Part shown: piece after piece, positions 1 to 64,000 of the stretch
How the letters are laid out: each line of letters begins with the position of its first letter
How positions within the stretch are numbered: the first letter of the stretch is position 1
The notes under the pieces: model-generated
The model's database searches: none
What the model was told of the DNA's origin: nothing
Seen by the model: the letters and a program-made list of their open reading frames with translations, nothing else
Translations under genes and position numbers: made by a program
From: a bacterium 1XD8-76
GTDB taxonomy: Bacteria; Bacillota; Clostridia; Lachnospirales; Lachnospiraceae
NCBI GenBank assembly: GCA_003611955.1
Contig: RAZE01000001.1
Span: 558,001 to 622,000 of the forward strand
Direction of reading: 5' to 3'
Length of the DNA stretch: 64,000 nt

Positions 1-1
1 G

Positions 2-724
2 CATATCCAGCGGATGATAAACAAAAGCCTTATCAATCTTGGCATGGATTATGTAGATTTATATATCTATCATATGTGGGACTATGAAACACCTCTTTAT
101 GACATCATGGAGGGACTGGATCATGTAGTGAAGGCGGGAAAAGCCCGCTATATCGGCATTGCCAACTGTTATGCTTACCAGCTTGTCAGGGCAAATGCAC
201 TGGCGGAAAAAGAAGGGTTCGCAAAATTTATATCCGTACAGAATCATTATAATCTCATTTTCCGGGAAGAAGAACGGGAAATGACAAAGCTCTGTTGTGA
301 AGATCAGATTGCCATGACACCTTACAGCGCACTGGCAGGAGGCAGACTTGCGAAATATCCCGGCGAAACTTCAAAGCGTATGCAGGAGGACAGTTATGCA
401 AGGCTGAAATATGACGCTACCACAGAGCAGGACGGCGCAATTATCAGAAGGGTTGCGCTCCTTGCAGAGAAAAGAGGCGTCTCTATGACGGAGATTTCTC
501 TTGCATGGCTTATGGCAAAAGTAACCTCACCGATAGTCGGCGCAACGAAACTTCATCATGTGGAGGGCGCGGCAAAGGCGGCGGAGCTGAAATTATCGGA
601 AGAAGAAATTTCCTGTCTGGAGGAACTTTATATACCTCACAAACTGGTGGGCGTGATGGCGCAGAATACACAGGATACTGCAAAGGAAAGTCATGTGTGG
701 TCTGCAGGGAACCAGAAAATTTGA
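2..724 (+). CDS. Aldo/keto reductase, 5' end missing
   Basis: NADPH-dependent oxidoreductase of the aldo/keto reductase superfamily; the reading frame is open from base 2, so the true start and the N-terminal catalytic Asp/Tyr lie before the window. Visible family marks are the strand carrying the catalytic His (DLYIYHMWD), the LDHVVKAGKARYIGIAN segment, the SVQNHYNL strand and the C-terminal cofactor-binding segment with SPIVGATK. About 240 residues are present of a usual 310-330. The carboxymuconolactone decarboxylase gene follows after 17 bases and is probably cotranscribed. The substrate cannot be told from sequence. Confidence 0.9.
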   Translation, partial: HIQRMINKSLINLGMDYVDLYIYHMWDYETPLYDIMEGLDHVVKAGKARYIGIANCYAYQLVRANALAEKEGFAKFISVQNHYNLIFREEEREMTKLCCEDQIAMTPYSALAGGRLAKYPGETSKRMQEDSYARLKYDATTEQDGAIIRRVALLAEKRGVSMTEISLAWLMAKVTSPIVGATKLHHVEGAAKAAELKLSEEEISCLEELYIPHKLVGVMAQNTQDTAKESHVWSAGNQKI

Positions 725-741
725 CTGCGGGAGGCGTTGGA

Positions 742-1500
742 ATGGAACGATTCAATATTGCGGAAAAGAATCATCAGGACTGGTTCGGAGGTCATTATTT
801 TTCCGATCATCAATATGATCCTGAATTTGAGGAGATTGTCAGGAAATTTCTTTGCGGTGATGTCCTCGTTCATGGCACATTGTCGAATGTGCAGCGGGCG
901 CTTGTTATGCTTACCGCTTTGACGGCCAGCCAGACATGGAAACCACTTTCAAAATATGTGCTGGCGGCGTTGGACATGGGAGCAGCGCCGGAAGAAATCA
1001 AAGAAACGCTGTATCAGTGCGCTCCTTATATTGGCGTGGAAAAGGTAAAATGCGCTCTGGACGAGGCAAATAAAGCCTTTCAGTCTGCCGGGATTGTTTA
1101 TCCGTTGGAAAAGCAGGCGAAAGTTACGGAGGAAAACAGGTTTGCTAAAGGTCTTGCCGTTCAGCAGGAGATTTTCGGTGAGGACAATATCAAAGCGATG
1201 CGCCGTGTTGCACCGCAGGAGTTAAAGCATATTCAGGATTATCTGTCTGCCTATTGCTTTGGCGATTTCTATACAAGAGGAACTTTGGATTTGAAAATGC
1301 GGGAACTGGTTACATTCTGTGCGATTTGCTGTCTCGGCGGCTGTGAGCCGCAGGCGAAGGCTCATGCGGGCGCAAACTTAAGCGTGGGCAATACCCGTGA
1401 AATGCTGATTGAAGCAATTACCCAATGCCTGCCGTTTATTGGATTTCCGAGGACATTAAATGCGATTTCCTGTATAAATGAAGTAACAGCAGAAAAATAA
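742..1500 (+). CDS. Carboxymuconolactone decarboxylase family protein (two CMD domains)
   Basis: 252 residues. Two copies of the CMD/AhpD-like helical fold are recognisable, roughly residues 30-110 and 150-240. The second carries the redox-type arrangement ELVTFCAICCLGG followed by a His (QAKAHAG). Such proteins are decarboxylases or peroxidase-like thiol proteins; with an aldo/keto reductase just upstream an oxidoreductase role is plausible but unproven. The frame is open further upstream, but ATG 742 has a GGGAGGCG ribosome-binding site and follows the stop of the reductase, so the longer start is unlikely. Confidence 0.85.
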   Translation: MERFNIAEKNHQDWFGGHYFSDHQYDPEFEEIVRKFLCGDVLVHGTLSNVQRALVMLTALTASQTWKPLSKYVLAALDMGAAPEEIKETLYQCAPYIGVEKVKCALDEANKAFQSAGIVYPLEKQAKVTEENRFAKGLAVQQEIFGEDNIKAMRRVAPQELKHIQDYLSAYCFGDFYTRGTLDLKMRELVTFCAICCLGGCEPQAKAHAGANLSVGNTREMLIEAITQCLPFIGFPRTLNAISCINEVTAEK

Positions 1501-1733
1501 TGGAGGATTGGTATGAGGAAAGCTATTATTGAGGGTAAAGAATTGGAACTTGCGTAAAAGGGTTATGAAATACCTTCAGGTCATCAAAGATACGGTTGAA
1601 AAATGGTCGGACTGTTTACAGGGGCTCATATGAAAAAATTCACAACAGAATTCCTTCGTTTGACAACAAAATCTGGCGCTTGCGGGTGATACTCTGGTAG
1701 AATGAGAGAGAAACCCGAAAAGGAAGTAATGGA
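1501..1733 (+). other. Intergenic region with degraded coding traces
   Basis: No intact gene is visible. A 14-codon reading frame (1513-1557) starts after a good GGAGG site and then stops; the sequence to about 1640 gives coding-like pieces in two frames (for example EIPSGHQRYG and GLFTGAHMKKF), which suggests a decayed gene. The last 100 bases carry the candidate LytTR binding repeats and the leader of the two-component operon. Confidence 0.4.
1639..1668 (+). promoter_or_regulatory. Tandem 9-bp repeats, candidate LytTR binding site
   Basis: TTCACAACA (1639-1647) and TTGACAACA (1660-1668) are direct repeats differing at one base, with 12 bases between them and 21 bases start to start. LytTR regulators such as AgrA bind 9-bp direct repeats with about 12 bp between them, reading GTT on the opposite strand, as here. 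The second copy contains a TTGACA -35 hexamer. The next gene but 65 bases encodes a LytTR regulator, so autoregulation is likely. The match to the AgrA consensus outside the GTT core is weak. Confidence 0.5.
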
Positions 1734-2453
1734 ATGCGGATAGCGATATGCGATGATGAAAAAGAGATCAGGGAGCTGCTTGGGGATAAGGTGAAGAATC
1801 TTTATCCGGAGGCGGCTCTTGCCTTTTATGCGGCGGGAGAGGAACTGCTCACGTCAAAAGAACGGCCGGATATACTGTTTCTGGACATCCAGATGCCCGG
1901 AAAGAACGGGATGGAGACAGCGGAAGAACTGCGCAGAAAATGGCGGGAGACGGTTCTCATTTTTGTGACGGCTCTGGAAGAATATGTGTTTCAGGCCTTC
2001 GATGTGGGAGCCTTTCACTATCTGGTAAAGCCGTTTACGGACGAAAAATTTGCGGAGGTTCTGAAGGGCGCCGCAGACCGGCTGGAGGAAATAAAAAGTC
2101 TCAGGAGACCGGAGCCGGAGAAATATATTATGGTCTACTCCCGGGGCAGCCATGTGAAAGTTCCGGCGGGAGATATCGTGTATGCGGAGGTGTTCAACCG
2201 CAAGGTCGTCATCCATACCACGGACGAAAACATAGAGTACTATGGGAAACTGTCGGAGCTGGAGAAAGCTCTCGGGGAAGACTTTTACAGACCTCACCGG
2301 GCGTATCTGATTCATTTTAAATATGTCACAAAATATGACGGCGCGTCTGTGACGATGAAAAACGGGAAAGTGCTGATGGCGAAAGCAAAATTTTCGGAGT
2401 TTGTGCGGAACTATTTGAAATATAATCAAAGAAAAAGAAAAGAGAACGGATGA
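1734..2453 (+). CDS. LytTR-family response regulator (AgrA-like)
   Basis: 239 residues. The N-terminal receiver domain (1-115) has the acidic pocket D8/D9, the phospho-acceptor D51 in LFLDIQMPG, T79 and K99. The C-terminal LytTR DNA-binding domain runs from about 128 to 232, with the typical FYRPHRAYLIH motif. Start ATG 1734 follows AAGGAAG. The stop overlaps the sensor kinase start by four bases (ATGA), so the two are translationally coupled. No AgrB/AgrD peptide genes are in view; the signal and target genes are unknown. Confidence 0.93.
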   Translation: MRIAICDDEKEIRELLGDKVKNLYPEAALAFYAAGEELLTSKERPDILFLDIQMPGKNGMETAEELRRKWRETVLIFVTALEEYVFQAFDVGAFHYLVKPFTDEKFAEVLKGAADRLEEIKSLRRPEPEKYIMVYSRGSHVKVPAGDIVYAEVFNRKVVIHTTDENIEYYGKLSELEKALGEDFYRPHRAYLIHFKYVTKYDGASVTMKNGKVLMAKAKFSEFVRNYLKYNQRKRKENG

Positions 2454-3823
2454 TCGACATCAACGTAATATGGGAAATAACAGTAAATATATCTATCACG
2501 ACCATGACGCTGATGACGGCAGTCTGCTGCGGATATTTTGTCAGGCCCTATCTGCGGGCCGAAAAGACGGCGGCATATGCGGGGGCAGCGTACTTTTTGA
2601 CGATGATGCTCCTGTATGTCGTTCCGACGAGGCTCAGCAATTTCACAGCATACACACTGGGCATCCTGGCAGCGTTTGTTGTCATGTGCATCAGAGACCG
2701 GAGAAATACGGACCAGAAAATATTTCTTGCGGTGACATTTTTTTCGATCCGGTGGCTTGGCATCGCCATGGCGGACAAGATAGTATTTGCCATGGAAGAG
2801 ATGGTCAGGATGAAACTGGAAAAGGACATTGCCGGGAGAGCGTGGAGACAGTTTGGGATCTATGTGGGATTTGACATACTGAATATCGGAAGCTGTTTTC
2901 TCTTTCTCATAGCCTCGATCCGGCTGCTGAACAAAGCCTACAAATACAAGGGCGAGATAATGACAAAAAAGGAACTGCTGATGATGTCGATACCGTCCCT
3001 TGTCGGTATGACAGGCTATGGGATATTGAAGGCCTGGCAGGATATCTATGTGGAGGAGATCGGAAAGGCTCTCCCGTCCGTGGATGGAATCGGGGTCTTC
3101 AGTTTTCTGCACTATCTGATTTCGGTCATCTCCATTCTGGTCATGGTGACCGTCTTTCAGAACCTGAAAGCCAGTCAGATAGAGATGGCTGGGGAGAAGC
3201 TGATTCAGAGCCAGATCGCGGACATGAAGGAACATATACGGGAAGTAGAAAAACTATATCAGGATATTCGCATGCTGCGCCACGACATGGGCAATCATAT
3301 CCAGACGATAGAGCATCTGCTCGACAAGGATGAGAAAGAAAAAGCGGCCGAGTACACCGCCGGCTTAAAACAGACATGGAAAGACACATCCATGGAGATC
3401 CGGTCCGGCAATCCGGTCACGGATGTGATACTGGCGGAGAAAAAAGGGCGGGCCGTGGAAAAAAACATAAGGTTTGCGTGTGATTTTTATTACTCGGAGG
3501 AGTACGGCGTGGACGCGTTTGATGTGAGCGTGATCTTAAATAATGCGCTGGACAACGCCCTGGAGTCGGCAGACGGGGATACCCCGTGCATCGGTATTTC
3601 CTCTTACAGAAAAAACAATATTTTCATGATCGTGGTGAGCAACAGCTATGCGGGAAAGCTTGTGACGGATGAGGAGACAGGTCTGCCCCTATCCGCAAAG
3701 AAAGGATCCGGACATGGGCTGGGGCTTGCCAATATCCGAAGAGTGGCGAATAAATATCTCGGCGATATTGTGCTGGAACAGGAGAAGGACAAAGTGATAT
3801 TGACGGTGATGCTCCAGATCTGA
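2450..3823 (+). CDS. Sensor histidine kinase with GHKL ATPase domain (AgrC-like)
   Basis: 457 residues. The first ~215 form several hydrophobic membrane segments, followed by a coiled linker (216-270), the phospho-acceptor H278 in MLRHDMGNHIQ, the N box NNALDNALESA (about 364-374) and the glycine-rich GSGHGLGLANIRR box (about 421-433). This is the HPK10/AgrC layout that pairs with LytTR regulators. It should autophosphorylate at the membrane in response to an external signal and pass the phosphate to the upstream-encoded regulator. Confidence 0.92.
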   Translation: MIDINVIWEITVNISITTMTLMTAVCCGYFVRPYLRAEKTAAYAGAAYFLTMMLLYVVPTRLSNFTAYTLGILAAFVVMCIRDRRNTDQKIFLAVTFFSIRWLGIAMADKIVFAMEEMVRMKLEKDIAGRAWRQFGIYVGFDILNIGSCFLFLIASIRLLNKAYKYKGEIMTKKELLMMSIPSLVGMTGYGILKAWQDIYVEEIGKALPSVDGIGVFSFLHYLISVISILVMVTVFQNLKASQIEMAGEKLIQSQIADMKEHIREVEKLYQDIRMLRHDMGNHIQTIEHLLDKDEKEKAAEYTAGLKQTWKDTSMEIRSGNPVTDVILAEKKGRAVEKNIRFACDFYYSEEYGVDAFDVSVILNNALDNALESADGDTPCIGISSYRKNNIFMIVVSNSYAGKLVTDEETGLPLSAKKGSGHGLGLANIRRVANKYLGDIVLEQEKDKVILTVMLQI

Positions 3824-3954
3824 TGCCCTGCCGTTTTCTATGCTTTACAACAGAATAAAACCTGTTCGCAACATATCTCTTTACTGCGGCAGCGGGCGCG
3901 CCGAAAGGAGATATAGGAAGCAAATGACGACAAAACAGAAATGGAGGATACGAG

Positions 3955-4704
3955 ATGAAAATTAATGGATTTCATGATGCAGGGGGAGCGCCGCAGGCCG
4001 CGAATCGGGCGGGCGGACAGGACGATTCCTACAGCAGAAACATCAAAAACCAGATAGCGAACGCCCAGAAACGGCTGCAGGAGATCTCTTCGGATCAGCA
4101 GCTGTCCACAGAGGAAAAGATGAAAAAGCGGCAGGAGATCCAGCAGGAGATCGCCAATCTGAATCAGCAGTTGCGGCAACATCAGATGGAACAGCGCAGG
4201 CAGCAGCAGGAGAGCAGAAAGGCGGAACGGGCATCCGGCAGCGATCCCGGGAATGACAGCGCGGGAAGCGGTTTGTCCGGGGCGGGGATGGAGGCGATGA
4301 TCTCGGCGGATTCGTCCCTGAAACAGGCGAAAGTGCAGGGAAACATGGCGAAGCAGGCGGAGGGAAAAGCCGCTGTTTTGAAGACGGAAGTGAAGCTGGA
4401 TAAAAACGATACGACTGCGGCCAGAAAGGAAAAAGAGATAGCCGAACTGGGCGCGAGGGCACAGAAAGCGACGCAGGGACAGATGTCCAGTCTTGCGGAT
4501 GCGGGGAAGGAGATCGAGAAGGCGGCGAAGGAGGGCGGCGAAGCGAAAAAGGCCGCGGACAGCACTGGCAGGACAGAGAAAACAGACGGGAAGGAGCCCG
4601 ATGAGAGGAACCGCGCCTCGGACGAAGCCGCGGAGAGAGCTGCGGAGGAGAAAAAGCAGGCGGAAGAGTGGCCGGTGTACAGATCGGTGGATGTTCGTCT
4701 ATAG
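3955..4704 (+). CDS. FlxA-like coiled-coil protein
   Basis: 249 residues, no signal peptide or membrane segment. Residues 28-90 are a Gln/Lys/Glu-rich coiled coil with the FlxA-like pattern (IKNQIANAQKRLQEISSD, then STEEKMKKRQEIQ), a family linked to flagellar regulons. Residues 90-240 are Ala/Glu/Lys-rich and probably helical or disordered. The N-terminus (MKINGF) resembles that of the 960-residue flagellar-context protein at 48575 (MKITFE). Start ATG 3955 follows GGAGG. No motility genes adjoin it, so the link is by family only. Confidence 0.65.
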   Translation: MKINGFHDAGGAPQAANRAGGQDDSYSRNIKNQIANAQKRLQEISSDQQLSTEEKMKKRQEIQQEIANLNQQLRQHQMEQRRQQQESRKAERASGSDPGNDSAGSGLSGAGMEAMISADSSLKQAKVQGNMAKQAEGKAAVLKTEVKLDKNDTTAARKEKEIAELGARAQKATQGQMSSLADAGKEIEKAAKEGGEAKKAADSTGRTEKTDGKEPDERNRASDEAAERAAEEKKQAEEWPVYRSVDVRL

Positions 4705-4720
4705 AGAAAATGAAAGATCA

Positions 4721-4760
4721 CCCCTCCGGCTGACGGGAGATATCATGTCGGCAGGAGGGG
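4721..4760. terminator. Bidirectional terminator hairpin between converging genes
   Basis: CCCCTCCGGCTGAC pairs with GTCGGCAGGAGGGG across a 12-base loop. It lies at the ends of the converging FlxA-like and GNAT genes and overlaps the last codons of the latter. The T-rich run is on the minus-strand side, so it serves the GNAT gene best. Confidence 0.6.
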
Positions 4761-5351
4761 TAATATCTGTTCTTTGTTAAGTTCCGGAAACCAGACGACA
4801 GGCTCCGGGGCTTTCGGATGTTCTTCCAATATTTTTTCCATCCATACCATATCGTACCAGGTCCCGAATTTATAACCGCACCTGCTGAAATTTCCGATAA
4901 GCCGGTAGCCGATGTGTTCATGAAACTGAACGCTGTTCCTTGTCAGATGGGCGTCTTCCTTCTCGGGATACCCGATGCAGGCGTAGAGGTTATAAATGTT
5001 CTGCAGTTTGGAAATTTCTTCCAGCGCCCGGTACAGCTTTTTGCCCAGTCCCATTTTTTGCTTATCCTCTTTTAGGTAAATGGTGGTCTCGGCACAGTGC
5101 TCATAGGCGGCGCGCCCGACGAAGGCGTGGGTGTAGGCGTAGCCGCAAATCTCTCCGTCTTTTTCCGCGGCCAGACAGGGATATTTTTTCAGTATATCTT
5201 CTATACGCCTCTGAAATTCATCCACACCGGGCACTTCGTACTCGAAGGATATCGCTGTCTTTTCCACATAGGGGGCATAGATTTCCAGCAGGGTGGGAGC
5301 GTCCTCGGGGCGGACAATGCGTAGGACAATATCGGAATATTCATTTGACAT
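4743..5351 (-). CDS. GNAT family N-acetyltransferase (phosphinothricin acetyltransferase-like)
   Basis: 202 residues. Matches the PAT/MnaT subgroup: IRIV-type start (VLRIVRPEDAPTLLEIYAPYV), the EYEVPGVDEFQRRI segment, GYAYTHAFVGRAAY, the acetyl-CoA loop QKMGLGKKLYRAL (near 105-117) and the HEHIGYRLIGNFSRCGYKFG segment. Members acetylate amino groups of methionine sulfoximine, amino acids or related compounds. The frame extends far upstream, but ATG at 5351 has an AGAGGAAA site. The last 25 residues extend beyond the usual family end. Confidence 0.88.
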   Translation of the reverse strand: MSNEYSDIVLRIVRPEDAPTLLEIYAPYVEKTAISFEYEVPGVDEFQRRIEDILKKYPCLAAEKDGEICGYAYTHAFVGRAAYEHCAETTIYLKEDKQKMGLGKKLYRALEEISKLQNIYNLYACIGYPEKEDAHLTRNSVQFHEHIGYRLIGNFSRCGYKFGTWYDMVWMEKILEEHPKAPEPVVWFPELNKEQILPLLPT

Positions 5352-5547
5352 ATCGGTTTCCTCTTTTCGATCGCCATAAATCATGTTACTACAGTATAGC
5401 ACAAAGAAATAGACTGTTCCAGATATAAATAGGGGGTTGCTTTCCGCGGAGGCGCTTTGGCGGGGACTGGATTCTTTGCCCGAAGTATGATATACTCCAG
5501 ACGCATAGGATGATTTAGAAATAAAAAATAAGGAAGCGAGGATAAAG

Positions 5548-6060
5548 ATGCACAACGGCAAAAAGCAGTTTATATTCAGGAATATAGAAAAAAGTGAGAC
5601 GGAGCAGGCGATTTCCATAGAACAGATCTGTTTTCCGCCCAACGAGGCGTGTTCGGCGGAATCTATGACGGAGCGGATCGCGGTTACGCCGGAACTTTTT
5701 CTCGTGGCGATCGATAATTCCACGGGGAAGATCGCGGGATTTTTCAACGGGATCGCCACGGATGAGGAGTCTTTCCGGGATGAATTTTTTACGGATATCC
5801 GCCTTCATGAGCCGGACGGAAAATGTGTCATGCTGCTGGGGCTGGATGTGCTGCCGGAGTACCGTGGGCACGGACTGGCGAGGGAACTCGTAAATCGGTA
5901 CGCGGCGAGGGAGAAGAAAAACGGAAGAAAGTTTCTGGTTCTCACCTGTCTGGAGGACAAGGTGGAGATGTACAAGAAGATGGGATTTGCGGATCGGGGC
6001 ATTGCAAACTCCACATGGGGGAATGAGCAGTGGCATGAGATGCGCTATGTGATCGAATGA
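5548..6060 (+). CDS. GNAT family N-acetyltransferase
   Basis: 170 residues. GNAT fold with CVMLLGLDVLPEYRGHGLARELV as the acetyl-CoA binding strand and loop (R/Q-G-x-G/A type, about 91-113) and the C-terminal EMYKKMGFADRG strand. N-terminal half contains the ICFPPNEACS segment common in AANAT-like acetyltransferases. Start ATG 5548 is preceded by GGAAGCGAGG. The glycosyltransferase gene begins 16 bases after the stop, so they are probably cotranscribed. The acceptor is unknown. Confidence 0.85.
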   Translation: MHNGKKQFIFRNIEKSETEQAISIEQICFPPNEACSAESMTERIAVTPELFLVAIDNSTGKIAGFFNGIATDEESFRDEFFTDIRLHEPDGKCVMLLGLDVLPEYRGHGLARELVNRYAAREKKNGRKFLVLTCLEDKVEMYKKMGFADRGIANSTWGNEQWHEMRYVIE

Positions 6061-6076
6061 TAAGGAGAGTGTCTGA

Positions 6077-7426
6077 ATGAATCCTCAGGTCAGTATTATT
6101 GTGCCGGTCCACAATGCGCAGGCGACGCTTCCGCGCTGTATAAACAGTATTATCCATCAGGAATACACCGACTTTGAGCTATTGCTCGTCGATGACGGGA
6201 GCACCGATCGTTCGGGTGCCATCTGCGATGAGTTTGCCGCACAGGATGGGCGGGTCACAGTGATCCACAAGGAGAACAGCGGCGTTTCCGACGCCAGAAA
6301 TCTGGCTCTTTCCAGGGCGGCGGGGACGTATCTGCAGTTTGTGGACAGCGACGACTGGATCTCGCCGGACGCCACGAAGCGCTTTGTGAAAACAGCGCAG
6401 GAAAACGGGTGTGATCTGGTGATTGCGGATTTTTATCGTGTGATCGGGAAACGTTTGTCGCCCAAGGGAAATATCGATGAGGCGGGGCCCTTTTCCCGGG
6501 AGAAGTATGCGGCGTTTATGATGGAAAGTCCCGCGGATTTTTATTATGGAGTTCTGTGGAACAAACTGTTCCGCAGAGAGATCGTCGAGAAGTACGGACT
6601 CAGAATGGATCCGTCCGTGAGCTGGTGCGAAGACTTCATGTTCAATCTGGAGTATATTCGCCACGCGAAAGTGTTCTGCGCCATACAGATTCCGCTGTAC
6701 TATTATGTAAAGACAAAGGGCTCCCTGGCCTCCCAGGGGATGAATTTTTCCAGAACCGTGAGAATGAAGCGGGATGTGTTCGACTGTTATAATAATTTCT
6801 ATAAGAATATTTTTTCCGAGGAAGATTATGAGAAGATCCGCTTTCAGGTCTATCGCTTTCTGATCGATGCCGCCGGGGACGGAACGCTCTCCCTGGGGGC
6901 GAAAAAGCTGGAAAACCGGCTGTATATATCGATGGAGGCGCTCGGCGGAACAGGGGCTTTGGCGGAGGCCTACCGTTACAACAAACTTCTGGACTATTAT
7001 CTGGAGCCGATCGGCATAAAATATGATCTGTCTCTCCAGGATGTGCGTCTGCTGCTCTGCCTTGAGGGGACAGCATCTCCGTGCAGCAAGCGGGATCTGG
7101 CGGACAGGCTGGGGGAGACGTCCCAGGGGATCACCCACAGACTGCAGAAGCTGGCCGCGAGGGGATATTTGCAGACGGAGGAGGCCCTGCCGGGCAGACA
7201 GAGAGGGAATTCCAGAAAAATAAAGCGGATGCGGATCACATTTTTGCCGGATGCGGAAGCGATTTTAGAGGAACTGCGGCAGGCGGAAGCGGAGGATATG
7301 GAACTGCGTCTCTCCGGATTTACGGAGGAGGAGAAAGAGACCTACCAGAGGCTGACCCGGAAGATAGACTATAACATGCAGAGGGTACTCTCCAATTACG
7401 GGAGTATTCTGTCATCAGAAATTTAG
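6077..7426 (+). CDS. Family 2 glycosyltransferase fused to a MarR-like winged-helix domain
   Basis: 449 residues. Residues 1-230 are a GT-A fold family 2 glycosyltransferase: VSIIVPVHNAQATL, the nucleotide-binding VDDGSTD (38-44), the NSGVSDARN segment and the metal-binding DSDD (90-93). A helical linker (230-315) follows. Residues about 318-449 look like a MarR-type winged helix: LSLQDVRLLLCLE, a helix-turn-helix CSKRDLADRLGETSQGI, a basic wing (GNSRKIKRMRITFL) and a C-terminal dimer helix. Sugar transferase and DNA-binding modules in one chain is unusual. The acceptor and DNA target are unknown. Confidence 0.85.
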   Translation: MNPQVSIIVPVHNAQATLPRCINSIIHQEYTDFELLLVDDGSTDRSGAICDEFAAQDGRVTVIHKENSGVSDARNLALSRAAGTYLQFVDSDDWISPDATKRFVKTAQENGCDLVIADFYRVIGKRLSPKGNIDEAGPFSREKYAAFMMESPADFYYGVLWNKLFRREIVEKYGLRMDPSVSWCEDFMFNLEYIRHAKVFCAIQIPLYYYVKTKGSLASQGMNFSRTVRMKRDVFDCYNNFYKNIFSEEDYEKIRFQVYRFLIDAAGDGTLSLGAKKLENRLYISMEALGGTGALAEAYRYNKLLDYYLEPIGIKYDLSLQDVRLLLCLEGTASPCSKRDLADRLGETSQGITHRLQKLAARGYLQTEEALPGRQRGNSRKIKRMRITFLPDAEAILEELRQAEAEDMELRLSGFTEEEKETYQRLTRKIDYNMQRVLSNYGSILSSEI

Positions 7427-7440
7427 CGTAAGGAAAATCG

Positions 7441-9912
7441 ATGAAGAGAGAGACAGAGCGGAAACTGGATGAACTGATGGCCGGATATTTTCCCCATATA
7501 GGGGATAAGTTTAACGACTTGAAGCCGCAGCAGCAAAACTATATAGCGGAAATCCTGAACGGAAAGGATGTGATGGTCGTTATGCCGACTGCCGGCGGGA
7601 AGTCGATCTGTTTTCAGCTGCCTGCGCTGTACTGGGAGGATTCCATCACGATCGTTGTCTCGCCGCTGCGCGCCCTGATACGGGAACAGGTGGAGGAACT
7701 GAACAGGAGGGAAAAAGTGGCTGTCGTTATCGGCAGCCATTCTACGATAGACCTGATCTACGGTGGGGAGAGCGCGGAGGAGAAGAGATATAATGATATC
7801 ATAAATAAAGTATACAGACTGGTGTATGTCACGCCGGAGATGCTGGTGAACAATCAGTTTCTCCGGGTGGTGCGAAGAATACGCGAGGATGTGAAAATGG
7901 TGGCGGTCGATGAGGCGCACTGCGTTTCCACGTGGGGGTACAGCTTTCGGCCGGCCTATCTGGATATCAGGAGATTTGTCAGGACATTTCCGAAAAGGCC
8001 TGTCGTCTCCGCCTATACGGCTACGGCGACCAGATTTATCATGAGGGATACGGTCAGGGCGCTGGGAATGAGGCCGGAAAAACTGGAGGAGAGTCTGAAG
8101 TATGACAGACCGGATCTGATATTTCATGTAAAGCATATCTACACTTCGGAACAAAACAGCGCCAGGAATATCAAAGAGCACGAAGTGCTGAAGATAGTCC
8201 GTCAGAATGTGAAAAAGGGAAATCAGGGAATCATTTTCTGTGCGACGCCGGGGGAGGTAAACAGCATATACGGCTATCTTATATCGAAAAAGGACGAGCT
8301 CGGCTGCGGTATTTCCAAATACTACGGCGAGAAGATGAGCAATGAGGAGAGAAAGGCGAATCTGGAGGAGTTTATGTCGGGGGGATCCTCCCTTGTCATG
8401 GTGGCGACCAACGCGTTCGGAATGGGTATCAATATGCCGGGGCTTCGGTTTATTATTCACTACAATATACCTCTGTGCATTGAGAACTATTGTCAGGAGG
8501 CGGGAAGAGCGGCCAGGGGAAAGGGTGTGACCGCGGATTGCTACCTTCTGCATTCCAGGGCGGATGAAAAGATATGCCGCCTGCTGATCAGTAAAAATCC
8601 TTACCCGGACAGGAGAAAACTGGCGTACGATCGCCTGGAAAAGATGGTGGAGTATACGAAAAAAGACGGGGATGCGGAATTGTCAAACGAACTGCTCCAT
8701 CGGCGGATCAACGATTATTTCCAGAGGGCGGAGAAGGAAAACACGGAAGAGAGCGAGGATGCAGCGCAGAGATTCCCTCTCTATGTGAATCGCACGTATA
8801 TCGCGAATGAAATACGCAAGGGTGTCTACAAGGCGGGATTTGACGGAGAAAAGGAACTGCACTTCCGGAGCACAGAGAGCAGTGTGCGGTACAAACTGTA
8901 CGGGGAAAATTTGGAGGACGACGCGGAACTTACCTACTTTGACATGATGGTTGCGGACGCCGTCTATTCGCTGTGGATCAACAACAGGCCCATCTATGCG
9001 AAGAGTATCTGGATCATTCTGACCGGTGACGATCGGATCACTTTGAAGAGAGAAAAGAAGGAGATCATAGAGGAAAGCCTGAGAAAGCTTCAGAGGATAA
9101 GCGTCAAGATAGAGCAGCATAGGGCGGGAAATTTCGGGATGAAGCTGGAGGACGAGGAAGAGATCTTCGAGGGGGCGTTTTTGCCGTTTGAGGAGAGGGA
9201 GACGGAGACGGAACCCTATGTTCTGCAGTGTGTTCCGCCCCTGTATCTGTATGCCGAGATCCAGGGACAGTTTCATATATTTCGATGGGAACAGCTGAGG
9301 CTGCTGCAGATAGAGTGCGGGGAGTGTCTGAGGCCCGCTGTCAATGCGAAAGGAGAGCCCAAAAAGATACAGGCGACTGTGGAGAATACCATATTGAAAC
9401 ACTACCTGCTGCGCCGGATCGATCTGCTCTCTGCGCCCGGCACGGAAAATAAGGCTGCCCATAAGACGGAAGCGAAGAGAAAAAGGGGCGTCGTCCACGC
9501 CAAGAAGAGATCCGGCGTGTTGTCGGATAAAATAAATTATGTGCAGGCGGACGGAACGGATCTTCTGGAAAAAATGGGGGTGATCCGTGCGACGGACTAT
9601 AAGTACACATTGGCGCGCCGGCGGGAGGACATGGTCGGGACGTCTGTTCCCAGGAAGGATGAAGAGGGAAACTGGCAGTGCAGGGTGCTGAAAAAGGGGA
9701 GAATAGAAAAGATACTCGACTACTATGTGTATATGGAAATGCTGGTCGGATACGAGAGCAGGATCCACGAGGAGGAGATTCGTCCCGGCAGAGAGATGAT
9801 GTTCACCCAGATCCGATTGGATAGATATACAAAGAAAGATAAGCAGAAGTATGTTATCGATAGAAAAAATAGAGGAGAGAGTTTACAAATTAATATCGAT
9901 AAAATGAAATAA
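7441..9912 (+). CDS. RecQ-type DNA helicase with a replication-initiator-like C-terminal region
   Basis: 823 residues. The helicase core (1-400) has the Q-like motif, Walker A MPTAGGKS with K54, DEAH box 157-160 in VDEAHCVSTWGYSFRP, motif III SAYTATAT and motif VI QEAGRAARGKG. The usual RecQ zinc and HRDC domains are not apparent. Instead residues about 455-823 resemble clostridial plasmid/ICE replication initiators: LTYFDMMVADAVYSLW, a TLKREKKEIIEESLRKL helix, PPLYLYAEIQGQ, NTILKHYLLRRIDLL and a distal KINYVQ...IEKILDYYVYME segment. That similarity is from pattern memory. It likely unwinds DNA; initiator function is inference. Confidence 0.85.
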   Translation: MKRETERKLDELMAGYFPHIGDKFNDLKPQQQNYIAEILNGKDVMVVMPTAGGKSICFQLPALYWEDSITIVVSPLRALIREQVEELNRREKVAVVIGSHSTIDLIYGGESAEEKRYNDIINKVYRLVYVTPEMLVNNQFLRVVRRIREDVKMVAVDEAHCVSTWGYSFRPAYLDIRRFVRTFPKRPVVSAYTATATRFIMRDTVRALGMRPEKLEESLKYDRPDLIFHVKHIYTSEQNSARNIKEHEVLKIVRQNVKKGNQGIIFCATPGEVNSIYGYLISKKDELGCGISKYYGEKMSNEERKANLEEFMSGGSSLVMVATNAFGMGINMPGLRFIIHYNIPLCIENYCQEAGRAARGKGVTADCYLLHSRADEKICRLLISKNPYPDRRKLAYDRLEKMVEYTKKDGDAELSNELLHRRINDYFQRAEKENTEESEDAAQRFPLYVNRTYIANEIRKGVYKAGFDGEKELHFRSTESSVRYKLYGENLEDDAELTYFDMMVADAVYSLWINNRPIYAKSIWIILTGDDRITLKREKKEIIEESLRKLQRISVKIEQHRAGNFGMKLEDEEEIFEGAFLPFEERETETEPYVLQCVPPLYLYAEIQGQFHIFRWEQLRLLQIECGECLRPAVNAKGEPKKIQATVENTILKHYLLRRIDLLSAPGTENKAAHKTEAKRKRGVVHAKKRSGVLSDKINYVQADGTDLLEKMGVIRATDYKYTLARRREDMVGTSVPRKDEEGNWQCRVLKKGRIEKILDYYVYMEMLVGYESRIHEEEIRPGREMMFTQIRLDRYTKKDKQKYVIDRKNRGESLQINIDKMK

Positions 9913-10137
9913 ATAAAGCAAAAATTAAAGTATAATAATAATTAATTTATTACAATTTGCGGAGTATATAATTATTATAAAAGTAAAAATGAAAATTTCC
10001 ATTTCATTTTCAGCAAATGACGGAGTTTATGTTGGAGAGAAGATGACGGCCACACGATGTGCGTGTGGCCGTTGATGTTATCAAGGGCAAGGGCGGCTTG
10101 TGCCGCCCCGGTGGAAGTGAAAAAAGGAGGAAAACAG
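9913..10137 (+). promoter_or_regulatory. AT-rich intergenic region with leader hairpins ahead of the ClpP/VirD4 operon
   Basis: Bases 9913-10020 are strongly AT-rich, unlike the flanks, and include TTACAA (9950-9955) 17 bases before TATTAT, a possible promoter, and an AAAATGAAA/TTTCATTTT inverted repeat. Two GC-rich hairpins follow: 10047-10071 (CGGCCACAC stem) and 10091-10108 (GGGCGGC stem, TTGT loop). The first could end transcription of the helicase gene although it lacks a T run. An AT-rich tract beside an initiator-like gene could also be a relic origin; that is speculation. Confidence 0.45.
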
Positions 10138-10860
10138 ATGGAAAAGACAAACAGAGAATATATGGCGGAACCGGCCAGAGTGGAGAGGACGCTGCAGAGG
10201 TTCACGAAGATGACCTTGCATGAGCTGAAAGCTGTGCAGCAAAAGAAACGGAATTATGCGGAATGGTGCATGGACGGCGTGATTGCCATTGAAAACCTGG
10301 ACAGGGAGAAAGCGGAGACGATGAGTTATATGGACATCATATGTTTTCTGCACAATATCTGGGGGGACGACAGATATGCCGGAATAAGAAACGGCGACGG
10401 CACGGCATATCCGAGCGATCTATGTCAGGATTTCACATACAAGATGCTGGCGAGATTGCTGCTCGATGTACAGATGAAAAGCGTCCCGATACGACTTTTT
10501 ATGGAACTGCCCCTGAAGGCTTTCTATGGTTATCTGGAGAGAATCTCCGGGGACGCGCTCCTGTCCGGAGAATATCGGATGGTCTGCGATGAGTATGTGA
10601 AGCTGAAAGACTTATCGACTGTGGAACTGGCGGGCGTGTATGAGGCGACGATAAAGGACGTCCTGAGGCTGTGCAATAATGTGTTCTGCATGGCGTGGAT
10701 ACCTACGCAGATGGAGCTGGAGAACTACAGTCAGAGTATAATGAGCGCCTACCGCCTTGTGGAACGTCTGCTCGTGAAAAGCTTCAGGCTGGCGTTTCCG
10801 GAGCAGTTTTACATGGACAGGATACGGACGAGATACGCACAGGATCATAAAACCGCTTAA
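10138..10860 (+). CDS. Conserved-looking protein of unknown function upstream of clpP
   Basis: 240 residues, soluble, mostly helical by composition, no motif recognised. The N-terminal 60 residues are basic (TLQRFTKMTLHELKAVQQKK); the middle has MSYMDIICFLHNIWGDDRY and aromatic-rich stretches. ATG 10138 follows AAAAAAGGAGG with ideal spacing, so it is preferred over the upstream in-frame start. The ClpP-like gene follows 44 bases later and the VirD4-like gene is next, pointing to one operon. It might be a substrate, adaptor or regulator of that pair, but nothing in the sequence settles this. Confidence 0.7.
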   Translation: MEKTNREYMAEPARVERTLQRFTKMTLHELKAVQQKKRNYAEWCMDGVIAIENLDREKAETMSYMDIICFLHNIWGDDRYAGIRNGDGTAYPSDLCQDFTYKMLARLLLDVQMKSVPIRLFMELPLKAFYGYLERISGDALLSGEYRMVCDEYVKLKDLSTVELAGVYEATIKDVLRLCNNVFCMAWIPTQMELENYSQSIMSAYRLVERLLVKSFRLAFPEQFYMDRIRTRYAQDHKTA

Positions 10861-10904
10861 CAGACCGTTTCAAACGGGAAATTGGAAGAAAGGAAGGAAA
10901 AAAT

Positions 10905-11495
10905 ATGTCAAACATTGTTATGGAATCAGCGAGGGGATTAGAGTCCGTCCGGATCGAGGACGAGTTTCTGCGAAATAGAAAAATCTTTCTCACGGAGAGC
11001 GTAAACGAAAACACATGCGACGAACTTATAAAACAGCTTATGTATCTGGAAAAGGAGGATGCCGCAAAGGAGATCACGTTCTATATCAATTCACCGGGAG
11101 GAAACGTGCAGGAAGGTCTGGCGGTATACGACACGATCATGCTGCTCCACGCGCCGGTGCGGACCGTCTGCATCGGCACCTGCGCGTCCATGGGGGCCAT
11201 CCTCTTTCTGGCGGGCGGCAGACGGGAGATGATGAAACACGGAAAGATCATGATACACGACCCGGCTTTCGGCGGCCATCACAATGTGGGAGGAAAAAAG
11301 CCCCATGAAATTCAGGCGGAGCTGGATGACTTAAACCGCTGCAGAGAATCCCTTGCACGGATTATCGCCGAACGCACGGGAAAAAGCATGGAAGAAATCT
11401 ACGAAGTGACAGCGAAGGATACCTATTACAGCGCGGACGAAGCGGTAGAGTTTGGTCTGGCTACCGATATCCTGACAAAGAAGACGAGGAGGTAA
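10905..11495 (+). CDS. ClpP-type serine peptidase (accessory paralogue)
   Basis: 196 residues. Carries the full ClpP triad: S95 in GTCASMGA, H118 in IMIHDPAFGG and D172 in TAKDTYYSADEA, plus the oxyanion YINSPGGNV segment. It therefore should form a peptidase barrel needing an ATPase to feed it. Unlike housekeeping clpP it has no clpX next to it; the next gene, six bases downstream, encodes a VirD4-like hexameric-type ATPase. IHDP in place of the usual IHQP and the divergent N-terminus mark it as a paralogue. RBS AAGGAAGG. Confidence 0.88.
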   Translation: MSNIVMESARGLESVRIEDEFLRNRKIFLTESVNENTCDELIKQLMYLEKEDAAKEITFYINSPGGNVQEGLAVYDTIMLLHAPVRTVCIGTCASMGAILFLAGGRREMMKHGKIMIHDPAFGGHHNVGGKKPHEIQAELDDLNRCRESLARIIAERTGKSMEEIYEVTAKDTYYSADEAVEFGLATDILTKKTRR

Positions 11496-11501
11496 AGAAT
11501 A

Positions 11502-12803
11502 ATGACAAACAATAAAAATAACACACGTTACGGAATGCGCATGCTGGCACAGGGTGTGGAGGTCTCCAACGATACGAGACTCACGGGACTCAACAACAAC
11601 GACCTCATTGTGGGGAGCAGTGGATGCGGAAAGACAGGGGGCTATGTGGTGCCCGGTATTCAGCACGTTGACGGCAGTCTTGTAGTCTCGGACACGAAAG
11701 GGCAGCTTGAACGCAGGTTTGGAAAAGGGCTGCGGGAGAAGGGGTATGAGGTCTACACGCTGGACCTTGTGAATCCGATGCGCTCCTGCTGCTACAATCC
11801 GATGGCCTACATCAGAAAATACAGGGATGGCAGTTTCAGGGAACAGGATATCCTGTCGTTAGCCAGACTGTTGTGTCCGGTGGAGGATCACAGCGAGCCG
11901 ATCTGGGAGCTGTCGGCGGCAAACTATATCGCTTTTCTCATCAGCTACTGTCTGGAGACGGAATCCCTCCCCGGCCGGAATCTGCTCAGGGTGTATGAGC
12001 TCCACAGACAGTTTTCACAGGCGGACGGAGATCTGCAGTTTCTGGAGTGGATAAACGCCCATCCCGATACTTTCGCCGCCAGGAAGTACTCCGAGCTTAT
12101 GGCGAACAGGCCTGCAGACAAAATGTGGGCGAGCATCGAGGGGTTCGTCAACACGAAACTGGAGCCGTACAGTTTCCGGGAGGCAAAGTATCTCTTCTGC
12201 AGAGGGAGAAACTTTGACATCAAAAGCCTGGGCAGAAGAAAGACCGTACTGTTTCTGAACGTGAGCGATACGGACAGGACGTTCGACCGCATTTCCGATG
12301 TCTTCTATGCGCAGGCGCTGCAGGTGCTCTGCGCGGAGGCGGATTCGAATCCCGATGGCAGGCTGCGGGTTCCGGTAAGACTGATACTGGACGATTTCGC
12401 GGCCAGCGCGAGAATTCCGAACTTTGACAAAATCATTTCCGTGATTCGTTCCAGAGATATCAGCGTCAGTCTGATCATTCAGTCGCTCAGCCAGCTGGAA
12501 TCGATATACAGCGTACCGGTAAGCCGCACGATCCTCAATAATTGTGACCACATCCTCTTTATGGGAAACAGAGATTTTGAGACGGCGCGGTATATCGGGA
12601 ACTGTGCGGGAAAAACGCCGGAGACGATTCTCAGCATGCCGAGGGACAAAGCCTATCTGGTCAGCACCGGCGAAAAGGCTCGTCTGGTGACGAAGATAAA
12701 GCCCTACAGCACAGAGGAGTATACCCGGAGAGACAAAAATATGCCTGACAGGAATATATTTCAGAAAACGGGGCATATTGACAAGTCAGGGGAGATAAAT
12801 TAA
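11502..12803 (+). CDS. VirD4/TraG-like ATPase without membrane anchor
   Basis: 433 residues. Walker A is GSSGCGKT (38-45) and Walker B LILDDFA (about 294-300), followed by the family segment SVIRSRDISVSLIIQSLSQLESIY and NNCDHILFMGN typical of type IV coupling proteins. VVSDTKGQLERRFGKGLREKGY is the TraG/VirD4 strand after Walker A. Coupling proteins normally have N-terminal membrane helices and 600 or more residues; here the ATPase domain starts at once. No relaxase or other secretion gene is nearby. Six bases after clpP, so coexpression is near certain. It may feed DNA or protein to a partner. Confidence 0.85.
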   Translation: MTNNKNNTRYGMRMLAQGVEVSNDTRLTGLNNNDLIVGSSGCGKTGGYVVPGIQHVDGSLVVSDTKGQLERRFGKGLREKGYEVYTLDLVNPMRSCCYNPMAYIRKYRDGSFREQDILSLARLLCPVEDHSEPIWELSAANYIAFLISYCLETESLPGRNLLRVYELHRQFSQADGDLQFLEWINAHPDTFAARKYSELMANRPADKMWASIEGFVNTKLEPYSFREAKYLFCRGRNFDIKSLGRRKTVLFLNVSDTDRTFDRISDVFYAQALQVLCAEADSNPDGRLRVPVRLILDDFAASARIPNFDKIISVIRSRDISVSLIIQSLSQLESIYSVPVSRTILNNCDHILFMGNRDFETARYIGNCAGKTPETILSMPRDKAYLVSTGEKARLVTKIKPYSTEEYTRRDKNMPDRNIFQKTGHIDKSGEIN

Positions 12804-12829
12804 ATTATTAAAACAAGGAGAAGCAGTAT

Positions 12830-13366
12830 ATGAGTAAATATGTAGGGACACAGACGGGGAAAAATCTGGAGGCGGCCTTTGCGGGCGAGTCGGAGGCGAG
12901 AAACAAATACACCTATTTTGCGTCCGTTGCCAGAAAAGAAGGGTATGAGCAGATCGCCGCGCTGTTTCTGGACACGGCAAACAATGAGAAAGAACACGCG
13001 AAATTGTGGTTTAAGGAGATGGAGGGCATCGGGGATACGGCCTACAATCTCGCCTCGGCGGCGGACGGAGAAAACTATGAGTGGACAGATATGTACGCGG
13101 GGTTTGCGAAGACGGCGGAGGAAGAGGGTTTCACAGAGCTGGCGGCAAAATTCCGCATGGTGGCTGAGGTTGAGAAACATCATGAGGAGCGTTACAGAGC
13201 GCTGTTAAAGAACGTGGAGACAGCAAGAGTATTTGAGAAGAGTGAAGTGAAGGTCTGGGAATGCAGAAACTGCGGGCATATCGTGGTGGGCAAAAAGGCG
13301 CCGGGGATCTGTCCGGTGTGTGATCACCCTCAGGCTTATTTCGAGGTGAAGGCGGAAAATTACTGA
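12830..13366 (+). CDS. Rubrerythrin
   Basis: 178 residues, a full-length rubrerythrin that reduces hydrogen peroxide in anaerobes. The N-terminal ferritin-like four-helix domain has the di-iron ligands in [30 protein letters not shown] and VEKHHEERY. The C-terminal rubredoxin-like domain (about 143-172) has [10 protein letters not shown] and [11 protein letters not shown] 12830 follows AAGGAGAAG. The DUF4422 gene starts one base after the stop, which hints at readthrough or coupling although the functions look unrelated. Confidence 0.95.
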
Positions 13367-13367
13367 G

Positions 13368-14450
13368 ATGTCTACAAAAATTTTTGTTATGACCCACAAG
13401 CTGTTTGAACAGCCAAAAAATGCAATGTATATTCCCATGCAGGTAGGGCACGCGCTGAGCGGGACGCTGCATGGGGATTACCTGCGCGATGACGACGGGA
13501 AGGATAATATTTCGGCACAGAATCCGTATTTCAGCGAACTGACCGGTATGTACTGGGTGTGGAAACACTGGAGGGAGACGGAGAATGTGGGAATCTGTCA
13601 TTACAGACGTTTTCCGGTGATGCGTGAGCGGCAGGGGGGCCCGGAGCGGCTCATGACGGAGGCGGACTGTGAGCGGATCCTGAGGGAGTATGATCTGATC
13701 ACAACGGAAAAACTTACACTTCACAGCAATTATTACGACGGCTTTGCGGTGGACCATAATCTCTATGATCTGCAGGTGACGGAACAGGTCGTCCGGGAAA
13801 AATATCCGGCATATTATGACTGCTTTGAGGCGTTGGTACATAACAATAAAGTGTATTTCGGAAATATCTGTGTGATGCCGAAAGGGCTCTACGACGCATA
13901 CTGCAGCTGGCTGTTTGATATTTTGTTTGAGGTTCAGGGAAGAATCGACGTGAGCGGGTATGACGGGTATCGAAAGCGCGTCTTTGGGTTTTTGTCCGAG
14001 TTTTTGCAGATGGTATGGATACAGGTAAACCATCTGCGCCCTTACGAATGTCGGATCGCGATCATCGGGGAAAAGTTTGAGACGGGGGAGGTGAAGCGCG
14101 CCCTGTCGGATCTTTTCGCGAAAAAGGATGTGTGCGGCGCAAAGGAGTATTTTCTGGAATGTTATGAGAAGAGGCCTGATATTTTGATGGAAGCTTCGGA
14201 TATCACCGGCGAGCTGCGCATCTGTATGCAGATCATCTCCACCTGCGAGTTTGAGAAACGGTTTCTGGGGAGCTGTATCCTGGACAAAGAGAGGGATATG
14301 AAAAAGCTCGTCTCACTGTTTAAAGCTTTGAATATGGCAGTGCTGCGAAAAAGCAGAGGAGAGGAGACAGAGGAAGACAGGAAGCTCTTAGCGGGAGATC
14401 TGATCTCGGAGCCGGCGGTGCAGGTGGCAATGCAGGTGATGAAAATATAA
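13368..14450 (+). CDS. DUF4422 domain protein (putative glycosyltransferase)
   Basis: 360 residues. The first 230 match the DUF4422 pattern: KIFVMTHKLF at the start, IPMQVGHAL, ISAQNPYFSELTGMYWVWKH, VGICHYRRF, TTEKLTL and FGNICVMPKGLYDAYCSWLFDIL. DUF4422 proteins occur in capsule and exopolysaccharide loci and are regarded as glycosyltransferases. Residues 230-360 are an added helical region without a recognised domain. The start lies directly after the rubrerythrin stop and uses a site inside that gene (GAGGTGAAGG, about 20 bases upstream). Confidence 0.8.
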   Translation: MSTKIFVMTHKLFEQPKNAMYIPMQVGHALSGTLHGDYLRDDDGKDNISAQNPYFSELTGMYWVWKHWRETENVGICHYRRFPVMRERQGGPERLMTEADCERILREYDLITTEKLTLHSNYYDGFAVDHNLYDLQVTEQVVREKYPAYYDCFEALVHNNKVYFGNICVMPKGLYDAYCSWLFDILFEVQGRIDVSGYDGYRKRVFGFLSEFLQMVWIQVNHLRPYECRIAIIGEKFETGEVKRALSDLFAKKDVCGAKEYFLECYEKRPDILMEASDITGELRICMQIISTCEFEKRFLGSCILDKERDMKKLVSLFKALNMAVLRKSRGEETEEDRKLLAGDLISEPAVQVAMQVMKI

Positions 14451-14459
14451 ATCTTTCGG

Positions 14460-14488
14460 TTGTCTTTTAAAAAGGAATTTTGTATACT
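14460..14488 (+). promoter_or_regulatory. Sigma-A type promoter of the GntR gene
   Basis: TTGTCT (14460-14465), 17-base spacer, TATACT (14483-14488). The -10 lies in TGTATACTA, a sequence that recurs in the promoter of the UlaG-like gene, so the GntR protein may bind both. Confidence 0.6.
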
Positions 14489-14523
14489 ATTTTTAAAATA
14501 GAACAGAAAAACAGGGGATTTCT

Positions 14524-15180
14524 ATGAAACATAAGTTTGAGAACGCAGTTTCCGAGCAGATTTATCAGTATCTGATCAATATGATTCTGTCTCTGGAGAT
14601 GAGACCAGGGGATAAGATACCGGAGGCCTCGATAGCGCAGAAGTTTAATATCAGCAGGACCCCCATCAGGGAGGCGCTGCGGGATCTGGCAAAGGACGGC
14701 ATTATCAATACATATCCGAACCGTTTTTCGGAGGTGGCGGTTTACGATGAGGACAGAGTAAAAGAGGTGGGATTGGTCAAGATCTGCCTGGACAGAATGT
14801 CTGTGAAGCTGGCGGCCTATTACGGAAGCCGGGCGGAGTACGAGAAACTCTGCGAGTGCGCCGAAAAGTGCTATGAGGCGGCGAGGAGGAAGGACGTTCT
14901 AAACCGTATCAAGGCGGACTCGGATTACCACTGGGAGCTGTGTAAAATAGGGAAGAACCGGTCTTTAATGCAGATGGAAAAAAGTCTGTTGATCCAGATC
15001 GAATATCTGCAGGCGGCGAATTATCTGCAGGCCGAAGATTCGGAAGTGCAGTACAGAGCGCATATGAAAATTGTGGAGGCGCTGAAGAGCGGTGATGTGG
15101 AGCTTGGACTGAAGGAAATTACGGAGCCGGCACTTGAATTTTATAATTTGAAAAAGCTTCCTGTAATGTTTTACCAGTAA
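14524..15180 (+). CDS. GntR family transcriptional regulator (FCD subfamily)
   Basis: 218 residues. N-terminal winged helix with GDKIPEASIAQKFNISRTPI and REALRDLAKDG (about 30-65); C-terminal all-helical FCD-type effector domain (80-210) with the acidic/His positions expected for a metal- or acid-binding pocket (DSDYHWELCKIG). Such regulators usually repress sugar-acid or amino-acid uptake genes and let go on ligand binding. The following genes, a UlaG-like lactonase and a sugar-type binding lipoprotein, are the natural targets. Confidence 0.9.
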   Translation: MKHKFENAVSEQIYQYLINMILSLEMRPGDKIPEASIAQKFNISRTPIREALRDLAKDGIINTYPNRFSEVAVYDEDRVKEVGLVKICLDRMSVKLAAYYGSRAEYEKLCECAEKCYEAARRKDVLNRIKADSDYHWELCKIGKNRSLMQMEKSLLIQIEYLQAANYLQAEDSEVQYRAHMKIVEALKSGDVELGLKEITEPALEFYNLKKLPVMFYQ

Positions 15181-15196
15181 AAAGAAAGAAGAAGGA

Positions 15197-15237
15197 GAGG
15201 TATAATTGTCAAATGTAGACAATTATACCTCTTTTTT
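15197..15237 (+). terminator. Rho-independent terminator after the GntR gene
   Basis: A perfect 14-bp stem (GAGGTATAATTGTC with GACAATTATACCTC), loop AAATGTA, then six T. It ends the GntR transcript and isolates the next promoter. Confidence 0.92.
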
Positions 15238-15267
15238 GAATGCTGAAATTTGGCCATAACGACTAAA

Positions 15268-15332
15268 TGTATACTAAAATTAATAATTGTATTGTAAATT
15301 GAATAAATGTGTACTATAATTTGACATAGTAC
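15268..15332 (+). promoter_or_regulatory. Promoter and candidate operator of the UlaG-like gene
   Basis: TTGTAA (15292-15297), 17-base spacer, TATAAT (15315-15320). A 7-bp perfect inverted repeat GTACTAT/ATAGTAC (15311-15317 and 15326-15332) overlaps the -10. The stretch AATGTGTACTATAAT repeats, with two changes, 40 bases upstream (from 15266). These are suitable operator elements for the GntR protein encoded just upstream. Confidence 0.65.
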
Positions 15333-15361
15333 AGCAAGAATAAAAGACAGGAGGGATAAAT

Positions 15362-16459
15362 GTGGAGGGAAAAGTAGAAAGAACAGATGGACGCGGGATT
15401 TTGGCGGGGGACTATCTGAATCAGAACAGAACTCTTACGAGGCAGGACTGGCTGGAGGACTGCTTTCCGGAGTGGGGGACATTGCTCAATCAGGAGATTG
15501 AAAATCTGGAAGTGAAAAAGGGAACAGTGGCGCTCTGGTGGCTGGGGGGACCCTCGTGGATGCTCAAGACGGATGAGGGAGCGATCTTCTTTATCGATGT
15601 GTATTCGGGACCGTCCCACTACACGCAGTATTATTACTGCGGGGTGTGTAAGCAGGCCGGAGCGGACACGATCAACTGGATGCGCATGAATCCGCAGTTG
15701 ATCGATCCCTGGAAATTCAAAAGGCTGGATGCCGCGTTCAGCACACATCACCACCAGGATCACTGCGATCTCTATACGGTGAAGGCGGCGCTTCAGACGA
15801 CGGACTGTACCTTTGTGGGGCCGGCGAAGACAGTGGAGAAGCTGAAAGGATTTGAAGTGCCTGACGGGCGCATCAAGACGGCGGTTGTGGGGGAGAGCGT
15901 TCGGTTTCCGGGGGCGGAAGTGGAATTTTTGATGAACTATGACGACACGGTGATTCGAACCGGAGACGGAACTTCCCGCGACAGATACGAGAATTGCTGC
16001 GTGAGCTTTCTGTTTAAGACGTCCGCCGGAAATATCATGTTCCTGGGCGATACCTGGTATAACGACGCCTATAAAGCGATAGGGGAGAATTATCAGATCG
16101 ATGTGGCGATCTTCGATATGGGAATGAACGCGCCGGGAGCGACGGACAAGATGACGCCCTACGACTGCGCGAGGCTGGGGGAGACGCTGAGAGCGAAGGT
16201 GCTGATCCCGGATCACTATGACAACTGGGCAAATACCTGCAGTGATCCGGAGATGCTCTGCAATCAGTTTGAGAGGATCGTGAGTGAGAACACACCGCAG
16301 ATTAAGACGGTGATTCTGCGTCCGGGTGCGAGGTTTATCTATCCGAACGATCAGGATATCAAAAGATACCGTTATCCGAATCAGAGTGAGGGTTACAACC
16401 CTGTGAGATCCGTCTCCTACGGGGAATACGCGAGAAAATATGGAAAAAAGAATTCATAA
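15362..16459 (+). CDS. UlaG-like metallo-beta-lactamase-fold hydrolase (L-ascorbate-6-phosphate lactonase family)
   Basis: 365 residues. Metal motif STHHHQDHCD (HxHxDH type, about 127-136), a later FLGDTWYND with the bridging Asp, and IPDHYDNWANTC near the C-terminus are UlaG hallmarks. UlaG opens the lactone ring of L-ascorbate 6-phosphate in anaerobic ascorbate use; this enzyme may act on another sugar lactone. The start is GTG 15362 after GGAGGG: ATG at 15360 is in another frame and stops after five codons. An operon with the binding protein 27 bases downstream is likely. Confidence 0.88.
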   Translation: MEGKVERTDGRGILAGDYLNQNRTLTRQDWLEDCFPEWGTLLNQEIENLEVKKGTVALWWLGGPSWMLKTDEGAIFFIDVYSGPSHYTQYYYCGVCKQAGADTINWMRMNPQLIDPWKFKRLDAAFSTHHHQDHCDLYTVKAALQTTDCTFVGPAKTVEKLKGFEVPDGRIKTAVVGESVRFPGAEVEFLMNYDDTVIRTGDGTSRDRYENCCVSFLFKTSAGNIMFLGDTWYNDAYKAIGENYQIDVAIFDMGMNAPGATDKMTPYDCARLGETLRAKVLIPDHYDNWANTCSDPEMLCNQFERIVSENTPQIKTVILRPGARFIYPNDQDIKRYRYPNQSEGYNPVRSVSYGEYARKYGKKNS

Positions 16460-16486
16460 TTATCAAAGAAGGAGGATTTCAGACTT

Positions 16487-17713
16487 ATGAAGAGAAAAAT
16501 GTTGGCAATGTTATTGACGGGGATGATGGCGGTTTCTCTGTTGGCAGGCTGTGGCAGTACGGCGCAGGAGACGGCTTCGGAGACGGCGCCGGAAGAGGCA
16601 TCGGAAGAGGAGGCCGCGGCGGAGGAGACGGAGACGCAGGAAGAGCCGGCCGGGGAGGCGGAGGAAGCAGCGGCGGAGGGAGCCGGGAAATCCGCCTACG
16701 GCGATGTGACGGCAAAAGAAAATTATAATCTGTATGTTATTGTGAAGAGTATGAGTTCGGATTTCTGGCGCGCGGCTGCGGACGGTGCGGAGGATGAGGC
16801 GCAGGCGCTGGGTGTGACCGTGACTGTGATCGGGCCGAGTTCCAACACGGATATAGCGGACCAGGTACAGATGCTGAATAATGCGGTCAACAGCAAGCCG
16901 GACGGCATTGGGATCGCGGCGAGTGACAAGGAGGCGGTGATGGATTCCCTGCAGGCGGCCAAAGACATGGGCATTCCGGTCATATGCTTCAACTCGGGGG
17001 TTCCCAACGCGCCTGAGGGAAGCGTGTATGCGACGGCTTCCACAAACAACTATAACGCCGGCGGCATTGCGGCCGAAAACATGTATGCGGCGCTGAAAGA
17101 TACCATTGCGTCGGCGGATGCACCGGTCAGGATCGGCGTGGTAAACCAGGATGTCACCAGCGAGTCCGTTATCGACAGAGGGCTGGGATTCATCGATAAA
17201 ATGATGGAACTGGTGAAGGCGGACGGAAAGAGTGCGGCGGTGACCGGAAGCGACAAGTATGTGACGGATGCGGCGGAATCGGGTGACGAAAGTACGGCGG
17301 ATGTGATCATCGAGGTGAAGGTTCCGGCACAGGCCACCAGCGAACTGTGCGCTATTGAGGCGGGTGTGCTGCTGAATGAACAGGATCTGATCGGGATCAT
17401 GGGAACAAACCAGGAGACGGCTGAGGGGATCATTACCGCGGACGATCTTCTCGGGAAGATCGGAACGGATCCGGCAGCCGGCGAGATCATTGCCTGCGGT
17501 TTCGACTCCGGCGCAACCATCATCGGAGCGATCGAGGGAGGAAGGATGTACGGCGCAGTGACGCAGTCTCCGAGATATCAGGGGCAGATCACCGTGGATC
17601 TGCTGACGATGATCGCAAACGGGGAGGAAGTGCAGGACGAAGAGACACCGGCATTCTGGTACAACAAAGAGAACATGAATGATCCGGAGATTGCGCCGAA
17701 CCTTATCAAATAA
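16487..17713 (+). CDS. Sugar-type ABC transporter substrate-binding lipoprotein
   Basis: 408 residues. Signal peptide with lipobox SLLAGC (acylated C22), a 40-residue Glu/Ala linker, then a type I periplasmic-binding fold (ribose/galactofuranose group): YNLYVIVKSMSSDFWRAAADG, PDGIGIAASDKEAVMDSL, IPVICFNSGVP and GTNQETAEGI. It should bind a sugar or cyclic ligand outside the cell and pass it to an ABC transporter. No permease or ATPase genes adjoin, so it works with a transporter encoded elsewhere. The upstream lactonase and GntR gene suggest a sugar-acid ligand. Confidence 0.9.
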   Translation: MKRKMLAMLLTGMMAVSLLAGCGSTAQETASETAPEEASEEEAAAEETETQEEPAGEAEEAAAEGAGKSAYGDVTAKENYNLYVIVKSMSSDFWRAAADGAEDEAQALGVTVTVIGPSSNTDIADQVQMLNNAVNSKPDGIGIAASDKEAVMDSLQAAKDMGIPVICFNSGVPNAPEGSVYATASTNNYNAGGIAAENMYAALKDTIASADAPVRIGVVNQDVTSESVIDRGLGFIDKMMELVKADGKSAAVTGSDKYVTDAAESGDESTADVIIEVKVPAQATSELCAIEAGVLLNEQDLIGIMGTNQETAEGIITADDLLGKIGTDPAAGEIIACGFDSGATIIGAIEGGRMYGAVTQSPRYQGQITVDLLTMIANGEEVQDEETPAFWYNKENMNDPEIAPNLIK

Positions 17714-17729
17714 ATTTACCGGAAATGCT

Positions 17730-17758
17730 TTGTCAAAGCACTCAAAATGTATTATACT
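17730..17758 (+). promoter_or_regulatory. Sigma-A type promoter
   Basis: TTGTCA (17730-17735), 17-base spacer, TATACT (17753-17758). The -35 sits in a GCTTTGTCAAAGC palindrome that may double as the end of the upstream transcript. It serves the small gene at 17816 and probably the LysR gene. Confidence 0.65.
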
Positions 17759-17815
17759 GAAATCAGACAGTATGGTAAAGCAACATGCAGTGTAATGCAG
17801 GAAAGGAGTGCCGTT

Positions 17816-18121
17816 ATGAAATGCAGAAGAACACCGATGGAAGCGGAAGTGGTGAAATATGAGCAGGGGCTCGGGCTGGAAGACGGGTATGAGCTCTGGT
17901 CGGACATTGTGACGAAAGTCTGGATCGTCACGGATTCCCTGATCAAGGTGACCAGGGCGGATGGCTCGATCGTATGCCCATATATTTTCCACCGCAGAGG
18001 ACGCACTTTTATCAATGAGAATGATTATATTATCATTGACGGAGACGGAACGAAACATGTCTGCGGGGAGGATAAGATATTCAGCCGTTATGAACCGATA
18101 GAGATCGATAAGATTTTATAA
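17816..18121 (+). CDS. Small phage-type protein of unknown function
   Basis: 101 residues. The C-terminal layout, FINENDYIIIDGDGTKHVC followed by DKIFSRYEPIE, and the N-terminal KCRRTPMEAEVVKYE resemble the small proteins common in Firmicutes prophages with a YRKKPVxVEA start and a GDYIIKG...F...Y end. No other phage genes are near, so it is a solitary relic or domesticated gene. ATG 17816 follows GAAAGGAG; the frame extends upstream but lacks a better start. The LysR gene follows 17 bases later. Confidence 0.6.
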   Translation: MKCRRTPMEAEVVKYEQGLGLEDGYELWSDIVTKVWIVTDSLIKVTRADGSIVCPYIFHRRGRTFINENDYIIIDGDGTKHVCGEDKIFSRYEPIEIDKIL

Positions 18122-18138
18122 AAGAGGGGAAATAACCA

Positions 18139-19044
18139 TTGACTCTGCAGCAACTAAAATATGCATTGGCGATCGCGGACTGTGGTTCCATGAATGAGGC
18201 GGCGAAGCAGCTTTTTATCTCCCAGCCCAGTCTGTCGGAAACGATGAAGGAATTGGAGGCGGAGATCGGGATTGAAATTTTCCTGCGCTCCAACAGAGGC
18301 ATCAGCCTTACGCCGGAGGGGGAAGAGTTTCTTGGCTATGCGAGGCAAGTGACAGAACAGTTCGGACTTTTACAGAGCAGATATATTGAAAAAAAGAAAA
18401 AAGAGAAATTCAGCGTGTCCACCCAGCATTACACTTTTGCCGTCAAAGCTTTTGTGGAGACGGTAAAAAAGCTGGGGATGGAGCGCTATGAGTACGCGGT
18501 GCATGAGACCACGACCTACGATGTGATTGCCAATGTCCGATCTTTCAAGAGTGAGATCGGCGTACTCTATCTGAATGATTTTAATGAAAAAGTTATGATG
18601 AAGACGATACAGGAAAACGGACTGGAATTTAAGGAACTGTTTTCCTGTAATACTTTTGTGTACCTCTGGTCCGGCCATCCTCTGGCGGGAAAAGAGGTCA
18701 TCGCCATGGAAGAGCTGGATGACTATCCCTGCCTTTCCTTCGACCAGGGGAAGCACCATTCTCTGTTTCTGGCTGAGGAGATGAAGAGCGATTATGAGTA
18801 TAAGAGGCTGATCAAGGCCAATGATCGGGCGACTCTATTGAATTTGATGGTGGGACTCAATGCCTATACGCTCTGTTCGGGCATTATCTGTGAAGAGCTG
18901 AACGGCAGCGATTATATGGCGATACCGCTTCGGGAGACGGAGCGGATGCGGATCGGTTATATTGTGCGGAAGGGGCAGAAGATAAGCAAGAGTGGAAGAC
19001 TGTATATCGAGGAACTGAAAAAATATCAGGAGATGGCGATGTGA
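18139..19044 (+). CDS. LysR family transcriptional regulator
   Basis: 301 residues. N-terminal winged helix LQQLKYALAIADCGSMNEAA and LFISQPSLSETMKELE (1-60); C-terminal type-2 periplasmic-binding effector domain (about 90-300). The start is TTG 18139 after GAGGGG; no ATG gives a full HTH. In Firmicutes, LysR proteins of this type control methionine and cysteine uptake, and a MetQ-like gene follows after a palindromic site, which makes that target likely. Confidence 0.9.
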   Translation: MTLQQLKYALAIADCGSMNEAAKQLFISQPSLSETMKELEAEIGIEIFLRSNRGISLTPEGEEFLGYARQVTEQFGLLQSRYIEKKKKEKFSVSTQHYTFAVKAFVETVKKLGMERYEYAVHETTTYDVIANVRSFKSEIGVLYLNDFNEKVMMKTIQENGLEFKELFSCNTFVYLWSGHPLAGKEVIAMEELDDYPCLSFDQGKHHSLFLAEEMKSDYEYKRLIKANDRATLLNLMVGLNAYTLCSGIICEELNGSDYMAIPLRETERMRIGYIVRKGQKISKSGRLYIEELKKYQEMAM

Positions 19045-19056
19045 GGAAAAAATTTG

Positions 19057-19077
19057 GTTATAGGATCAACCTATAAC
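19057..19077 (+). promoter_or_regulatory. Perfect palindrome, candidate LysR operator
   Basis: GTTATAGG-ATCAA-CCTATAAC lies 13 bases after the LysR stop and 86 bases before metQ. It has the interrupted dyad form of LysR boxes and resembles the ATAG...CTAT methionine boxes reported for streptococci. With no T run after it, it is not a good terminator. The ligand and binding are inference. Confidence 0.5.
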
Positions 19078-19162
19078 TGAGTAAAGGTTTCGCGTATTAG
19101 CGCTTTTTACAAAATAGAGGTATACTCTTTCTTGTCAGAAAACAGAAAGAGGAGGAAACATT

Positions 19163-20092
19163 ATGAAGAAAAGAGCATTGGCAGTTCTCCTGACAGGAGT
19201 GCTGGCAGCAGGTATTTTAACCGGATGCGGCAGTGCTGCCGAGGAGGCAGAGACGGAAACTGCCGCGGCACAAGAGGAGCAGGAAGAGGCAGCTCCGGCG
19301 GAGAGTGAGGACACCGGTGAAGAGAGTGGGGACGCCGAAGAAGAAAGTCCGGTGGAAGAAAAAGGGACTATCACAGTGGCTGCATCCCCCACGCCCCATG
19401 CGGAGATCCTGGAGGTGGCAAAACCGATCCTGGCTGAACAGGGCTGGAATCTGGAGATTACTCAGTTTGATGATTATATTCTGCCCAACCAGGTGGTGGA
19501 CAGCGGGGAGATGGATGCGAACTATTTCCAGCACATCCCTTATCTCGATGAGTTCAATGCGGAGAGAGGAACCCGGCTGGTGAATGCGGGCGGCATCCAC
19601 TATGAGCCTTTCGGCATTTATCCCGGCACAAAGAAGAGCCTTGATGAGATTGCGGACGGCGATGTGATTGCGGTACCCAACGATACGACGAACGAGGCCA
19701 GAGCGCTTCTGCTTCTGCAGGACAACGGCCTGATCACTTTGGAGGAGGGCGCAGGCCTGACGGCGACGGTGCAGGACATCGTGGAGAATCCTCACAATCT
19801 TGAGATCAAGGAGCTGGAAGCGGCCCAGGTGCCCAGGGTGGTGGAAGAGGTTGCCTTTGTGGTTCTGAACGGCAACTATGCACTGCAGGCAAACTTCAGC
19901 GTGGCAAAAGATTCCATCGCTTATGAGAGCGCAGATTCCGAGGCGGCTAAGACCTATGTGAATGTGATCGCCGTAAAGGAAGGCAGCGAGAACAGTGAAG
20001 GCATCAAAGCGCTGGTGGACGTGCTGAAATCCGATGAGATCAAACAGTATATCAATGAGCATTATGACGGAGCGGTGATTCCGTTTAACTGA
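19163..20092 (+). CDS. metQ: MetQ/NlpA family substrate-binding lipoprotein
   Basis: 309 residues. Signal peptide with lipobox GILTGC (C22), an acidic Glu-rich linker (25-70), then a MetQ/NlpA fold: TITVAASPTPHAEILEV, ITQFDDYILPNQVV, GEMDANYFQHIPYLDEF, YEPFGIYP, VPNDTTNEARALLLLQ and NGNYALQANF. Family members bind methionine (or its sulfoxide or D-form) and deliver it to MetNI. No metN or metI gene is adjacent. GAGGAGGAA precedes ATG 19163. Regulation by the LysR protein upstream is likely. Confidence 0.9.
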   Translation: MKKRALAVLLTGVLAAGILTGCGSAAEEAETETAAAQEEQEEAAPAESEDTGEESGDAEEESPVEEKGTITVAASPTPHAEILEVAKPILAEQGWNLEITQFDDYILPNQVVDSGEMDANYFQHIPYLDEFNAERGTRLVNAGGIHYEPFGIYPGTKKSLDEIADGDVIAVPNDTTNEARALLLLQDNGLITLEEGAGLTATVQDIVENPHNLEIKELEAAQVPRVVEEVAFVVLNGNYALQANFSVAKDSIAYESADSEAAKTYVNVIAVKEGSENSEGIKALVDVLKSDEIKQYINEHYDGAVIPFN

Positions 20093-20172
20093 TAAGGATT
20101 AAAGCATTTAAGTATCGTGCGGCTATGGGGAAACCTGTAGCTGCATTTTTATGCTCTGGAATTCTTTTCCTC

Positions 20173-20201
20173 TTTACAGCAGAACGTATGTTTGCTATAG
20201 T
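20173..20201 (+). promoter_or_regulatory. LexA-controlled promoter of the Y-family polymerase
   Basis: TTTACA (20173-20178), 17-base spacer, TATAGT (20196-20201). Inside the spacer lies AGAACGTATGTTTG (20181-20194), matching the Gram-positive LexA/DinR box (CGAAC-N4-GTTCG) in its GAAC-N4-GTT core. LexA bound here would block RNA polymerase, so the operon should be SOS-induced. Confidence 0.85.
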
Positions 20202-20244
20202 ATAAAACGGATATACACATTTCTGAGGGACCGCAGTGAGGACC

Positions 20245-21801
20245 ATGGAAAAGAGGGAGGAGAGGGAGACCTTGGCAGAAGAGCACACTTACATTGCAAT
20301 AGACCTGAAATCTTTTTATGCTTCCGTGGAGTGCGTGGAGCGCAGTCTCAATCCGCTCACCACAAACCTTGTGGTGGCGGATGTATCGAGGACGGAGAAG
20401 ACGATCTGTCTTGCGGTCTCCCCATCCCTCAAAGCTTACGGTATACCGGGCAGGGCAAGGCTCTTTGAAGTGGTGCAGAAAGTCAGGGAAGTGAACGCCA
20501 TGAGGCGGAGCCGGGCGCCCGGGGGAAAGCTTGCGGGGGAATCCTGTTTTGCGGACGAACTGCAGAGGCGCCCGGAGCTTGCGGTGTCCTACATCGCGGC
20601 TGTGCCCCGCATGGCTCACTATATGGAATACAGTGCAAAAATCTACCGAATCTACCTGAAATATATTGCGCCGGAGGACATCCATGTCTATTCCATCGAT
20701 GAAATTTTCGCGGATGTTTCCTCTTATCTGAAAGGATATGCCATGACGGCAAGGGAGCTGGCGGGGACGATCATCCAGGATATCCTTACACAGACCGGCA
20801 TCACGGCCACGGCGGGCATCGGATCAAATCTGTATCTGTGCAAAGTGGCACTGGATATCGTGGCGAAACAGGTAAAACCGGATGAAAACGGAGTGCGCAT
20901 TGCCGAGCTGAACGAAAGGAAATACCGGGAACTGTTGTGGGGACACAGACCCCTCACGGATTTCTGGAGGGTAGGAAAAGGCTATGCCAAAAAGCTGGAG
21001 GAGAGCGGCCTGTTTACTATGGGGGATATTGCGCGCTGCTCCTTGGGGAAAGACAACGAGTTCCACAATGAGGAACTGCTCTACAGATTGTTTGGCGTCA
21101 ATGCGGAGTTATTGATCGACCATGCCTGGGGGTGGGAGCCGACGACGATCGCGCTGGTGAAGCAGTATAAGCCGGGGACGAGCTGTATCAGCTCCGGGCA
21201 GGTGCTGCAGTGTCCGTATGATTTTGAGAGAGGGAAACTTGTCATAAAAGAGATGGCTGACTTTCTTGCGCTCGATCTGGTGGAGAAGAGGCTTGTGACG
21301 GACCAGATCGTGCTGACCGTGGGCTATGATATGGAAAATCTGGCGGATGCGGGGAGGCACAGGGCATACAAGGGAGAAGTGACGGTTGACCGCTACGGCA
21401 GAAGGATTCCGAAACATGCCCACGGTACGGCGAACCTGAGAGCGCAGACATCTTCGACAGAGGAGATCATGAGGGCTGCCCTGAAACTGTATGAAAATAT
21501 TGTGAATCCGAATCTTTTGATCCGGCGAGTGAACATAACCGCGAACAACCTGATGGAGGAGGACAGAGCACAGGAGAAAGAAGAGAAGTTTGTCCAGATG
21601 GATCTGTTTACGGATTACAGGGCGATGGAACAACAGAAAAAGGAGGAGACACAGCGCAGAAAGAAAGAGAGGGCGCTGCAGGAAGCGGTATTGTCCGTGA
21701 AACATAAGTATGGAAAAAACGCCATGCTGAAGGGGATGAATCTGGAGGAGGGCAGCACGGGCAGGCTGAGGAACAGTCAGATCGGAGGGCACAGAGCATA
21801 A
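20245..21801 (+). CDS. Y-family translesion DNA polymerase (UmuC/UvrX type)
   Basis: 518 residues from ATG 20245 (GTG 20236 is an in-frame alternative). Palm motifs AIDLKSFYASVE with the first catalytic Asp and VYSIDEIFADVS with the Asp-Glu pair; TAGIGSNLYLCKVALDIVAK is the family helix. The finger insert is long, as in UvrX/YqjW relatives. Near the C-terminus QMDLF (about 450) is a sliding-clamp binding motif. It copies damaged templates with low fidelity. The preceding LexA box and the YolD-like partner, whose start overlaps this stop, fit an SOS mutagenesis operon. Confidence 0.92.
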   Translation: MEKREERETLAEEHTYIAIDLKSFYASVECVERSLNPLTTNLVVADVSRTEKTICLAVSPSLKAYGIPGRARLFEVVQKVREVNAMRRSRAPGGKLAGESCFADELQRRPELAVSYIAAVPRMAHYMEYSAKIYRIYLKYIAPEDIHVYSIDEIFADVSSYLKGYAMTARELAGTIIQDILTQTGITATAGIGSNLYLCKVALDIVAKQVKPDENGVRIAELNERKYRELLWGHRPLTDFWRVGKGYAKKLEESGLFTMGDIARCSLGKDNEFHNEELLYRLFGVNAELLIDHAWGWEPTTIALVKQYKPGTSCISSGQVLQCPYDFERGKLVIKEMADFLALDLVEKRLVTDQIVLTVGYDMENLADAGRHRAYKGEVTVDRYGRRIPKHAHGTANLRAQTSSTEEIMRAALKLYENIVNPNLLIRRVNITANNLMEEDRAQEKEEKFVQMDLFTDYRAMEQQKKEETQRRKKERALQEAVLSVKHKYGKNAMLKGMNLEEGSTGRLRNSQIGGHRA

Positions 21802-22199
21802 TGGGAAAATATGATGATATCATTGATCTGCCCCACCATGTGTCGGAGAGACATCCGCAGATGCCGGCGATGGACAGGGCCGCGCAGTTTTCACCGTTTG
21901 CGGCGCTGACGGGACACCGGGATATGATAGCGGAGGCGGAACGCCTGACAGAAAAGAAGATAGAGCTGGAGGAGGGAGAACAGCAGGAGATCATGATTCG
22001 CCTGCAGATTCTTTTGGGGAAGATAAAGGAAAAGCCGGAAGCGGCGGTCACATATTTTGTCCCGGACGAAAAAAAGAGCGGGGGAAGCTATCGGACCGTA
22101 TGCGGTGCGGTAATCAAAGTGGACGGGGACAAAAAACAGGTGGTGATGGAAAACGGGACAGAGATCCCGATGGAAGATATCTGTAAGGTTTTTTTGTGA
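21801..22199 (+). CDS. YolD-like protein, partner of the Y-family polymerase
   Basis: 132 residues. Pattern of the YolD-like family: KYDDIIDLPHHVS, MDRAAQFSPFAALTGH and a C-terminal beta-rich part (YRTVCGAVIKVDGDKKQVVM, then IPMEDICKV). In Firmicutes yolD homologues regularly sit next to uvrX/umuC genes; the role is not well defined and has been likened to UmuD. Start and upstream stop share a base (TAATG), so translation is coupled. Confidence 0.85.
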   Translation: MGKYDDIIDLPHHVSERHPQMPAMDRAAQFSPFAALTGHRDMIAEAERLTEKKIELEEGEQQEIMIRLQILLGKIKEKPEAAVTYFVPDEKKSGGSYRTVCGAVIKVDGDKKQVVMENGTEIPMEDICKVFL

Positions 22200-22234
22200 C
22201 TATTGCGCATAAAGAGAAGATACTATATAATAAA

Positions 22235-22268
22235 ACAGGCAGAAATCTTCAGATTTCCGCCTGTTTTT
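22235..22268. terminator. Bidirectional terminator between yolD-like gene and tRNA-Pro
   Basis: ACAGGC-A-GAAATCT pairs with AGATTTC-C-GCCTGT with one internal mismatch and a TC loop. TTTTT follows on the plus strand and TTTTATTATA on the minus strand, so it can end both converging transcripts. Confidence 0.88.
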
Positions 22269-22273
22269 ATCAC

Positions 22274-22347
22274 TCGGCGCGACAGGATTTGAACCTGCGA
22301 CCTCTGCGTCCCGAACGCAGCGCTCTACCAAGCTGAGCCACGCGCCG
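22274..22347 (-). tRNA. tRNA-Pro (anticodon CGG)
   Basis: The minus strand reads a full cloverleaf of 74 bases: acceptor CGGCGCG/CGCGCCG with discriminator A, D arm TGGCTCAGCTTGGTAGAGC, anticodon stem CTGCG/CGCAG with loop TTCGGGA, T arm with GGTTCAAATCC. CCA is not encoded. It reads proline CCG codons. Confidence 0.96.
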
Positions 22348-22478
22348 ACAATAAGAATCATTTCATTTGCGACAACTATGATAATACCTCATTTTAGGTG
22401 AGATTGTCAAGCCTGAATTAAAAAATGTGTTCAGAAGTGCTTTAGAGACCATAAGAAATATTGTGAGGGAGAATTCAG

Positions 22479-23216
22479 ATGGAATATACAGAGGAGAAAG
22501 TGAGAGAACTTCTCATGGAGATGGCGGAGCCTGACTACGCAAAATTTTCCGGATCTCTGCTCGGGCGTGAAGCGGTGATGTTGGGGGTGCGCCTGCCGAG
22601 GATACGCGAACTGGCAAAGAAAGTCGCGGGGACGGACGGCAGGGAATATCTGGAAAAAACGCTGACCGATACAGACGGGAGAGAAGCGGGAATACAATAC
22701 ATGGAGGAGCTGATGCTGTACGGCATGGTGATCGGCTGCATGAGGGAGAAGTTGGAAATATTGTTCCCCTACATCAGAAGATATGTTGCGCGGATCGACA
22801 ACTGGTCTCTCTGTGACAGCTTCTGCGCCGGGCTGAAGCAGACAAAAAAGGAACCGGAAAAGATGTGGGAATTTTTGCAGTCGTATCTGTGCTCGGACAA
22901 AGAATTCGATCTGCGTTTTGGCGTAGTCATGTTGATGGATTTCTATGTGACGCCGGAGTATATAGACAGACTGTTGGAAATATATGACGGGATTCATCAT
23001 GAGGGCTATTACGTAAAGATGGCTGTGGCCTGGGCGCTGTCGGTTTGTCTTGTGAAACAGTGGGAAAAAAGTTTTGCCTATATGAAATCTCCGGAGAATC
23101 ACCTGGATGAATTTACTTATACAAAAACAGTGCAGAAATGCAGGGAAAGTTTTCGGCTGACAGAGGAACAGAAAGAACTTCTGAGAGAGCTGAAAAATAG
23201 AAGGGAAGCTAAATGA
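22479..23216 (+). CDS. DNA alkylation repair protein (AlkD-like)
   Basis: 245 residues of helical (HEAT-like) repeats. MLGVRLPRIRELAKKV, the IDNWSLCDSFC helix with the Trp-Asp region of the AlkD active site, RFGVVMLMDFYV and VKMAVAWALSVCLV are family marks. AlkD excises N3- and N7-alkylated purines. It sits near the SOS polymerase but has its own start (GAGGGAG, ATG 22479). The methyltransferase start overlaps its stop by four bases. Confidence 0.9.
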   Translation: MEYTEEKVRELLMEMAEPDYAKFSGSLLGREAVMLGVRLPRIRELAKKVAGTDGREYLEKTLTDTDGREAGIQYMEELMLYGMVIGCMREKLEILFPYIRRYVARIDNWSLCDSFCAGLKQTKKEPEKMWEFLQSYLCSDKEFDLRFGVVMLMDFYVTPEYIDRLLEIYDGIHHEGYYVKMAVAWALSVCLVKQWEKSFAYMKSPENHLDEFTYTKTVQKCRESFRLTEEQKELLRELKNRREAK

Positions 23217-24460
23217 ATGTGATAGATATGGCGGTGTTAAAACCGGAAACGGATCTCGCCTGTCCGGCGACGGCAGTTTTAAAAAAAGGGGAAGGGCGCA
23301 GTTTAAAAGCGGGCGGCCTGTGGATCTACGACAACGAGATCGCGGAAGTGAGAGGAAGTTTTGAGGACGGAGATATCCTTTCCGTGGAGGACTTCGACGG
23401 CTATTTTATGGGATATGGGTTTATCAACAGCGCATCCAGAATCAGGATCCGCATGTTGTCCCGCAGGCCGGAACATAAGATCACGCCGGCGTTTCTGGAG
23501 AGCAGGATCCGAAGCTGCTGGGAGTATCGGAAAAGTGTGATCGACACATCGAGCTGCCGTCTGATCTTCGGGGAGGCGGACTTTCTCCCGGGGCTGGTGG
23601 TGGACAAGTTTTCGGATGTTCTTGTGGTGGAGTCTCTCGCGCTGGGGATCGACAGATGGAAACCGCTGCTGCTGGAATATCTGAAGAAGGCGCTGGCGGA
23701 AGACGGCATCGCGATACGCGGCGTCTATGAGCGCAGCGACGCGAAAGTGCGCCTGCAGGAGGGGATGGAGCGTTGTAAGGGCTTTATCGGGGAACTCTTT
23801 GATACAAAGGTGGAAATTTTGGAGAACGGCGTGCGCTATCAGGTGGATGTGAAAGATGGACAGAAGACAGGTTTTTTTCTGGATCAGAAAAACAACAGGG
23901 CAGCGATCCACAGACTCTGCCCCGGCAAGCGGGTGCTGGACTGCTTTACCCACACGGGCTCTTTTGCCCTGAATGCAGGCGTTGCGGGGGCGGAGTCTGT
24001 GCTGGGCGTGGATGCTTCCGAGCTCGGCATAGAACAGGCAAAGGAAAACGCGAAATTAAACGGATTGGAAGAGAAGGTTTCTTTTGTGTGTGCCGATGTG
24101 TTTGAGCTGTTGCCGGAGCTGGAGAAAAAGGGGGAGAGGTATGACGTGGTGATTTTGGATCCTCCCGCATTCACAAAGTCCAGACAGGCGACAAAGAACG
24201 CGGTGAAGGGGTACCGGGAAATCAATCTGCGGGGTATGAAACTGGTGAGAGACGGCGGCTTTCTCGCCACCTGTTCCTGCTCCCATTTTATGGATCAGGA
24301 GTTGTTTGCGAAGACGATCCGGGAGGCGGCGAGAGGCGCCCATAAACGTCTGCGCCAGGTGGAGTTTCACACCCAGGCGCCCGACCATCCGATCCTCTGG
24401 GCGGCGGATGAGTCTTATTATTTGAAGTTTTATATTTTTCAGGTTTGCGGGGAACGGTAG
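23213..24460 (+). CDS. Class I rRNA methyltransferase with PUA domain (RlmI-like)
   Basis: 415 residues. N-terminal PUA domain (about 20-95; LKKGEGRSLKAGGLWIYDNEI), an EEHD-like middle with FGEADFLPGLVVDKF, then the SAM domain: LDCFTHTGSFALNA (motif I), GVDASELGIEQAKEN, VSFVCADVFELL and VILDPPAFTKS (motif IV). RlmI makes m5C1962 in 23S rRNA; family paralogues vary, so the target is inferred. ATGA overlap with the AlkD gene makes a two-gene unit. Confidence 0.92.
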   Translation: MNVIDMAVLKPETDLACPATAVLKKGEGRSLKAGGLWIYDNEIAEVRGSFEDGDILSVEDFDGYFMGYGFINSASRIRIRMLSRRPEHKITPAFLESRIRSCWEYRKSVIDTSSCRLIFGEADFLPGLVVDKFSDVLVVESLALGIDRWKPLLLEYLKKALAEDGIAIRGVYERSDAKVRLQEGMERCKGFIGELFDTKVEILENGVRYQVDVKDGQKTGFFLDQKNNRAAIHRLCPGKRVLDCFTHTGSFALNAGVAGAESVLGVDASELGIEQAKENAKLNGLEEKVSFVCADVFELLPELEKKGERYDVVILDPPAFTKSRQATKNAVKGYREINLRGMKLVRDGGFLATCSCSHFMDQELFAKTIREAARGAHKRLRQVEFHTQAPDHPILWAADESYYLKFYIFQVCGER

Positions 24461-24489
24461 ATACCTGGGAGTGAAGGGAGGAAAGCGCG

Positions 24490-26061
24490 ATGGGAAATTA
24501 TTTGAATCCGGGGAATGAGAATTTTTATAAAGTGATAAATTCTGAAATATATGTGGACAAGACCGGGCTCCTGAAATATACGAACAGGGTGATCAATACC
24601 CTGCAGGGATATATCTGCGTCAGCCGTCCCCGTCGTTTCGGGAAATCGACAGCAGCATATATGCTGGCGGCCTATTACGGCAGAGAGTGTGACTCGAAAG
24701 AATTATTTTCCGGTCTTGAAATTGCGGAGAGTGAGGATTTTTCAACATATCTGAATCGGTACGACACGATTTTCCTGAATATGCAGGAGTTTTTAAGCCA
24801 GAGCAAAGATGTGCAGGAAATGCTTGATTTGCTTAAAAAGAGCGTTCTCTGGGATTTGCTGGAGAAATATCCCGAATACCGCTATTTTGATAAAACGAAT
24901 CTGACGAGAACGATGCAGGACATATACAGTAAGTCAAAAGTTCCTTTTGTTGTGATTATCGATGAATGGGATTGTGTTTTTCGTGAATACAAAAATGACA
25001 GGCCGGCCTAGGCGCAGTATCTTGATTTCCTGCGGGATTTGCTGAAGGATAAACGATATATTGCCATGGCATATATGACCGGAATTTTACCGATCAGGAA
25101 GTACGGAACGCAGTCGGCGCTCAATATGTTTGACGAGTTTTCTATGATCGATCCGGGACCGCTGTCGGAATATGTGGGATTTACAGAAGAGGAAGTGGAA
25201 GAACTTTGCGGACAGTATAAAATGGACATCGAAGAGGTGAAAAGCTGGTATGACGGATATTCTTTTGAAGGCGCCAAATCTGTGTACAGCCCCCGCTCGG
25301 TGGTAAGCTGTATGCGCTTCCGGAAAATGGGAAATTACTGGAATCAGACGGAGACGTTTGAGACGTTGCAAATTTATATTGATATGAATTTTGACGGATT
25401 GCGGGAAGATGTGCTGAGCATGATCGCGGGGGACAGGATTCCGGTGGATACGGGGAGTTTTACGAACGACATGGTTACGCTGCGGACGGAGGACGATGTT
25501 TTTACGTTGTTGATTCATCTCGGATATCTTGGATACGATGAGAGAGATCGATGCGTATTTATTCCAAACGGAGAAGTGCGCTCAGAATATGTGAATGCAG
25601 TTTCTGTATCGGAATGGGGAGAAGTATCGAAAGCGTTGAAAAATTCTGCGGACACATTAAATGCGATCTGGCAGGGGAGGCCGAAGCAGGTGGCGGAAGG
25701 GATACGGCAGGCCCATTTTGAAACTTCACATATACAGTATAATGATGAGAATGCGTTGAGCTATACGATTTCGCTTGCGCTTTACGCAGCCCGCAATTTT
25801 TATACGGTGCACAGGGAACTGGCCGGAGGAAAGGGCTTTGCGGATCTGGTATTCCTTCCGCGAAAACAGTTTCAGGATAAACCGGCGCTTGTGGTGGAGT
25901 TAAAGTGGGATAAGGATGCCCGGGGAGCGATAGAACAGATTAAGGAAAGAGAATATTGTAAAAGTCTGGAAGGATATGAGGGAAATATCATTTTGGTCGG
26001 TGTGAATTATGAGGTAAAGTCAAAGGAACATACATGTGTTATCGAGTGGCACGAAAGATGA
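24490..26061 (+). pseudogene. AAA ATPase/PD-(D/E)XK nuclease-like gene broken by one amber codon
   Basis: Two in-frame pieces of 173 and 340 residues are separated by TAG at 25009-25011; sequence either side (NDRPA, then AQYLDFLRDLLKDKRY) is continuous with the family, so one substitution broke a 523-codon gene. The N-terminal part has YVDKTGLLKY, a P-loop RPRRFGKST (GKST 51-54) and VIIDEWDCVF. The C-terminal part has a nuclease-like core FADLVFLPR...ALVVELKW. Such genes are multicopy in gut Firmicutes and Bacteroidetes and of unknown role. Readthrough at the amber codon cannot be excluded. Confidence 0.9.
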
Positions 26062-26085
26062 CAGTTATTTGAAGGGGGAACCGTT

Positions 26086-26871
26086 TTGCGTTATTGGAAA
26101 GCTCATTACAAAGACGCATTGCACGATACGGATATTGAAATTGTGAATACGGAGGAGGACTATAGAACGGAACCCCTCTCATTTATTCTGGACAATATAA
26201 CTTTTTGCGGTACAAGTCCCGGTGATTTTCATCTGGCGGATGAGACGCAATACGGCGAGGCGAGGGATAAATTTTCTCTGTCGAAATGGGGAGGATACAG
26301 CTCAAAATATAATATCAACTTTCCCTGTTTGTACGATCTGCAGAGATATGAACTGGAGGTTGAAATACCGATAAAAGTTTTTAGGAAAAAGGATAAATCT
26401 CTTGTGGAGGGAGTCCTTTTTCTCGCGTTTCAATCTACGGAAGCTGACAGGACAAAATCCCACAGCATTACAATGTGCGATGATGTGAGGGTGTACCGTG
26501 ATGATGTGATTGTGCGGGAATTTTCCCTCTCAATAGATGGCGTATGTTATAAAAGCTCAAAAAGGACTTTGTATTTTGAGGCCGCGTTAAATGATATATG
26601 CGGACAGATAAAGGACGATTATTATATAAAGTGCTGCTTTACCTGTCAGTATTCCGACTATTCGCCCTACGGCAATGATGACTATGGGCTTATGCTCTGT
26701 TTTTGCCGTCACAAGGACGATTGCCTGAGAGTGAACAACAAAGATGATTTCTTCTCTTTTCTTGAGGGGAAAGATTTTGACGGGCGTCAGGAGACTTACC
26801 TGTGTGAACAATATTGTCCGCGGAACAGGGCGGGCGGTTATAGGGGGTTTGTGGATGGGGTAATGGATTAA
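26086..26871 (+). CDS. Uncharacterised protein, probable immunity protein
   Basis: 261 residues, soluble, acidic and aromatic-rich. The start YWKAHYKDALHDTDIEIVN, then LSFILDNITFCGTSPGDFHL, looks like a family often found in toxin-immunity arrays (DUF6304 by memory, unverified). Residues 200-261 hold several Cys and Tyr. The start is TTG 26086 after GAAGGGGG. It opens a run of small immunity-like genes and is visibly more AT-rich than the chromosome upstream. Confidence 0.6.
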   Translation: MRYWKAHYKDALHDTDIEIVNTEEDYRTEPLSFILDNITFCGTSPGDFHLADETQYGEARDKFSLSKWGGYSSKYNINFPCLYDLQRYELEVEIPIKVFRKKDKSLVEGVLFLAFQSTEADRTKSHSITMCDDVRVYRDDVIVREFSLSIDGVCYKSSKRTLYFEAALNDICGQIKDDYYIKCCFTCQYSDYSPYGNDDYGLMLCFCRHKDDCLRVNNKDDFFSFLEGKDFDGRQETYLCEQYCPRNRAGGYRGFVDGVMD

Positions 26872-27011
26872 AACGGATATTTTAATTTTTTGTACTCATA
26901 TTTTTCAAGGTGTTTGGGAAAAAACAGAATCTATATATTTTTGGATGTTTCGATTTAGAATAAAATTATATGATGAATTGTTCGAAAAGAATCTTCCAGA
27001 GGAGTTCGGAA

Positions 27012-27146
27012 ATGGATTATGAGCAGTTTATCACAGAGATACAGAAATATTGGGATCTGCGTAAAAAGGGACTGAAAAAGCAGGCGAACAGCTTTCTGTT
27101 CTCATTTACAAAATCTTTTAAAGATAAATTGTGCAGGAGGAGATAG
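27012..27146 (+). CDS. Small 44-residue reading frame
   Basis: Predicted start MDYEQFITEIQKYWDLRKKG and a Lys-rich end (SFKDKLCRRR). The first 30 residues look like the start of a longer helical immunity-type protein, so this may be a truncated gene. The GGAGTTCGGAA region just upstream offers a ribosome-binding site. Its stop lies two bases before the likely start of the RDD gene, whose Shine-Dalgarno site is inside this frame, so translation may be coupled. Confidence 0.4.
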   Translation: MDYEQFITEIQKYWDLRKKGLKKQANSFLFSFTKSFKDKLCRRR

Positions 27147-27148
27147 AA

Positions 27149-27571
27149 TTGAATGATTTAACTACGAAACGGATAGCAGCGTTTATTATTGACTATGTGA
27201 TCTTGTGTGCATTAGCCAGTGTGGTTGGTACGGTCGGTATAATCGCGGTGGCAGACAAATGGATGCAGGAGCCATCCAGATACTTCATATGGTTAATGCT
27301 TACCCCATTTATATGCAGTATTTTTTTGATGGTGATCTGCTTCTTTATTTGGGATGTATACGGAAAACTGGATCTTGGAAAAAGGCTGATGAAGATAGAG
27401 TTATTGAGTGGCGGACAGAAGTTTACTTTCGGTATGGCTTTCATGCATTCTGTTTTGAAGACAATCTTCTGCTGTATCTGGCCAATCTCTTTTACTTACT
27501 ATCTCCTGAAACATGAAATGATATATGACAGGATTTTAAAGATAAGCGTGAGCAGTAAGACTGAGGGATAA
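27149..27571 (+). CDS. RDD family membrane protein
   Basis: 140 residues. RDD hallmark TTKRIAAFIIDYVIL at the N-terminus, three or four membrane helices (about 9-32, 48-70, 100-125) and YGKLDLGKRLMKIEL between the second and third. Start TTG 27149 lies eight bases after AGGAGG; GTG 27131 is in frame but would hide that site. RDD proteins are small membrane proteins, often linked to ion exchange or to toxin-immunity cassettes; here the neighbours favour the latter. Confidence 0.75.
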   Translation: MNDLTTKRIAAFIIDYVILCALASVVGTVGIIAVADKWMQEPSRYFIWLMLTPFICSIFLMVICFFIWDVYGKLDLGKRLMKIELLSGGQKFTFGMAFMHSVLKTIFCCIWPISFTYYLLKHEMIYDRILKISVSSKTEG

Positions 27572-28105
27572 GAATTGTTGCATAAGGAGAGATGAAGATA
27601 CGTAGATACGAATATGCAGTTATGGAGTGTTCAACGGCATGTATAGGGATATGGCAGAATGGAAAGATGCTGCATATGTAGTTATGTTAAGCTGCTTTCT
27701 CAAGGTATATTTACATTGGGTTCTTATTACGTATTTGAATATTTAATAGATGCGGAAAAAATAATTGACGATTTTGGAAATAGTATTATTTTTCCTGAAA
27801 ATATATTTAAACTTTATTTTGAAAATCACGGTTAGAGGAAATTAAGGCCTATGCAAAAATTGAGAATAAGAATTATCTTCAGGCAAAAAAAGCATTAAAA
27901 AAAACGGAATACCTTTCAAGTGCAGTATGAAATAGAACCACCGTATCCGTATATGGAGTTTATTAAACAAAAAAATGCTGTCTGCTGTGCCGGAGCAGGC
28001 GAAGGTCGAGTGGGCAGTGGTATTGTGGAAAGGTCTGTAAGACCTGTGGCGGCTCCGGCTATCTGCCTCAATAATCATCATATTAAAAACCAGGGAGACT
28101 AAACG
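27572..28105 (+). pseudogene. Non-coding stretch with fragments of at least two decayed genes
   Basis: No intact gene. Around 27690-27836 two frames join into a coding-like piece ending in YVFEYLIDAEKIIDDFG, EN and a stop, consistent with a frameshifted C-terminus of an immunity-type protein. From 27977 a 22-base block repeats, with one change, the sequence at 30607-30628, and the following AGCAGGCGAAGG repeats 30721-30732; this looks like a deleted copy of the 30.6-kb small gene. The stretch is AT-rich and typical of a decaying cassette array. Confidence 0.45.
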
Positions 28106-28696
28106 ATGGGAATTTTTGACAAGTTCAAAAAGAAAAAGGAAGAAAAAAGACCAAACTTGATTGTCTTTGAAAAAGAAAATGTTGATAATGACTATGCGAA
28201 TTTTGAATTGAAGATAAAGCCCCGGATTTCTATTAATGATGGTTTTCCGCAGGAGGCATATCAGCGCCTTGCGGGGAGGCACAAGGAGATGCTGGAGCAG
28301 ATTGAAGAGATAATTTTCAGGAATTATCTTGATGAAAACAGTGAAGACCTCTCCTCGGAGGTTGGCTGTTTCCCCGATATTCGTTATTTTACGGGGAATT
28401 ATTATGTTGTGTATGAGAGATACGGTTTCACTTACCGGGACAAAAATCACCGTCCTTACCACATTAAAAACGGACAATATAGAAATGTAAGCTATAAAGG
28501 TAATGAACGACAGGAAAGCTATCTCCCCTTGGACAGCGATGAAATCACAAGGTATTATAACATTTTTATCCAGGTTGGGCTGACCGGAATGGAAAGCGGA
28601 CAGGAAGAAGATTATATGAGCCTTGACTTGGTTGCGGAAATTGCCTCGCTGGAGGATGAGTTTGAGTTTGAAGTTTTGTCCCACGGTGTAATGTAA
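28106..28696 (+). CDS. Uncharacterised protein, probable immunity protein
   Basis: 196 residues, soluble. It begins MGIFDKFKKKKEEKRPNLIV, a basic start seen in several immunity-type families, and continues with an acidic, aromatic-rich body (GCFPDIRYFTGNYYVVYERY). No domain was recognised. AGGGAGAC precedes ATG 28106. Function is inferred only from its position among immunity-like genes. Confidence 0.6.
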   Translation: MGIFDKFKKKKEEKRPNLIVFEKENVDNDYANFELKIKPRISINDGFPQEAYQRLAGRHKEMLEQIEEIIFRNYLDENSEDLSSEVGCFPDIRYFTGNYYVVYERYGFTYRDKNHRPYHIKNGQYRNVSYKGNERQESYLPLDSDEITRYYNIFIQVGLTGMESGQEEDYMSLDLVAEIASLEDEFEFEVLSHGVM

Positions 28697-28739
28697 ATGG
28701 AATGATTGATGGAGACTGCCAGAAGCGGACATAAACATC

Positions 28740-28787
28740 AAGAATGAGAGCAAATAAATATAGTAAAATATAAATCGGAAATTGAGG
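28740..28787 (+). repeat. Duplicated 48-bp upstream module, copy 1
   Basis: AT-rich block ahead of the gene at 28796. It matches 29164-29211 at 41 of 48 positions, including ATATAGT and AAATATAAATC. It probably carries the promoter or leader of the cassette. Confidence 0.75.
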
Positions 28788-28795
28788 TACATATA

Positions 28796-29113
28796 ATGAT
28801 TTTTAAAATGGCGGGTACATCAGCTTATGATGAGAATGAAGTTGAAGTATATATTCTCGCTGAAAAAGGAGAAACAATTAGAATTGGAGACATTATTGCA
28901 ATCCCAATGAATGACCATACTTTTGAACAACGTGAGATCATGGCTATGTATAGGGATAGAAAGAAGTGGGAAAAAGGTAAAGGCTTATTCTCTGAAATAA
29001 AGGAAGGTGAATGGGCGGAATGCATCATTCATAATATCCATTCAGGAATGATTCATACAATCAGCGCGCCCTATGATGAAGATTTGTTAAAAGATGGTTG
29101 GGTATGCGGTTAA
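28796..29113 (+). CDS. Small uncharacterised protein in the immunity array
   Basis: 105 residues, predicted mostly beta strand (VEVYILAEKGETIRIGDIIA, then EQREIMAMYRDRKKW). No family recognised. It follows a 48-bp module that is repeated before the next gene, which supports a mobile single-gene cassette. No signal peptide. Confidence 0.55.
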   Translation: MIFKMAGTSAYDENEVEVYILAEKGETIRIGDIIAIPMNDHTFEQREIMAMYRDRKKWEKGKGLFSEIKEGEWAECIIHNIHSGMIHTISAPYDEDLLKDGWVCG

Positions 29114-29163
29114 AAGGAAATATTTTCCATGAGGTATTTGGACAGGATTTTGGAAAAATCAGC

Positions 29164-29211
29164 AAGAATGAGAACCAATACATATAGTTAAATATAAATC
29201 AGAATTTAAGG
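29164..29211 (+). repeat. Duplicated 48-bp upstream module, copy 2
   Basis: Second copy of the block at 28740-28787 (41 of 48 identical). It ends in the AAGGAGGAG ribosome-binding region of the Imm22-like gene. Confidence 0.75.
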
Positions 29212-29225
29212 AGGAGAAATTTTCA

Positions 29226-29627
29226 ATGGAACAGGAAGGTATTGTATCTGTGTGGGCGGGCTTTTTTGAGAATAAGGACATTCTGATGGCCTATGCCGCC
29301 GAGGAGGGGTATGACAGCGAAGGGAACCAGGAGATTTCCCCTTTTAATCGAGATTTTTTCGGCGGTGAGGACCTTTGGCCTTTTGACCCAGATTTTTGGG
29401 AGCGGGATTTGGTCGAGACTACAACAGACGTGGAGGCTCTGGTTGAGCCGTTTTCCGAGGGAGTAACGATAGGGGAGGGACTGAAGGAATTTTTTCCGCA
29501 GGGCCTGGAAAAGCCCTACAACGCAGCGATTTTGGTTTATAATTATAAGTATGATCCAGAAGAAAGCATCCCCAATCCCAATGCGCCAGTGACTTTTTTA
29601 GGTTCGGTTCCATGTGATTTGGATTGA
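29226..29627 (+). CDS. Imm22-like immunity protein (DUF4284 family)
   Basis: 133 residues. The start VSVWAGFFENKDILMAYAAE and the acidic FNRDFFGGEDLWPFDPDFWE stretch follow the Imm22/DUF4284 pattern (VSLWxGxFxSxEDLxxY then an FxxDFG-type segment). Imm22 proteins are thought to neutralise nuclease-type polymorphic toxins by binding them. The protein is very acidic, as expected of such an inhibitor. No toxin gene lies beside it. GGAGGAG precedes ATG 29226. Confidence 0.72.
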   Translation: MEQEGIVSVWAGFFENKDILMAYAAEEGYDSEGNQEISPFNRDFFGGEDLWPFDPDFWERDLVETTTDVEALVEPFSEGVTIGEGLKEFFPQGLEKPYNAAILVYNYKYDPEESIPNPNAPVTFLGSVPCDLD

Positions 29628-29717
29628 TGCACAATTTCCAGTTTGCTCTTTTCCGAAAAAAGAGATACAAAAAGCTGAAGCACATTCATTTGTATAAATA
29701 AACAGGGAGATTTTGTT

Positions 29718-30599
29718 ATGGCATTTACTTTGCAGATCAGACAGAAGAAATTATTTGGAAAGACGGTACTTGATATCCCATCGCTGGCTCACGCCTGCGG
29801 TTTTTGCTATGGTTCCAATAATGATTTTTATATCCTTCAGGAAAATGAGCAGAGCCAGGGAACTGCTGTTTTTTATAATCCTGGGCGCATAGGACGGGGG
29901 ATCTTTTTTGATGGCAGCAAAGCCAGGGAAGGATATTATGAGATAAGCTATAATATCCCTACCACCAAAGCAGAGATTACGGATTTTACCAGGCTTGCAG
30001 GTGAGGTGGAAAGGCGTCTGGGCAGAGTGGAAATGTACTGTGTGGAGGAAGAGAGGGCTTTCACCATCAGGGAACTGGAGCAGGGGATTGAGAATTTTGC
30101 CATGTTCAATCGGAAGTCGCTGAACCAGTTTTGCGGGAATAAAGAATTTGTGAGCCATATCCTTACATTGGCGAGGTGGCCTTATACGCTGACGGAGGAC
30201 AAGGTAGCCGCATGGGAGGTATGTACAGATCTTTCAGACTTCGAGCAGGCGCTGCATGATATTCAGGCATTGGATGTCTATTACGCAAAGCCGAGGCTTC
30301 TGCAGAAAAACGATACAAAGGAGATAGGAGCCTTTTATGCCTTGACAGAAGAATGTGAGAGTGTTTTTCCTGTCCGTGCTGACGGGTTCCTGAATCTGAG
30401 CAAACTGAAGATAACAGAAGGGTTCGTCCAGTTTGTACTTTACAGTGAGAATCGCGTATTGGAGGGGATGTTCCCTTATGGGAGTTTTATTGAGGAAATA
30501 AGAAGGCGGGATGGTGTCCGGCAGTTCGATGCGGACCATATCCTGATCCCGCCTATGACAAAAGCGGAGCTGGAAGAACTGGCCGGGAAACTGCGATGA
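29718..30599 (+). CDS. DUF4299-like protein
   Basis: 293 residues. The opening FTLQIRQKKLFGKTVLDIPS and overall length match my memory of the DUF4299 family of Firmicutes, which has no known function. Residues 30-75 contain a Gly/Tyr-rich segment (CYGSNNDFYILQENEQ); the C-terminus is helical. No membrane segment. The stop overlaps the start of a 36-residue frame by four bases. Context suggests an immunity or toxin-associated role. Confidence 0.65.
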   Translation: MAFTLQIRQKKLFGKTVLDIPSLAHACGFCYGSNNDFYILQENEQSQGTAVFYNPGRIGRGIFFDGSKAREGYYEISYNIPTTKAEITDFTRLAGEVERRLGRVEMYCVEEERAFTIRELEQGIENFAMFNRKSLNQFCGNKEFVSHILTLARWPYTLTEDKVAAWEVCTDLSDFEQALHDIQALDVYYAKPRLLQKNDTKEIGAFYALTEECESVFPVRADGFLNLSKLKITEGFVQFVLYSENRVLEGMFPYGSFIEEIRRRDGVRQFDADHILIPPMTKAELEELAGKLR

Positions 30600-30706
30600 A
30601 AGCCGCGCTGTCTGCCGTGCCGGAGCAGTATCCGGTTCTGCGGGAAGAATATCGCCAGTATACGATTCTTCCGGAGGAATATGCCGCAAAGCTGTTAGAA
30701 TTATGA
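30596..30706 (+). CDS. 36-residue reading frame coupled to the DUF4299-like gene
   Basis: Begins by ATGA overlap with the previous stop. The peptide includes ALSAVPEQYPVLREEYRQYT and ends ILPEEYAAKLLEL. It may be a real coupled small protein or the remnant of a longer one: part of the same sequence recurs as a fragment at 27977. No ribosome-binding site other than the coupling. Confidence 0.4.
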   Translation: MKAALSAVPEQYPVLREEYRQYTILPEEYAAKLLEL

Positions 30707-30743
30707 TTTGTGATCTCAAAAGCAGGCGAAGGAGAACTGGTTT

Positions 30744-31667
30744 ATGTTTTTAAAAAAAGAAAAACCCAAATTTGAAGTACGCCCGCTGTACTCCATCAGT
30801 GAAGAACTGGAACTGATCAGGGAGTTTTGCTGGCAGCCCAAACTGGAGGCAGGCAAAATCTATACAGAGGAAGAAATCAATGCAGTGGAGCAACGGCTGA
30901 ACTATAAGTTGCCACAGCCGCTAAGAGAGCTTTACCTAGTGCTGGGCGACTATGCATGTGAAAAGAAGGACACCTATTTCTGCCGCCCGGAGGAACTCCA
31001 CTGGAGCGGCGGGTATCTGCTGGTGGAGGCTATGGAAAGAACCAATCGGGGGTTGGGGATTTACCGAAAAGACCCCTATGCTTCGGTTTATGAGTGGAGG
31101 CGAAGCGAGGTTAACATATACGGCGAAGAGCAGGAGAAAAAGCCAAAATCAGAGGTGATAAGAAACAGCGCACGTAATCAGTATTTCTCGAAACAATGCT
31201 TTTATTGGGATATTGTTATTATCCAACATGTGCTGAATAAGGTAATGCGGGACTGGTGGGATTTACACCAAACCCAGATGACAGAGGAACTGTCTCCTTT
31301 TTACATCGGCTGCTCCCTGCCAAAGAAACTGGACGAATTGCGGAAAGTCCGCCAAAGAATGGAAGAGTGGCTACTTCCCATCTCGTCAAAGGCGGAGCTT
31401 CTAAGGGTGGACATATTCGGAAAGAATGTAGGGCCGGAGGATTATGTGGTTTATGCTTATACGAATCCAGAGAAGAACTTGCTGGTTTTATCTTTCAGCG
31501 CCCAGCAGAAATATGGGCTGATTACTAAGGAGCCGGTTCCCTATTCCTTTGCTGAACAGGTGGAAGAAAAGACCGGGATGCTGTTCTGGTCCTGGAACGG
31601 GCAGGGCCGGGAACGGATGGAAGAAAAAGAAAAGGAGATGCAGGCGGCGGGTCTGTTTCAAAGGTGA
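30744..31667 (+). CDS. SMI1/KNR4 family immunity-type protein (first copy)
   Basis: 307 residues. The SMI1/KNR4 core is seen at about 30-110: YTEEEINAVEQRLNYKLPQP, LRELYLVLGD and FCRPEELHWSGGYLLVEAME. In bacteria SMI1/KNR4 proteins are the largest group of broad-range immunity proteins for contact-delivered nuclease toxins. The second copy starts four bases downstream and shares the same domain order, so the two arose by duplication and diverged. AAGGAGAA precedes ATG 30744. Confidence 0.8.
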   Translation: MFLKKEKPKFEVRPLYSISEELELIREFCWQPKLEAGKIYTEEEINAVEQRLNYKLPQPLRELYLVLGDYACEKKDTYFCRPEELHWSGGYLLVEAMERTNRGLGIYRKDPYASVYEWRRSEVNIYGEEQEKKPKSEVIRNSARNQYFSKQCFYWDIVIIQHVLNKVMRDWWDLHQTQMTEELSPFYIGCSLPKKLDELRKVRQRMEEWLLPISSKAELLRVDIFGKNVGPEDYVVYAYTNPEKNLLVLSFSAQQKYGLITKEPVPYSFAEQVEEKTGMLFWSWNGQGRERMEEKEKEMQAAGLFQR

Positions 31668-31671
31668 GACT

Positions 31672-32553
31672 ATGTACGCAATCGAAAAGGAACTAAAGAT
31701 ATTAAGACAGTTCATCAGCCCGAAGCTTATGGACGACCTGAAAAAATGGAAATGCTATTCGGAGGATGAAATCCTGGCGGCAGAGAAGCGGCTCCATGTA
31801 AAACTCCCCGTTCCTATCCGGGACATTTATCGGCACATGGCAGACCTGTTGGTCACCAGCGGTTATCTGCGTCCATTGGAGCTTCTTCACTGGGAGGGAA
31901 GATATCTGGGATTTTTTCTTTCCCCCGGAGAAGACAGCGTGGTCGGGATACAAAAGGGCAAAACTTCGGGCGAGCTGTATATGTGGGAGGAAAATGATCC
32001 GAAAGGAATATCCTGGGAATATTTGGATAATCTGGAAACCGCCTGTGAGGAGGGGGATGAGGAGGGAAAACGAAAGGCTGTGGCAGCTTATCAGAAATAC
32101 TGGAAAAGGCGGAATATCCCTTTTATCCACGCTCCTTTAAACGTCCATAAGCAGGATCAAGGCCCTTGGTTTAACCAACACTTGGAAGGATATGGGTTAT
32201 TTTTGGCAATCCACTCCATCCAGGAATGGGAGGGAATGGCCTGGCATGAACATACAGGGGAAACAACCTGCCTGTTCAGCGATTTCTTCCCTGCAAGGTT
32301 TTCAAAGGAATATTTTCAAAACATCGCAGAGCGGATTCAGGATGATTTTAAACCTCTCTCGGACCATCCGGAACTGATGGATCTGGACGATTTTCCGTTG
32401 CGGATGGCATATGTCCACAAAGATCTGGAGGCTTTGCTGATTCTGGGGCTGGAACCGGTCTGTTTTATGCTGCTGACAAAGGGAGTGGCCGAACGGGCGT
32501 TGCTTGAAAAGGTTCAGGAACAGACCGGTCTGGCTTTTCATGTGGGATTTTAG
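31672..32553 (+). CDS. SMI1/KNR4 family immunity-type protein (second copy)
   Basis: 293 residues. Core at about 15-95: YSEDEILAAEKRLHVKLPVP, IRDIYRHMADLL and LRPLELLHWEGRYLGFFL, closely parallel to the upstream copy. ATG 31672 lies four bases after the previous stop and its site is inside that gene (AAAGGTGAG). The frame is open upstream but only as out-of-frame shadow of copy one. C-terminal half differs clearly, consistent with adaptation to another toxin. Confidence 0.8.
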   Translation: MYAIEKELKILRQFISPKLMDDLKKWKCYSEDEILAAEKRLHVKLPVPIRDIYRHMADLLVTSGYLRPLELLHWEGRYLGFFLSPGEDSVVGIQKGKTSGELYMWEENDPKGISWEYLDNLETACEEGDEEGKRKAVAAYQKYWKRRNIPFIHAPLNVHKQDQGPWFNQHLEGYGLFLAIHSIQEWEGMAWHEHTGETTCLFSDFFPARFSKEYFQNIAERIQDDFKPLSDHPELMDLDDFPLRMAYVHKDLEALLILGLEPVCFMLLTKGVAERALLEKVQEQTGLAFHVGF

Positions 32554-32602
32554 AAACAAGCCGGCAGGACAAGAAAATGAGAAAGCTTGCAGGGAGCAGA
32601 TG

Positions 32603-33466
32603 ATGAGGAAAAATAACAGAACAGGAAAACGGCTGCGGCTGACACCTCTTATATTGGGAGGTTATGCTGCATTTCTGGGCTTTGGTCTGATAGTGTTCGG
32701 GCTTGCTGAAATGAAGGAAGGGATCGGTATTGTCCGACTCCTGATCGGGCTTGGCATGGCGGGCTTTGGCTTGCTGGGGATATGGGATGGAGTGCGTGAT
32801 CTGGTCAGGCCGGATAAGAAGCCGGAACAGACACCTGCCCGCCAGTTTATCCTTACAGACATATCCGGAAACAGGACTTCCAATGTTACGGCGGAGGCTT
32901 TACAAAAACAGATGGAAAGCCTGATGGGAAGTGATAAAGGGGGCATTTTCAAACTCCAGATCCTGCCGCCTTTTGCGGTGCCGGAGACAGGGAACATAAG
33001 CCAGATTTTCTGCATGTATCACGAACTCTTTCGATTAACAGTATTTTTGGATGAATCGAAAGGCGGGTATGAATCATACCATAAAAGCGCAGAGCTTGAC
33101 GAGGCGAAAGACTGGTTTGAAAAACTCCTGACTGGCAACGCTGATCTTTCGGGGTGGAAAAAAATAGAGAATGGATATGACGAGGAAGAGGACGCCGAAT
33201 GTTTGATCAATACAGAAGAAGCCGGGTTGGGGAAAAGCGAAGCCGATACCCGGCAGATTGAGGAACACATAAAATCTTTCTGGCAGCAGCTTCAAAGAGA
33301 TCAGAAAGGCCAAATGCGGAACTGGCGCCAGCTTCTGGTGATTTTTGGAGAGAGCTGGCATGATGAACACACATTTTTCTCCACCAGGGATGTAGAACTG
33401 GCCATCGACGGTATCCATGAGGGAAAATACACAAAGGCAGTTCTGGAATGGGGAAGAGGCTCTTGA
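32603..33466 (+). CDS. Uncharacterised membrane protein in the immunity array
   Basis: 287 residues. Two membrane helices near the N-terminus (about 12-30 and 37-56: LILGGYAAFLGFGLIVFG and IVRLLIGLGMAGFGLLGIW), then a soluble domain of about 215 residues facing the cytoplasm or surface. AGGGAG sits six bases before ATG 32603 (ATG 32600 is an alternative). No family recognised. Its 3' end abuts a nuclease/transposase remnant, so the original C-terminus may be altered. Confidence 0.6.
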   Translation: MRKNNRTGKRLRLTPLILGGYAAFLGFGLIVFGLAEMKEGIGIVRLLIGLGMAGFGLLGIWDGVRDLVRPDKKPEQTPARQFILTDISGNRTSNVTAEALQKQMESLMGSDKGGIFKLQILPPFAVPETGNISQIFCMYHELFRLTVFLDESKGGYESYHKSAELDEAKDWFEKLLTGNADLSGWKKIENGYDEEEDAECLINTEEAGLGKSEADTRQIEEHIKSFWQQLQRDQKGQMRNWRQLLVIFGESWHDEHTFFSTRDVELAIDGIHEGKYTKAVLEWGRGS

Positions 33467-33668
33467 AGAGGGCTATGAGGAGGGAAAAACCGCTGGAGTG
33501 ATGGTGGGAAAGATAGAAGCACTATTTTATCTTTTGGAAGAGAAGGGTGCTGTACCGGAAGAGTTGGAAAAACGCATCATAGCGGAGACGGATGAAAATA
33601 CTTTGCGGAGATGGCTGAAGCTTGCCGGTAGTACAGAGAGCATGGAGGAGTTCCAGAGGAATCTGTAA
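33448..33668 (+). pseudogene. C-terminal remnant of an Rpn/PD-(D/E)XK transposase-type nuclease
   Basis: Only a tail is present: a Glu/Gly-rich EEALEEGYEEGKTAG stretch, then VGKIEALFYLLEEKGAVPEE and LRRWLKLAGSTESMEEFQ, the usual end of Rpn-like recombination-promoting nucleases. It overlaps the end of the preceding gene in another frame and has no catalytic core. It marks a past insertion or deletion at the island edge. Confidence 0.5.
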
Positions 33669-33690
33669 ACCGGCCGCTTTAAAATAGATT

Positions 33691-34785
33691 CTAACAATAT
33701 GCATTACAAGCCCCAATAACCATCTCCGCCTCCTCGTCCGTCATCTCCGGGAACAGCGGCAGCGTCACGCAGTGGCTTGCCAGATACTCCGCGTTCGGGC
33801 AGTCCCCCTCCCGATAGCCCAGATCCGCATAGGCTTTCTGCAGATGGCAGGGAACCGGATAGTGTCTGTGGCATTCGATATCTCTGTCCCTCATGTAAGC
33901 GACAAAATCCTCGGGATCTTTCACGGTGATCACAAAGAGATGGAAGACCGGTTCCGTGTTCTCGGGATGAGCCTGCATCGTGATCGCAGGGGTGGTGATC
34001 TCTCCGTGGTAGCGCGCGCCGATCTCCCGGCGGCGGGCAGTCCACTCGGGCAGATATTTTAAGCTGACGCTGAGGACCGCGCCCTGCAGTCCCTCCAGCC
34101 GGTAGTTGTAACCAATCACGTCGTGGTAGTAGCGGACCTGACAGCCCTGATTTTTGATTGTGGTGATGGCATCATAGTATTCTTTCTTATAGCAGGTCAC
34201 GCTGCCGCCCTCGCCGAAAGCGTAGAGGTTTTTGCCGGGGTAGAAGCTGAAGCACCCCAGTTCGCCGAGACCTCCCACCAGCTTCCCCTCATAGCGTGCA
34301 CCGTGGGCCTGGGCGCAGTCCTCCACCACAAAGAGATGATATTTGTCGGCGATGGCTTTCACTGCGCCAAATTCAAAGGGCTGTCCGTAGAGATGGACGC
34401 CGAGAATGGCCTTTGTTCTGTCCGTGATCTTTTCTTCTATCTTGTCGGGATCCAGTTCCCAGGTGTCCGCCGTACAGTCCACAAAGACCGGCGTGGCGCC
34501 GGTGTAGGTGACGCCCCAGGCGGTAGCGATATAGGTGTTGGCGGGAACGATGACCTCGTCCCCCGCGCCGATGCCCAGCGCCATCATGGCGCAGTGCAGG
34601 GCGGAAGTGCCGTTGTTCACGCCGGCGGCGTAAGGCACGCCGCAGAATGCGGCAAATTCTCTGTCGAACTGATCCGCGAACCGCCCGCCCGAGAAAGCGG
34701 TCTCCCGGCAGACCGCGTCTATCGCATCCATATATTCCTTTCTGTGTTTCTCAAAATCTCTGGATAAATCGATTCTTTTCAGCAT
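33691..34785 (-). CDS. DegT/DnrJ/EryC1 family aminotransferase
   Basis: 364 residues. PLP lysine K185 in CFSFYPGKNLYAFGEGG, with VNNGTSALHCAMMALGIG, DEVIVPANTYIAT and VEDCAQAHGARYEGK. These enzymes transaminate keto sugars on nucleotide carriers, making amino sugars for surface glycans or antibiotics. It is the last gene of a four-gene minus-strand operon with two glycosyltransferases and an FAD enzyme, so a modified sugar for a surface polymer is probable. A keto-sugar-forming dehydratase is not in the window. Confidence 0.92.
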   Translation of the reverse strand: MLKRIDLSRDFEKHRKEYMDAIDAVCRETAFSGGRFADQFDREFAAFCGVPYAAGVNNGTSALHCAMMALGIGAGDEVIVPANTYIATAWGVTYTGATPVFVDCTADTWELDPDKIEEKITDRTKAILGVHLYGQPFEFGAVKAIADKYHLFVVEDCAQAHGARYEGKLVGGLGELGCFSFYPGKNLYAFGEGGSVTCYKKEYYDAITTIKNQGCQVRYYHDVIGYNYRLEGLQGAVLSVSLKYLPEWTARRREIGARYHGEITTPAITMQAHPENTEPVFHLFVITVKDPEDFVAYMRDRDIECHRHYPVPCHLQKAYADLGYREGDCPNAEYLASHCVTLPLFPEMTDEEAEMVIGACNAYC

Positions 34786-34813
34786 GTTTGACCTCCCCGC
34801 TGCAGCTGTCTCT

Positions 34814-35557
34814 TTATTTTCTTTTGTCTTCCAGACGGAACTCCCGATGGAGCCGTCTCATCTGGATCAGATAGTTTTTGATAGTTTTCCAGATTTTCAC
34901 GGTGGTGTTATAGTCCTCCTGCCATTCCACGGGCATATCGCAGATACGCATTCCCATCCGCTCCGCCCGCAGGAGAAACTCGATCGTGTAAAACCAGCCG
35001 TTGTCGTCTCCGCAGACGGAAACCAGCTTCTCGGCTGCCTCCCTGCGCAGAAAAGTAAAGCCGCACACGGCGTCGGTGGCCTTCATATGAAAAACGGCTT
35101 TCAGCAGAAAAACCAGACCCATCGAGGTGATCTTTCGATACCATTTCCGGCCTTTCGTGTCGGAAGCTTTGGAAAAACGGCTTCCGTTGACATACTGCAG
35201 TTTTTCATCCCGCTGAAACAGCTCGACGGCCTGTCCCAGATGTTTGATATCCGTGGAGAGATCGATGTCCATATAGCCGACCAGGGAGCACTTGTTGAGG
35301 GCAATTCCTTTTCGAAAGGCCACGCCCACTCCTCTCTCGCCCACACGCACATATGAGACTTCCGGATATTTGTCGGCGAGTCTTTTTCCGATTTCGGGCG
35401 TCTCATCTTCGGACCCGTTGTCCAGGATGGTGATCCGGTACGGGACAGTCAGGTGTTCTTTGGCGTAAGCGACGGTTTTCTCGATGCCTTTTTCGAGTCG
35501 AAGCCGCTCGTTTAACACGGGAAATAGTATGTTGATATCAGTCACTTTTGTTTCCAT
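34814..35557 (-). CDS. Family 2 glycosyltransferase (dolichyl-phosphate mannose synthase-like)
   Basis: 247 residues. NILFPVLNERLRLEKGI, ILDNGSEDET (nucleotide binding), the GERGVGVAFRKGI helix, MDIDLSTD as the metal DxD and GFTFLRREAAEKL. No membrane segments. It likely moves a sugar from a nucleotide donor to a polyprenyl phosphate or a similar acceptor. It lies 28 bases from the aminotransferase and 16 from the next glycosyltransferase. Confidence 0.88.
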   Translation of the reverse strand: METKVTDINILFPVLNERLRLEKGIEKTVAYAKEHLTVPYRITILDNGSEDETPEIGKRLADKYPEVSYVRVGERGVGVAFRKGIALNKCSLVGYMDIDLSTDIKHLGQAVELFQRDEKLQYVNGSRFSKASDTKGRKWYRKITSMGLVFLLKAVFHMKATDAVCGFTFLRREAAEKLVSVCGDDNGWFYTIEFLLRAERMGMRICDMPVEWQEDYNTTVKIWKTIKNYLIQMRRLHREFRLEDKRK

Positions 35558-35573
35558 TCTCTGTCGCTCTCTT

Positions 35574-36512
35574 TCAGGAATTTACGATTTTTTCAATGTC
35601 CGAGATCAGGTACTGCTGCCGCTTGAAGATCAGGTTCAGGATCACGGACAGGTACTTCAGAATAATAGTGAGCAGGGCAAACACGCCGAAAAATCCCAGG
35701 GAGAGGAAGATCATTGTGGAAAGCCACCCCTCCACCGGTTTGTTTTTATTGAAGATATCGGAAATCGCGTAGACCGCCATACCGATCGAAAAGAGCAGGA
35801 AAGAACCGGAGACGATGGTGGAGATCCGTTCCATCACATTGGTAAAGTAGATGAAAGAATCCAGGGCGAGGGAAGTGCGCTCCGAGGAGACGCCGCGTTT
35901 CCCGGACGTGCGGCTGCCAGCGGGATCATACCCGATCGTAGCCGTGCGGAGGCCGCAGTTTTTGTAGACAGCCTTCCGGTAGGGGATATGGATACCCATC
36001 GCCTTGATGCGGTTGACGGCTCTGCGGGATACAAGGCGGAAAGTCTCGGGACCGATTTTCCCATTGCCTTTGCTGGTTCTATTGTAGAGGGCGTAAAAAA
36101 GGCTGGAAGTGAAACGCAGTTTTTTTCTGGCGCTTGCGGCCACGATATCGTTTCCTTCCAGAAGTTTATCGTAGAGCTGAACGATGACCGCCGGGTCATA
36201 GTCCACGAAAACCGTATCAAATTCATAGACGAAATCTCCGATGGCAAGGTCTCTTCCGGCGTTCATGGAGCTCTCCAGGCCGTGGAAGAAGCTCATATGA
36301 ACTACATTTACCATAATGCGCAGATCGTTTCGGGCGATGTAACTCCGAAGGACGTCCATTGTGTTGTCGCTGCAGCTGTCTTCCACGCAGATCAGTTCAA
36401 ACTGCTCGAACTTTTTTTCGCAGACCGGGAGAACCTGATCCAGGAAATGTTCCAGCTGAGCGCCGTCGTTATGCAGATAAATGACAAGTGAGATAAATTT
36501 TTTTTCTTTCAT
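35574..36512 (-). CDS. Membrane-anchored family 2 glycosyltransferase (GtrB/ArnC-like)
   Basis: 312 residues. GT2 domain 1-225 (SLVIYLHNDGAQLEHFLDQV, ICVEDSCSDNTMDVL, VYEFDTV) followed by two membrane helices (about 235-258 and 270-297) as in polyprenyl-phosphate sugar transferases. LHND and EFDT are less usual than the common NE and DxD forms. ATG 36512 follows GAGGAAAG, so the longer in-frame start is not used. It lies 13 bases after the FAD enzyme. Confidence 0.85.
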   Translation of the reverse strand: MKEKKFISLVIYLHNDGAQLEHFLDQVLPVCEKKFEQFELICVEDSCSDNTMDVLRSYIARNDLRIMVNVVHMSFFHGLESSMNAGRDLAIGDFVYEFDTVFVDYDPAVIVQLYDKLLEGNDIVAASARKKLRFTSSLFYALYNRTSKGNGKIGPETFRLVSRRAVNRIKAMGIHIPYRKAVYKNCGLRTATIGYDPAGSRTSGKRGVSSERTSLALDSFIYFTNVMERISTIVSGSFLLFSIGMAVYAISDIFNKNKPVEGWLSTMIFLSLGFFGVFALLTIILKYLSVILNLIFKRQQYLISDIEKIVNS

Positions 36513-36525
36513 ATCTTTCCTCATA

Positions 36526-37665
36526 TTAGAGATATTCGTCCAGGTCATATACCGTGTTGATCTTGCCGGACAGTACGCTGATAAAGGTGGGAGACTCGCT
36601 CATCACGCGGATCGCCGTGGGCCTGGAATCGTCCACCTCGGAGCTCTTTAGGATGGGCTTCATGGAGTACAGCGATTCTACGTAGGAGTAAGCGTATTCC
36701 GGTTTCAGATATTTGTCCGCCAGACGGGACATGTAGGGCCATGCGGAAGCCGGCCTGTGGGCGCATGTATTGCAGTTTCCGAGGGCGCCGGGGGAACATC
36801 CCTTTTCATCGCTCTCGAGACCCTGTTGACAGTGGAAAGTCGGTCTGCCTTCATAGCTGGTCACATGGGGAGTGAAGGTGACGGAGGTCAGAGAGTGAAG
36901 CCCTGTCTTACCGAAGGGCATAATCGAAAAGAAAGGACCGTCCATCACGGTGATGCCCGTATCTTTCAAAAGCTCGGAAGGCCTGCAGAGAATGATCTCG
37001 CAGAGCTCATATTTAATGTCAAAGAAGTTCTTGTCTATGCCCTCCGTCTTATCGATGATCTGGTTGACGGAGGCGTAGGAGGAATTTAATACGAAGGACG
37101 TATCAAATATTGTTCCGTCCTCCAGGGAGACGCAGAAAGCGGCGCCGTCCTTCCGGATGCTCCGTATCCTCGCGTCGAACAGGATGTCCACATTTTTATT
37201 TCCGCTTAGTATATCCTCATAATATTTCTGAAGGATCTTCGCGTCGTAGGTGTATTCTTCGGTCAGGAAAGCGCCGTCGCACATACCGGGGTTAAAGTAT
37301 CTGTCGGGGGAGGTCTCCAGGCATTTGATGTCTGCCGCCCTGCAGAATTCACGAAATTGCTCGGCGTTCGTCCAGGAAAATTTTTCCGAGGTGGCGTAGA
37401 CCTGATCGAACCGATCGTGGACACAGAAACCGAAATCCTCACAGAATCTCCGAAAATATCCGGCGGATTTCACGGCGGTGGTGAGGCTTCTGGGATAGTG
37501 ATAGCCCATATGGACTCTGGCCTGGTTGATGTAGGTGGCTCTCTGAAAAGGCGCGCCGTCATATTCCAGAACCAGTACATGTTCGTCCTTTCGGGCACAG
37601 AAAGCGGCGGCATATAAGCCGTAGAGTCCTGCGCCGATGATGATCTTGTCGTAATGACGAGCCAT
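36526..37665 (-). CDS. FAD-dependent oxidoreductase (UDP-galactopyranose mutase/amine oxidase fold)
   Basis: 379 residues. N-terminal Rossmann motif YDKIIIGAGLYGLYAAAFC with an acidic end VLVLEYD binds FAD; NQARVHMGYHYPRS follows. C-terminal half ends in a flavin-type DSRPTAIRVMSESPTFISV segment. Four Cys in CSPGALGNCNTCAH may bind metal or form disulfides. First gene of the minus-strand sugar operon; it may oxidise or isomerise the sugar later used by the DegT enzyme. Start ATG 37665 after AGGAACC. Confidence 0.78.
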   Translation of the reverse strand: MARHYDKIIIGAGLYGLYAAAFCARKDEHVLVLEYDGAPFQRATYINQARVHMGYHYPRSLTTAVKSAGYFRRFCEDFGFCVHDRFDQVYATSEKFSWTNAEQFREFCRAADIKCLETSPDRYFNPGMCDGAFLTEEYTYDAKILQKYYEDILSGNKNVDILFDARIRSIRKDGAAFCVSLEDGTIFDTSFVLNSSYASVNQIIDKTEGIDKNFFDIKYELCEIILCRPSELLKDTGITVMDGPFFSIMPFGKTGLHSLTSVTFTPHVTSYEGRPTFHCQQGLESDEKGCSPGALGNCNTCAHRPASAWPYMSRLADKYLKPEYAYSYVESLYSMKPILKSSEVDDSRPTAIRVMSESPTFISVLSGKINTVYDLDEYL

Positions 37666-37818
37666 ATAAATCAGGTTCCTTTCCACAAAACAGTATGTTA
37701 AGTATAGCTCTTTCTCCCGGCGAATGCAAGAGGAATGCCGCGGATAAAAGGATTGCATAAAAGAAGAGGGAAAGCTATAATGGAGAGGAGTAAAAAGAAC
37801 GGGGAGAGGAAACAGCGT

Positions 37819-38703
37819 ATGCGTTTGAACAGTATGTGCATCAGATGCCTGGTGGATAAACAGCAGGGGCGGATCGCCGGCTTTGCGGACGAGGAGAAGA
37901 ATACGGCGTACATGAAGGAGATCGCGAAGATCATAGGGGAGAGCGGCGATGAGGCGAGTTCGGCGTATCTGGTATACTTATTTAATCAGGTGTACAGGCG
38001 GTATTTTGGGGAGACAAAAGATTATACGGGGATAAAGAAAGAGTACAATGCCTATGTGCTGGAGATGGAAGACGATCTCTATGAAAAGATCCTGGGCGCG
38101 GAGGATCCGCTGGCGCAGTCCATCGTCTATGCCCGCATCGGAAATTATATCGATTTCGGAGCCATGCAGAATGTGGAAAAGGACGTGTTTTTGAAGCTGT
38201 TTGAGGACAAGGGAAAAAATCGGTTGGACCGGGCAGTCTACGAAGACTTTCTTCGGGACTGCAGCGAGGGAGAGAAGTTTTTGCTCCTGACGGATAACTG
38301 CGGCGAGATCGTTTTGGATAAACTGTTTTTGCGAGAACTGAAAAAGCGGTTTCCCCATCTGGATATCTGTGTCATGGTGAAGGGCGAGGAAGTGCTGAAC
38401 GATGCGACGATGGAGGATGCGGAGGAGACGGGTGTCTGCGGTGTGGCCAGGGTGATTCCCAACGGAAACGGTGTGGCCGGAACGGTGGAAGAGATGTTGA
38501 GCAGAGAGGGGCTGAAGACGCTTGAGCAGGCGGATGTTATTCTGGCGAAAGGGCAGGCAAATTTTGAGACATTGAGCGGCTGCGGCAGAAATATCTATTA
38601 CTCGTTCCTCTGCAAGTGCGACTGGTTTTCCGGCCGTTTTGGCGTGGAGAGGAATACGGGAATGTTTATCCGGGAAAAAGAAGGGAGAATGGAAAAATGT
38701 TGA
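37819..38703 (+). CDS. DUF89 family protein (ARMT1-like damage-control phosphatase)
   Basis: 294 residues from ATG 37819 (GGGGAGAGG upstream; ATG 37780 is an alternative). N-terminal MCIRCLVDKQ, then FLLLTDNCGEIVLDKL (the metal-binding Asp-Asn), VMVKGEEVLNDATMEDAEE and DVILAKGQANFETLSG are DUF89 marks. Family enzymes are metal-dependent phosphatases that remove damaged sugar phosphates. The zinc-ribbon gene overlaps its end by seven bases. Confidence 0.85.
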   Translation: MRLNSMCIRCLVDKQQGRIAGFADEEKNTAYMKEIAKIIGESGDEASSAYLVYLFNQVYRRYFGETKDYTGIKKEYNAYVLEMEDDLYEKILGAEDPLAQSIVYARIGNYIDFGAMQNVEKDVFLKLFEDKGKNRLDRAVYEDFLRDCSEGEKFLLLTDNCGEIVLDKLFLRELKKRFPHLDICVMVKGEEVLNDATMEDAEETGVCGVARVIPNGNGVAGTVEEMLSREGLKTLEQADVILAKGQANFETLSGCGRNIYYSFLCKCDWFSGRFGVERNTGMFIREKEGRMEKC

Positions 38704-38960
38704 TCATTTGGGGATTCAGGGATACCGACAGGGAACTTGGCACGGTGGATTATCTGCACTGTAACCGATGCAACAATGACAGCAACTGGCGGCTGCAGCG
38801 GACGACTTCGTGGTTTACGTTGTTTTTTATTCCGGTGATACCATATCGCAGAGTGTACTATGTATACTGCCCGATCTGTCGCTGGACAACGGAGATACCG
38901 AAGGAGGAGGCAAAGCGGATCATGGAGAGAAACGAAGCCGCTACGATAACGCAGAGCTGA
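38697..38960 (+). CDS. Small zinc-ribbon protein
   Basis: 87 residues. HCNRCNND and YCPICRWTT form a CxxC...CxxC ribbon around a hydrophobic middle (WFTLFFIPVIPYRRVYYVYC), matching the zinc-ribbon family found across Firmicutes with the IPVIPY segment. No function is established. Its start overlaps the DUF89 gene, so it is translated from the same mRNA. Confidence 0.8.
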   Translation: MLIIWGFRDTDRELGTVDYLHCNRCNNDSNWRLQRTTSWFTLFFIPVIPYRRVYYVYCPICRWTTEIPKEEAKRIMERNEAATITQS

Positions 38961-39036
38961 CATTTTATCTGGACAAATGGAAAAGGTTGTACTAAGATAA
39001 AAAAAACGGCAATGCCGGGCAGGAGAGGAGAGAATT

Positions 39037-40062
39037 ATGGAGAAAAAACAGCTTGACTGGTCAAACCTTGGTTTTGGTTATATTCAGACGGAGGCAAGAT
39101 TCGTATCGAACTACAAAGACGGGGCGTGGGATGACGGAGCGATCGTCACCGATGCCAATATTACTTTAAATGAGTGCGCCGGCGTATTTCAGTATGCGCA
39201 GACGATCTTCGAGGGACTGAAAGCCTACACAACGGAGGACGGGCATATCGTGTGTTTCCGCCCGGATTTGAACGCAGCCAGAATGGCGGACTCCGCGAGA
39301 AGACTGGAGATGCCCGCATTTCCGGAGGAGCGGTTTGTGGATGCCGTGGTGCAGGTAGTTAAGGAGAACGCCGCTTACGTACCTCCCTTTGGCTCGGGGG
39401 CTACGCTGTACATCCGTCCCTATATGATGGGAACGAACCCGGTGATCGGCGTGAAACCTGCGGACGAGTATATGTTCCGTATCTTTGTGACACCGGTGGG
39501 CCCTTACTTTAAGGGCGGCGCAAAGCCGCTGACGATCAAGGTGAGCGATTTCGACAGAGCAGCGCCGAACGGCACAGGCCATATCAAGGCGGGACTGAAC
39601 TATGCGATGAGCCTGCATGCGATCGTGAGAGCTCACGAGGAGGGATACGCGGAGAATATGTATCTGGATCCCCAGACGAGAACGAAGGTGGAGGAGACCG
39701 GCGGGGCGAATTTCATCTTCATCACAAAGGACGGCGGGCTGGTGACTCCGAAGTCCAGCAGTATTCTGCCCTCCATCACGAGACGTTCTCTGGTGTATGT
39801 GGCAAAACATTACCTGGGCATGGAAGTGGAGGAGAGAGAAGTATATCTGGACGAAGTGAAGGACTTCGCGGAGTGCGGTCTCTGCGGCACGGCGGCGGTG
39901 ATCTCCCCTGTCGGAAAGATCGTGGATCACGGAAAGGAGATCTGCCTGCCCAGCGGTATGGACGAGATGGGACCTGCGACAAAGAAACTGTATGATACGC
40001 TGACAGGAATCCAGATGGGTAAACTGGAAGCGCCGGAAGGATGGATCAGGACGATCCTGTAG
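39037..40062 (+). CDS. ilvE: Branched-chain amino acid aminotransferase
   Basis: 341 residues, class IV (type II BCAT) aminotransferase. PLP lysine K184 in GHIKAGLNYA, ATLYIRPYMMGTNPVIGVKP, TKVEETGGANFIFI and CGLCGTAAVISPVG (with the CxxC redox pair). It converts leucine, isoleucine and valine to their keto acids and back with glutamate. No other ilv/leu genes or T-box leader are adjacent. GAGAGGAGAG precedes ATG 39037. Confidence 0.95.
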   Translation: MEKKQLDWSNLGFGYIQTEARFVSNYKDGAWDDGAIVTDANITLNECAGVFQYAQTIFEGLKAYTTEDGHIVCFRPDLNAARMADSARRLEMPAFPEERFVDAVVQVVKENAAYVPPFGSGATLYIRPYMMGTNPVIGVKPADEYMFRIFVTPVGPYFKGGAKPLTIKVSDFDRAAPNGTGHIKAGLNYAMSLHAIVRAHEEGYAENMYLDPQTRTKVEETGGANFIFITKDGGLVTPKSSSILPSITRRSLVYVAKHYLGMEVEEREVYLDEVKDFAECGLCGTAAVISPVGKIVDHGKEICLPSGMDEMGPATKKLYDTLTGIQMGKLEAPEGWIRTIL

Positions 40063-40071
40063 ATAGTTATT

Positions 40072-40284
40072 ATGGATGAACAGGAAAAAATGATAGAGGA
40101 AGTTCTGCGGCACCTGGATCACGAGATGGAGATAGGAGCGCTGAAGATGAGTGTGAATTTCAACGAGCTGCAGGAGGAGGAGAAGCTGGTGGACCACAAA
40201 TGCTGCCATATGTACGGAAGACCCGTGAATGAAGTGGTGGGTTTTCTGGACATGTATTCGGACTCCTCGATGGAAAAGGAATGA
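40072..40284 (+). CDS. Small acidic protein of unknown function
   Basis: 70 residues, acidic helical N-terminal half (QEKMIEEVLRHLDHEMEIGA), then DHKCCHMYGRP. It starts nine bases after ilvE and has no strong ribosome-binding site, so it depends on the upstream transcript. No family recognised; could be spurious, but its codon pattern fits a real gene. Confidence 0.5.
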   Translation: MDEQEKMIEEVLRHLDHEMEIGALKMSVNFNELQEEEKLVDHKCCHMYGRPVNEVVGFLDMYSDSSMEKE

Positions 40285-40291
40285 GAAGCAT

Positions 40292-41152
40292 TTATGTCTG
40301 GATATCCTTTTTCAGAGCGCCCGGCGTGGTCTGAAACATCCTGTAGTAGGAGCGCGTGAAGGTGGAGTAGTGCTGAAAGCCGGAGGAGTAGCAGGCGTCT
40401 GTCAGGGACATGCCGTGAAGGATCTTGTCCCGCGCAGAAAACAGGCGTTTTGCGTTGACATATTTACCGATGCTGTAGCCGGTCTCCTGCTGAAAGAGCT
40501 GCATCAGGTAACGGCGGCTGATAAAGAACTCTCCGGAGAGAGTTTCGATGGAGAGGTCGCCGTCCAGATGCTCATTGATGTAGTGGAGGATCTCGGTGAT
40601 CTTCCGGTTGGAGGAACCCGTCTCGATATAGCGGAAGGAGCCGGTCAGAAAGATGCGGTTGAGCTGTACCAGAAACTGTAAAAGCAGAGCGCGGCTGTAC
40701 AGCTCCTCAGCGTATTCGCTGCCGGAGAGGGAGGATTCCAATCCGGCGCACAGTTTAAAGAGGGTATCGACAGACGCCGAGGAACTGCGGAGCACGGGGA
40801 GGTGCTCCTTTTTTTCTGTCTGCTTTTGAAAGCAGGACTCTAAAGAGTAATCCTGCCCGTTGTAGGAAGTCAGCAGATCGGACGAGACATAGAGGATTAT
40901 CCTCTCGTAGGGAGCGGAGGAACGAATCACAGGTCTGTGCACATCCCCGGCGCCGATCAGGACGATGTCGCGGGGCTCAAGACGGTAGGAGGTGCCTTCT
41001 ATAAAGTAATCTACATCGCCTGAGAGAAAAAGCAGTATTTTGTAGAAGTCATGATAATGGCAATCATAGCTTTTCAGCTTATGATCCGTCAGATGAAACA
41101 GCTTAAAGGGGCTGTGCAGATATCCGGTTTTTTCATAATCCATAGTCAACAT
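40292..41152 (-). CDS. AraC family transcriptional regulator with cupin sensor domain
   Basis: 286 residues. N-terminal cupin (20-150) with HYHDFYKILLFLSGDVDYFI and PRDIVLIGAGDVHRP; C-terminal AraC double helix-turn-helix (185-280) with LSIETLSGEFFISRRYLMQL and DACYSSGFQHYSTFTRSYY. Likely a sugar- or host-compound-responsive activator; no obvious target adjoins. ATG 41152 follows GAGGAAAA. Confidence 0.9.
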   Translation of the reverse strand: MLTMDYEKTGYLHSPFKLFHLTDHKLKSYDCHYHDFYKILLFLSGDVDYFIEGTSYRLEPRDIVLIGAGDVHRPVIRSSAPYERIILYVSSDLLTSYNGQDYSLESCFQKQTEKKEHLPVLRSSSASVDTLFKLCAGLESSLSGSEYAEELYSRALLLQFLVQLNRIFLTGSFRYIETGSSNRKITEILHYINEHLDGDLSIETLSGEFFISRRYLMQLFQQETGYSIGKYVNAKRLFSARDKILHGMSLTDACYSSGFQHYSTFTRSYYRMFQTTPGALKKDIQT

Positions 41153-41200
41153 AATATTTTCCTCAGTGCAGCGCGGCGGAAGGATATGTGCGGATGCTAA

Positions 41201-41235
41201 AATTCCCGATACAGGATAGACCTGTACCGGGAATT
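41201..41235. terminator. Terminator hairpin downstream of the 157-residue membrane protein
   Basis: AATTCCCGATACAGG pairs with CCTGTACCGGGAATT with a single G-T step and loop ATAGA. It ends the minus-strand gene at 41258 and separates it from the AraC gene; a short TTTTAG follows on the minus strand. Confidence 0.75.
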
Positions 41236-41257
41236 CGATTAGTCTTGATAGTATGTA

Positions 41258-41731
41258 TTATGCGAGAGCTACGCCGACCGCTACGCCGACCATAAGCCCC
41301 ATGGCTATCGCGGCAACGATCAATAAAATACAGAGCACGATCTTAATGCCGGTATTCATTTTGCTTCTGATTACAACAGCAGAAACAAGAAGAGCAAGTA
41401 AAGCCCAGAGCCATCCGAAGAACGGAGCAAGGATAATATCAATCACAAGGAATATCCAACCCCATACAGGAATCTTCTGATATTCCCAAGGCTCGCCTGT
41501 AGCACAATCCGTGCCGTTGTATGCCAGTACAGGAGAAGCCATAGACTGAATGACCAGAGTTGCAGTTCTGTTGCCCAGAGGAATTGTGTATTCCGTATCG
41601 ATAAAATGGGTCTTCTTTGCAAATCTGTTAAGCCTTTCCGGAGCCGCGCCATTGATGCTGACTTTGCTGCCCTTCAGATCAACTGAAAAAGTGCCTTCGT
41701 CTGTTGTAACAGACCATGATTTTTTTGCCAT
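41258..41731 (-). CDS. Membrane protein of unknown function
   Basis: 157 residues. N-terminal soluble part (1-85) is beta-rich (WSVTTDEGTFSVDLKGSKVS; AERLNRF-type helix; PLGNRTATLVIQSM); C-terminal part has two or three membrane helices (about 89-120 and 128-157, Val/Ala/Gly-rich). GAGGGAGA precedes ATG 41731, and it has its own promoter and terminator, so it is a single-gene unit. Function unknown. Confidence 0.7.
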   Translation of the reverse strand: MAKKSWSVTTDEGTFSVDLKGSKVSINGAAPERLNRFAKKTHFIDTEYTIPLGNRTATLVIQSMASPVLAYNGTDCATGEPWEYQKIPVWGWIFLVIDIILAPFFGWLWALLALLVSAVVIRSKMNTGIKIVLCILLIVAAIAMGLMVGVAVGVALA

Positions 41732-41790
41732 TTAGAGTCTCCCTCTCTTTCTGTAAATTAAGACAGGTAAAAAATTGCCTATCACTAAAT

Positions 41791-41819
41791 AACATACTAT
41801 TCTGGAGGCAAAAAGTCAA
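41791..41819 (-). promoter_or_regulatory. Sigma-A type promoter of the 157-residue membrane protein
   Basis: On the minus strand TTGACT (41819-41814), 17-base spacer, TATGTT (41796-41791), about 60 bases before the start. Confidence 0.6.
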
Positions 41820-41907
41820 TTGGGGGGATGAAAAAAATGACTTGTTTTTAAAAAAGTACAAAACAAAACACCGCCCCCACGACAGATGCCACAGAAACAG
41901 TGCTTCA

Positions 41908-41980
41908 TGGGCCATCAGGGACTCGAACCCTGGACAAATAGATTAAGAGTCTACTGCTCTACCAACTGAGCTAATGGCCC
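41908..41980 (-). tRNA. tRNA-Lys (anticodon CTT)
   Basis: The minus strand folds as a 73-base cloverleaf: acceptor GGGCCAT/ATGGCCC with discriminator A, D arm TAGCTCAGTTGGTAGAGC, anticodon stem GTAGA/TCTAT with loop CTCTTAA, T arm GGTTCGAGTCC. CCA is not encoded. It reads lysine AAG codons. Confidence 0.95.
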
Positions 41981-42002
41981 GTACCATATGAAAAGGTTGT
42001 GA

Positions 42003-42032
42003 TTTACAACGCAAGAATGATTATAGTATAAT
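42003..42032 (+). promoter_or_regulatory. Sigma-A type promoter of tatD-rsmA
   Basis: TTTACA (42003-42008), 18-base spacer, TATAAT (42027-42032), followed by an AT-rich leader to the tatD start. Confidence 0.6.
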
Positions 42033-42103
42033 GTTTTTGAGAATGCAAGTGTTTTTTGCAAAAAATTAAAAAAAATAGAATAAAATGGATGGAGAAGAAA
42101 AAT

Positions 42104-42889
42104 ATGATATTTGAAAGCCATGCTCATTATGATGATAAGGCGTTTGATGGGGACAGGGAGGAGCTGCTGCGCAGGCTCAGAGTGAATGGAATCAGCTATG
42201 TTGTGAATGTCTCTTCGGATCTTTCCTCGGTGGAGGCAACGCTCAGCCTGGCGGACAAATATGAGTATGTCTTCGCGGCGGTGGGGATACACCCCAGTGA
42301 CACAGGGGAATTGGATGAAGAAAAGTTTGGCTGGCTGAGCAGACAATGCTGGCGGCCGAAGGTGGTTGCGGTGGGTGAGATCGGGCTGGATTACCATTGG
42401 GATAACGTGGATAGGGAGACGCAGAAGAAATGGTTTGCGAGACAGCTTGCGTTGGCGAAGGAGATGCGGTTTCCGGTGATCATCCACTCCAGGGACGCGG
42501 CAAAGGATACGCTGGATGTGATGAGGGCGGAGGGACAAGTGCCGAGGCGGGGCGTGATCCATTGCTTTTCTTACACGAAAGAGACGGCGAGAGAATTTTT
42601 GGACATGGATTATCTGATCGGAGTGGGTGGCGTCGTCACATTTCCCAACGCGAAAAAACTGCGGGAGTGCGTGGAGTATGTGCCGCTTAACAGGATCCTG
42701 CTGGAGACGGACTGTCCATACCTTGCGCCGGTTCCCTATCGGGGGAAGAGAAACTGCTCCGCTTATCTGCCCTATGTGGTGAAGGAGATCGCCAGGATCA
42801 AGGGGATTTCCGAGGAGGAAGTGGAGGCGGCGACGGAGAGAAACGCGAAGAGGTTATTCAGTACCCCGTGCGAGTACATATTTGAATAG
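42104..42889 (+). CDS. tatD: TatD family metal-dependent DNase
   Basis: 261 residues. Metal ligands in FESHAHYDD (H6, H8), AVGEIGLDYHWD (Glu), VIIHSRDA and VIHCFSYT (His) and LLETDCPYLAPVPYRG (Asp). TatD enzymes are 3'-5' exonucleases used in DNA repair and degradation. ATG 42104 with GGAGAAG is preferred to the longer frame. The gene precedes rsmA by 17 bases, a very common arrangement in Firmicutes. Confidence 0.94.
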   Translation: MIFESHAHYDDKAFDGDREELLRRLRVNGISYVVNVSSDLSSVEATLSLADKYEYVFAAVGIHPSDTGELDEEKFGWLSRQCWRPKVVAVGEIGLDYHWDNVDRETQKKWFARQLALAKEMRFPVIIHSRDAAKDTLDVMRAEGQVPRRGVIHCFSYTKETAREFLDMDYLIGVGGVVTFPNAKKLRECVEYVPLNRILLETDCPYLAPVPYRGKRNCSAYLPYVVKEIARIKGISEEEVEAATERNAKRLFSTPCEYIFE

Positions 42890-42906
42890 AGAAAAGAGAT
42901 GAGATT

Positions 42907-43776
42907 ATGGTGACATTGGGGATTCCGCAGAATACGATAGCAATACTTCAGAAATACCAGTTCCGTTTTCAGAAGAAATACGGGCAGAATTTTCTGATCG
43001 ATACGTCCGTGCTGGAGAGGATCATAAAGGCGGCACAGATCGGGAAGGAGGACTGCGTTCTGGAGATCGGTCCAGGCATCGGCACAATGACGCAGTATCT
43101 GGCGGAGAGCGCCGGGAAGGTGATCGCGGTGGAGATCGATAAGGCGCTGATTCCGATTCTGGGGGAGACCCTTGCCCCCTACGGGAACGTCACGGTCATA
43201 CAGGGGGATATACTGAAGGTGGATATAGGGGAACTGGCGGAGAAATACAACGGCGGAAAACCGCTCAAAGTGACGGCGAATCTTCCCTACTACATCACGA
43301 CACCGATCATCATGGGACTTTTTGAGAGGAAAGTGCCGGTGTCGGGTATCACTGTCATGGTGCAGAAGGAGGTGGCCGAGCGTATGCAGGCGAAGCCCGG
43401 GACGAAAGACTACGGCGCCCTTTCCCTGGCGGTGCAGTATTACGCCAGACCGCAGGTCGTGGCGAACGTTCCGCCCAACTGTTTTATGCCGCGGCCAACG
43501 GTGGGGAGCGCCGTGATCCATTTGGAGCGGCATGAGGAGCCGCCGGTTTCGGTGCAGGATGAAAAATTCCTGTTCGATATCATCCGCGCTGCCTTCAACC
43601 AGCGCCGGAAAATGATGACAAACGCTCTGGCGGGTGCGGGAGATCTGCATCTGGCGAAGGAGCATATCGTTTGGGCATTGAGGGAACTGGGAATTCCGGA
43701 GACGATCCGGGGGGAGAAACTCAGTCTGCCGCAGTTCGCGATGCTCTCCGATCGACTGAGAGATTTTCAGCGCTGA
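42907..43776 (+). CDS. rsmA: 16S rRNA (adenine1518/1519-N6)-dimethyltransferase
   Basis: 289 residues. FQKKYGQNFLIDTSVLERI at the N-terminus, SAM motif LEIGPGIGTMTQYLAE, VAVEIDKAL-like acidic strand, NLPYYITTPIIMGLFE (catalytic NLPY) and the C-terminal AAFNQRRKMMTNAL. RsmA/KsgA dimethylates two adjacent adenines near the 3' end of 16S rRNA in late small-subunit assembly. Forms an operon with tatD. Confidence 0.96.
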   Translation: MVTLGIPQNTIAILQKYQFRFQKKYGQNFLIDTSVLERIIKAAQIGKEDCVLEIGPGIGTMTQYLAESAGKVIAVEIDKALIPILGETLAPYGNVTVIQGDILKVDIGELAEKYNGGKPLKVTANLPYYITTPIIMGLFERKVPVSGITVMVQKEVAERMQAKPGTKDYGALSLAVQYYARPQVVANVPPNCFMPRPTVGSAVIHLERHEEPPVSVQDEKFLFDIIRAAFNQRRKMMTNALAGAGDLHLAKEHIVWALRELGIPETIRGEKLSLPQFAMLSDRLRDFQR

Positions 43777-43814
43777 AATGTCCCAAAAATCCACAACATT
43801 TAGTGTATATCGCT

Positions 43815-43843
43815 TTGACTTATAACAAAACCTATGGTACACT
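43815..43843 (+). promoter_or_regulatory. Sigma-A type promoter of the TPR protein gene
   Basis: TTGACT (43815-43820), 17-base spacer, TACACT (43838-43843), 48 bases before the TTG start. Confidence 0.7.
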
Positions 43844-43890
43844 TAAAAGCTAGGAAGAATTTGTTTTGGATGAGTTTGAGGTGATCCCCT

Positions 43891-46479
43891 TTGGATAAAC
43901 AGGAATACAAAATAAGATCGGAAGAGATCAGAACTTTAGTAGAAGAAAAAAACTACCGGGAAGCCGCGGAGATAGCGGATACGATCGACTGGCGAAGGGT
44001 GAAGAGCGTGAAGATGCTCTGCACGATCAGCGATATCTATAAGATGGTTCGCCGTTACGAGGACAGCAAGACCATTCTGGAAATGGCCTACGAGAAACGG
44101 CCCGGAAGCAGGATGATCGTCTACGCGCTGACAGAGCTCTGCCTGAAGCTGAGCGATGTGGTGAATGCCTGGGAATATTATAAAGAGTTCTGCCAGGTGG
44201 CGCCGGAGGACAGCAGAAAATATATTCTGTTGTACAAGGTGTACGCGGCGCAGGAAGTCAGCCTGGAAGAGCAGATAAAAGTATTGGAAAAGCTGAAAGA
44301 GGAAGAATACATAGACAGATGGGTCTATGAACTGGCCTATCTGTACCATAAGATCGGCTTCGGAACGAAATGTGTGGAAGAATGTGACGAGATGATTCTC
44401 TGGCTGGGAGAAGGGAAGTATGTGCGTAAAGCGATGGAGCTGAAGATGCTGCACGAGCCCCTGACGCCGAAGCAGCAGGCCTTCTACAATGGCGAGAGAC
44501 AGCTGGAGATCGAGCAGGGTGACACACAGGTCATTCCCAATCTGGAGGCGGCTATCGTCAAGGAAAACGTCGGCAGAAACGTCTCGGAGGCGCCGACCAT
44601 CAAGCTTCCCACAGAGGAACTGCAGGATATCCAGGTGAAAATTTTGGACAACAGTCCCTACAATACGATCAACCTGCAGCAGGAGTTGGCGAAGGATATG
44701 AAGCGCCTGATGGAAGGCGAGGACAGGCAGGCCGTCTGGGAAGGCATGGATCCGGTGATACAGGATAGTCAAAACGACGATTTTGTCTATGGACAGGGTG
44801 CGGAAGAGGGCGTATCTTATAATCAGGGGGTCGCATCGGAAGAGCCGGAGGACGCGGATGCGCTCTATGACGGTGACGAGGAGGAGATCATAAACGACAC
44901 CGGAGAAATTTTCATTCAGGAAAACTCCGAGGAGGAAGAGACGGATCCCATCATGGAGAGCCTGATGGCACCTATGTTGGAGGAGACACAGGAGCTTCCG
45001 CCCGTGCCGGATATGGAAGAGGTGTTTTTTGAGGATCCCAACACCACTGATCTGACCAAAGCGGTCTCCCAGCCGGAGATAAGGGAGGCGCTGCGGAGAG
45101 CGGAGAAAAAAGAGGCGGAAGAGATCGAAGAAATCGAGGAGATAAAAAGTCCGGTCTATGAGGAGGAGAGTTCCGCTTCCGGCGTGAAGAAGGTCATCGT
45201 GCCCAATGTGCCGGTGCAGGGAGTTTTGCGTCCGCCGAAAGACATGATGCAGCCGACGGATTTCGCGGTGCATAACTCTGGTTTTGACGAGATTTTGTCC
45301 CAGGAGGCGGATGGCCAGATCTCTCTCATTGTGCCGGAGAAAGAAAAGGTGGAGAAACAGATCACCGGTCAGATGAGCATTCAGGATATTCTGCAGGAAT
45401 GGGAGCAGATGAAGAAGAATAAGGAAGCTCAGCTGAAGGATACCGTGCAGAAGAGCGTTCTGGATAAGACGGGCGATATCTTTGCGGAGTTTGAGGCTTC
45501 CAGAGATGATCTGATCAGGGAACTGGAGAAGAGGTCGAGAGAGGCGGAGGCCAGGGAGGCCGAGAAGGCGGCAGCGGAGGAAGCGGAAATACAGCCGGAA
45601 GAGACGCCGGAGATCGCGCCCGCCGAGGCTGAGCCGCAGCCGGAACCGGAGATTGAGAAGGCGGAGGAGAAAGAGGAGCATGGGCAGAGGACTCTGCCAG
45701 AGGAACTGCGCCCGGCGCTGAATGACAGACCCCTTTCGCCGGAGGAAAAAGAACTGTTTGATTCGTTTGTGCACAGCCGCAGATCCAAGGGACAGCTGCT
45801 TCATGTTCTGGACAATATGAGTCTCGCCGCCTACACGGGCAACGTGCTGATCACCGGGGAGGAGGACGCGGGGGCGATGAACTTTGCGAGAAACCTGGTG
45901 CGGAACATGCAGATGTCGGACAGCAATTTCTCGGGCAAGGCCGCGAAAATCACCGGGAAGGCGTTAAATAAAAAAGAACCGGGCGATATCATCGATAAGC
46001 TGAAGAACGGCGCATTGATCGTGGCGGATGCGGGGGGGATGAACTGCTCCACGGCGGAAGCGCTGGTGAGGGCGCTGCAGACGGAGAGCAAGGGTATCAT
46101 CGTGATGCTGGTGGACACCAAAAACGCGGTCAACAGCCTTCTGGAGGTCAACGAGGTGCTGAAAGATCCGTTCAACACCAGGATCGATATCGAGGCGCTG
46201 GATGATGGGGCGCTCGTGGCCTACGGTAAAAAGTTTGCTTACGATAAAGAGTATGGTATAGATGAGATGGGCGTGCTGGCGCTGCACACGAGAATTGCGG
46301 ACATGCAGACGGCGGAGCATTCGGTCACCACATCGGATGTGCGCAGGCTTGTAAAGGAAGCGATCCAGCATGCCAACAAAAAGACGCCGAAGCATTTCTT
46401 TGATGTGCTGATCGGCAAGCGTTATGATAGAGAGGATATGATCGTACTCAGAGAAGAAGATTTCTTCTATTATGCATAA
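43891..46479 (+). CDS. Large TPR protein with a degenerate AAA-like C-terminal domain
   Basis: 862 residues, no membrane segment. Residues 1-200 are tetratricopeptide-like helical repeats (NYREAAEIADTIDW, RRYEDSKTILEMAY). Residues 200-620 are acidic and mostly disordered. Residues 620-862 look like a CbxX/SpoVK-type AAA domain: NVLITGEEDAGAMNFARNL sits where Walker A should be (656-663) but lacks the Lys and Thr; ALIVADAGGM replaces Walker B. It probably does not hydrolyse ATP. TPR plus CbxX-type AAA is also the layout of EccA. TTG 43891 follows a near-perfect GAGGTGATC site. Confidence 0.75.
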   Translation: MDKQEYKIRSEEIRTLVEEKNYREAAEIADTIDWRRVKSVKMLCTISDIYKMVRRYEDSKTILEMAYEKRPGSRMIVYALTELCLKLSDVVNAWEYYKEFCQVAPEDSRKYILLYKVYAAQEVSLEEQIKVLEKLKEEEYIDRWVYELAYLYHKIGFGTKCVEECDEMILWLGEGKYVRKAMELKMLHEPLTPKQQAFYNGERQLEIEQGDTQVIPNLEAAIVKENVGRNVSEAPTIKLPTEELQDIQVKILDNSPYNTINLQQELAKDMKRLMEGEDRQAVWEGMDPVIQDSQNDDFVYGQGAEEGVSYNQGVASEEPEDADALYDGDEEEIINDTGEIFIQENSEEEETDPIMESLMAPMLEETQELPPVPDMEEVFFEDPNTTDLTKAVSQPEIREALRRAEKKEAEEIEEIEEIKSPVYEEESSASGVKKVIVPNVPVQGVLRPPKDMMQPTDFAVHNSGFDEILSQEADGQISLIVPEKEKVEKQITGQMSIQDILQEWEQMKKNKEAQLKDTVQKSVLDKTGDIFAEFEASRDDLIRELEKRSREAEAREAEKAAAEEAEIQPEETPEIAPAEAEPQPEPEIEKAEEKEEHGQRTLPEELRPALNDRPLSPEEKELFDSFVHSRRSKGQLLHVLDNMSLAAYTGNVLITGEEDAGAMNFARNLVRNMQMSDSNFSGKAAKITGKALNKKEPGDIIDKLKNGALIVADAGGMNCSTAEALVRALQTESKGIIVMLVDTKNAVNSLLEVNEVLKDPFNTRIDIEALDDGALVAYGKKFAYDKEYGIDEMGVLALHTRIADMQTAEHSVTTSDVRRLVKEAIQHANKKTPKHFFDVLIGKRYDREDMIVLREEDFFYYA

Positions 46480-46517
46480 AGAGTCAAAATAAAATTGGGA
46501 AAGAGAAGGGATGAGGT

Positions 46518-48452
46518 ATGGCGAGGAAGAAAAGTACTTTAGACACAAGACCGGAGGAAAAAAAGGTATTTATATCTGAGGCGGATCAGTTCCTGTTTGC
46601 GGAGGGAACACACTATGATATCTATAAAAAGCTGGGTGCGCATCCGTCGGTGGAAAGAGGAAAGAAGGGTTACTTCTTCGGGGTGTGGGCGCCCAATGCG
46701 GCCGAGATTTTTGTGATTGGTGAATTTAACGACTGGAATGAGACGGCAAATCCGATGAAAAAGCTGGGACCCGGGGGGATCTGGAGCTGTTTTATCCCCG
46801 GCGTGGAAAAGAACCAGATGTATAAATTCCTGGTAGTGACCGAGGCGGGCGATAAGCTCTACAAGGCGGATCCGTTCGCGAATTATGCGGAGATGCGTCC
46901 CGGCAATGCGTCAAAAACGACAGATCTGTCAGGATTCAAATGGTCGGACAGTGCCTGGCTGGAGAAGCGGGATCAGAAGGATATGAAAAAAGAGCCGATG
47001 GCGATCTACGAGTGCCATATCGGTTCCTGGATGAAGCATCCGGACGGTACGGAGGACGGTTTCTATAATTACAGGGAGTTTGCGGACAGGGCCTGCGACT
47101 ATATGAAAGAGATGGGTTACACCCATATCGAGTTGATGGGAATTGCGGAATATCCGTTCGACGGTTCCTGGGGGTATCAGGTGACGGGGTATTACGCGCC
47201 CACGTCCCGCCACGGGGAGCCTGCGGATTTTATGTACCTGGTGAATAAATTTCACAGAGCGGGAATCGGCGTTATTCTGGACTGGGTGCCCGCCCATTTC
47301 GCGACGGATGCGCACGGTCTGGGCAGATTTGACGGCGAATGTATTTTTGAGCATCCCGATCCGAGGCTTGGGGAGCATCCCGACTGGGGGACAAAGATCT
47401 TCAACTACGGGAAGACGGAGGTAAAGAATTTCCTGATCGCCAACGCGCTGTTCTGGCTGAAAGAATACCATGTGGACGGTATCCGCGTGGATGCGGTGGC
47501 TTCCATGCTGTATCTGGACTACGGAAAACAGGACGGACAGTGGGTCCCCAATATTTACGGGGGAAACAAGAATCTGGAGGCGATCGAGTTCTTCAAACAT
47601 TTAAACTCCGTGATCCGCGGCACATATCCGGGATTTTTGACGATCGCCGAGGAATCTACGGCGTGGCCGATGGTGACAGGCGATATCAAGGACGGCGGTC
47701 TGGGCTTCTCCTTCAAGTGGAATATGGGCTGGATGCATGATTTTTGTGAGTATATGAAGTTAGATCCCTATTTCCGGAAGGACAATCACTACAGCATGAC
47801 CTTTGCCATGACCTACAACAGCAGCGAGAGTTATATTCTGCCGCTCTCCCACGACGAGGTGGTACATCTGAAGTGTTCCATGCTCAATAAGATGCCGGGA
47901 TACCAGGTGGATAAGTACGCCAACCTGCGCAACGGCTACACCTTTATGATGGGACACAACGGAAAAAAACTTCTGTTCATGGGACAGGAGTTCGGGCAGG
48001 AGAGAGAGTGGAGCGAGGCGAGAGAGCTGGACTGGTATCTGTTGGGTGAGAATCTGAACAAGGGCCTGCAGGATTACGTGAAAGAGCTGCTGCGCATCTA
48101 CCGGAAATATCCCTGCCTCTGGGAGGACGACGCGGACTGGAGTGGATTTGAGTGGATGAATGCGGACGACTGTGACAGAAGTACCTACAGTTTTATCCGA
48201 AAATGTGCGAGTGATAAAAAACGGTTGTTATTTATTGTCAATATGACCCCGATGAAATGGGAAAAATACAGGGTTGGCGTGCCTGCAAAGAAAAAATATA
48301 AGCTGTTATTAAATAGTACGGAGGAGCGTTTCGGCGGAAGCGGCGCGGAGGTGCCGGAGGAGATCACGGCGAAAAAGGAGCCCTGCTGTTTTAAGGATTA
48401 TTCGATCGTTCTCGACCTGCCGCCCTACAGTGCGTTGGTCTATGCATTTTAG
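46518..48452 (+). CDS. glgB: 1,4-alpha-glucan branching enzyme
   Basis: 644 residues. Carbohydrate-binding module 48 (about 30-130, VWAPNAAEIFVIGEFNDWN), then the GH13 barrel: DWVPAHFATDAHGL, nucleophile D325 in GIRVDAVASML, acid E378 in TIAEESTAWP and LPLSHDEVVH. It cuts alpha-1,4 chains and re-attaches them by alpha-1,6 bonds in glycogen. Other glg genes are not in the window. GAAGGGATGAGG precedes ATG 46518; the gene ends in a clear terminator. Confidence 0.96.
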   Translation: MARKKSTLDTRPEEKKVFISEADQFLFAEGTHYDIYKKLGAHPSVERGKKGYFFGVWAPNAAEIFVIGEFNDWNETANPMKKLGPGGIWSCFIPGVEKNQMYKFLVVTEAGDKLYKADPFANYAEMRPGNASKTTDLSGFKWSDSAWLEKRDQKDMKKEPMAIYECHIGSWMKHPDGTEDGFYNYREFADRACDYMKEMGYTHIELMGIAEYPFDGSWGYQVTGYYAPTSRHGEPADFMYLVNKFHRAGIGVILDWVPAHFATDAHGLGRFDGECIFEHPDPRLGEHPDWGTKIFNYGKTEVKNFLIANALFWLKEYHVDGIRVDAVASMLYLDYGKQDGQWVPNIYGGNKNLEAIEFFKHLNSVIRGTYPGFLTIAEESTAWPMVTGDIKDGGLGFSFKWNMGWMHDFCEYMKLDPYFRKDNHYSMTFAMTYNSSESYILPLSHDEVVHLKCSMLNKMPGYQVDKYANLRNGYTFMMGHNGKKLLFMGQEFGQEREWSEARELDWYLLGENLNKGLQDYVKELLRIYRKYPCLWEDDADWSGFEWMNADDCDRSTYSFIRKCASDKKRLLFIVNMTPMKWEKYRVGVPAKKKYKLLLNSTEERFGGSGAEVPEEITAKKEPCCFKDYSIVLDLPPYSALVYAF

Positions 48453-48490
48453 GGAGGGGCTTTAGAGAAGAGGAAAGTCTGACGATATAA

Positions 48491-48521
48491 AGAGTGTATG
48501 CTGGAGCATGCACTCTTTTTT
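48491..48521 (+). terminator. Rho-independent terminator after glgB
   Basis: AGAGTGTATGC and GCATGCACTCT form an 11-bp stem with loop TGGA, followed by a T run. Confidence 0.9.
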
Positions 48522-48574
48522 GTGGGGGCAGGGGCTCGAATGGAGAAAGACAGAGTGGAAGAGGGATTTCGGGA

Positions 48575-51457
48575 ATGAAGATTACGTTTGAACAGATGCA
48601 GGGAAATAACGGCGTGCAGGGAAGAGGAGCGGAAAAACCGCAGGCGGCTGCGCAGGACAACGCGAAAAAGGCGGAGAAAGCAGGCGCTTATTCCGTGGAT
48701 ATAGGCGGGCAGGGCGGCCGCGGACAGGACGGGACTTATAAAAAGGCGGATATGACGGCAGATGAGATATCCATGCAGGCCTCCCAGATGGATATGGATG
48801 TGCAGAGGATGTATATGGCGGTCATGTCGAACTCCATGTCTCAGGAGGAATTTAATGAGATGCTGGAGGAGGGGGTGGACGTCTCGAATATGGATATCGA
48901 GACGATGGTGACGATCCTGGACCAGATCAAGGTTGCCGTGGCAAAGGGCGGCGGCGAGATCGCGGGTTTTACGGATAAGTTATCGAAGGAGACAATGGAA
49001 GAGATCCTGGGCAGCAGCGCCTACGCTCAGGCGCTCGAGAGCGGTCTGGAGGAAGGGGCTGTCGCCTATATGGTGGACCGGCAGCTGCCGCCTACAGCGG
49101 AGAATATCTATAAGGCGAAGTATTCCGCGGGAGCTTACCGAGGACAGAAGGATGCGGAGATACCGGGAGCTGAGGATGCGGAATTCTGGGACCAGATCGA
49201 CAAAGTGATCGACGAGGCGGGGCTTCCCCGGAATGAGGAGAGCAGAGAGGATGCTGCCTTTCTGTTGAGACACGATATTCCGCTGACGGAGGAGAATCTG
49301 CGGCTGTATGAAAAGGTGAAGGCGTTTGGGCCGGACGGTGCAGGGATCTCGGAGGAGGAGCTGAAATATCGGATCGGCATGCAGATCTATGAGGGGAAGG
49401 CGGCGTACCAGGCGGATCTTTCGAGCGGGGAGAGCATCTACGAGCAGGCGGCGGGAATCTATGAGACCGTGCAGGGGCTGACGCCGGAGGCGGCGGAGAA
49501 GGCGGCCTCGGAGCTGCCGGAGGGCAGAGACCTCACTTTAAAGGATCTGGCGGAGGCGCAGAAAAGGGCGGAACAGTCAGATGACACACAGGGAACGGAA
49601 AGCAGGGAACTTCTCACGGCGAGACGGCAGCTGGAGGAAGTGCGCCTGCGGATGACGATAGAAGCGAACGTGAAACTGCTGCGCAGCGGTTTTCAGATCG
49701 ACACTGCGCCGATGGAGGAGCTGATCGAGCGGCTGAGGACAGCGGAGGAAATGCTTACGGAGCAGGGAATTCCCCAGACAGCGGAAGTGATGGAGAAGAT
49801 CGACGGGCTGCGCGCCATGCCGGCGGCGACCCTGTCCTATGTGGTGAGCAGGGAGATATCCTTCACGATAGAGGCGCTGCATGAAAAGGGCAGCGAGCTG
49901 CAGAGCGAGTTTGCGCGGGCCGACAGCGAACAGGTCAGACGGGAGACGGCCAGAGGGCGCTATGAGACGATGCAGACGGAAGTGCGGGCGGATCTGGGCG
50001 ATTCCATCCGGAAAGCGTTCCGGAATGTGGACGATATATTGACAGATATGAACAGGGAGCCCTCCGAGGAAAATCGCAGGGCGGTTCGGATGTTGGGGTA
50101 CAACAGACTGGAGATCAGCGAGGAGAATCTGGACCGGGCGCTGGAAGTGGATCGGAAGGTGCAGAGTCTGTTCCGGGATATGAAACCGGGGAGAGTGCTG
50201 CAGATGATCCGGGATGGTGTGGATGTTCTGCACACGGACATCGGGCAGCTGGACGATTATCTGACGAGACAGGGAAGCGGATTTATGGAGGAGAGCGAGG
50301 ATTTCGCGCGCTTTTTGTATAAGCTGGATAAAAACGGTGCGATCACAGCCGAGGAGCGGGAGAGTTATGTCGGCATCTACAGGCTTGTCCGCCAGGTGGA
50401 GAAGTCGGACGGAAAAGCCCAGGGCTATCTGCTGGGGAGCGAGGCGGAGCTGACCATGGAAAACCTGCTGGCGGCGGTGAGAAGCGGCAGAAGGGGCAAT
50501 ATGGACTACCGGGTGGATGAGAATTTTGCCGGTGTGGACGCGCTGCAGAGAGGCAGGAGCATTATCGACCAGATAGAGGCGGCGCCGTATGAGTGCCTCG
50601 AAGGTTACGAGGAGGCGGTGCGGGCGTTTCGAAGCGCGGAGAAAAAAGCAGGACAGGCGGAGGCGGTGGATTTCCTGAAGGAAATGCAGCAGCCCGTCAC
50701 CGTGTCGAATCTGCTGGAGGCGTCCTCGGTATTGCAGGAGAGCGCGGAGATTTATCAGAGGATAGAAGACTGCGAGAGGGAGTCGGTCAGAGAGGAAAAT
50801 CTGGAAGGCGAGCAGAGCAGACTGGAAGGCTATGTGGCCAGCCTGCAGGAGACGATGACGGATGAGGCTTCTCTCCGGGAGGGCATGGAAGCGTTTGCGG
50901 AGCAGACGGAGGAAATTCTGCGGGAGGCAGAGTACAGAGACGGTGCGACGGAGCTGGATATCCGGAATTTGCAGCGTCTTTCGAGAGGGATTCGCTTCCG
51001 GGCGGCGCTCTCCAGAGAATCCCGCTATCAGATCCCGGTGAAGCTGGAGGAAGGCTATGCCGTGATGAATCTGACGGTGCGCATGGGAACGGGAACGGCT
51101 CAGGCGGAGATATCCCTGGCGACGGAAGAGTACGGCAGGCTGGAAGCCCTGTTTACGCGGAGCGAGGAGAAGACGGAAGGGGAGGCGGTGAAAGCCGGTG
51201 TCAGCGGAACCTTTTTTGCGGAGACGGAGGACGGCGCAGCGCTGCTTGAGAGTATTTCCGGGAAAATACGGGAGAAGCTGCAGGAAAATGGGACAGCGGC
51301 GGAAGGGATAAGCGTTATAAGGGGGAGCCGTGTGAAGCGGGGCACCCTTGAGGATACGGCCCGGGGCGCGGAGAAAGCGGAAGCAAAAGAAATTTCTACG
51401 GGTGAACTTTATCAAATCGCTAAAATTTTTGTGGAAACTGTCCGAAATGAATATTGA
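48575..51457 (+). CDS. 960-residue protein upstream of flagellin (DUF6240-like)
   Basis: Soluble, very Glu/Ala/Arg-rich, helical throughout. The start MKITFEQMQGNNGVQG and polar N-terminal 60 residues resemble clostridial flagellar-regulon proteins; the body has repeated units with ITAEE/LTEENL-type motifs (IPLTEENLRLYEKVKAFGPD; EPSEENRRAVRMLGYNRLEI). The C-terminal 150 residues are more beta-like, as in hook-length control proteins. I recall it as DUF6240, not verified. ATG 48575 follows GAGGGA. It ends 63 bases before the flagellin start and may be cotranscribed. Confidence 0.6.
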   Translation: MKITFEQMQGNNGVQGRGAEKPQAAAQDNAKKAEKAGAYSVDIGGQGGRGQDGTYKKADMTADEISMQASQMDMDVQRMYMAVMSNSMSQEEFNEMLEEGVDVSNMDIETMVTILDQIKVAVAKGGGEIAGFTDKLSKETMEEILGSSAYAQALESGLEEGAVAYMVDRQLPPTAENIYKAKYSAGAYRGQKDAEIPGAEDAEFWDQIDKVIDEAGLPRNEESREDAAFLLRHDIPLTEENLRLYEKVKAFGPDGAGISEEELKYRIGMQIYEGKAAYQADLSSGESIYEQAAGIYETVQGLTPEAAEKAASELPEGRDLTLKDLAEAQKRAEQSDDTQGTESRELLTARRQLEEVRLRMTIEANVKLLRSGFQIDTAPMEELIERLRTAEEMLTEQGIPQTAEVMEKIDGLRAMPAATLSYVVSREISFTIEALHEKGSELQSEFARADSEQVRRETARGRYETMQTEVRADLGDSIRKAFRNVDDILTDMNREPSEENRRAVRMLGYNRLEISEENLDRALEVDRKVQSLFRDMKPGRVLQMIRDGVDVLHTDIGQLDDYLTRQGSGFMEESEDFARFLYKLDKNGAITAEERESYVGIYRLVRQVEKSDGKAQGYLLGSEAELTMENLLAAVRSGRRGNMDYRVDENFAGVDALQRGRSIIDQIEAAPYECLEGYEEAVRAFRSAEKKAGQAEAVDFLKEMQQPVTVSNLLEASSVLQESAEIYQRIEDCERESVREENLEGEQSRLEGYVASLQETMTDEASLREGMEAFAEQTEEILREAEYRDGATELDIRNLQRLSRGIRFRAALSRESRYQIPVKLEEGYAVMNLTVRMGTGTAQAEISLATEEYGRLEALFTRSEEKTEGEAVKAGVSGTFFAETEDGAALLESISGKIREKLQENGTAAEGISVIRGSRVKRGTLEDTARGAEKAEAKEISTGELYQIAKIFVETVRNEY

Positions 51458-51484
51458 GCATAAGATGGAACTGAATTTATAAAA

Positions 51485-51504
51485 TTTACAAACGGATTTG
51501 TAAA
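51485..51504 (+). promoter_or_regulatory. Leader hairpin with GGA loop, candidate CsrA site
   Basis: TTTACAAA pairs perfectly with TTTGTAAA around loop CGGA, 16 bases before the flagellin start. A second GGA lies in the Shine-Dalgarno region (GCGGAAAGGA). CsrA binds GGA in hairpin loops and at the ribosome-binding site of hag leaders in Bacillus, so translational control of flagellin is likely here. Confidence 0.6.
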
Positions 51505-51520
51505 GCGGAAAGGAAAAAGA

Positions 51521-52783
51521 ATGAGAATCAACTATAACGCGACAGCGATGCAGGCAGTGAATGCCCTGAATAAGAACGATCAGAATCTGTCCGTATCGAC
51601 AGGAAAGTTGAGTTCCGGCTATAAGATCAACAGAGCGAAGGATAATCCGTCCGGCTATGCGATGTCCAGGAAGATGCACGCTCAGCTGGTGGGTCTGATG
51701 CAGGCGAGGGACAATTCTGACACGGGTGTCAATATTTTGAAGGCGGTGGACGGCGCTCTCACGGAAGTGCATGATATGCTGCAGAGAATAAACGAACTTG
51801 CCATCAAGGGAGCCAACGGCACGCTCTCCGACGGCGACAGGGCGCTTGTGGATGAGGAAGTACAGAAACTGAAGGAGGAGATCCAGCGTGTCTCGGAGAC
51901 CTTTGAGTTTAACGGACAGAAGCTGTTGGATGGTTCTTTTCAGCTGAAAGGGTATACGGATAACATTGACGTCAAGACGGCAGGATACGACGAGCGGATA
52001 GAGAGCGGCACGTACCTGTTCGATCTCACGGATTTTAAGAATGCCCAGCTGTACGACGCGGAAGGCAATTTCGTGGAGGAAGTTTTCAATTCGTGGAAGA
52101 GAACCATAGAGGTTCCGGCGGATCCCGACAATAATACGATACCGGCGGCGCCGGGCACTATTTTCCCGGAAGGTTTCGACAAGACGGTGACGATCGCCAA
52201 CAATAACGCGAAGCCGATCCAGGTGACCAAGCCGGATGGAACGATGATAGATACCTATGTATCCAATGTTAACGGAACCTATGTGACTCTGACGGGCCCC
52301 GGGGGATTTGAGACGACTCTGGATATCCGGAAAGGTTTTACCGACCCGGCGAATGCTGCCAATGTAGTTGCAGTGGAATTTACCGGCCTCGGCCCCATGG
52401 AGATCCAGGTGGGCGCAAACGAAGGGCAGGATCTGCAGGTGGAGATCCCTGAAGTGGGGATAAAAGGTCTTGAGATCAACACCATCAATACAAAGACGGC
52501 GGAGAGCTCCAGAATAGCGATCACAAAAGTCAGCGCTGCCATCGACAAATTGTCCGGCATAAGGAGTAAGATCGGCGCATACCAGAACCGTCTGGAATCC
52601 ATCGTGACGAGCAATGAGATCAACCACGAAAATATGACAGCGGCGTTCTCCAACATTATGGATACCGATATGTCTGAGGAATATACGGAGTATTCTACCT
52701 ATCAGATACTCTCCCAGGCGAGCACTTCCGTGCTGGCACAGGCGAATGAGCGGCCGTCCCAGGTGCTGCAGCTTCTGCAGTAA
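51521..52783 (+). CDS. hag: Flagellin
   Basis: 420 residues. Conserved D0/D1 ends: MRINYNATAMQAVNALNKND, LSSGYKINRAKDNPSGYAMS and LQRINELAIKGANGTLSD at the N-terminus; IDKLSGIRSKIGAYQNRLES and QILSQASTSVLAQANERP with a C-terminal VLQLLQ. A variable outer domain occupies about 150-315. It polymerises into the filament after export. The FliS gene follows. AAGGAAAAAG precedes ATG 51521. Residue NPSGYAMS replaces the usual DAAGLAIS. Confidence 0.96.
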   Translation: MRINYNATAMQAVNALNKNDQNLSVSTGKLSSGYKINRAKDNPSGYAMSRKMHAQLVGLMQARDNSDTGVNILKAVDGALTEVHDMLQRINELAIKGANGTLSDGDRALVDEEVQKLKEEIQRVSETFEFNGQKLLDGSFQLKGYTDNIDVKTAGYDERIESGTYLFDLTDFKNAQLYDAEGNFVEEVFNSWKRTIEVPADPDNNTIPAAPGTIFPEGFDKTVTIANNNAKPIQVTKPDGTMIDTYVSNVNGTYVTLTGPGGFETTLDIRKGFTDPANAANVVAVEFTGLGPMEIQVGANEGQDLQVEIPEVGIKGLEINTINTKTAESSRIAITKVSAAIDKLSGIRSKIGAYQNRLESIVTSNEINHENMTAAFSNIMDTDMSEEYTEYSTYQILSQASTSVLAQANERPSQVLQLLQ

Positions 52784-52870
52784 AGCTGAATTGCGAAGTG
52801 GTTCAGCGCTGCCGCATCATCTGTGAAAGCGGATCATGCGGTTTCTCATATTACGAGGGATGGGTGTTCT

Positions 52871-53347
52871 ATGAAAGATGAGCTGAAAAAAGAATTTACG
52901 AGGCGGATCTCACAGGCGAGCCCGGTGTCCATGATCACGGTTCTCTATGATATGACGATCGTATATCTGGGGGATGCGAGAGCGTTTCTGGAAAAAAAGC
53001 AGGAGAAGGAATTTGTCCGGGAACTCCATCGTGCTCAGGATTGCCTGATGGAGCTGTCAAATTCTCTCAACATGAAATACGAGCCGGCGCCGGCGCTGCA
53101 CAAGCTGTATCTGTATATGCATAAGGAACTGGCGAAAGCGATTGTTGCTTCCTCGGCGGAGCCCCTGGCGCAGCCGGAGAGCATCCTGAAACGATTGCGC
53201 GATGCCTATCTGGAACTGGAAAAGACCGGCTCCTTTGAGCCGGTCATGGACAATGCGCAGCAGATATACGCAGGATTGACTTATGGAAAGAACTCCCTTA
53301 TTGAAAGTCTTGCGCAGCCTGTGAATAACAGGGGCTTCTTAGCCTGA
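52871..53347 (+). CDS. fliS: Flagellar export chaperone FliS
   Basis: 158 residues, all helical. Family signature ISQASPVSMITVLYDMTIVYLGDA (positions about 13-36, a variant of the usual NxxxSPxxLxxxLYdg start), ELHRAQDCLMELSNSLNM and a central LYLYMHKELAKA helix. FliS binds the flagellin C-terminus in the cytoplasm and stops early polymerisation. It lies 87 bases after flagellin. Somewhat longer than the usual 125-135 residues because of a C-terminal tail. Confidence 0.88.
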   Translation: MKDELKKEFTRRISQASPVSMITVLYDMTIVYLGDARAFLEKKQEKEFVRELHRAQDCLMELSNSLNMKYEPAPALHKLYLYMHKELAKAIVASSAEPLAQPESILKRLRDAYLELEKTGSFEPVMDNAQQIYAGLTYGKNSLIESLAQPVNNRGFLA

Positions 53348-53349
53348 AC

Positions 53350-53640
53350 TTAATCGGAAAAATCTTCTTTGGGCAGCGGTGCAAAATCCGCTGCTTTTAT
53401 AATGTTCAGCTCAGAGGCCTTTTCCATTAAAAACTTGTAACGCTTTAAGACCGCGTTTACTTTGTAGATATAGCAGTCTATCAGATCCGGATCCGTCACA
53501 TTGTCAAAGCCGGAATAGGCAATTTCCAGTTCCGCCCGGGTCAGTTTTAAATCATCCAACAAACGCTTTTCATCTTTGTCCCTCGCCGACAGTTCCGGTT
53601 CATCAGCCGTGTATGTAGTATGGCTGAAAAAGGATTTCAT
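53350..53640 (-). CDS. yaaL: DUF2508 family protein (YaaL-like)
   Basis: 96 residues. Core DLKLTRAELEIAYSGFDNVT and PDLIDCYIYKVNAVLKRYKFLM match the YaaL/DUF2508 pattern. In bacilli and clostridia yaaL sits next to bofA; here the two are divergent across a 141-base gap. Function unknown; the link to sporulation is by conserved neighbourhood. ATG 53640 follows AGGAGGGA. Confidence 0.85.
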   Translation of the reverse strand: MKSFFSHTTYTADEPELSARDKDEKRLLDDLKLTRAELEIAYSGFDNVTDPDLIDCYIYKVNAVLKRYKFLMEKASELNIIKAADFAPLPKEDFSD

Positions 53641-53781
53641 ACAGCTCCCTCCTGAAAATGATCTATTATAAGTATAAGCGGCCTTCTGGCAATTTATTCC
53701 ATTTCGCCGAAAATTTATTTTGCCGGGACGAACTCATATCGGAAAAGCTGCCGCATATATTGAAAGGAGGGAGGTGAGAAT

Positions 53782-54048
53782 GTGGATCAGGCAGAATGGG
53801 TGATCGGTTTGGTGGCATCCTTTGTGGTGCTTATCGTAGTTTTGAAGAGTAAAGCGAATATGGTGTTTCGTTTTCTGGTGCAGGCCGTTATCGGCAGCGT
53901 TTTGATTTACGGCATGAATCAGTTTTTTCTGTCACAAAACCTTGTCTCTATTATTGCAATAAATCCGCTTACCGTTTTGACGTGCGGATTCCTTGGAATT
54001 CCGGGGGTTCTCCTGCTTTTCTGCGTTCAGATTTTGAGCATGCTGTAG
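53782..54048 (+). CDS. bofA: Pro-sigma-K processing inhibitor BofA family protein
   Basis: 88 residues with two or three membrane helices (about 5-22, 29-50, 58-85). The C-terminal INPLTVLTCGFLGIPGVLLL is the BofA signature. BofA holds the SpoIVFB protease inactive in the forespore outer membrane until sigma-K is needed, so the organism is probably a spore former. The start is GTG 53782 after GGAGGGAGGTGAG; the ATG at 53780 is out of frame. Confidence 0.88.
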   Translation: MDQAEWVIGLVASFVVLIVVLKSKANMVFRFLVQAVIGSVLIYGMNQFFLSQNLVSIIAINPLTVLTCGFLGIPGVLLLFCVQILSML

Positions 54049-54260
54049 AGATTTCACAAAAATATTTTTTTGTGATAAAAGGGCTGGACAGGCCGAAAAA
54101 AAGGCTATATAATCGGACTTACTTCAAAAGTCCATTCGGATTTCTAAAAAATATTTCTGACGTTCTATTTTTCGTTTATTTCCCAGAAATGATTTAGACA
54201 ATGAAGGAAGAAAAGGAGGGATAAGTTTGTTTTGATACGGAAAAATATGTAGTCACTATA
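54049..54260 (+). other. Intergenic region upstream of the Tad pilus locus
   Basis: An AU-rich hairpin (54054-54075, TCACAAAAA/TTTTTGTGA) probably ends bofA. AAGGAGGG at 54213-54220 is a strong Shine-Dalgarno site, but no ATG, GTG or TTG in the prepilin-peptidase frame lies at the right distance after it. Confidence 0.45.
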
Positions 54261-54662
54261 GTGACTCTGCTGTCGATAGCGGCGGCATGGTTTGATGTAA
54301 AGAAAAGTATTATACCCAACGCTCTGCTGTTCCCCGGGATGGGGGTCGGCGTGATACTGCGAACCGCGGCAGATATTTATGACGGAAATTGTTCGGATAT
54401 TTTTGTCATGGCAGCGGAGGTAATCGTTCTTTTTGTTTTTCTTTGGCCCTTCTACGGGATGGGCGGTCTTGGAGCCGGAGACTGTAAGCTCCTTCTTATG
54501 GCCGGTGTGTTTCTGCCGGTAAACCAGGCGATCTTTGTTATAGCCAGCGCGTTTTTTATAGCGGCAATCGAGATTATATTCCTGAAACTGATTCGAAAAA
54601 TGAGAAAGAAAATACCTTTTGCACCGGCTTTTTTGCTGGCAGTGTTGTTGGGATGGCTGTGA
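54261..54662 (+). CDS. tadV: Prepilin peptidase, A24 family (TadV/CpaA-like), start uncertain
   Basis: 133 residues from GTG 54261. Active-site aspartates in AAWFDVKKSIIPNALL and GLGAGDCKLLLM; four or five membrane helices. It should cut and possibly methylate Flp prepilins and TadE-like pseudopilins at the membrane. The frame is open back to a stop at 54222-54224 and the extra residues (YVVTIVTLLS) would complete the first helix, so the real start may be a rare codon near 54225-54228, beside the strong site AAGGAGGG. Confidence 0.85.
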   Translation: MTLLSIAAAWFDVKKSIIPNALLFPGMGVGVILRTAADIYDGNCSDIFVMAAEVIVLFVFLWPFYGMGGLGAGDCKLLLMAGVFLPVNQAIFVIASAFFIAAIEIIFLKLIRKMRKKIPFAPAFLLAVLLGWL

Positions 54663-54682
54663 AGATTTGGGAGGTGGAAGAG

Positions 54683-55684
54683 ATGGGAAAGCCGATCATG
54701 GCGATCTGTGACAGGCAGGCGGCCTACACGAGCCAGCTGATATCCCTGTTTCAGGAGAAAAAGGAACTGCCCTTTGAAATTCATGGGTTCACAAAAAATG
54801 AAAGCCTGGAAGAATTTTGCAGAGATCACAAAATAGCACTTCTGATAATCTCTGAACCGGACTATCAGGAGGATCTGCAGAAAAAGGAGATCGATCGGAT
54901 CCTGGTATTGCAGGAGGGAATCGGAGAACTTCCGGGGAGCGTGGCCGTGATCAATAAGTATCAGCCGGCAGGTGCGCTGTACCGTGAAATTATGCGGGTG
55001 TATGGGGAGGGGGAGAAAGTCGTGCCCTTCCGGGGATTAAAGAGAGGGGAGGTACAGCTGATAGGCGTCTACTCGCCGATCCATTCCTGTATGCAGACGA
55101 CTTTTGCTCTGACGGCGGGACAGCTTCTGGCAAGGAAGAAAAAGACGTTGTATCTGAACTTCGAGTGTTTTTCCGGTTTTGAGATGTTGCTCGGAAGGCG
55201 GTTCGGGGGAAATCTGACGGATATCCTTTACTACTATGACTGCGCCAGGGAAAAGCTGTCCTATAAGCTGGAGAGCATCGCGCAGCAGATGGGCGGGCTC
55301 TACTATATTCCGCCGGCGGGATCCTATGAGGACTTTCGGGATATTCCGGAGGAGGAATGGACCAGGATCATCGCGGAGATAGCGAAAGCGGGAGGATATG
55401 AGGCGGTGGTGTTAGATCTGACGGAGCAGGTGAGGGGCGTGTACGGGCTGCTCGGGAACTGTGACAAGATCTATACGCTGATCCGGGACGACCGGATGTC
55501 GAAGGCGAAACTGGCGCAGTATGAATTGATGTTAGAGCAGGAGCCGTACCAGGGGATACTCGAAAAAACAGAGAAATGCAGGCTGCCGATGTTCAAAAAT
55601 CTGCCTCTGAACCTGGAGCATTTAAATCACAGTGAACTGGCGGATGCTGTGGAAGGGCAGCTGAGGGAGGATGGAATTTTGTAA
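54683..55684 (+). CDS. tadZ: TadZ/CpaE-like pilus localisation ATPase
   Basis: 333 residues. N-terminal receiver-like part (1-120, without a clear phospho-Asp) and a C-terminal ParA/MinD-type fold. The P-loop is degenerate: GVYSPIHSCMQTTFALTAGQ stands where KGGxGKTT is expected, while TLYLNFECFSG and YEAVVLDLTEQ follow normal strands. TadZ places the Tad machine in the cell. ATG 54683 has GGGAGGTGG; the earlier ATG 54653 overlaps tadV. Start of tadA overlaps its stop (TAATGG). Confidence 0.82.
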   Translation: MGKPIMAICDRQAAYTSQLISLFQEKKELPFEIHGFTKNESLEEFCRDHKIALLIISEPDYQEDLQKKEIDRILVLQEGIGELPGSVAVINKYQPAGALYREIMRVYGEGEKVVPFRGLKRGEVQLIGVYSPIHSCMQTTFALTAGQLLARKKKTLYLNFECFSGFEMLLGRRFGGNLTDILYYYDCAREKLSYKLESIAQQMGGLYYIPPAGSYEDFRDIPEEEWTRIIAEIAKAGGYEAVVLDLTEQVRGVYGLLGNCDKIYTLIRDDRMSKAKLAQYELMLEQEPYQGILEKTEKCRLPMFKNLPLNLEHLNHSELADAVEGQLREDGIL

Positions 55685-56931
55685 TGGAGAATATGAGGAT
55701 GAGCGACAGAAAAAAGCGCAGAGATTTTTATCAGGACATCAAGAGGGGAATACAGCAGGAGCTCTTTAGAGAACTGGATTTTTCAAAAGAGCTCGGAGAG
55801 GAGGAGCTGTTTGAATTAATAGACGAAAAGATCCACCAGACCGCGCTGCAGAAGGGAATCTGGCTGGAAGAACGCAAGCAGATGCGAAAAGAAATCTTTC
55901 AGTCCATGCGGCAGCTGGATATCCTGCAGGAGTTGATAGAGGACCCGAGAATAACGGAGATCATGATAAACGGCAAAGATGATATTTTTGTTGAAGAGGG
56001 AGGTAAGCTCTTTCGGTGGGAGAACAGCTTTGACTCGGAGGAGAAACTGAACAACATTATTCAGCAGATGGTATCCGACTGCAACAGAGTGGTGAATGAA
56101 GCCTCACCCATTGTGGACGCCAGGCTGGAGAACGGTTCCAGAGTGAATGTGGTGTTAAAGCCCATCGCATTGAACGGACCGATCGTCACGATCCGTCGAT
56201 TTCCGGAAAAACCGATGGACATGGAAAAGCTGATAGAGCTGGGCGCACTGCAGGAGAATCACAGTCTGTTTCTGAAAAAACTCGTGCTGTCGGGGTATAA
56301 CATTTTGATCAGCGGAGGGACCGGTTCCGGAAAGACCACATTCTTAAACGCGCTGTCCAACTATATTCCGCGGGAAGAACGGGTGGTGACGATAGAGGAC
56401 AGCGCGGAACTGCAGCTCGTCTCCATTGAAAACCTGGTGAGGCTGGAGACAAGAAATGCCAACGCGGAAGGGTGTCTGCCGATCACCATCCGGGATCTGA
56501 TCAGGACGGCGCTGCGGATGAGACCGGACCGGATCATCGTGGGAGAAATCCGGGGAGCGGAGGCGGTGGATCTGCTGCAGGCGATGAACACCGGGCATGA
56601 CGGTTCTCTTTCCACCGGACATTCCAACAGCGCGGCGGATCTGCTCAGCAGGCTGGAGACAATGGTGCTTATGGGGATGGATCTGCCGGTGGCGGCGATC
56701 AGACAGCAGATCGCCTCGGCGGTGGACCTGATCATACATTTGGGGAGACTGAGGGATAAGAGCAGAAAGGTGCTGGAGATCACGGAGGTCTGCGGATACG
56801 AAGAGCCGCGGGTCAGGCTGAAACCGCTTTTTGTATACCGTTATGGGAGTGAAAAACTGGAGAAAGAAGGAGAGCTGGAAAATGTCGCAAAACTGCAGGC
56901 GGCGGGACTCGATCCATATGCGGAGAGTTAG
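55684..56931 (+). CDS. tadA: TadA/CpaF secretion ATPase
   Basis: 415 residues. N-terminal all-helical domain (1-95), RITEIMINGKDDIFVEEGGK, Walker A GGTGSGKTT with K217, ASP/His boxes in VTIEDSAELQL and Walker B MRPDRIIVGEIRG, then NTGHDGSLSTGHSNS. The hexameric ATPase powers pilus assembly from the cytoplasm. tadB starts 50 bases before its end. Confidence 0.95.
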   Translation: MENMRMSDRKKRRDFYQDIKRGIQQELFRELDFSKELGEEELFELIDEKIHQTALQKGIWLEERKQMRKEIFQSMRQLDILQELIEDPRITEIMINGKDDIFVEEGGKLFRWENSFDSEEKLNNIIQQMVSDCNRVVNEASPIVDARLENGSRVNVVLKPIALNGPIVTIRRFPEKPMDMEKLIELGALQENHSLFLKKLVLSGYNILISGGTGSGKTTFLNALSNYIPREERVVTIEDSAELQLVSIENLVRLETRNANAEGCLPITIRDLIRTALRMRPDRIIVGEIRGAEAVDLLQAMNTGHDGSLSTGHSNSAADLLSRLETMVLMGMDLPVAAIRQQIASAVDLIIHLGRLRDKSRKVLEITEVCGYEEPRVRLKPLFVYRYGSEKLEKEGELENVAKLQAAGLDPYAES

Positions 56932-57685
56932 GAGATGGTACAGGCAGATCTACGGGGCGGAGAGCGGCCTCACGCGGAGGCAGAAGACAGGCGGGACAAT
57001 GCAGGCCGCAGGAGTGACCCTGTTTCTGGCAATGTTCTTTTACAGATCATTTCTGGCCGTCCCCCTTATGATTCCCGTTGGGATGATCTATCTCACGCTG
57101 CTGGAAAAAAAGAAAAGGATAAAGGGGCGGGAAAGGCTGCGGAGTGAGTTTAAGGACGCGATCCTGTCTGTGGCGGCAAATCTTCGGGCGGGTTACGCGG
57201 TGGAAAACGCTTTTCGGGAGACCATGCAGGAGATGAAAGTGCTGCATGGGCGGGAGGCGCCGATCTATCGGGAACTCTACAAAATTACACAGGGGCTGGC
57301 GAACCGGATCAGCATTGAGACGCTGATGCAGCAGTTCGCAGGCAGGGCAAAACTGGAGGAGATACAGGAATTTGCGGATATCTTTTCGATGGCAAAGCGA
57401 AGCGGAGGAAATCTGACGGAAATTATTTATGAGACGGCGGCGATCATCAGTGAAAAGATAGACGTGGAGAAGGAGATACAGGTGCTGCTCGCCGCGAAGA
57501 GACTGGAACAGAATATTATGTCGATCATTCCTTTTGCGATCATTCTGTATGTGAGCGCGGCGTCCAGCGGATATTTTGATGTGTTGTATGAGACGATTGC
57601 CGGCAGAACAGTGATGAGTATATGCCTTGCGATCTATGCTGCGGCGTATGTCATGGGAGTAAGAATTACAGAGATAAAAATTTAA
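56882..57685 (+). CDS. tadB: TadB-like inner membrane platform protein
   Basis: 267 residues. Two membrane helices near the N-terminus (about 37-70), T2SSF core LRSEFKDAILSVAANLRAGY and FADIFSMAKRSGGNLTEIIY, and C-terminal helices (about 210-262). ATG 56882 follows AAGGAGAG inside tadA, so the genes overlap out of frame. It forms the membrane base with the TadC-like protein. Confidence 0.9.
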   Translation: MSQNCRRRDSIHMRRVRRWYRQIYGAESGLTRRQKTGGTMQAAGVTLFLAMFFYRSFLAVPLMIPVGMIYLTLLEKKKRIKGRERLRSEFKDAILSVAANLRAGYAVENAFRETMQEMKVLHGREAPIYRELYKITQGLANRISIETLMQQFAGRAKLEEIQEFADIFSMAKRSGGNLTEIIYETAAIISEKIDVEKEIQVLLAAKRLEQNIMSIIPFAIILYVSAASSGYFDVLYETIAGRTVMSICLAIYAAAYVMGVRITEIKI

Positions 57686-57817
57686 AAGAGTTAAAAAGTC
57701 CTTTTTCCATGTCTGTCATAGAGAAGGAGAGGTTCTTTGGTAAAAGATTAGTGCAGTGAAAATAAAAGGCAATCTGAAACAGGATATAAACAGATAACAG
57801 ATAAAGGTAACAGGAAA

Positions 57818-59191
57818 ATGAGTGACGGACATGTGAAAAGGGATTTTTTATATAAAATTGCAGAAAAGATATTTGAGAAGTTTCTGGAAAAGGATAGGGG
57901 CGAAAGAAAGGTTTCGATGCAGGTGAAAGAAAACCTGGAAAAACTTTACCCGTTCGCGGGGAAAGAGAGAGTAAAGGAATATTATATCCAAAAGATAAGG
58001 ATTTCTCTGCTGATGGGGCTGGCGGGAATGCTGCTGGCGGCAGGACTGCTCTTATCGGAATTGCTGCAGCCGACAGTGGCGGAAAACAAAATTGACCGGC
58101 AGGGGTACGGGGGTATGACAAAAAATGTTCCGGTAAAAGTTACGGTGGGCGGCGAAAAAGAATACGAGATGGACTTGAGGGTAAGGGAGAGGCTTCACAG
58201 TGAGAAGCAGTTGAAAGCGCTCTATAAGGATGCGCTGAAGGAACTGGAGAAGAGGATTTCTGGAGATAACGAGACTTTGGAGCATGTGGAGACGGATCTG
58301 ACTCTGGTGACGGAGATTCCCGGATATCCCTTCCACATTGAGTGGGAGAGCCAAAACTATGATCTGATCGACGGGGAGGGGAAGTTGAGAGAGAGGGAAG
58401 TCCTGAAACAGGGGGAGCAGGTCGGGCTGAACGCGGTTTTTACCTGTGAGGAGTTTCGGGCCGAGCATCTGTTTTACATACGAATCTATCCCAGAAAACT
58501 CACGGTGGAGGAGAGGATGAAAGAGAGAATTTTTGAGGCGGTAGAAGCATCCGAGAGAGAGACCGGGGAGGAGGCGGTCATGATTCTTCCGGAGAAACTG
58601 GATGGCAAAACCCTGATCTGGAGGAGCAAAAGGAGCGATGTGTGGCTTGGCGTCTTACTGGGAGCCGTCTGCACGGCGGTGATGATCTATTTTATGAAGG
58701 ATAGAGATCTGAAAAAGGAGGTGGAAAAGAGAGAGGCGCAGATGCGGCTGGCATACCCCGAGATCGTCAGCAAACTGTCGATCTATCTGGGAGCCGGGAT
58801 AACTGTCAGGATGGCATGGGAAAAAATATGTGCGGATTATGAGAAGAGAGAAGCGTACAAACAGAAAAATTATGCCTACGAGGAGATGAGGATAGCCTGT
58901 CAGGAAATGAAGAGCGGAATAGCCGAGACGGCTGCGTATGAACGGTTCGGAAGAAGATGCGGCATACCGCTTTACGGAAAGTTTTCCACGCTGCTCACAC
59001 AGAATCTTCGCAAGGGAAGCACAAGGTTGGGACCGTTGCTGAAGGAGGAGAGCAGGTTAGCCTTTGAGGAGAGAAAAAATACAGCGAGAAAAGCGGGGGA
59101 AGAAGCGGGGACAAAACTGCTGCTGCCGATGGTAATGATGCTCTGTGTCGTAATGTTGATGATTCTTCTGCCGGCATTTATCACATTTTAA
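57818..59191 (+). CDS. TadC-like platform protein with a large extracytoplasmic insert
   Basis: 457 residues, against about 280-310 for usual TadC. One membrane helix at about 66-90, then a 190-residue insert rich in charged strands (KVTVGGEKEYEMDLRVRERL; ILPEKLDGKTLIWRSK) that should lie outside the membrane, a second helix (282-301), the T2SSF-like cytoplasmic part (MRLAYPEIVSKLSIYLGAGI, then RKNTARKAGEEAGTKLLLPM) and a last helix. It pairs with TadB. The preceding 132-base gap has no clear site besides TAACAGG. Confidence 0.78.
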   Translation: MSDGHVKRDFLYKIAEKIFEKFLEKDRGERKVSMQVKENLEKLYPFAGKERVKEYYIQKIRISLLMGLAGMLLAAGLLLSELLQPTVAENKIDRQGYGGMTKNVPVKVTVGGEKEYEMDLRVRERLHSEKQLKALYKDALKELEKRISGDNETLEHVETDLTLVTEIPGYPFHIEWESQNYDLIDGEGKLREREVLKQGEQVGLNAVFTCEEFRAEHLFYIRIYPRKLTVEERMKERIFEAVEASERETGEEAVMILPEKLDGKTLIWRSKRSDVWLGVLLGAVCTAVMIYFMKDRDLKKEVEKREAQMRLAYPEIVSKLSIYLGAGITVRMAWEKICADYEKREAYKQKNYAYEEMRIACQEMKSGIAETAAYERFGRRCGIPLYGKFSTLLTQNLRKGSTRLGPLLKEESRLAFEERKNTARKAGEEAGTKLLLPMVMMLCVVMLMILLPAFITF

Positions 59192-59214
59192 AAAAGAAAG
59201 AGAGGACAGGGAAA

Positions 59215-59385
59215 ATGAAGAAAACATGGAAAGATTTTTTGAGAGAAGAGGACGGAATGGGAACTGTGGAAGTTATTCTGATTATCGTTGTGCTGATCGG
59301 ACTTGTAATGATTTTTAAGAAACAGCTGACGCAGATAGTGAATGATATTTTTTCAAAGATCGCGTCCCAGAGCAGCAGTATATAG
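59215..59385 (+). CDS. flp: Flp1-like type IVb pilin
   Basis: 56 residues, easily missed. MKKTWKDFLREEDGMGTVEV followed by a 16-residue hydrophobic run and an amphipathic tail KKQLTQIVNDIFSKIAS. The short basic leader, Gly-Met-Gly/Glu region (cut expected near GMG-TVE with the Glu five residues on) and single helix fit Flp pilins. It should be the major pilus subunit. GAGAGGACAGGG precedes ATG 59215. Confidence 0.85.
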   Translation: MKKTWKDFLREEDGMGTVEVILIIVVLIGLVMIFKKQLTQIVNDIFSKIASQSSSI

Positions 59386-59386
59386 G

Positions 59387-60856
59387 ATGAAAAAGAGAAA
59401 GCTAAAGGCCTATCTCACGGTTTATCTGGCGCTTTCAATCACGGTGCTTCTGTCCGTTGTCATGGCGCTTGTGGCGGGAATCCGAAAAAATACTGCCCGG
59501 ATGGAAGAAGAGCTTGCCCTGAATACGGCGGGCTGGTCGGCACTGGCGGAATACCATCAGGAACTTTTCAGGCAGTATGATCTGTTTTTTATAGACACTT
59601 CTTATGGCAGCAGTCATCCGGGAATAGAAACCATCGGCAAACACGTAAAAGACTATGCGGATAAAAATCTGCAGAACACAAAGTTGCTCGACAGCAGACT
59701 GGCATTCATCGGCGTGCAGGAGGCGGAGGTCGCCACCGACCAGGGCGGACAGGTCTTAAAACGACAGATCGTGGAATACGAAGAACATTATCTGGGACTG
59801 GAGGCTTTGGAGGGTCTGTTGGAAGAATTTAAGACGGTGGGAAGGGAGAAAGTGGGCGAGGAGGACCTGATGAAACAGAGGGACAAAAATGAGGAGACTC
59901 TTGCCAGTCAGCCGCCGCCGGTAAAAAAGGTGACAAAAAAGAAGTACAACAGAGACACAGGGGACGTGGAAACCTATGAGGAGGAGGAAGAGGTTCCGAT
60001 TGAGAATCCAGCCGAAGCGGTGAACGGGTTAAGAGGCAAAGGAGTTTTGAATCTGGTGGTGAAGGACACTTCCAAAATTTCCGGCAAACAGGTGGCTCTG
60101 GAGGAGTTTCTGTCCTACCGCAGCAATATTTTGCAGGGTACAGGACTTTTGCAGGAGAAAACGGAGGAGAGCGGATTCCTGACGGAGGAGAAAGAAAGGC
60201 TGCTCCTGGAGGCCTATATTTTTCAAAAGTACGGGTATTATGGGCAGGAGAAGGAGAAGGCGGCGCTGGACTATCAGGTGGAGTATCTGATCGCCGGAGA
60301 GAGTTCGGACACGGAAAATCTGAAGGCGGTGGTACATAGATTGCTGCTGCTCCGGGAAGCGGCAAACGTGGTGTATCTGTACGGCGATTCGGCAAAAAGG
60401 GCGGAGATTTCCGCCATGGCGGCGTCTGTTGCGGCGGTCGCCCTGGCGCCGTATCTGCAGCCTCTTCTGGAGACATCCATACTGTTTGCCTGGGCGTACA
60501 TAGAGAGCGTTCAGGATGTAAAGCTTTTGCTGGAGGGCGGAAAAGTTCCGCTTATAAAGTCGGCTTCGGACTGGCAGACTGGCCTGAACAGTATTTTAAA
60601 CTTTACGCCGGGAAACGTCAGCAAAGACACATCCAGGGGACTGAGCTACAGACAGTATCTATCCCTGTTTCTCCTCGCAAAAAAGGAAAATGAGCTTCTG
60701 TTTTCCATGATGGATGTGATGGAAATGGATATCAGAAAGACGGATTACAATGAAAATTTCCGCATGGATGGCTGTGTCAGCGGATTTCGGATAGCGGCGG
60801 AGTTTGAAGACAGAGACAGCGGAAAATGTTCCTTTCTCAGATCGTATTATTATTGA
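59387..60856 (+). CDS. DUF5702-like pilus-associated protein
   Basis: 489 residues. N-terminal pseudopilin-like helix (KAYLTVYLALSITVLLSVVM) after a short basic start, then a long extracytoplasmic region: a Lys/Glu-rich loop (200-230), a helical middle and two hydrophobic stretches (about 352-380). Length, start and place after flp fit clostridial DUF5702 proteins, likely minor pilins or adhesins. ATG 59387 lies one base after the flp stop. A strong stem-loop follows it. Confidence 0.75.
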   Translation: MKKRKLKAYLTVYLALSITVLLSVVMALVAGIRKNTARMEEELALNTAGWSALAEYHQELFRQYDLFFIDTSYGSSHPGIETIGKHVKDYADKNLQNTKLLDSRLAFIGVQEAEVATDQGGQVLKRQIVEYEEHYLGLEALEGLLEEFKTVGREKVGEEDLMKQRDKNEETLASQPPPVKKVTKKKYNRDTGDVETYEEEEEVPIENPAEAVNGLRGKGVLNLVVKDTSKISGKQVALEEFLSYRSNILQGTGLLQEKTEESGFLTEEKERLLLEAYIFQKYGYYGQEKEKAALDYQVEYLIAGESSDTENLKAVVHRLLLLREAANVVYLYGDSAKRAEISAMAASVAAVALAPYLQPLLETSILFAWAYIESVQDVKLLLEGGKVPLIKSASDWQTGLNSILNFTPGNVSKDTSRGLSYRQYLSLFLLAKKENELLFSMMDVMEMDIRKTDYNENFRMDGCVSGFRIAAEFEDRDSGKCSFLRSYYY

Positions 60857-60868
60857 TGCAAAAGAATC

Positions 60869-61007
60869 AAAAAAGGACGGATAACGGCAGCTTTTTGCGA
60901 TGAAAATAAAAAATTTCACCTAAAAACAATTCTCTCCGGGCAAAAGGCTCATATTTTCATTAAAATTCCCCAAGCAGGCAAAAGGCTGCTGTTATCCGTT
61001 CTTTTTT
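60869..61007 (+). ncRNA. Large RNA stem-loop inside the Tad operon
   Basis: Arms 60869-60898 and 60978-61007 pair over 30 bases; the three deviations from perfect complementarity are all G-U pairs in plus-strand RNA. A 9-bp inner stem (60900-60908 with 60952-60960) nests inside. The right arm ends in six T, so it can act as a terminator or processing/stabilising structure between the DUF5702-like gene and the TadE-like gene. Confidence 0.8.
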
Positions 61008-61035
61008 GGTATTGGTACAAAGACAGAGGACAAGA

Positions 61036-61860
61036 ATGAAACGTGAGGAAAAGAAAAAACGGATAAAGGCGGTGATGACGGTGGAGGCTGCGCTGGTACT
61101 GCCCCTGTTTGTTATCCTGTTTATGAACCTGCTCTCCATCATGGAAGTGTATCGCATCCACAGCAGCATTGCGGCATCTCTGTGGGAGGAGGGGAGAAAA
61201 ACGGCGGAATATTTGTATCTGAAAAATGCGGCAAAAGAGACTGTTGAAGGACTGAAAGATATAAATACAGCGCAGGCGGAGGCATTTTTGGCGTCCCTGT
61301 CCGGGCGGCGGAAAATAGGGGAGGATCTGGCGGAATATCCCGTTTGGGAGAGCATTGTGGCCGGCGGAAAAAACGGCCTTCTGGTAACCGGAAAGACGGA
61401 CGATGACGGCGTGATCCGCATGGACTGCAGCTATGTTATACATCCGCTGTTCCCGGCTTTTACCCCGGTGTCCAGGGAAATAGAAAATCACTATTACGGA
61501 CATGCATGGACCGGATATGTTTTGGGTGCGGGAGCGGAAGGAGACGAGCAGGAAGAGCTTTATGTTTTTATCACGGAGACAGGCAGTGTGTACCATAAAA
61601 ACCGGGGATGCAGTTATCTGAATCCGAGTGTTCAGAATGTTTCGGCGAACGCGCTGGAAAGTCTCAGAAATAAGGGCGGCGGAATCTACTATGCCTGTCC
61701 GCTCTGCGACGAGAAATCTATTGGCGGAAGCTGTTACATAACGGACTATGGAACAAACTATCACACCAGTATAACCTGCTCCGGGTTGAAGAGGACAATA
61801 TACCAGGTGAAACTCAGCGAAGTCGAGGGGAGAGGAGCGTGCAGCAAGTGCGGCGGATAG
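61036..61860 (+). CDS. TadE-like pseudopilin with C-terminal cysteine/histidine repeats
   Basis: 274 residues. Basic start, then VMTVEAALVLPLFVILFMNL, the TadE-type processing and membrane helix. Residues 60-180 are an extracytoplasmic domain. Residues about 185-274 hold two copies of a YH...C...(A)CxxC pattern: VYHKNRGCSYLNPSV to YYACPLCDE, and NYHTSITCSGLKRTIYQV to ACSKCGG. Each copy resembles the metal-binding motif of Ada-like small domains, so zinc binding is likely. ATG 61036 after AGAGGA. Confidence 0.78.
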   Translation: MKREEKKKRIKAVMTVEAALVLPLFVILFMNLLSIMEVYRIHSSIAASLWEEGRKTAEYLYLKNAAKETVEGLKDINTAQAEAFLASLSGRRKIGEDLAEYPVWESIVAGGKNGLLVTGKTDDDGVIRMDCSYVIHPLFPAFTPVSREIENHYYGHAWTGYVLGAGAEGDEQEELYVFITETGSVYHKNRGCSYLNPSVQNVSANALESLRNKGGGIYYACPLCDEKSIGGSCYITDYGTNYHTSITCSGLKRTIYQVKLSEVEGRGACSKCGG

Positions 61861-61867
61861 GAGAGAT

Positions 61868-62293
61868 ATGCGGGAAGTGACAAAAGCGGCAGGAATCATC
61901 ATTTTTCTGATTCTCTGCGCCATACAGGATATAAAGGAAAAGCAGCTTTCCGTAAAAATGCTTGTACTGTTCGGGGGATTATTTTTCACATGGTCCTTCC
62001 TGTTTGACACGATGCCGTATGAGCAGAGAATTTGCGGTCTGCTGCCGGGGGTGGCTGCACTTTTTCTGGCTTTTTTGACAAAAGAGCAGATCGGATACGG
62101 GGATGCGGTGTGTCTGCTGATCTTAGGCACGGTGATGACAGGCGGCGTGATACTGAGGGCGGCGCTGGCAGGACTGTTTTTGGCCAGCGCATGCAGTATC
62201 GCTCTGCTGATCGGGAAAAAAGCCAGCCGGGGGACGACGCTTCCCTTTCTGCCTTTTTTGACGGCGGGGGTACTGTGGCAGATGATATTTTGA
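61868..62293 (+). CDS. Second prepilin peptidase, A24 family
   Basis: 141 residues with about five membrane helices. Active-site positions in CAIQDIKEKQLS and IGYGDAVCLLIL (GxGD). It differs strongly from the enzyme at 54261 and may serve the TadE-like proteins on either side of it while the other processes Flp, a division known in other Tad loci. Seven bases after the TadE-like gene. Confidence 0.88.
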   Translation: MREVTKAAGIIIFLILCAIQDIKEKQLSVKMLVLFGGLFFTWSFLFDTMPYEQRICGLLPGVAALFLAFLTKEQIGYGDAVCLLILGTVMTGGVILRAALAGLFLASACSIALLIGKKASRGTTLPFLPFLTAGVLWQMIF

Positions 62294-62311
62294 GAAGAAG
62301 GGAGGATATGT

Positions 62312-62758
62312 ATGAAAAGTACATTGCACGGATATATGACAGTGGAGGCGGCGCTTATCATGCCGATCGTGTGGTTTGCCGTCTTTTTTCTGATTTTTGC
62401 AGGATTTTTTCAATATGACAGATGTGTCGCGCAGCAGGACTGCAGAGTGATGGTGATGAGAGCTTCCGATATGCGGGAGGAGGATGAGGCGACAGTACTT
62501 CGGAAGATCGTCGAAAAAGGGGAACTTGCCGACAGAAAAAAACTGCTGTTCAGCGGGTCCGTCCAAAAGGACTTTCGGATGTCAAAGAATAACGTGGGGA
62601 TGCGGATAGAGGGAAAGGTAAATACGGTTTTGAATCGGCTGATAAAAGAGACGGATCTGAAAGTGTTTGCCTACGCGTCGGAATATGAGACGGAGAAATA
62701 CGATCCGGTACGGTTTATCAGGATATGCAGGAGGATAGAGAAGTATGCAGGGAGTTGA
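62312..62758 (+). CDS. TadE-like pseudopilin (minor)
   Basis: 148 residues. HGYMTVEAALIMPIVWFAVF is the TadE-type prepilin segment with Glu at the fifth position after the likely cut; the rest is a soluble extracytoplasmic domain rich in Arg/Lys/Glu. Expected to be cleaved by the neighbouring peptidase and to join the pilus base. Its end overlaps the FHA gene start by 14 bases. GGGAGG precedes ATG 62312. Confidence 0.82.
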   Translation: MKSTLHGYMTVEAALIMPIVWFAVFFLIFAGFFQYDRCVAQQDCRVMVMRASDMREEDEATVLRKIVEKGELADRKKLLFSGSVQKDFRMSKNNVGMRIEGKVNTVLNRLIKETDLKVFAYASEYETEKYDPVRFIRICRRIEKYAGS

Positions 62759-63998
62759 ATATGTAAATGACTTGTGCTGCAATTATCTGGTGATTCCCTA
62801 TGGCGGGAAGGAAGAAGACTTTGCGCTGCGGATGCTGAAAGAAAACAGGACGGAGGGATTTCTGCCGATAGAGCTGCGCCGGATGGACGGAGAGACTCTT
62901 CTGTACTATAACATTTCAGGTATGCAGAACATGGAGATAATCTATGGAGAAAAACTGGTGGGACAAAAGGAATTCCAGACATTTATGTGGCAGCTCCACG
63001 AGGTGATAGAGTACAGCAGAGAACTGTTTTTGCCGGGAAGCGGCATTTGTCTGGAGCCGACCGCGATTTTCTGGAATCTGGGGACACAGAGATGGGAATT
63101 TCTATACATACCGGGGAAGGATGGCAGGGAGGAATCCGATATACAGAGGGAGAGGGAGCAACTGGCGGAGTTTTTGGTCATGCGGGTGGATTACGAGGAT
63201 AAGAAGCTGACGGAAGCGGTTTACCGCTTTTATGAGGAGATATGCGCGGGGAGAATGTATCCGGATTCTTTTTTGGAGAGGGGGCGGGAGGAGCCGGAGG
63301 AGAGACAGAGGCCGGAGATACCGGAAAAGGAAGAGATCGTGGTTTGGGACGATCCGGAGGAGGAATGTACGGAGCAGGACAGTGTGAGAAAACGTTCTGT
63401 GACAAGAATGGGCAGAATAGGGAGAGGGGCACTGGCTGTTTTGTGGTGCGCCGTGATTGCCCTGACTTTTTGGCTTGGCAGGACAAGGCAGGAAATTCTG
63501 ATGCCCGGAGGGGTGGCGGCAGTTTTACTGACAGCGCTGCTTATTTTTACAGGGAGAAAAGAGAGACGCATCCCGGAAGAAAAGAATTTTTTGGAGATGG
63601 ATGCGGAAGATACGGAGGAAGACATTTCCTGTGAGATAGAAAATCGAAGGGAGGAGGAGACCTCGACGGAGGAAAAGACGGTTTTTATGGATATTCGGCA
63701 GGAGCAGGAGAGAAAACTCTATGGAATTGGAAAATCGAGACAGCAAAAGATTTTTCTGGACAGATTGCCCTGCACGGTGGGGAAAGATAAAATGCTGGTG
63801 AATCATACGATTTCGGATTCGTCAGTGAGCAGAATGCATGTCAGATTTTTTGAGGAGGAGGGCGATCTCTGGATGCAGGATCTGAATTCTACCAACGGAA
63901 CTTACCACAATGGATTGCGGCTGCGGCCTAACGAAAGGGTCATACTGGAGCCGGAGGATGAAGTGGGGCTTGGAAGGACGCAGTTTGTCTACAGATAG
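62745..63998 (+). CDS. FHA domain membrane protein of the Tad locus (DUF6382-like N-terminus)
   Basis: 417 residues. N-terminal domain (1-170, FLPIELRRMDGETLLYYNIS; I recall it as DUF6382), an acidic linker, two membrane helices (about 226-243 and 250-268) and a C-terminal FHA domain (about 335-417) with PCTVGKDK, SDSSVSRMHVRF and LNSTNGTYHNG. FHA domains bind phosphothreonine, so the pilus may be under Ser/Thr kinase control. It is the last gene seen of the operon. Confidence 0.88.
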   Translation: MQGVEYVNDLCCNYLVIPYGGKEEDFALRMLKENRTEGFLPIELRRMDGETLLYYNISGMQNMEIIYGEKLVGQKEFQTFMWQLHEVIEYSRELFLPGSGICLEPTAIFWNLGTQRWEFLYIPGKDGREESDIQREREQLAEFLVMRVDYEDKKLTEAVYRFYEEICAGRMYPDSFLERGREEPEERQRPEIPEKEEIVVWDDPEEECTEQDSVRKRSVTRMGRIGRGALAVLWCAVIALTFWLGRTRQEILMPGGVAAVLLTALLIFTGRKERRIPEEKNFLEMDAEDTEEDISCEIENRREEETSTEEKTVFMDIRQEQERKLYGIGKSRQQKIFLDRLPCTVGKDKMLVNHTISDSSVSRMHVRFFEEEGDLWMQDLNSTNGTYHNGLRLRPNERVILEPEDEVGLGRTQFVYR

Positions 63999-64000
63999 CG

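Follow-up and report, generated by a model that had tools for sequence, protein, structure and literature searches.

A conserved operon of some gut Clostridia links a ClpP-type peptidase to an anchorless VirD4-like ATPase in what looks like a protein-degrading machine

In some gut Clostridia, a ClpP-type peptidase is encoded in a small operon together with a ring ATPase that is derived from type IV coupling proteins and devoid of a membrane anchor; the pairing looks like an undescribed protein-degrading machine. The operon was noticed in a 64-kb stretch of DNA from the lachnospiraceal bacterium 1XD8-76, hereafter the window. Our literature search for an operon of ClpP and a VirD4-like ATPase found no description, as the initial annotation of the window had supposed.

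Results and Discussion

Gene organization in the window

The three genes of the operon and the helicase gene upstream of them are listed in Table 1. Only 44 bases separate P0001 from P0002, and 6 bases P0002 from P0003; a purine-rich ribosome-binding site, as judged by eye, precedes each gene. The assignment as an operon is upheld by these gaps, by the common strand and by the recurrence of the linkage in relatives. The same genome contains a second, diverged ClpP-VirD4 pair. Because of this second pair, and of the linkage in 72 of the 80 related loci described below (the best 80 of 216), the pairing is more than a chance arrangement.

Table 1. Genes of the operon and the upstream helicase gene; coordinates are those of the window.
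Protein	Coordinates	Strand	Length (aa)	Description
P0001	10138..10860	+	240	All-helical; fast-diverging family beside ClpP/VirD4-like pairs
P0002	10905..11495	+	196	ClpP-family serine peptidase; triad S95/H118/D172
P0003	11502..12803	+	433	Anchorless VirD4/TraG-type ATPase; Walker A GSSGCGKT, Walker B D297-D298
P0004	7441..9912	+	823	RecQ-type helicase with long C-terminal extension

Conservation and distribution of the linkage

Relatives of P0003 were gathered from GTDB contigs and ranked on VirD4 similarity alone, and the best 80 of 216 were examined; these include three seeds and one near copy. A ClpP gene lies within 1.1 kb and on the same strand as the VirD4-like gene in 72 of these best 80 loci, and in 68 of 76 when the seeds and the near copy are left out, so that the co-occurrence suspected from the window is conserved. 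In 47 of 76 pairs the two genes lie -8 to 30 bases apart, and in 18 of these the gap is exactly -4. Sequence distances among the ClpP proteins correlate with those among their VirD4-like partners (r 0.857; none of 2000 shuffles as high), as computed for 95 of 97 pairs after truncated ones had been dropped; such joint divergence is also expected from shared descent as an operon. Further counts refer to 83 loci, namely 79 of the 80 (without L056) plus the window, L010, L051 and L052. These counts and those over a larger set of 136 loci contain repeats (L051 is the same as L068, L022 as L152, and L024 as L161).

Linked pairs were found in four of nine genomes sampled from the genus (G000, G003, G006 and G008). 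Of 397 genomes sampled from one bacterial family, at least 24 contain the operon; other families yielded isolated cases, and six accession prefixes carry two or three of the best 80 of 216 loci each. Isolates with a pair include Schaedlerella arabinosiphila DSM 106076 and Butyrivibrio sp. AE2015 (loci L059 and L079). Carriage as plasmid or phage cargo was considered and rejected: plasmid and phage records gave matches only below 60% identity, most of the annotated plasmids among those listed (20 of 69 records) bear the label conjugative, and the IMG/VR viral contigs yielded one relative.

The ClpP-type peptidase

P0002 matches the Pfam CLP_protease family (PF00574, 1.9e-50) and solved ClpP structures (E 3e-38), and by this homology probably forms a tetradecameric barrel. 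It shares 38% identity with the genome's other ClpP (on C25) and is thus distinct from it. The triad was described as intact from the start; S95, H118 and D172 indeed align with the positions that we take to be catalytic in a solved ClpP, and are kept in 95/95, 95/95 and 93/95 linked ClpPs, respectively. Residues of the ClpP docking groove, inspected at the positions that we take to form it, showed nothing decisive. A weak match of P0002 to NF045542 (93 bits), a model for ClpP-related head maturation proteins, could suggest a phage head-maturation protease left by a prophage. However, this score is below the cut-off of 120, a general ClpP model gives a better score (174 bits, under its own cut-off of 249), and the genes around the operon resemble, by eye, ordinary chromosomal genes. 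We therefore reject this origin, which is extremely improbable on the scores of the two models.

The anchorless ATPase

P0003 matches the coupling-protein families T4SS-DNA_transf (PF02534, 1.4e-42) and PF12696, and scores above the cut-off of NF045973, a conjugative family model (conju_CD1115; 260.9 bits, cut-off 250). Its predicted structure (pLDDT 89.5) resembles the soluble domains of coupling proteins, such as Cagbeta (8dol; E 2e-18, TMq 0.70) and TrwB deltaN70. In PADLOC-DB 2.0.0, its single match is a weak one to mad8 (24 bits). No ClpP-docking motif was identified in the ring, and no fusion of ClpP and VirD4-like genes was found in three ORF sets.

A simple sequence feature separates the ClpP-linked ATPases from their conjugative relatives. 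All 96 readable ClpP-linked ATPases have an aspartate at the second Walker-B position (D298; DD type), while the 39 unlinked ones comprise 30 with glutamate (DE type), which we take to be the catalytic residue of coupling proteins, and nine with aspartate. No ClpP gene occurs in the short flanks (mostly ~1 kb) of the 30 conjugative DE-type relatives, nor within ~10 kb of the DD-type genes L067, L082 and L124. In a second, partly overlapping set, ClpP linkage was found for 9/9 genuine DD-type ATPases (three of them repeats: L172, L173 and L218) and for 0/43 of the DE type. The DD type is monophyletic, with a split support of 0.93 when column 298 is masked. P0003 itself has no transmembrane-like segment, as the initial annotation had noted, and a membrane anchor, scored as a transmembrane-like window before Walker A, is found in none of 105 DD-type proteins and in 25 of 30 of the DE type. 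A change from glutamate to aspartate in Walker B could slow hydrolysis.

The lack of secretion partners, also pointed out in the initial annotation, extends beyond the window. Single queries for VirB4, TrbL, PrgI and NlpC/P60, taken from a conjugation module, matched nothing in the 64 kb or at any of the 83 loci. Of 73 control loci, mostly of the DE type, 34 were hit by the TrbL query; the control counts for PrgI (2), VirB4 (1) and NlpC/P60 (1) come from short loci that include the query's own, and only the TrbL control works. The 25 most frequent of the 97 Pfam families that occur in 147 neighbouring proteins include no relaxase, in a tally made without a relaxase query. The initial annotation would have been undermined if the gene order were not conserved, or if homologues always sat inside complete conjugation modules; instead, the linkage recurs and the four markers tested are absent from the 83 loci. 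P0003 passes a conjugative family model and the host genome holds a real conjugation module elsewhere (on C27), as would be expected if the VirD4-like gene were merely left over from a conjugative element and lay beside a ClpP gene by chance. This explanation is hardly credible, and we discard it, in view of the linkage at 72 of the best 80 of 216 loci, the monophyly, the loss of the anchor, the intact motifs and the absence of the tested conjugation genes.

The third protein

P0001 has no match in Pfam, NCBIfam or PADLOC. Its AlphaFold2 model (pLDDT 90.8, pTM 0.88) is predicted to be all-helical, and a fold search against the PDB gave no match (best E 0.84). Homologues occupy the same operon beside other ClpP/VirD4-like pairs; the family is recognised at 53 of the 83 loci at E 0.01 (46 at 1e-5), and no homologue was recognised at the other 30. 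It diverges fast, and the copy in G008 has an internal deletion. Profile comparison of the family with a 322-aa neighbour of the C33 pair revealed no link. We propose that P0001 is an adaptor or specificity factor.

Clp unfoldases

As initially observed, no Clp unfoldase lies nearby: neither a ClpA-like profile nor the genome's own ClpX matched any ORF of the window. Elsewhere, the host genome has a ClpX-like gene on C25 (by eye), and ClpC-like and ClpB-like genes on C12 and C1, judged by length and match. At five of the 83 loci, a ClpA-like unfoldase is present with an [IVL]GF (IGF-type) motif aligned to the ClpP-docking loop, and these loci still keep the VirD4-like gene; the other 78 have no ClpA-like gene in the stretch available for each. 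The five ClpA-like copies of four host genomes, which were reached via these loci, all lie in such loci. A distant ClpX-like ATPase (26 and 28% identity) is found in the neighbourhood of L092 and L112. The ClpA-like profile gave no match at 1e-110 over the 397 family genomes; with three candidates scored per genome, and a positive control run later on other genomes, this says only that the form is rare.

Possible mechanisms

The explanation we favor, though with confidence a little short of even, is that the operon encodes a private protease, driven by ATP and based on a coupling-protein ring that has been domesticated. A cytosolic ClpP barrel, separate from the housekeeping ClpP, would be coupled to a hexameric ring whose VirD4/TraG ancestor, a conjugative coupling protein, has since been stripped of its membrane anchor and secretion partners. 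The ring would dock on ClpP or gate it, handing substrates to the peptidase rather than to a secretion channel, and the quickly diverging helical protein of the P0001 family may act as the adaptor that chooses the substrate. That the ring feeds ClpP was already suggested in the initial annotation; the part of this idea that holds is a dedicated three-gene module, indicated by the conservation, the joint divergence and the Walker-B change, while feeding by the ring itself is called into question by the five loci that add a ClpA-like unfoldase and the two with a ClpX-like ATPase. Given these candidate unfoldases, the ring may not be the unfoldase and may have another task.

It could, for example, be a DNA- or substrate-bound receptor that gathers targets together with the P0001-family protein, while their threading into the dedicated ClpP is left to a real Clp unfoldase: ClpX or ClpC of the host or, at loci that encode one, the ClpA-like protein. 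This arrangement is possible but rather doubtful. It would account for the docking-loop motif of the ClpA-like ATPases and for the ClpX-like ATPases at L092 and L112, the host carries ClpX- and ClpC-like genes, the Walker-B aspartate would suit a slower, switch-like ATPase, and a RecQ-like helicase variant is found near 11 of the 83 loci. However, a ClpA-like gene is missing from the available stretch at 78 of the 83 loci, whereas ClpP and the VirD4-like gene nearly always occur together.

Genomic neighbourhood and a possible role in defence

P0004 has a RecQ-family helicase core (TIGR00614, 265 bits, cut-off 219.8) and falls short of the canonical recQ model (TIGR01389, 301 against a cut-off of 640); its PADLOC matches, to helicase models such as DpdF, cover the motor. 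The 11 loci with P0004-like helicases include the window, and nine of the ten other helicases align beyond residue 447 too. Among the nine genus genomes, the full-length form is confined to the two that carry an operon of the window type. P0004 is possibly an accessory gene outside the conserved core.

Whichever way the ring works, feeding ClpP or acting as a receptor, the operon could be an anti-phage or anti-plasmid module that responds to foreign DNA by breaking down proteins of the invader or of the host. We regard this role as possible, at odds well below even. It fits the patchy occurrence in the genus (four of nine genomes), the several diverged copies per genome (two in that of the window; two or three loci under six accession prefixes among the best 80 of 216), the fast evolution of the third protein, the helicase variants, the UvrD or PD-(D/E)XK genes at L106, L109 and L130, and a type III CRISPR locus that adjoins one ClpP-VirD4 pair. 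Against it, housekeeping genes are frequent beside the operon, viral contigs contain a single relative, and PADLOC gave few matches per family among 147 of 231 operon neighbours (up to two per side, leaving out the window, L068 and proteins longer than 1300 aa), the commonest being six to PDC-M37B, six to DolB, four to mad8, three to IetA and two to each of several models including GajB. Several of these matches probably arise via generic motor domains. This tally is too weak to establish an enrichment in defence genes, and P0001 and P0002 match no described anti-phage system in PADLOC-DB 2.0.0. The defence or element-control function first suggested for the operon is weakly supported by its patchiness, diverged copies, helicases and CRISPR neighbour, and draws little from the PADLOC tally.

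A broader proposal is that the operon defines a novel class of compartmental proteases, whose motor on ClpP is a HerA/FtsK-fold ring taken over from conjugation in place of an AAA+ unfoldase, and whose adaptor is a fast-evolving helical protein. As an immune module of gut Clostridia, it would couple the sensing of DNA elements by helicase and ring to the proteolysis of chosen targets. In this full form we consider the proposal unlikely.

Comparison with known systems

A conserved, monophyletic pairing of ClpP with a conjugation-derived ring would add a novel kind of partner to those described for proteases, and would be a clear example of a motor for DNA/protein export that has been redirected to proteolysis. 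Such a pairing would also offer a way into an uncharacterised operon of at least 24 of 397 sampled family genomes.

The Dodola anti-phage system uses a ClpB-like ATPase, and the available part of its description mentions neither a ClpP peptidase nor a VirD4-like ring (PMC11514479). The six neighbour proteins that match its DolB model presumably do so via the AAA+ core.

Other PDB structural neighbours of the P0003 model include HerA-type ATPases of defence complexes: 8xaw (an anti-phage defence complex), 8yhx (trimeric HerA), 7es4 (DndH C-domain) and 8wfd (TdpAB). HerA defence complexes have nuclease partners; the PDB titles of these entries name no ClpP, and the P0003 sequence matches coupling-protein models.

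The type IV coupling proteins (VirD4, TrwB, TraD, Cagbeta and the CD1115 family of NF045973) share with P0003 the Walker A motif, the fold, the C-terminal motor motifs and the family model whose cut-off it passes. In contrast, the P0003 type has no anchor, a DD instead of a DE Walker B, a ClpP neighbour, and none of the four tested conjugation genes around it.

The partners that serve ClpP in the Clp proteases described so far are AAA+ unfoldases. The operon resembles these systems (ClpXP, ClpAP, ClpCP and ClpEP) in its ClpP with an intact triad and, in five relatives, in a ClpA-like unfoldase with a docking motif; it differs in its constant neighbour, which is an ATPase ring of the VirD4/TraG type (HerA/FtsK-like) in place of an Hsp100/AAA+ unfoldase.

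Operon organization in the window

The gaps between the genes for P0001, the ClpP peptidase P0002 and the VirD4/TraG-type ATPase P0003 measure 44 and 6 bases, as the initial annotation had stated, and by eye each gene has its own ribosome-binding site. By our own reading of the sequence, rubrerythrin- and glycosyltransferase-like genes follow on the 3' side. Elsewhere in the window, two successive open frames at 24490-26061 (+) group with a single 587-aa protein from a relative, so this gene may be broken in two.

Features of the window, its genome (contigs C) and related loci (L)
Feature	Location	Strand	Remark
P0001	10138-10860	+	240 aa, without family match
P0002, ClpP peptidase	10905-11495	+	family match
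P0003, VirD4/TraG-type ATPase	11502-12803	+	family match
P0004, RecQ-type helicase	upstream of P0001		long C-terminal extension
Second pair of the window's genome	L010 = C33:25000-44900, 6069-13381
Distant ClpX-like ATPase	L092:11959-13047		near ClpP-VirD4 pair; with the L112 copy, 26 and 28% identical to C25 ClpX-like protein
Distant ClpX-like ATPase	L112:6694-7710		near ClpP-VirD4 pair
f5/f6 example	L072:7863-9781
f5/f6 example	L129:5949-8515
f5/f6 example	L124:12956-14747
Very large protein	L060:4558-8352		1264 aa; no match in Pfam scan
Very large protein, same family	L099:3181-6414		1077 aa; near pair, as is L060

Linkage of ClpP and VirD4-like genes

GTDB contigs were searched with an alignment of six VirD4-like proteins, and the best 80 of 216 relatives were kept. 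ClpP played no part in choosing these loci; the six seeds, however, were already known as linked, and three (L062, L064, L068) are among the 80, as is L056, a near copy of the window. The co-occurrence is retained in relatives: a same-strand ClpP gene lies within 1.1 kb in 72 of these best 80 loci, and in 68 of 76 without the three seeds and the near copy. Of the eight loci with no ClpP counted, L063 offers just 83 bases upstream, and L083 and L107 are on short or cut contigs. In L084 the ClpP lies 2.9 kb off, and in L120, at a distance of 7 kb, it neighbors another VirD4-like gene; around the VirD4-like genes of L067, L082 and L124, none was found within about 10 kb.

Across 397 sampled genomes of the family, 24 of the top 30 loci (one per genome, the window's included) have an adjacent ClpP, and the remaining six encode proteins of 481-624 aa with a Walker-B Asp-Glu (DE-type). 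Samples of 391 and 398 genomes yielded linked pairs beyond the family, in G710, G783 and G564 (same class) and G831 (same phylum). ClpP precedes the ATPase in 69 of 76 pairs. The gap is -8 to 30 bases in 47 of them (exactly -4 in 18) and exceeds 250 bases in 8, with ambiguous start codons in 11 of the 76 measurements. Two tandem pairs occupy about 7 kb at L115:9217-16456, a lone viral-labelled IMG/VR contig (L171), perhaps a prophage or mislabelled host DNA, carries a pair, and fragments of another, decayed VirD4-like gene of the same type lie around 8615-9183 of L054 (G008:C19).

A distinct clade of ATPases

The alignment covered 136 VirD4-like proteins, 83 from the loci and 53 that came from searching genomes. 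Of the 97 ClpP-linked proteins, 96 have Asp as their second Walker-B acid (DD-type), the other being gapped at that column. The 39 unlinked proteins have Glu (30) or Asp (9); most Glu-type loci have flanks of about 1 kb, a few shorter. A further set, of 54 loci, partly repeats genomes (DD-type repeats L172, L173 and L218); there, with L210 unscored, ClpP is linked to 9/9 genuine DD-type versus 0/43 DE-type proteins. L223 was rejected as DD-type, being a spurious pattern match without ClpP. With the Walker-B column masked, a single split of the tree (support 0.93) parts 103 DD-type from 29 DE-type proteins. The absence of membrane helices proposed for P0003 extends to the clade, a TM-like segment ahead of Walker A occurring in 0/105 DD-type versus 25/30 DE-type proteins.

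The four marker genes queried give no sign that homologues are confined to complete conjugation modules: single TrbL, PrgI, VirB4-like and NlpC/P60 queries, taken from a module on contig C27 (tblastn, 1e-5), matched nothing in 83 loci (about 1.34 Mb, window included). The 73 control loci, most with just about 1 kb of flank and two (L022, L215) being DD-type, gave 34 matches for TrbL, 2 for PrgI and 1 each for VirB4 and NlpC/P60, the query's own locus counted; thus TrbL alone has a working control. The VirD4-like gene beside these C27 queries, the third in the window's genome, is an ordinary conjugation gene; its VirB4-type neighbor is a P-loop protein.

ClpP partner and paralogous pairs

The three triad residues are kept in 95/95, 95/95 and 93/95 linked ClpPs, which share a median 36% identity with the C25 ClpP. 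The latter lies, by eye, between trigger-factor-like and ClpX-like genes and is likely the housekeeping copy. Pairwise distances of ClpP and its VirD4-like partner correlate at 0.857 (0/2000 shuffles as high), to which shared operon descent contributes.

The C33 pair has diverged from the window's (ClpP 48%, VirD4-like 40% identical). In front of it lies a 1409-aa protein that combines ClpB-like AAA, FtsH-like AAA and peptidase M41 domains, and behind it an unknown protein of 322 aa. Relatives of the AAA-AAA-M41 protein, each with HEAGH, occur in four loci.

The P0001 family

P0001 relatives occupy the same operon (25 sequences aligned). Neighbor family f9 is clearly homologous by profile comparison (hhalign 99.4%, E 4e-21), and f8 probably so at the N-terminus (91.5%, E 9e-7). 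Profiles of the three recognized a member in 53 of 83 loci at E 0.01 (50 at 0.001, 46 at 1e-5), as two neighboring half-length genes in L093 and L098, and none in 30. The P0001 model is confident and entirely helical, and a fold search against the PDB gave no match. A near-identical locus in G008 has an internal in-frame deletion in P0001 beside intact ClpP and ATPase; P0001 may therefore be dispensable, or this copy decaying.

Neighboring genes

P0004-like helicases lie near 11/83 loci (raw count, window included), and 9 of the 10 others also align past residue 447, into the P0004 extension. Within the genus (nine genomes), only G000 and G008, both operon carriers, have the full-length form; four others match the helicase core only and three not at all. 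Families f5 (10/83 loci) and f6 (9/83) recur near pairs, together in 6, with no Pfam or NCBIfam match in scanned members; similar proteins lie, by eye, divergently upstream of the C33 pair. At L052:9256-18914 (G006:C7), two unknown genes stand between a pair and the type III CRISPR locus behind it (Cas6, RAMP, and a Cas10 match just under its cut-off).

Possible mechanism and role

The constant parts across loci are the ClpP barrel and the coupling-protein ring. The simplest reading of these sequences is a protease in which the ring would act as the ATPase partner of ClpP and P0001 would serve as adaptor. A rival reading, nearly as likely, is that the ring would gather substrates, perhaps DNA-bound, which a Clp unfoldase would thread into ClpP. 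It is favored by a candidate unfoldase, a ClpA-like double AAA+ ATPase, encoded in a minority of loci (5/83; domains scanned in L108). Four host genomes, to which these loci led, contain five copies, all of them within such loci. In 5/5, [IVL]GF directly follows TTNAG and aligns with the VGF of ClpE (PDB alignment). The ClpA-type N-domain seems to be missing: in the L070 protein, residue 63 is the counterpart of residue 183 in the alignment with ClpA.

Under either mechanism, a role in defence is plausible but weakly supported. The defence or element-control role initially suggested, together with the helicase, fits the patchy occurrence, the several diverged copies and the fast-evolving partner; a defence-gene scan of 147 of 231 neighbors gave a weak signal among the matches listed (25 of 83 families), the commonest Pfam match being AAA (9/147).

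In keeping with the initial annotation, which knew of no such system, none of the open-access papers listed was found to describe a pairing of ClpP with a VirD4-like protein, and the passages of PMC7159879 consulted leave VirD4 unmentioned. Among known structures, the P0003 model (pLDDT 89.5) resembles the soluble domains of Cagbeta and TrwB.
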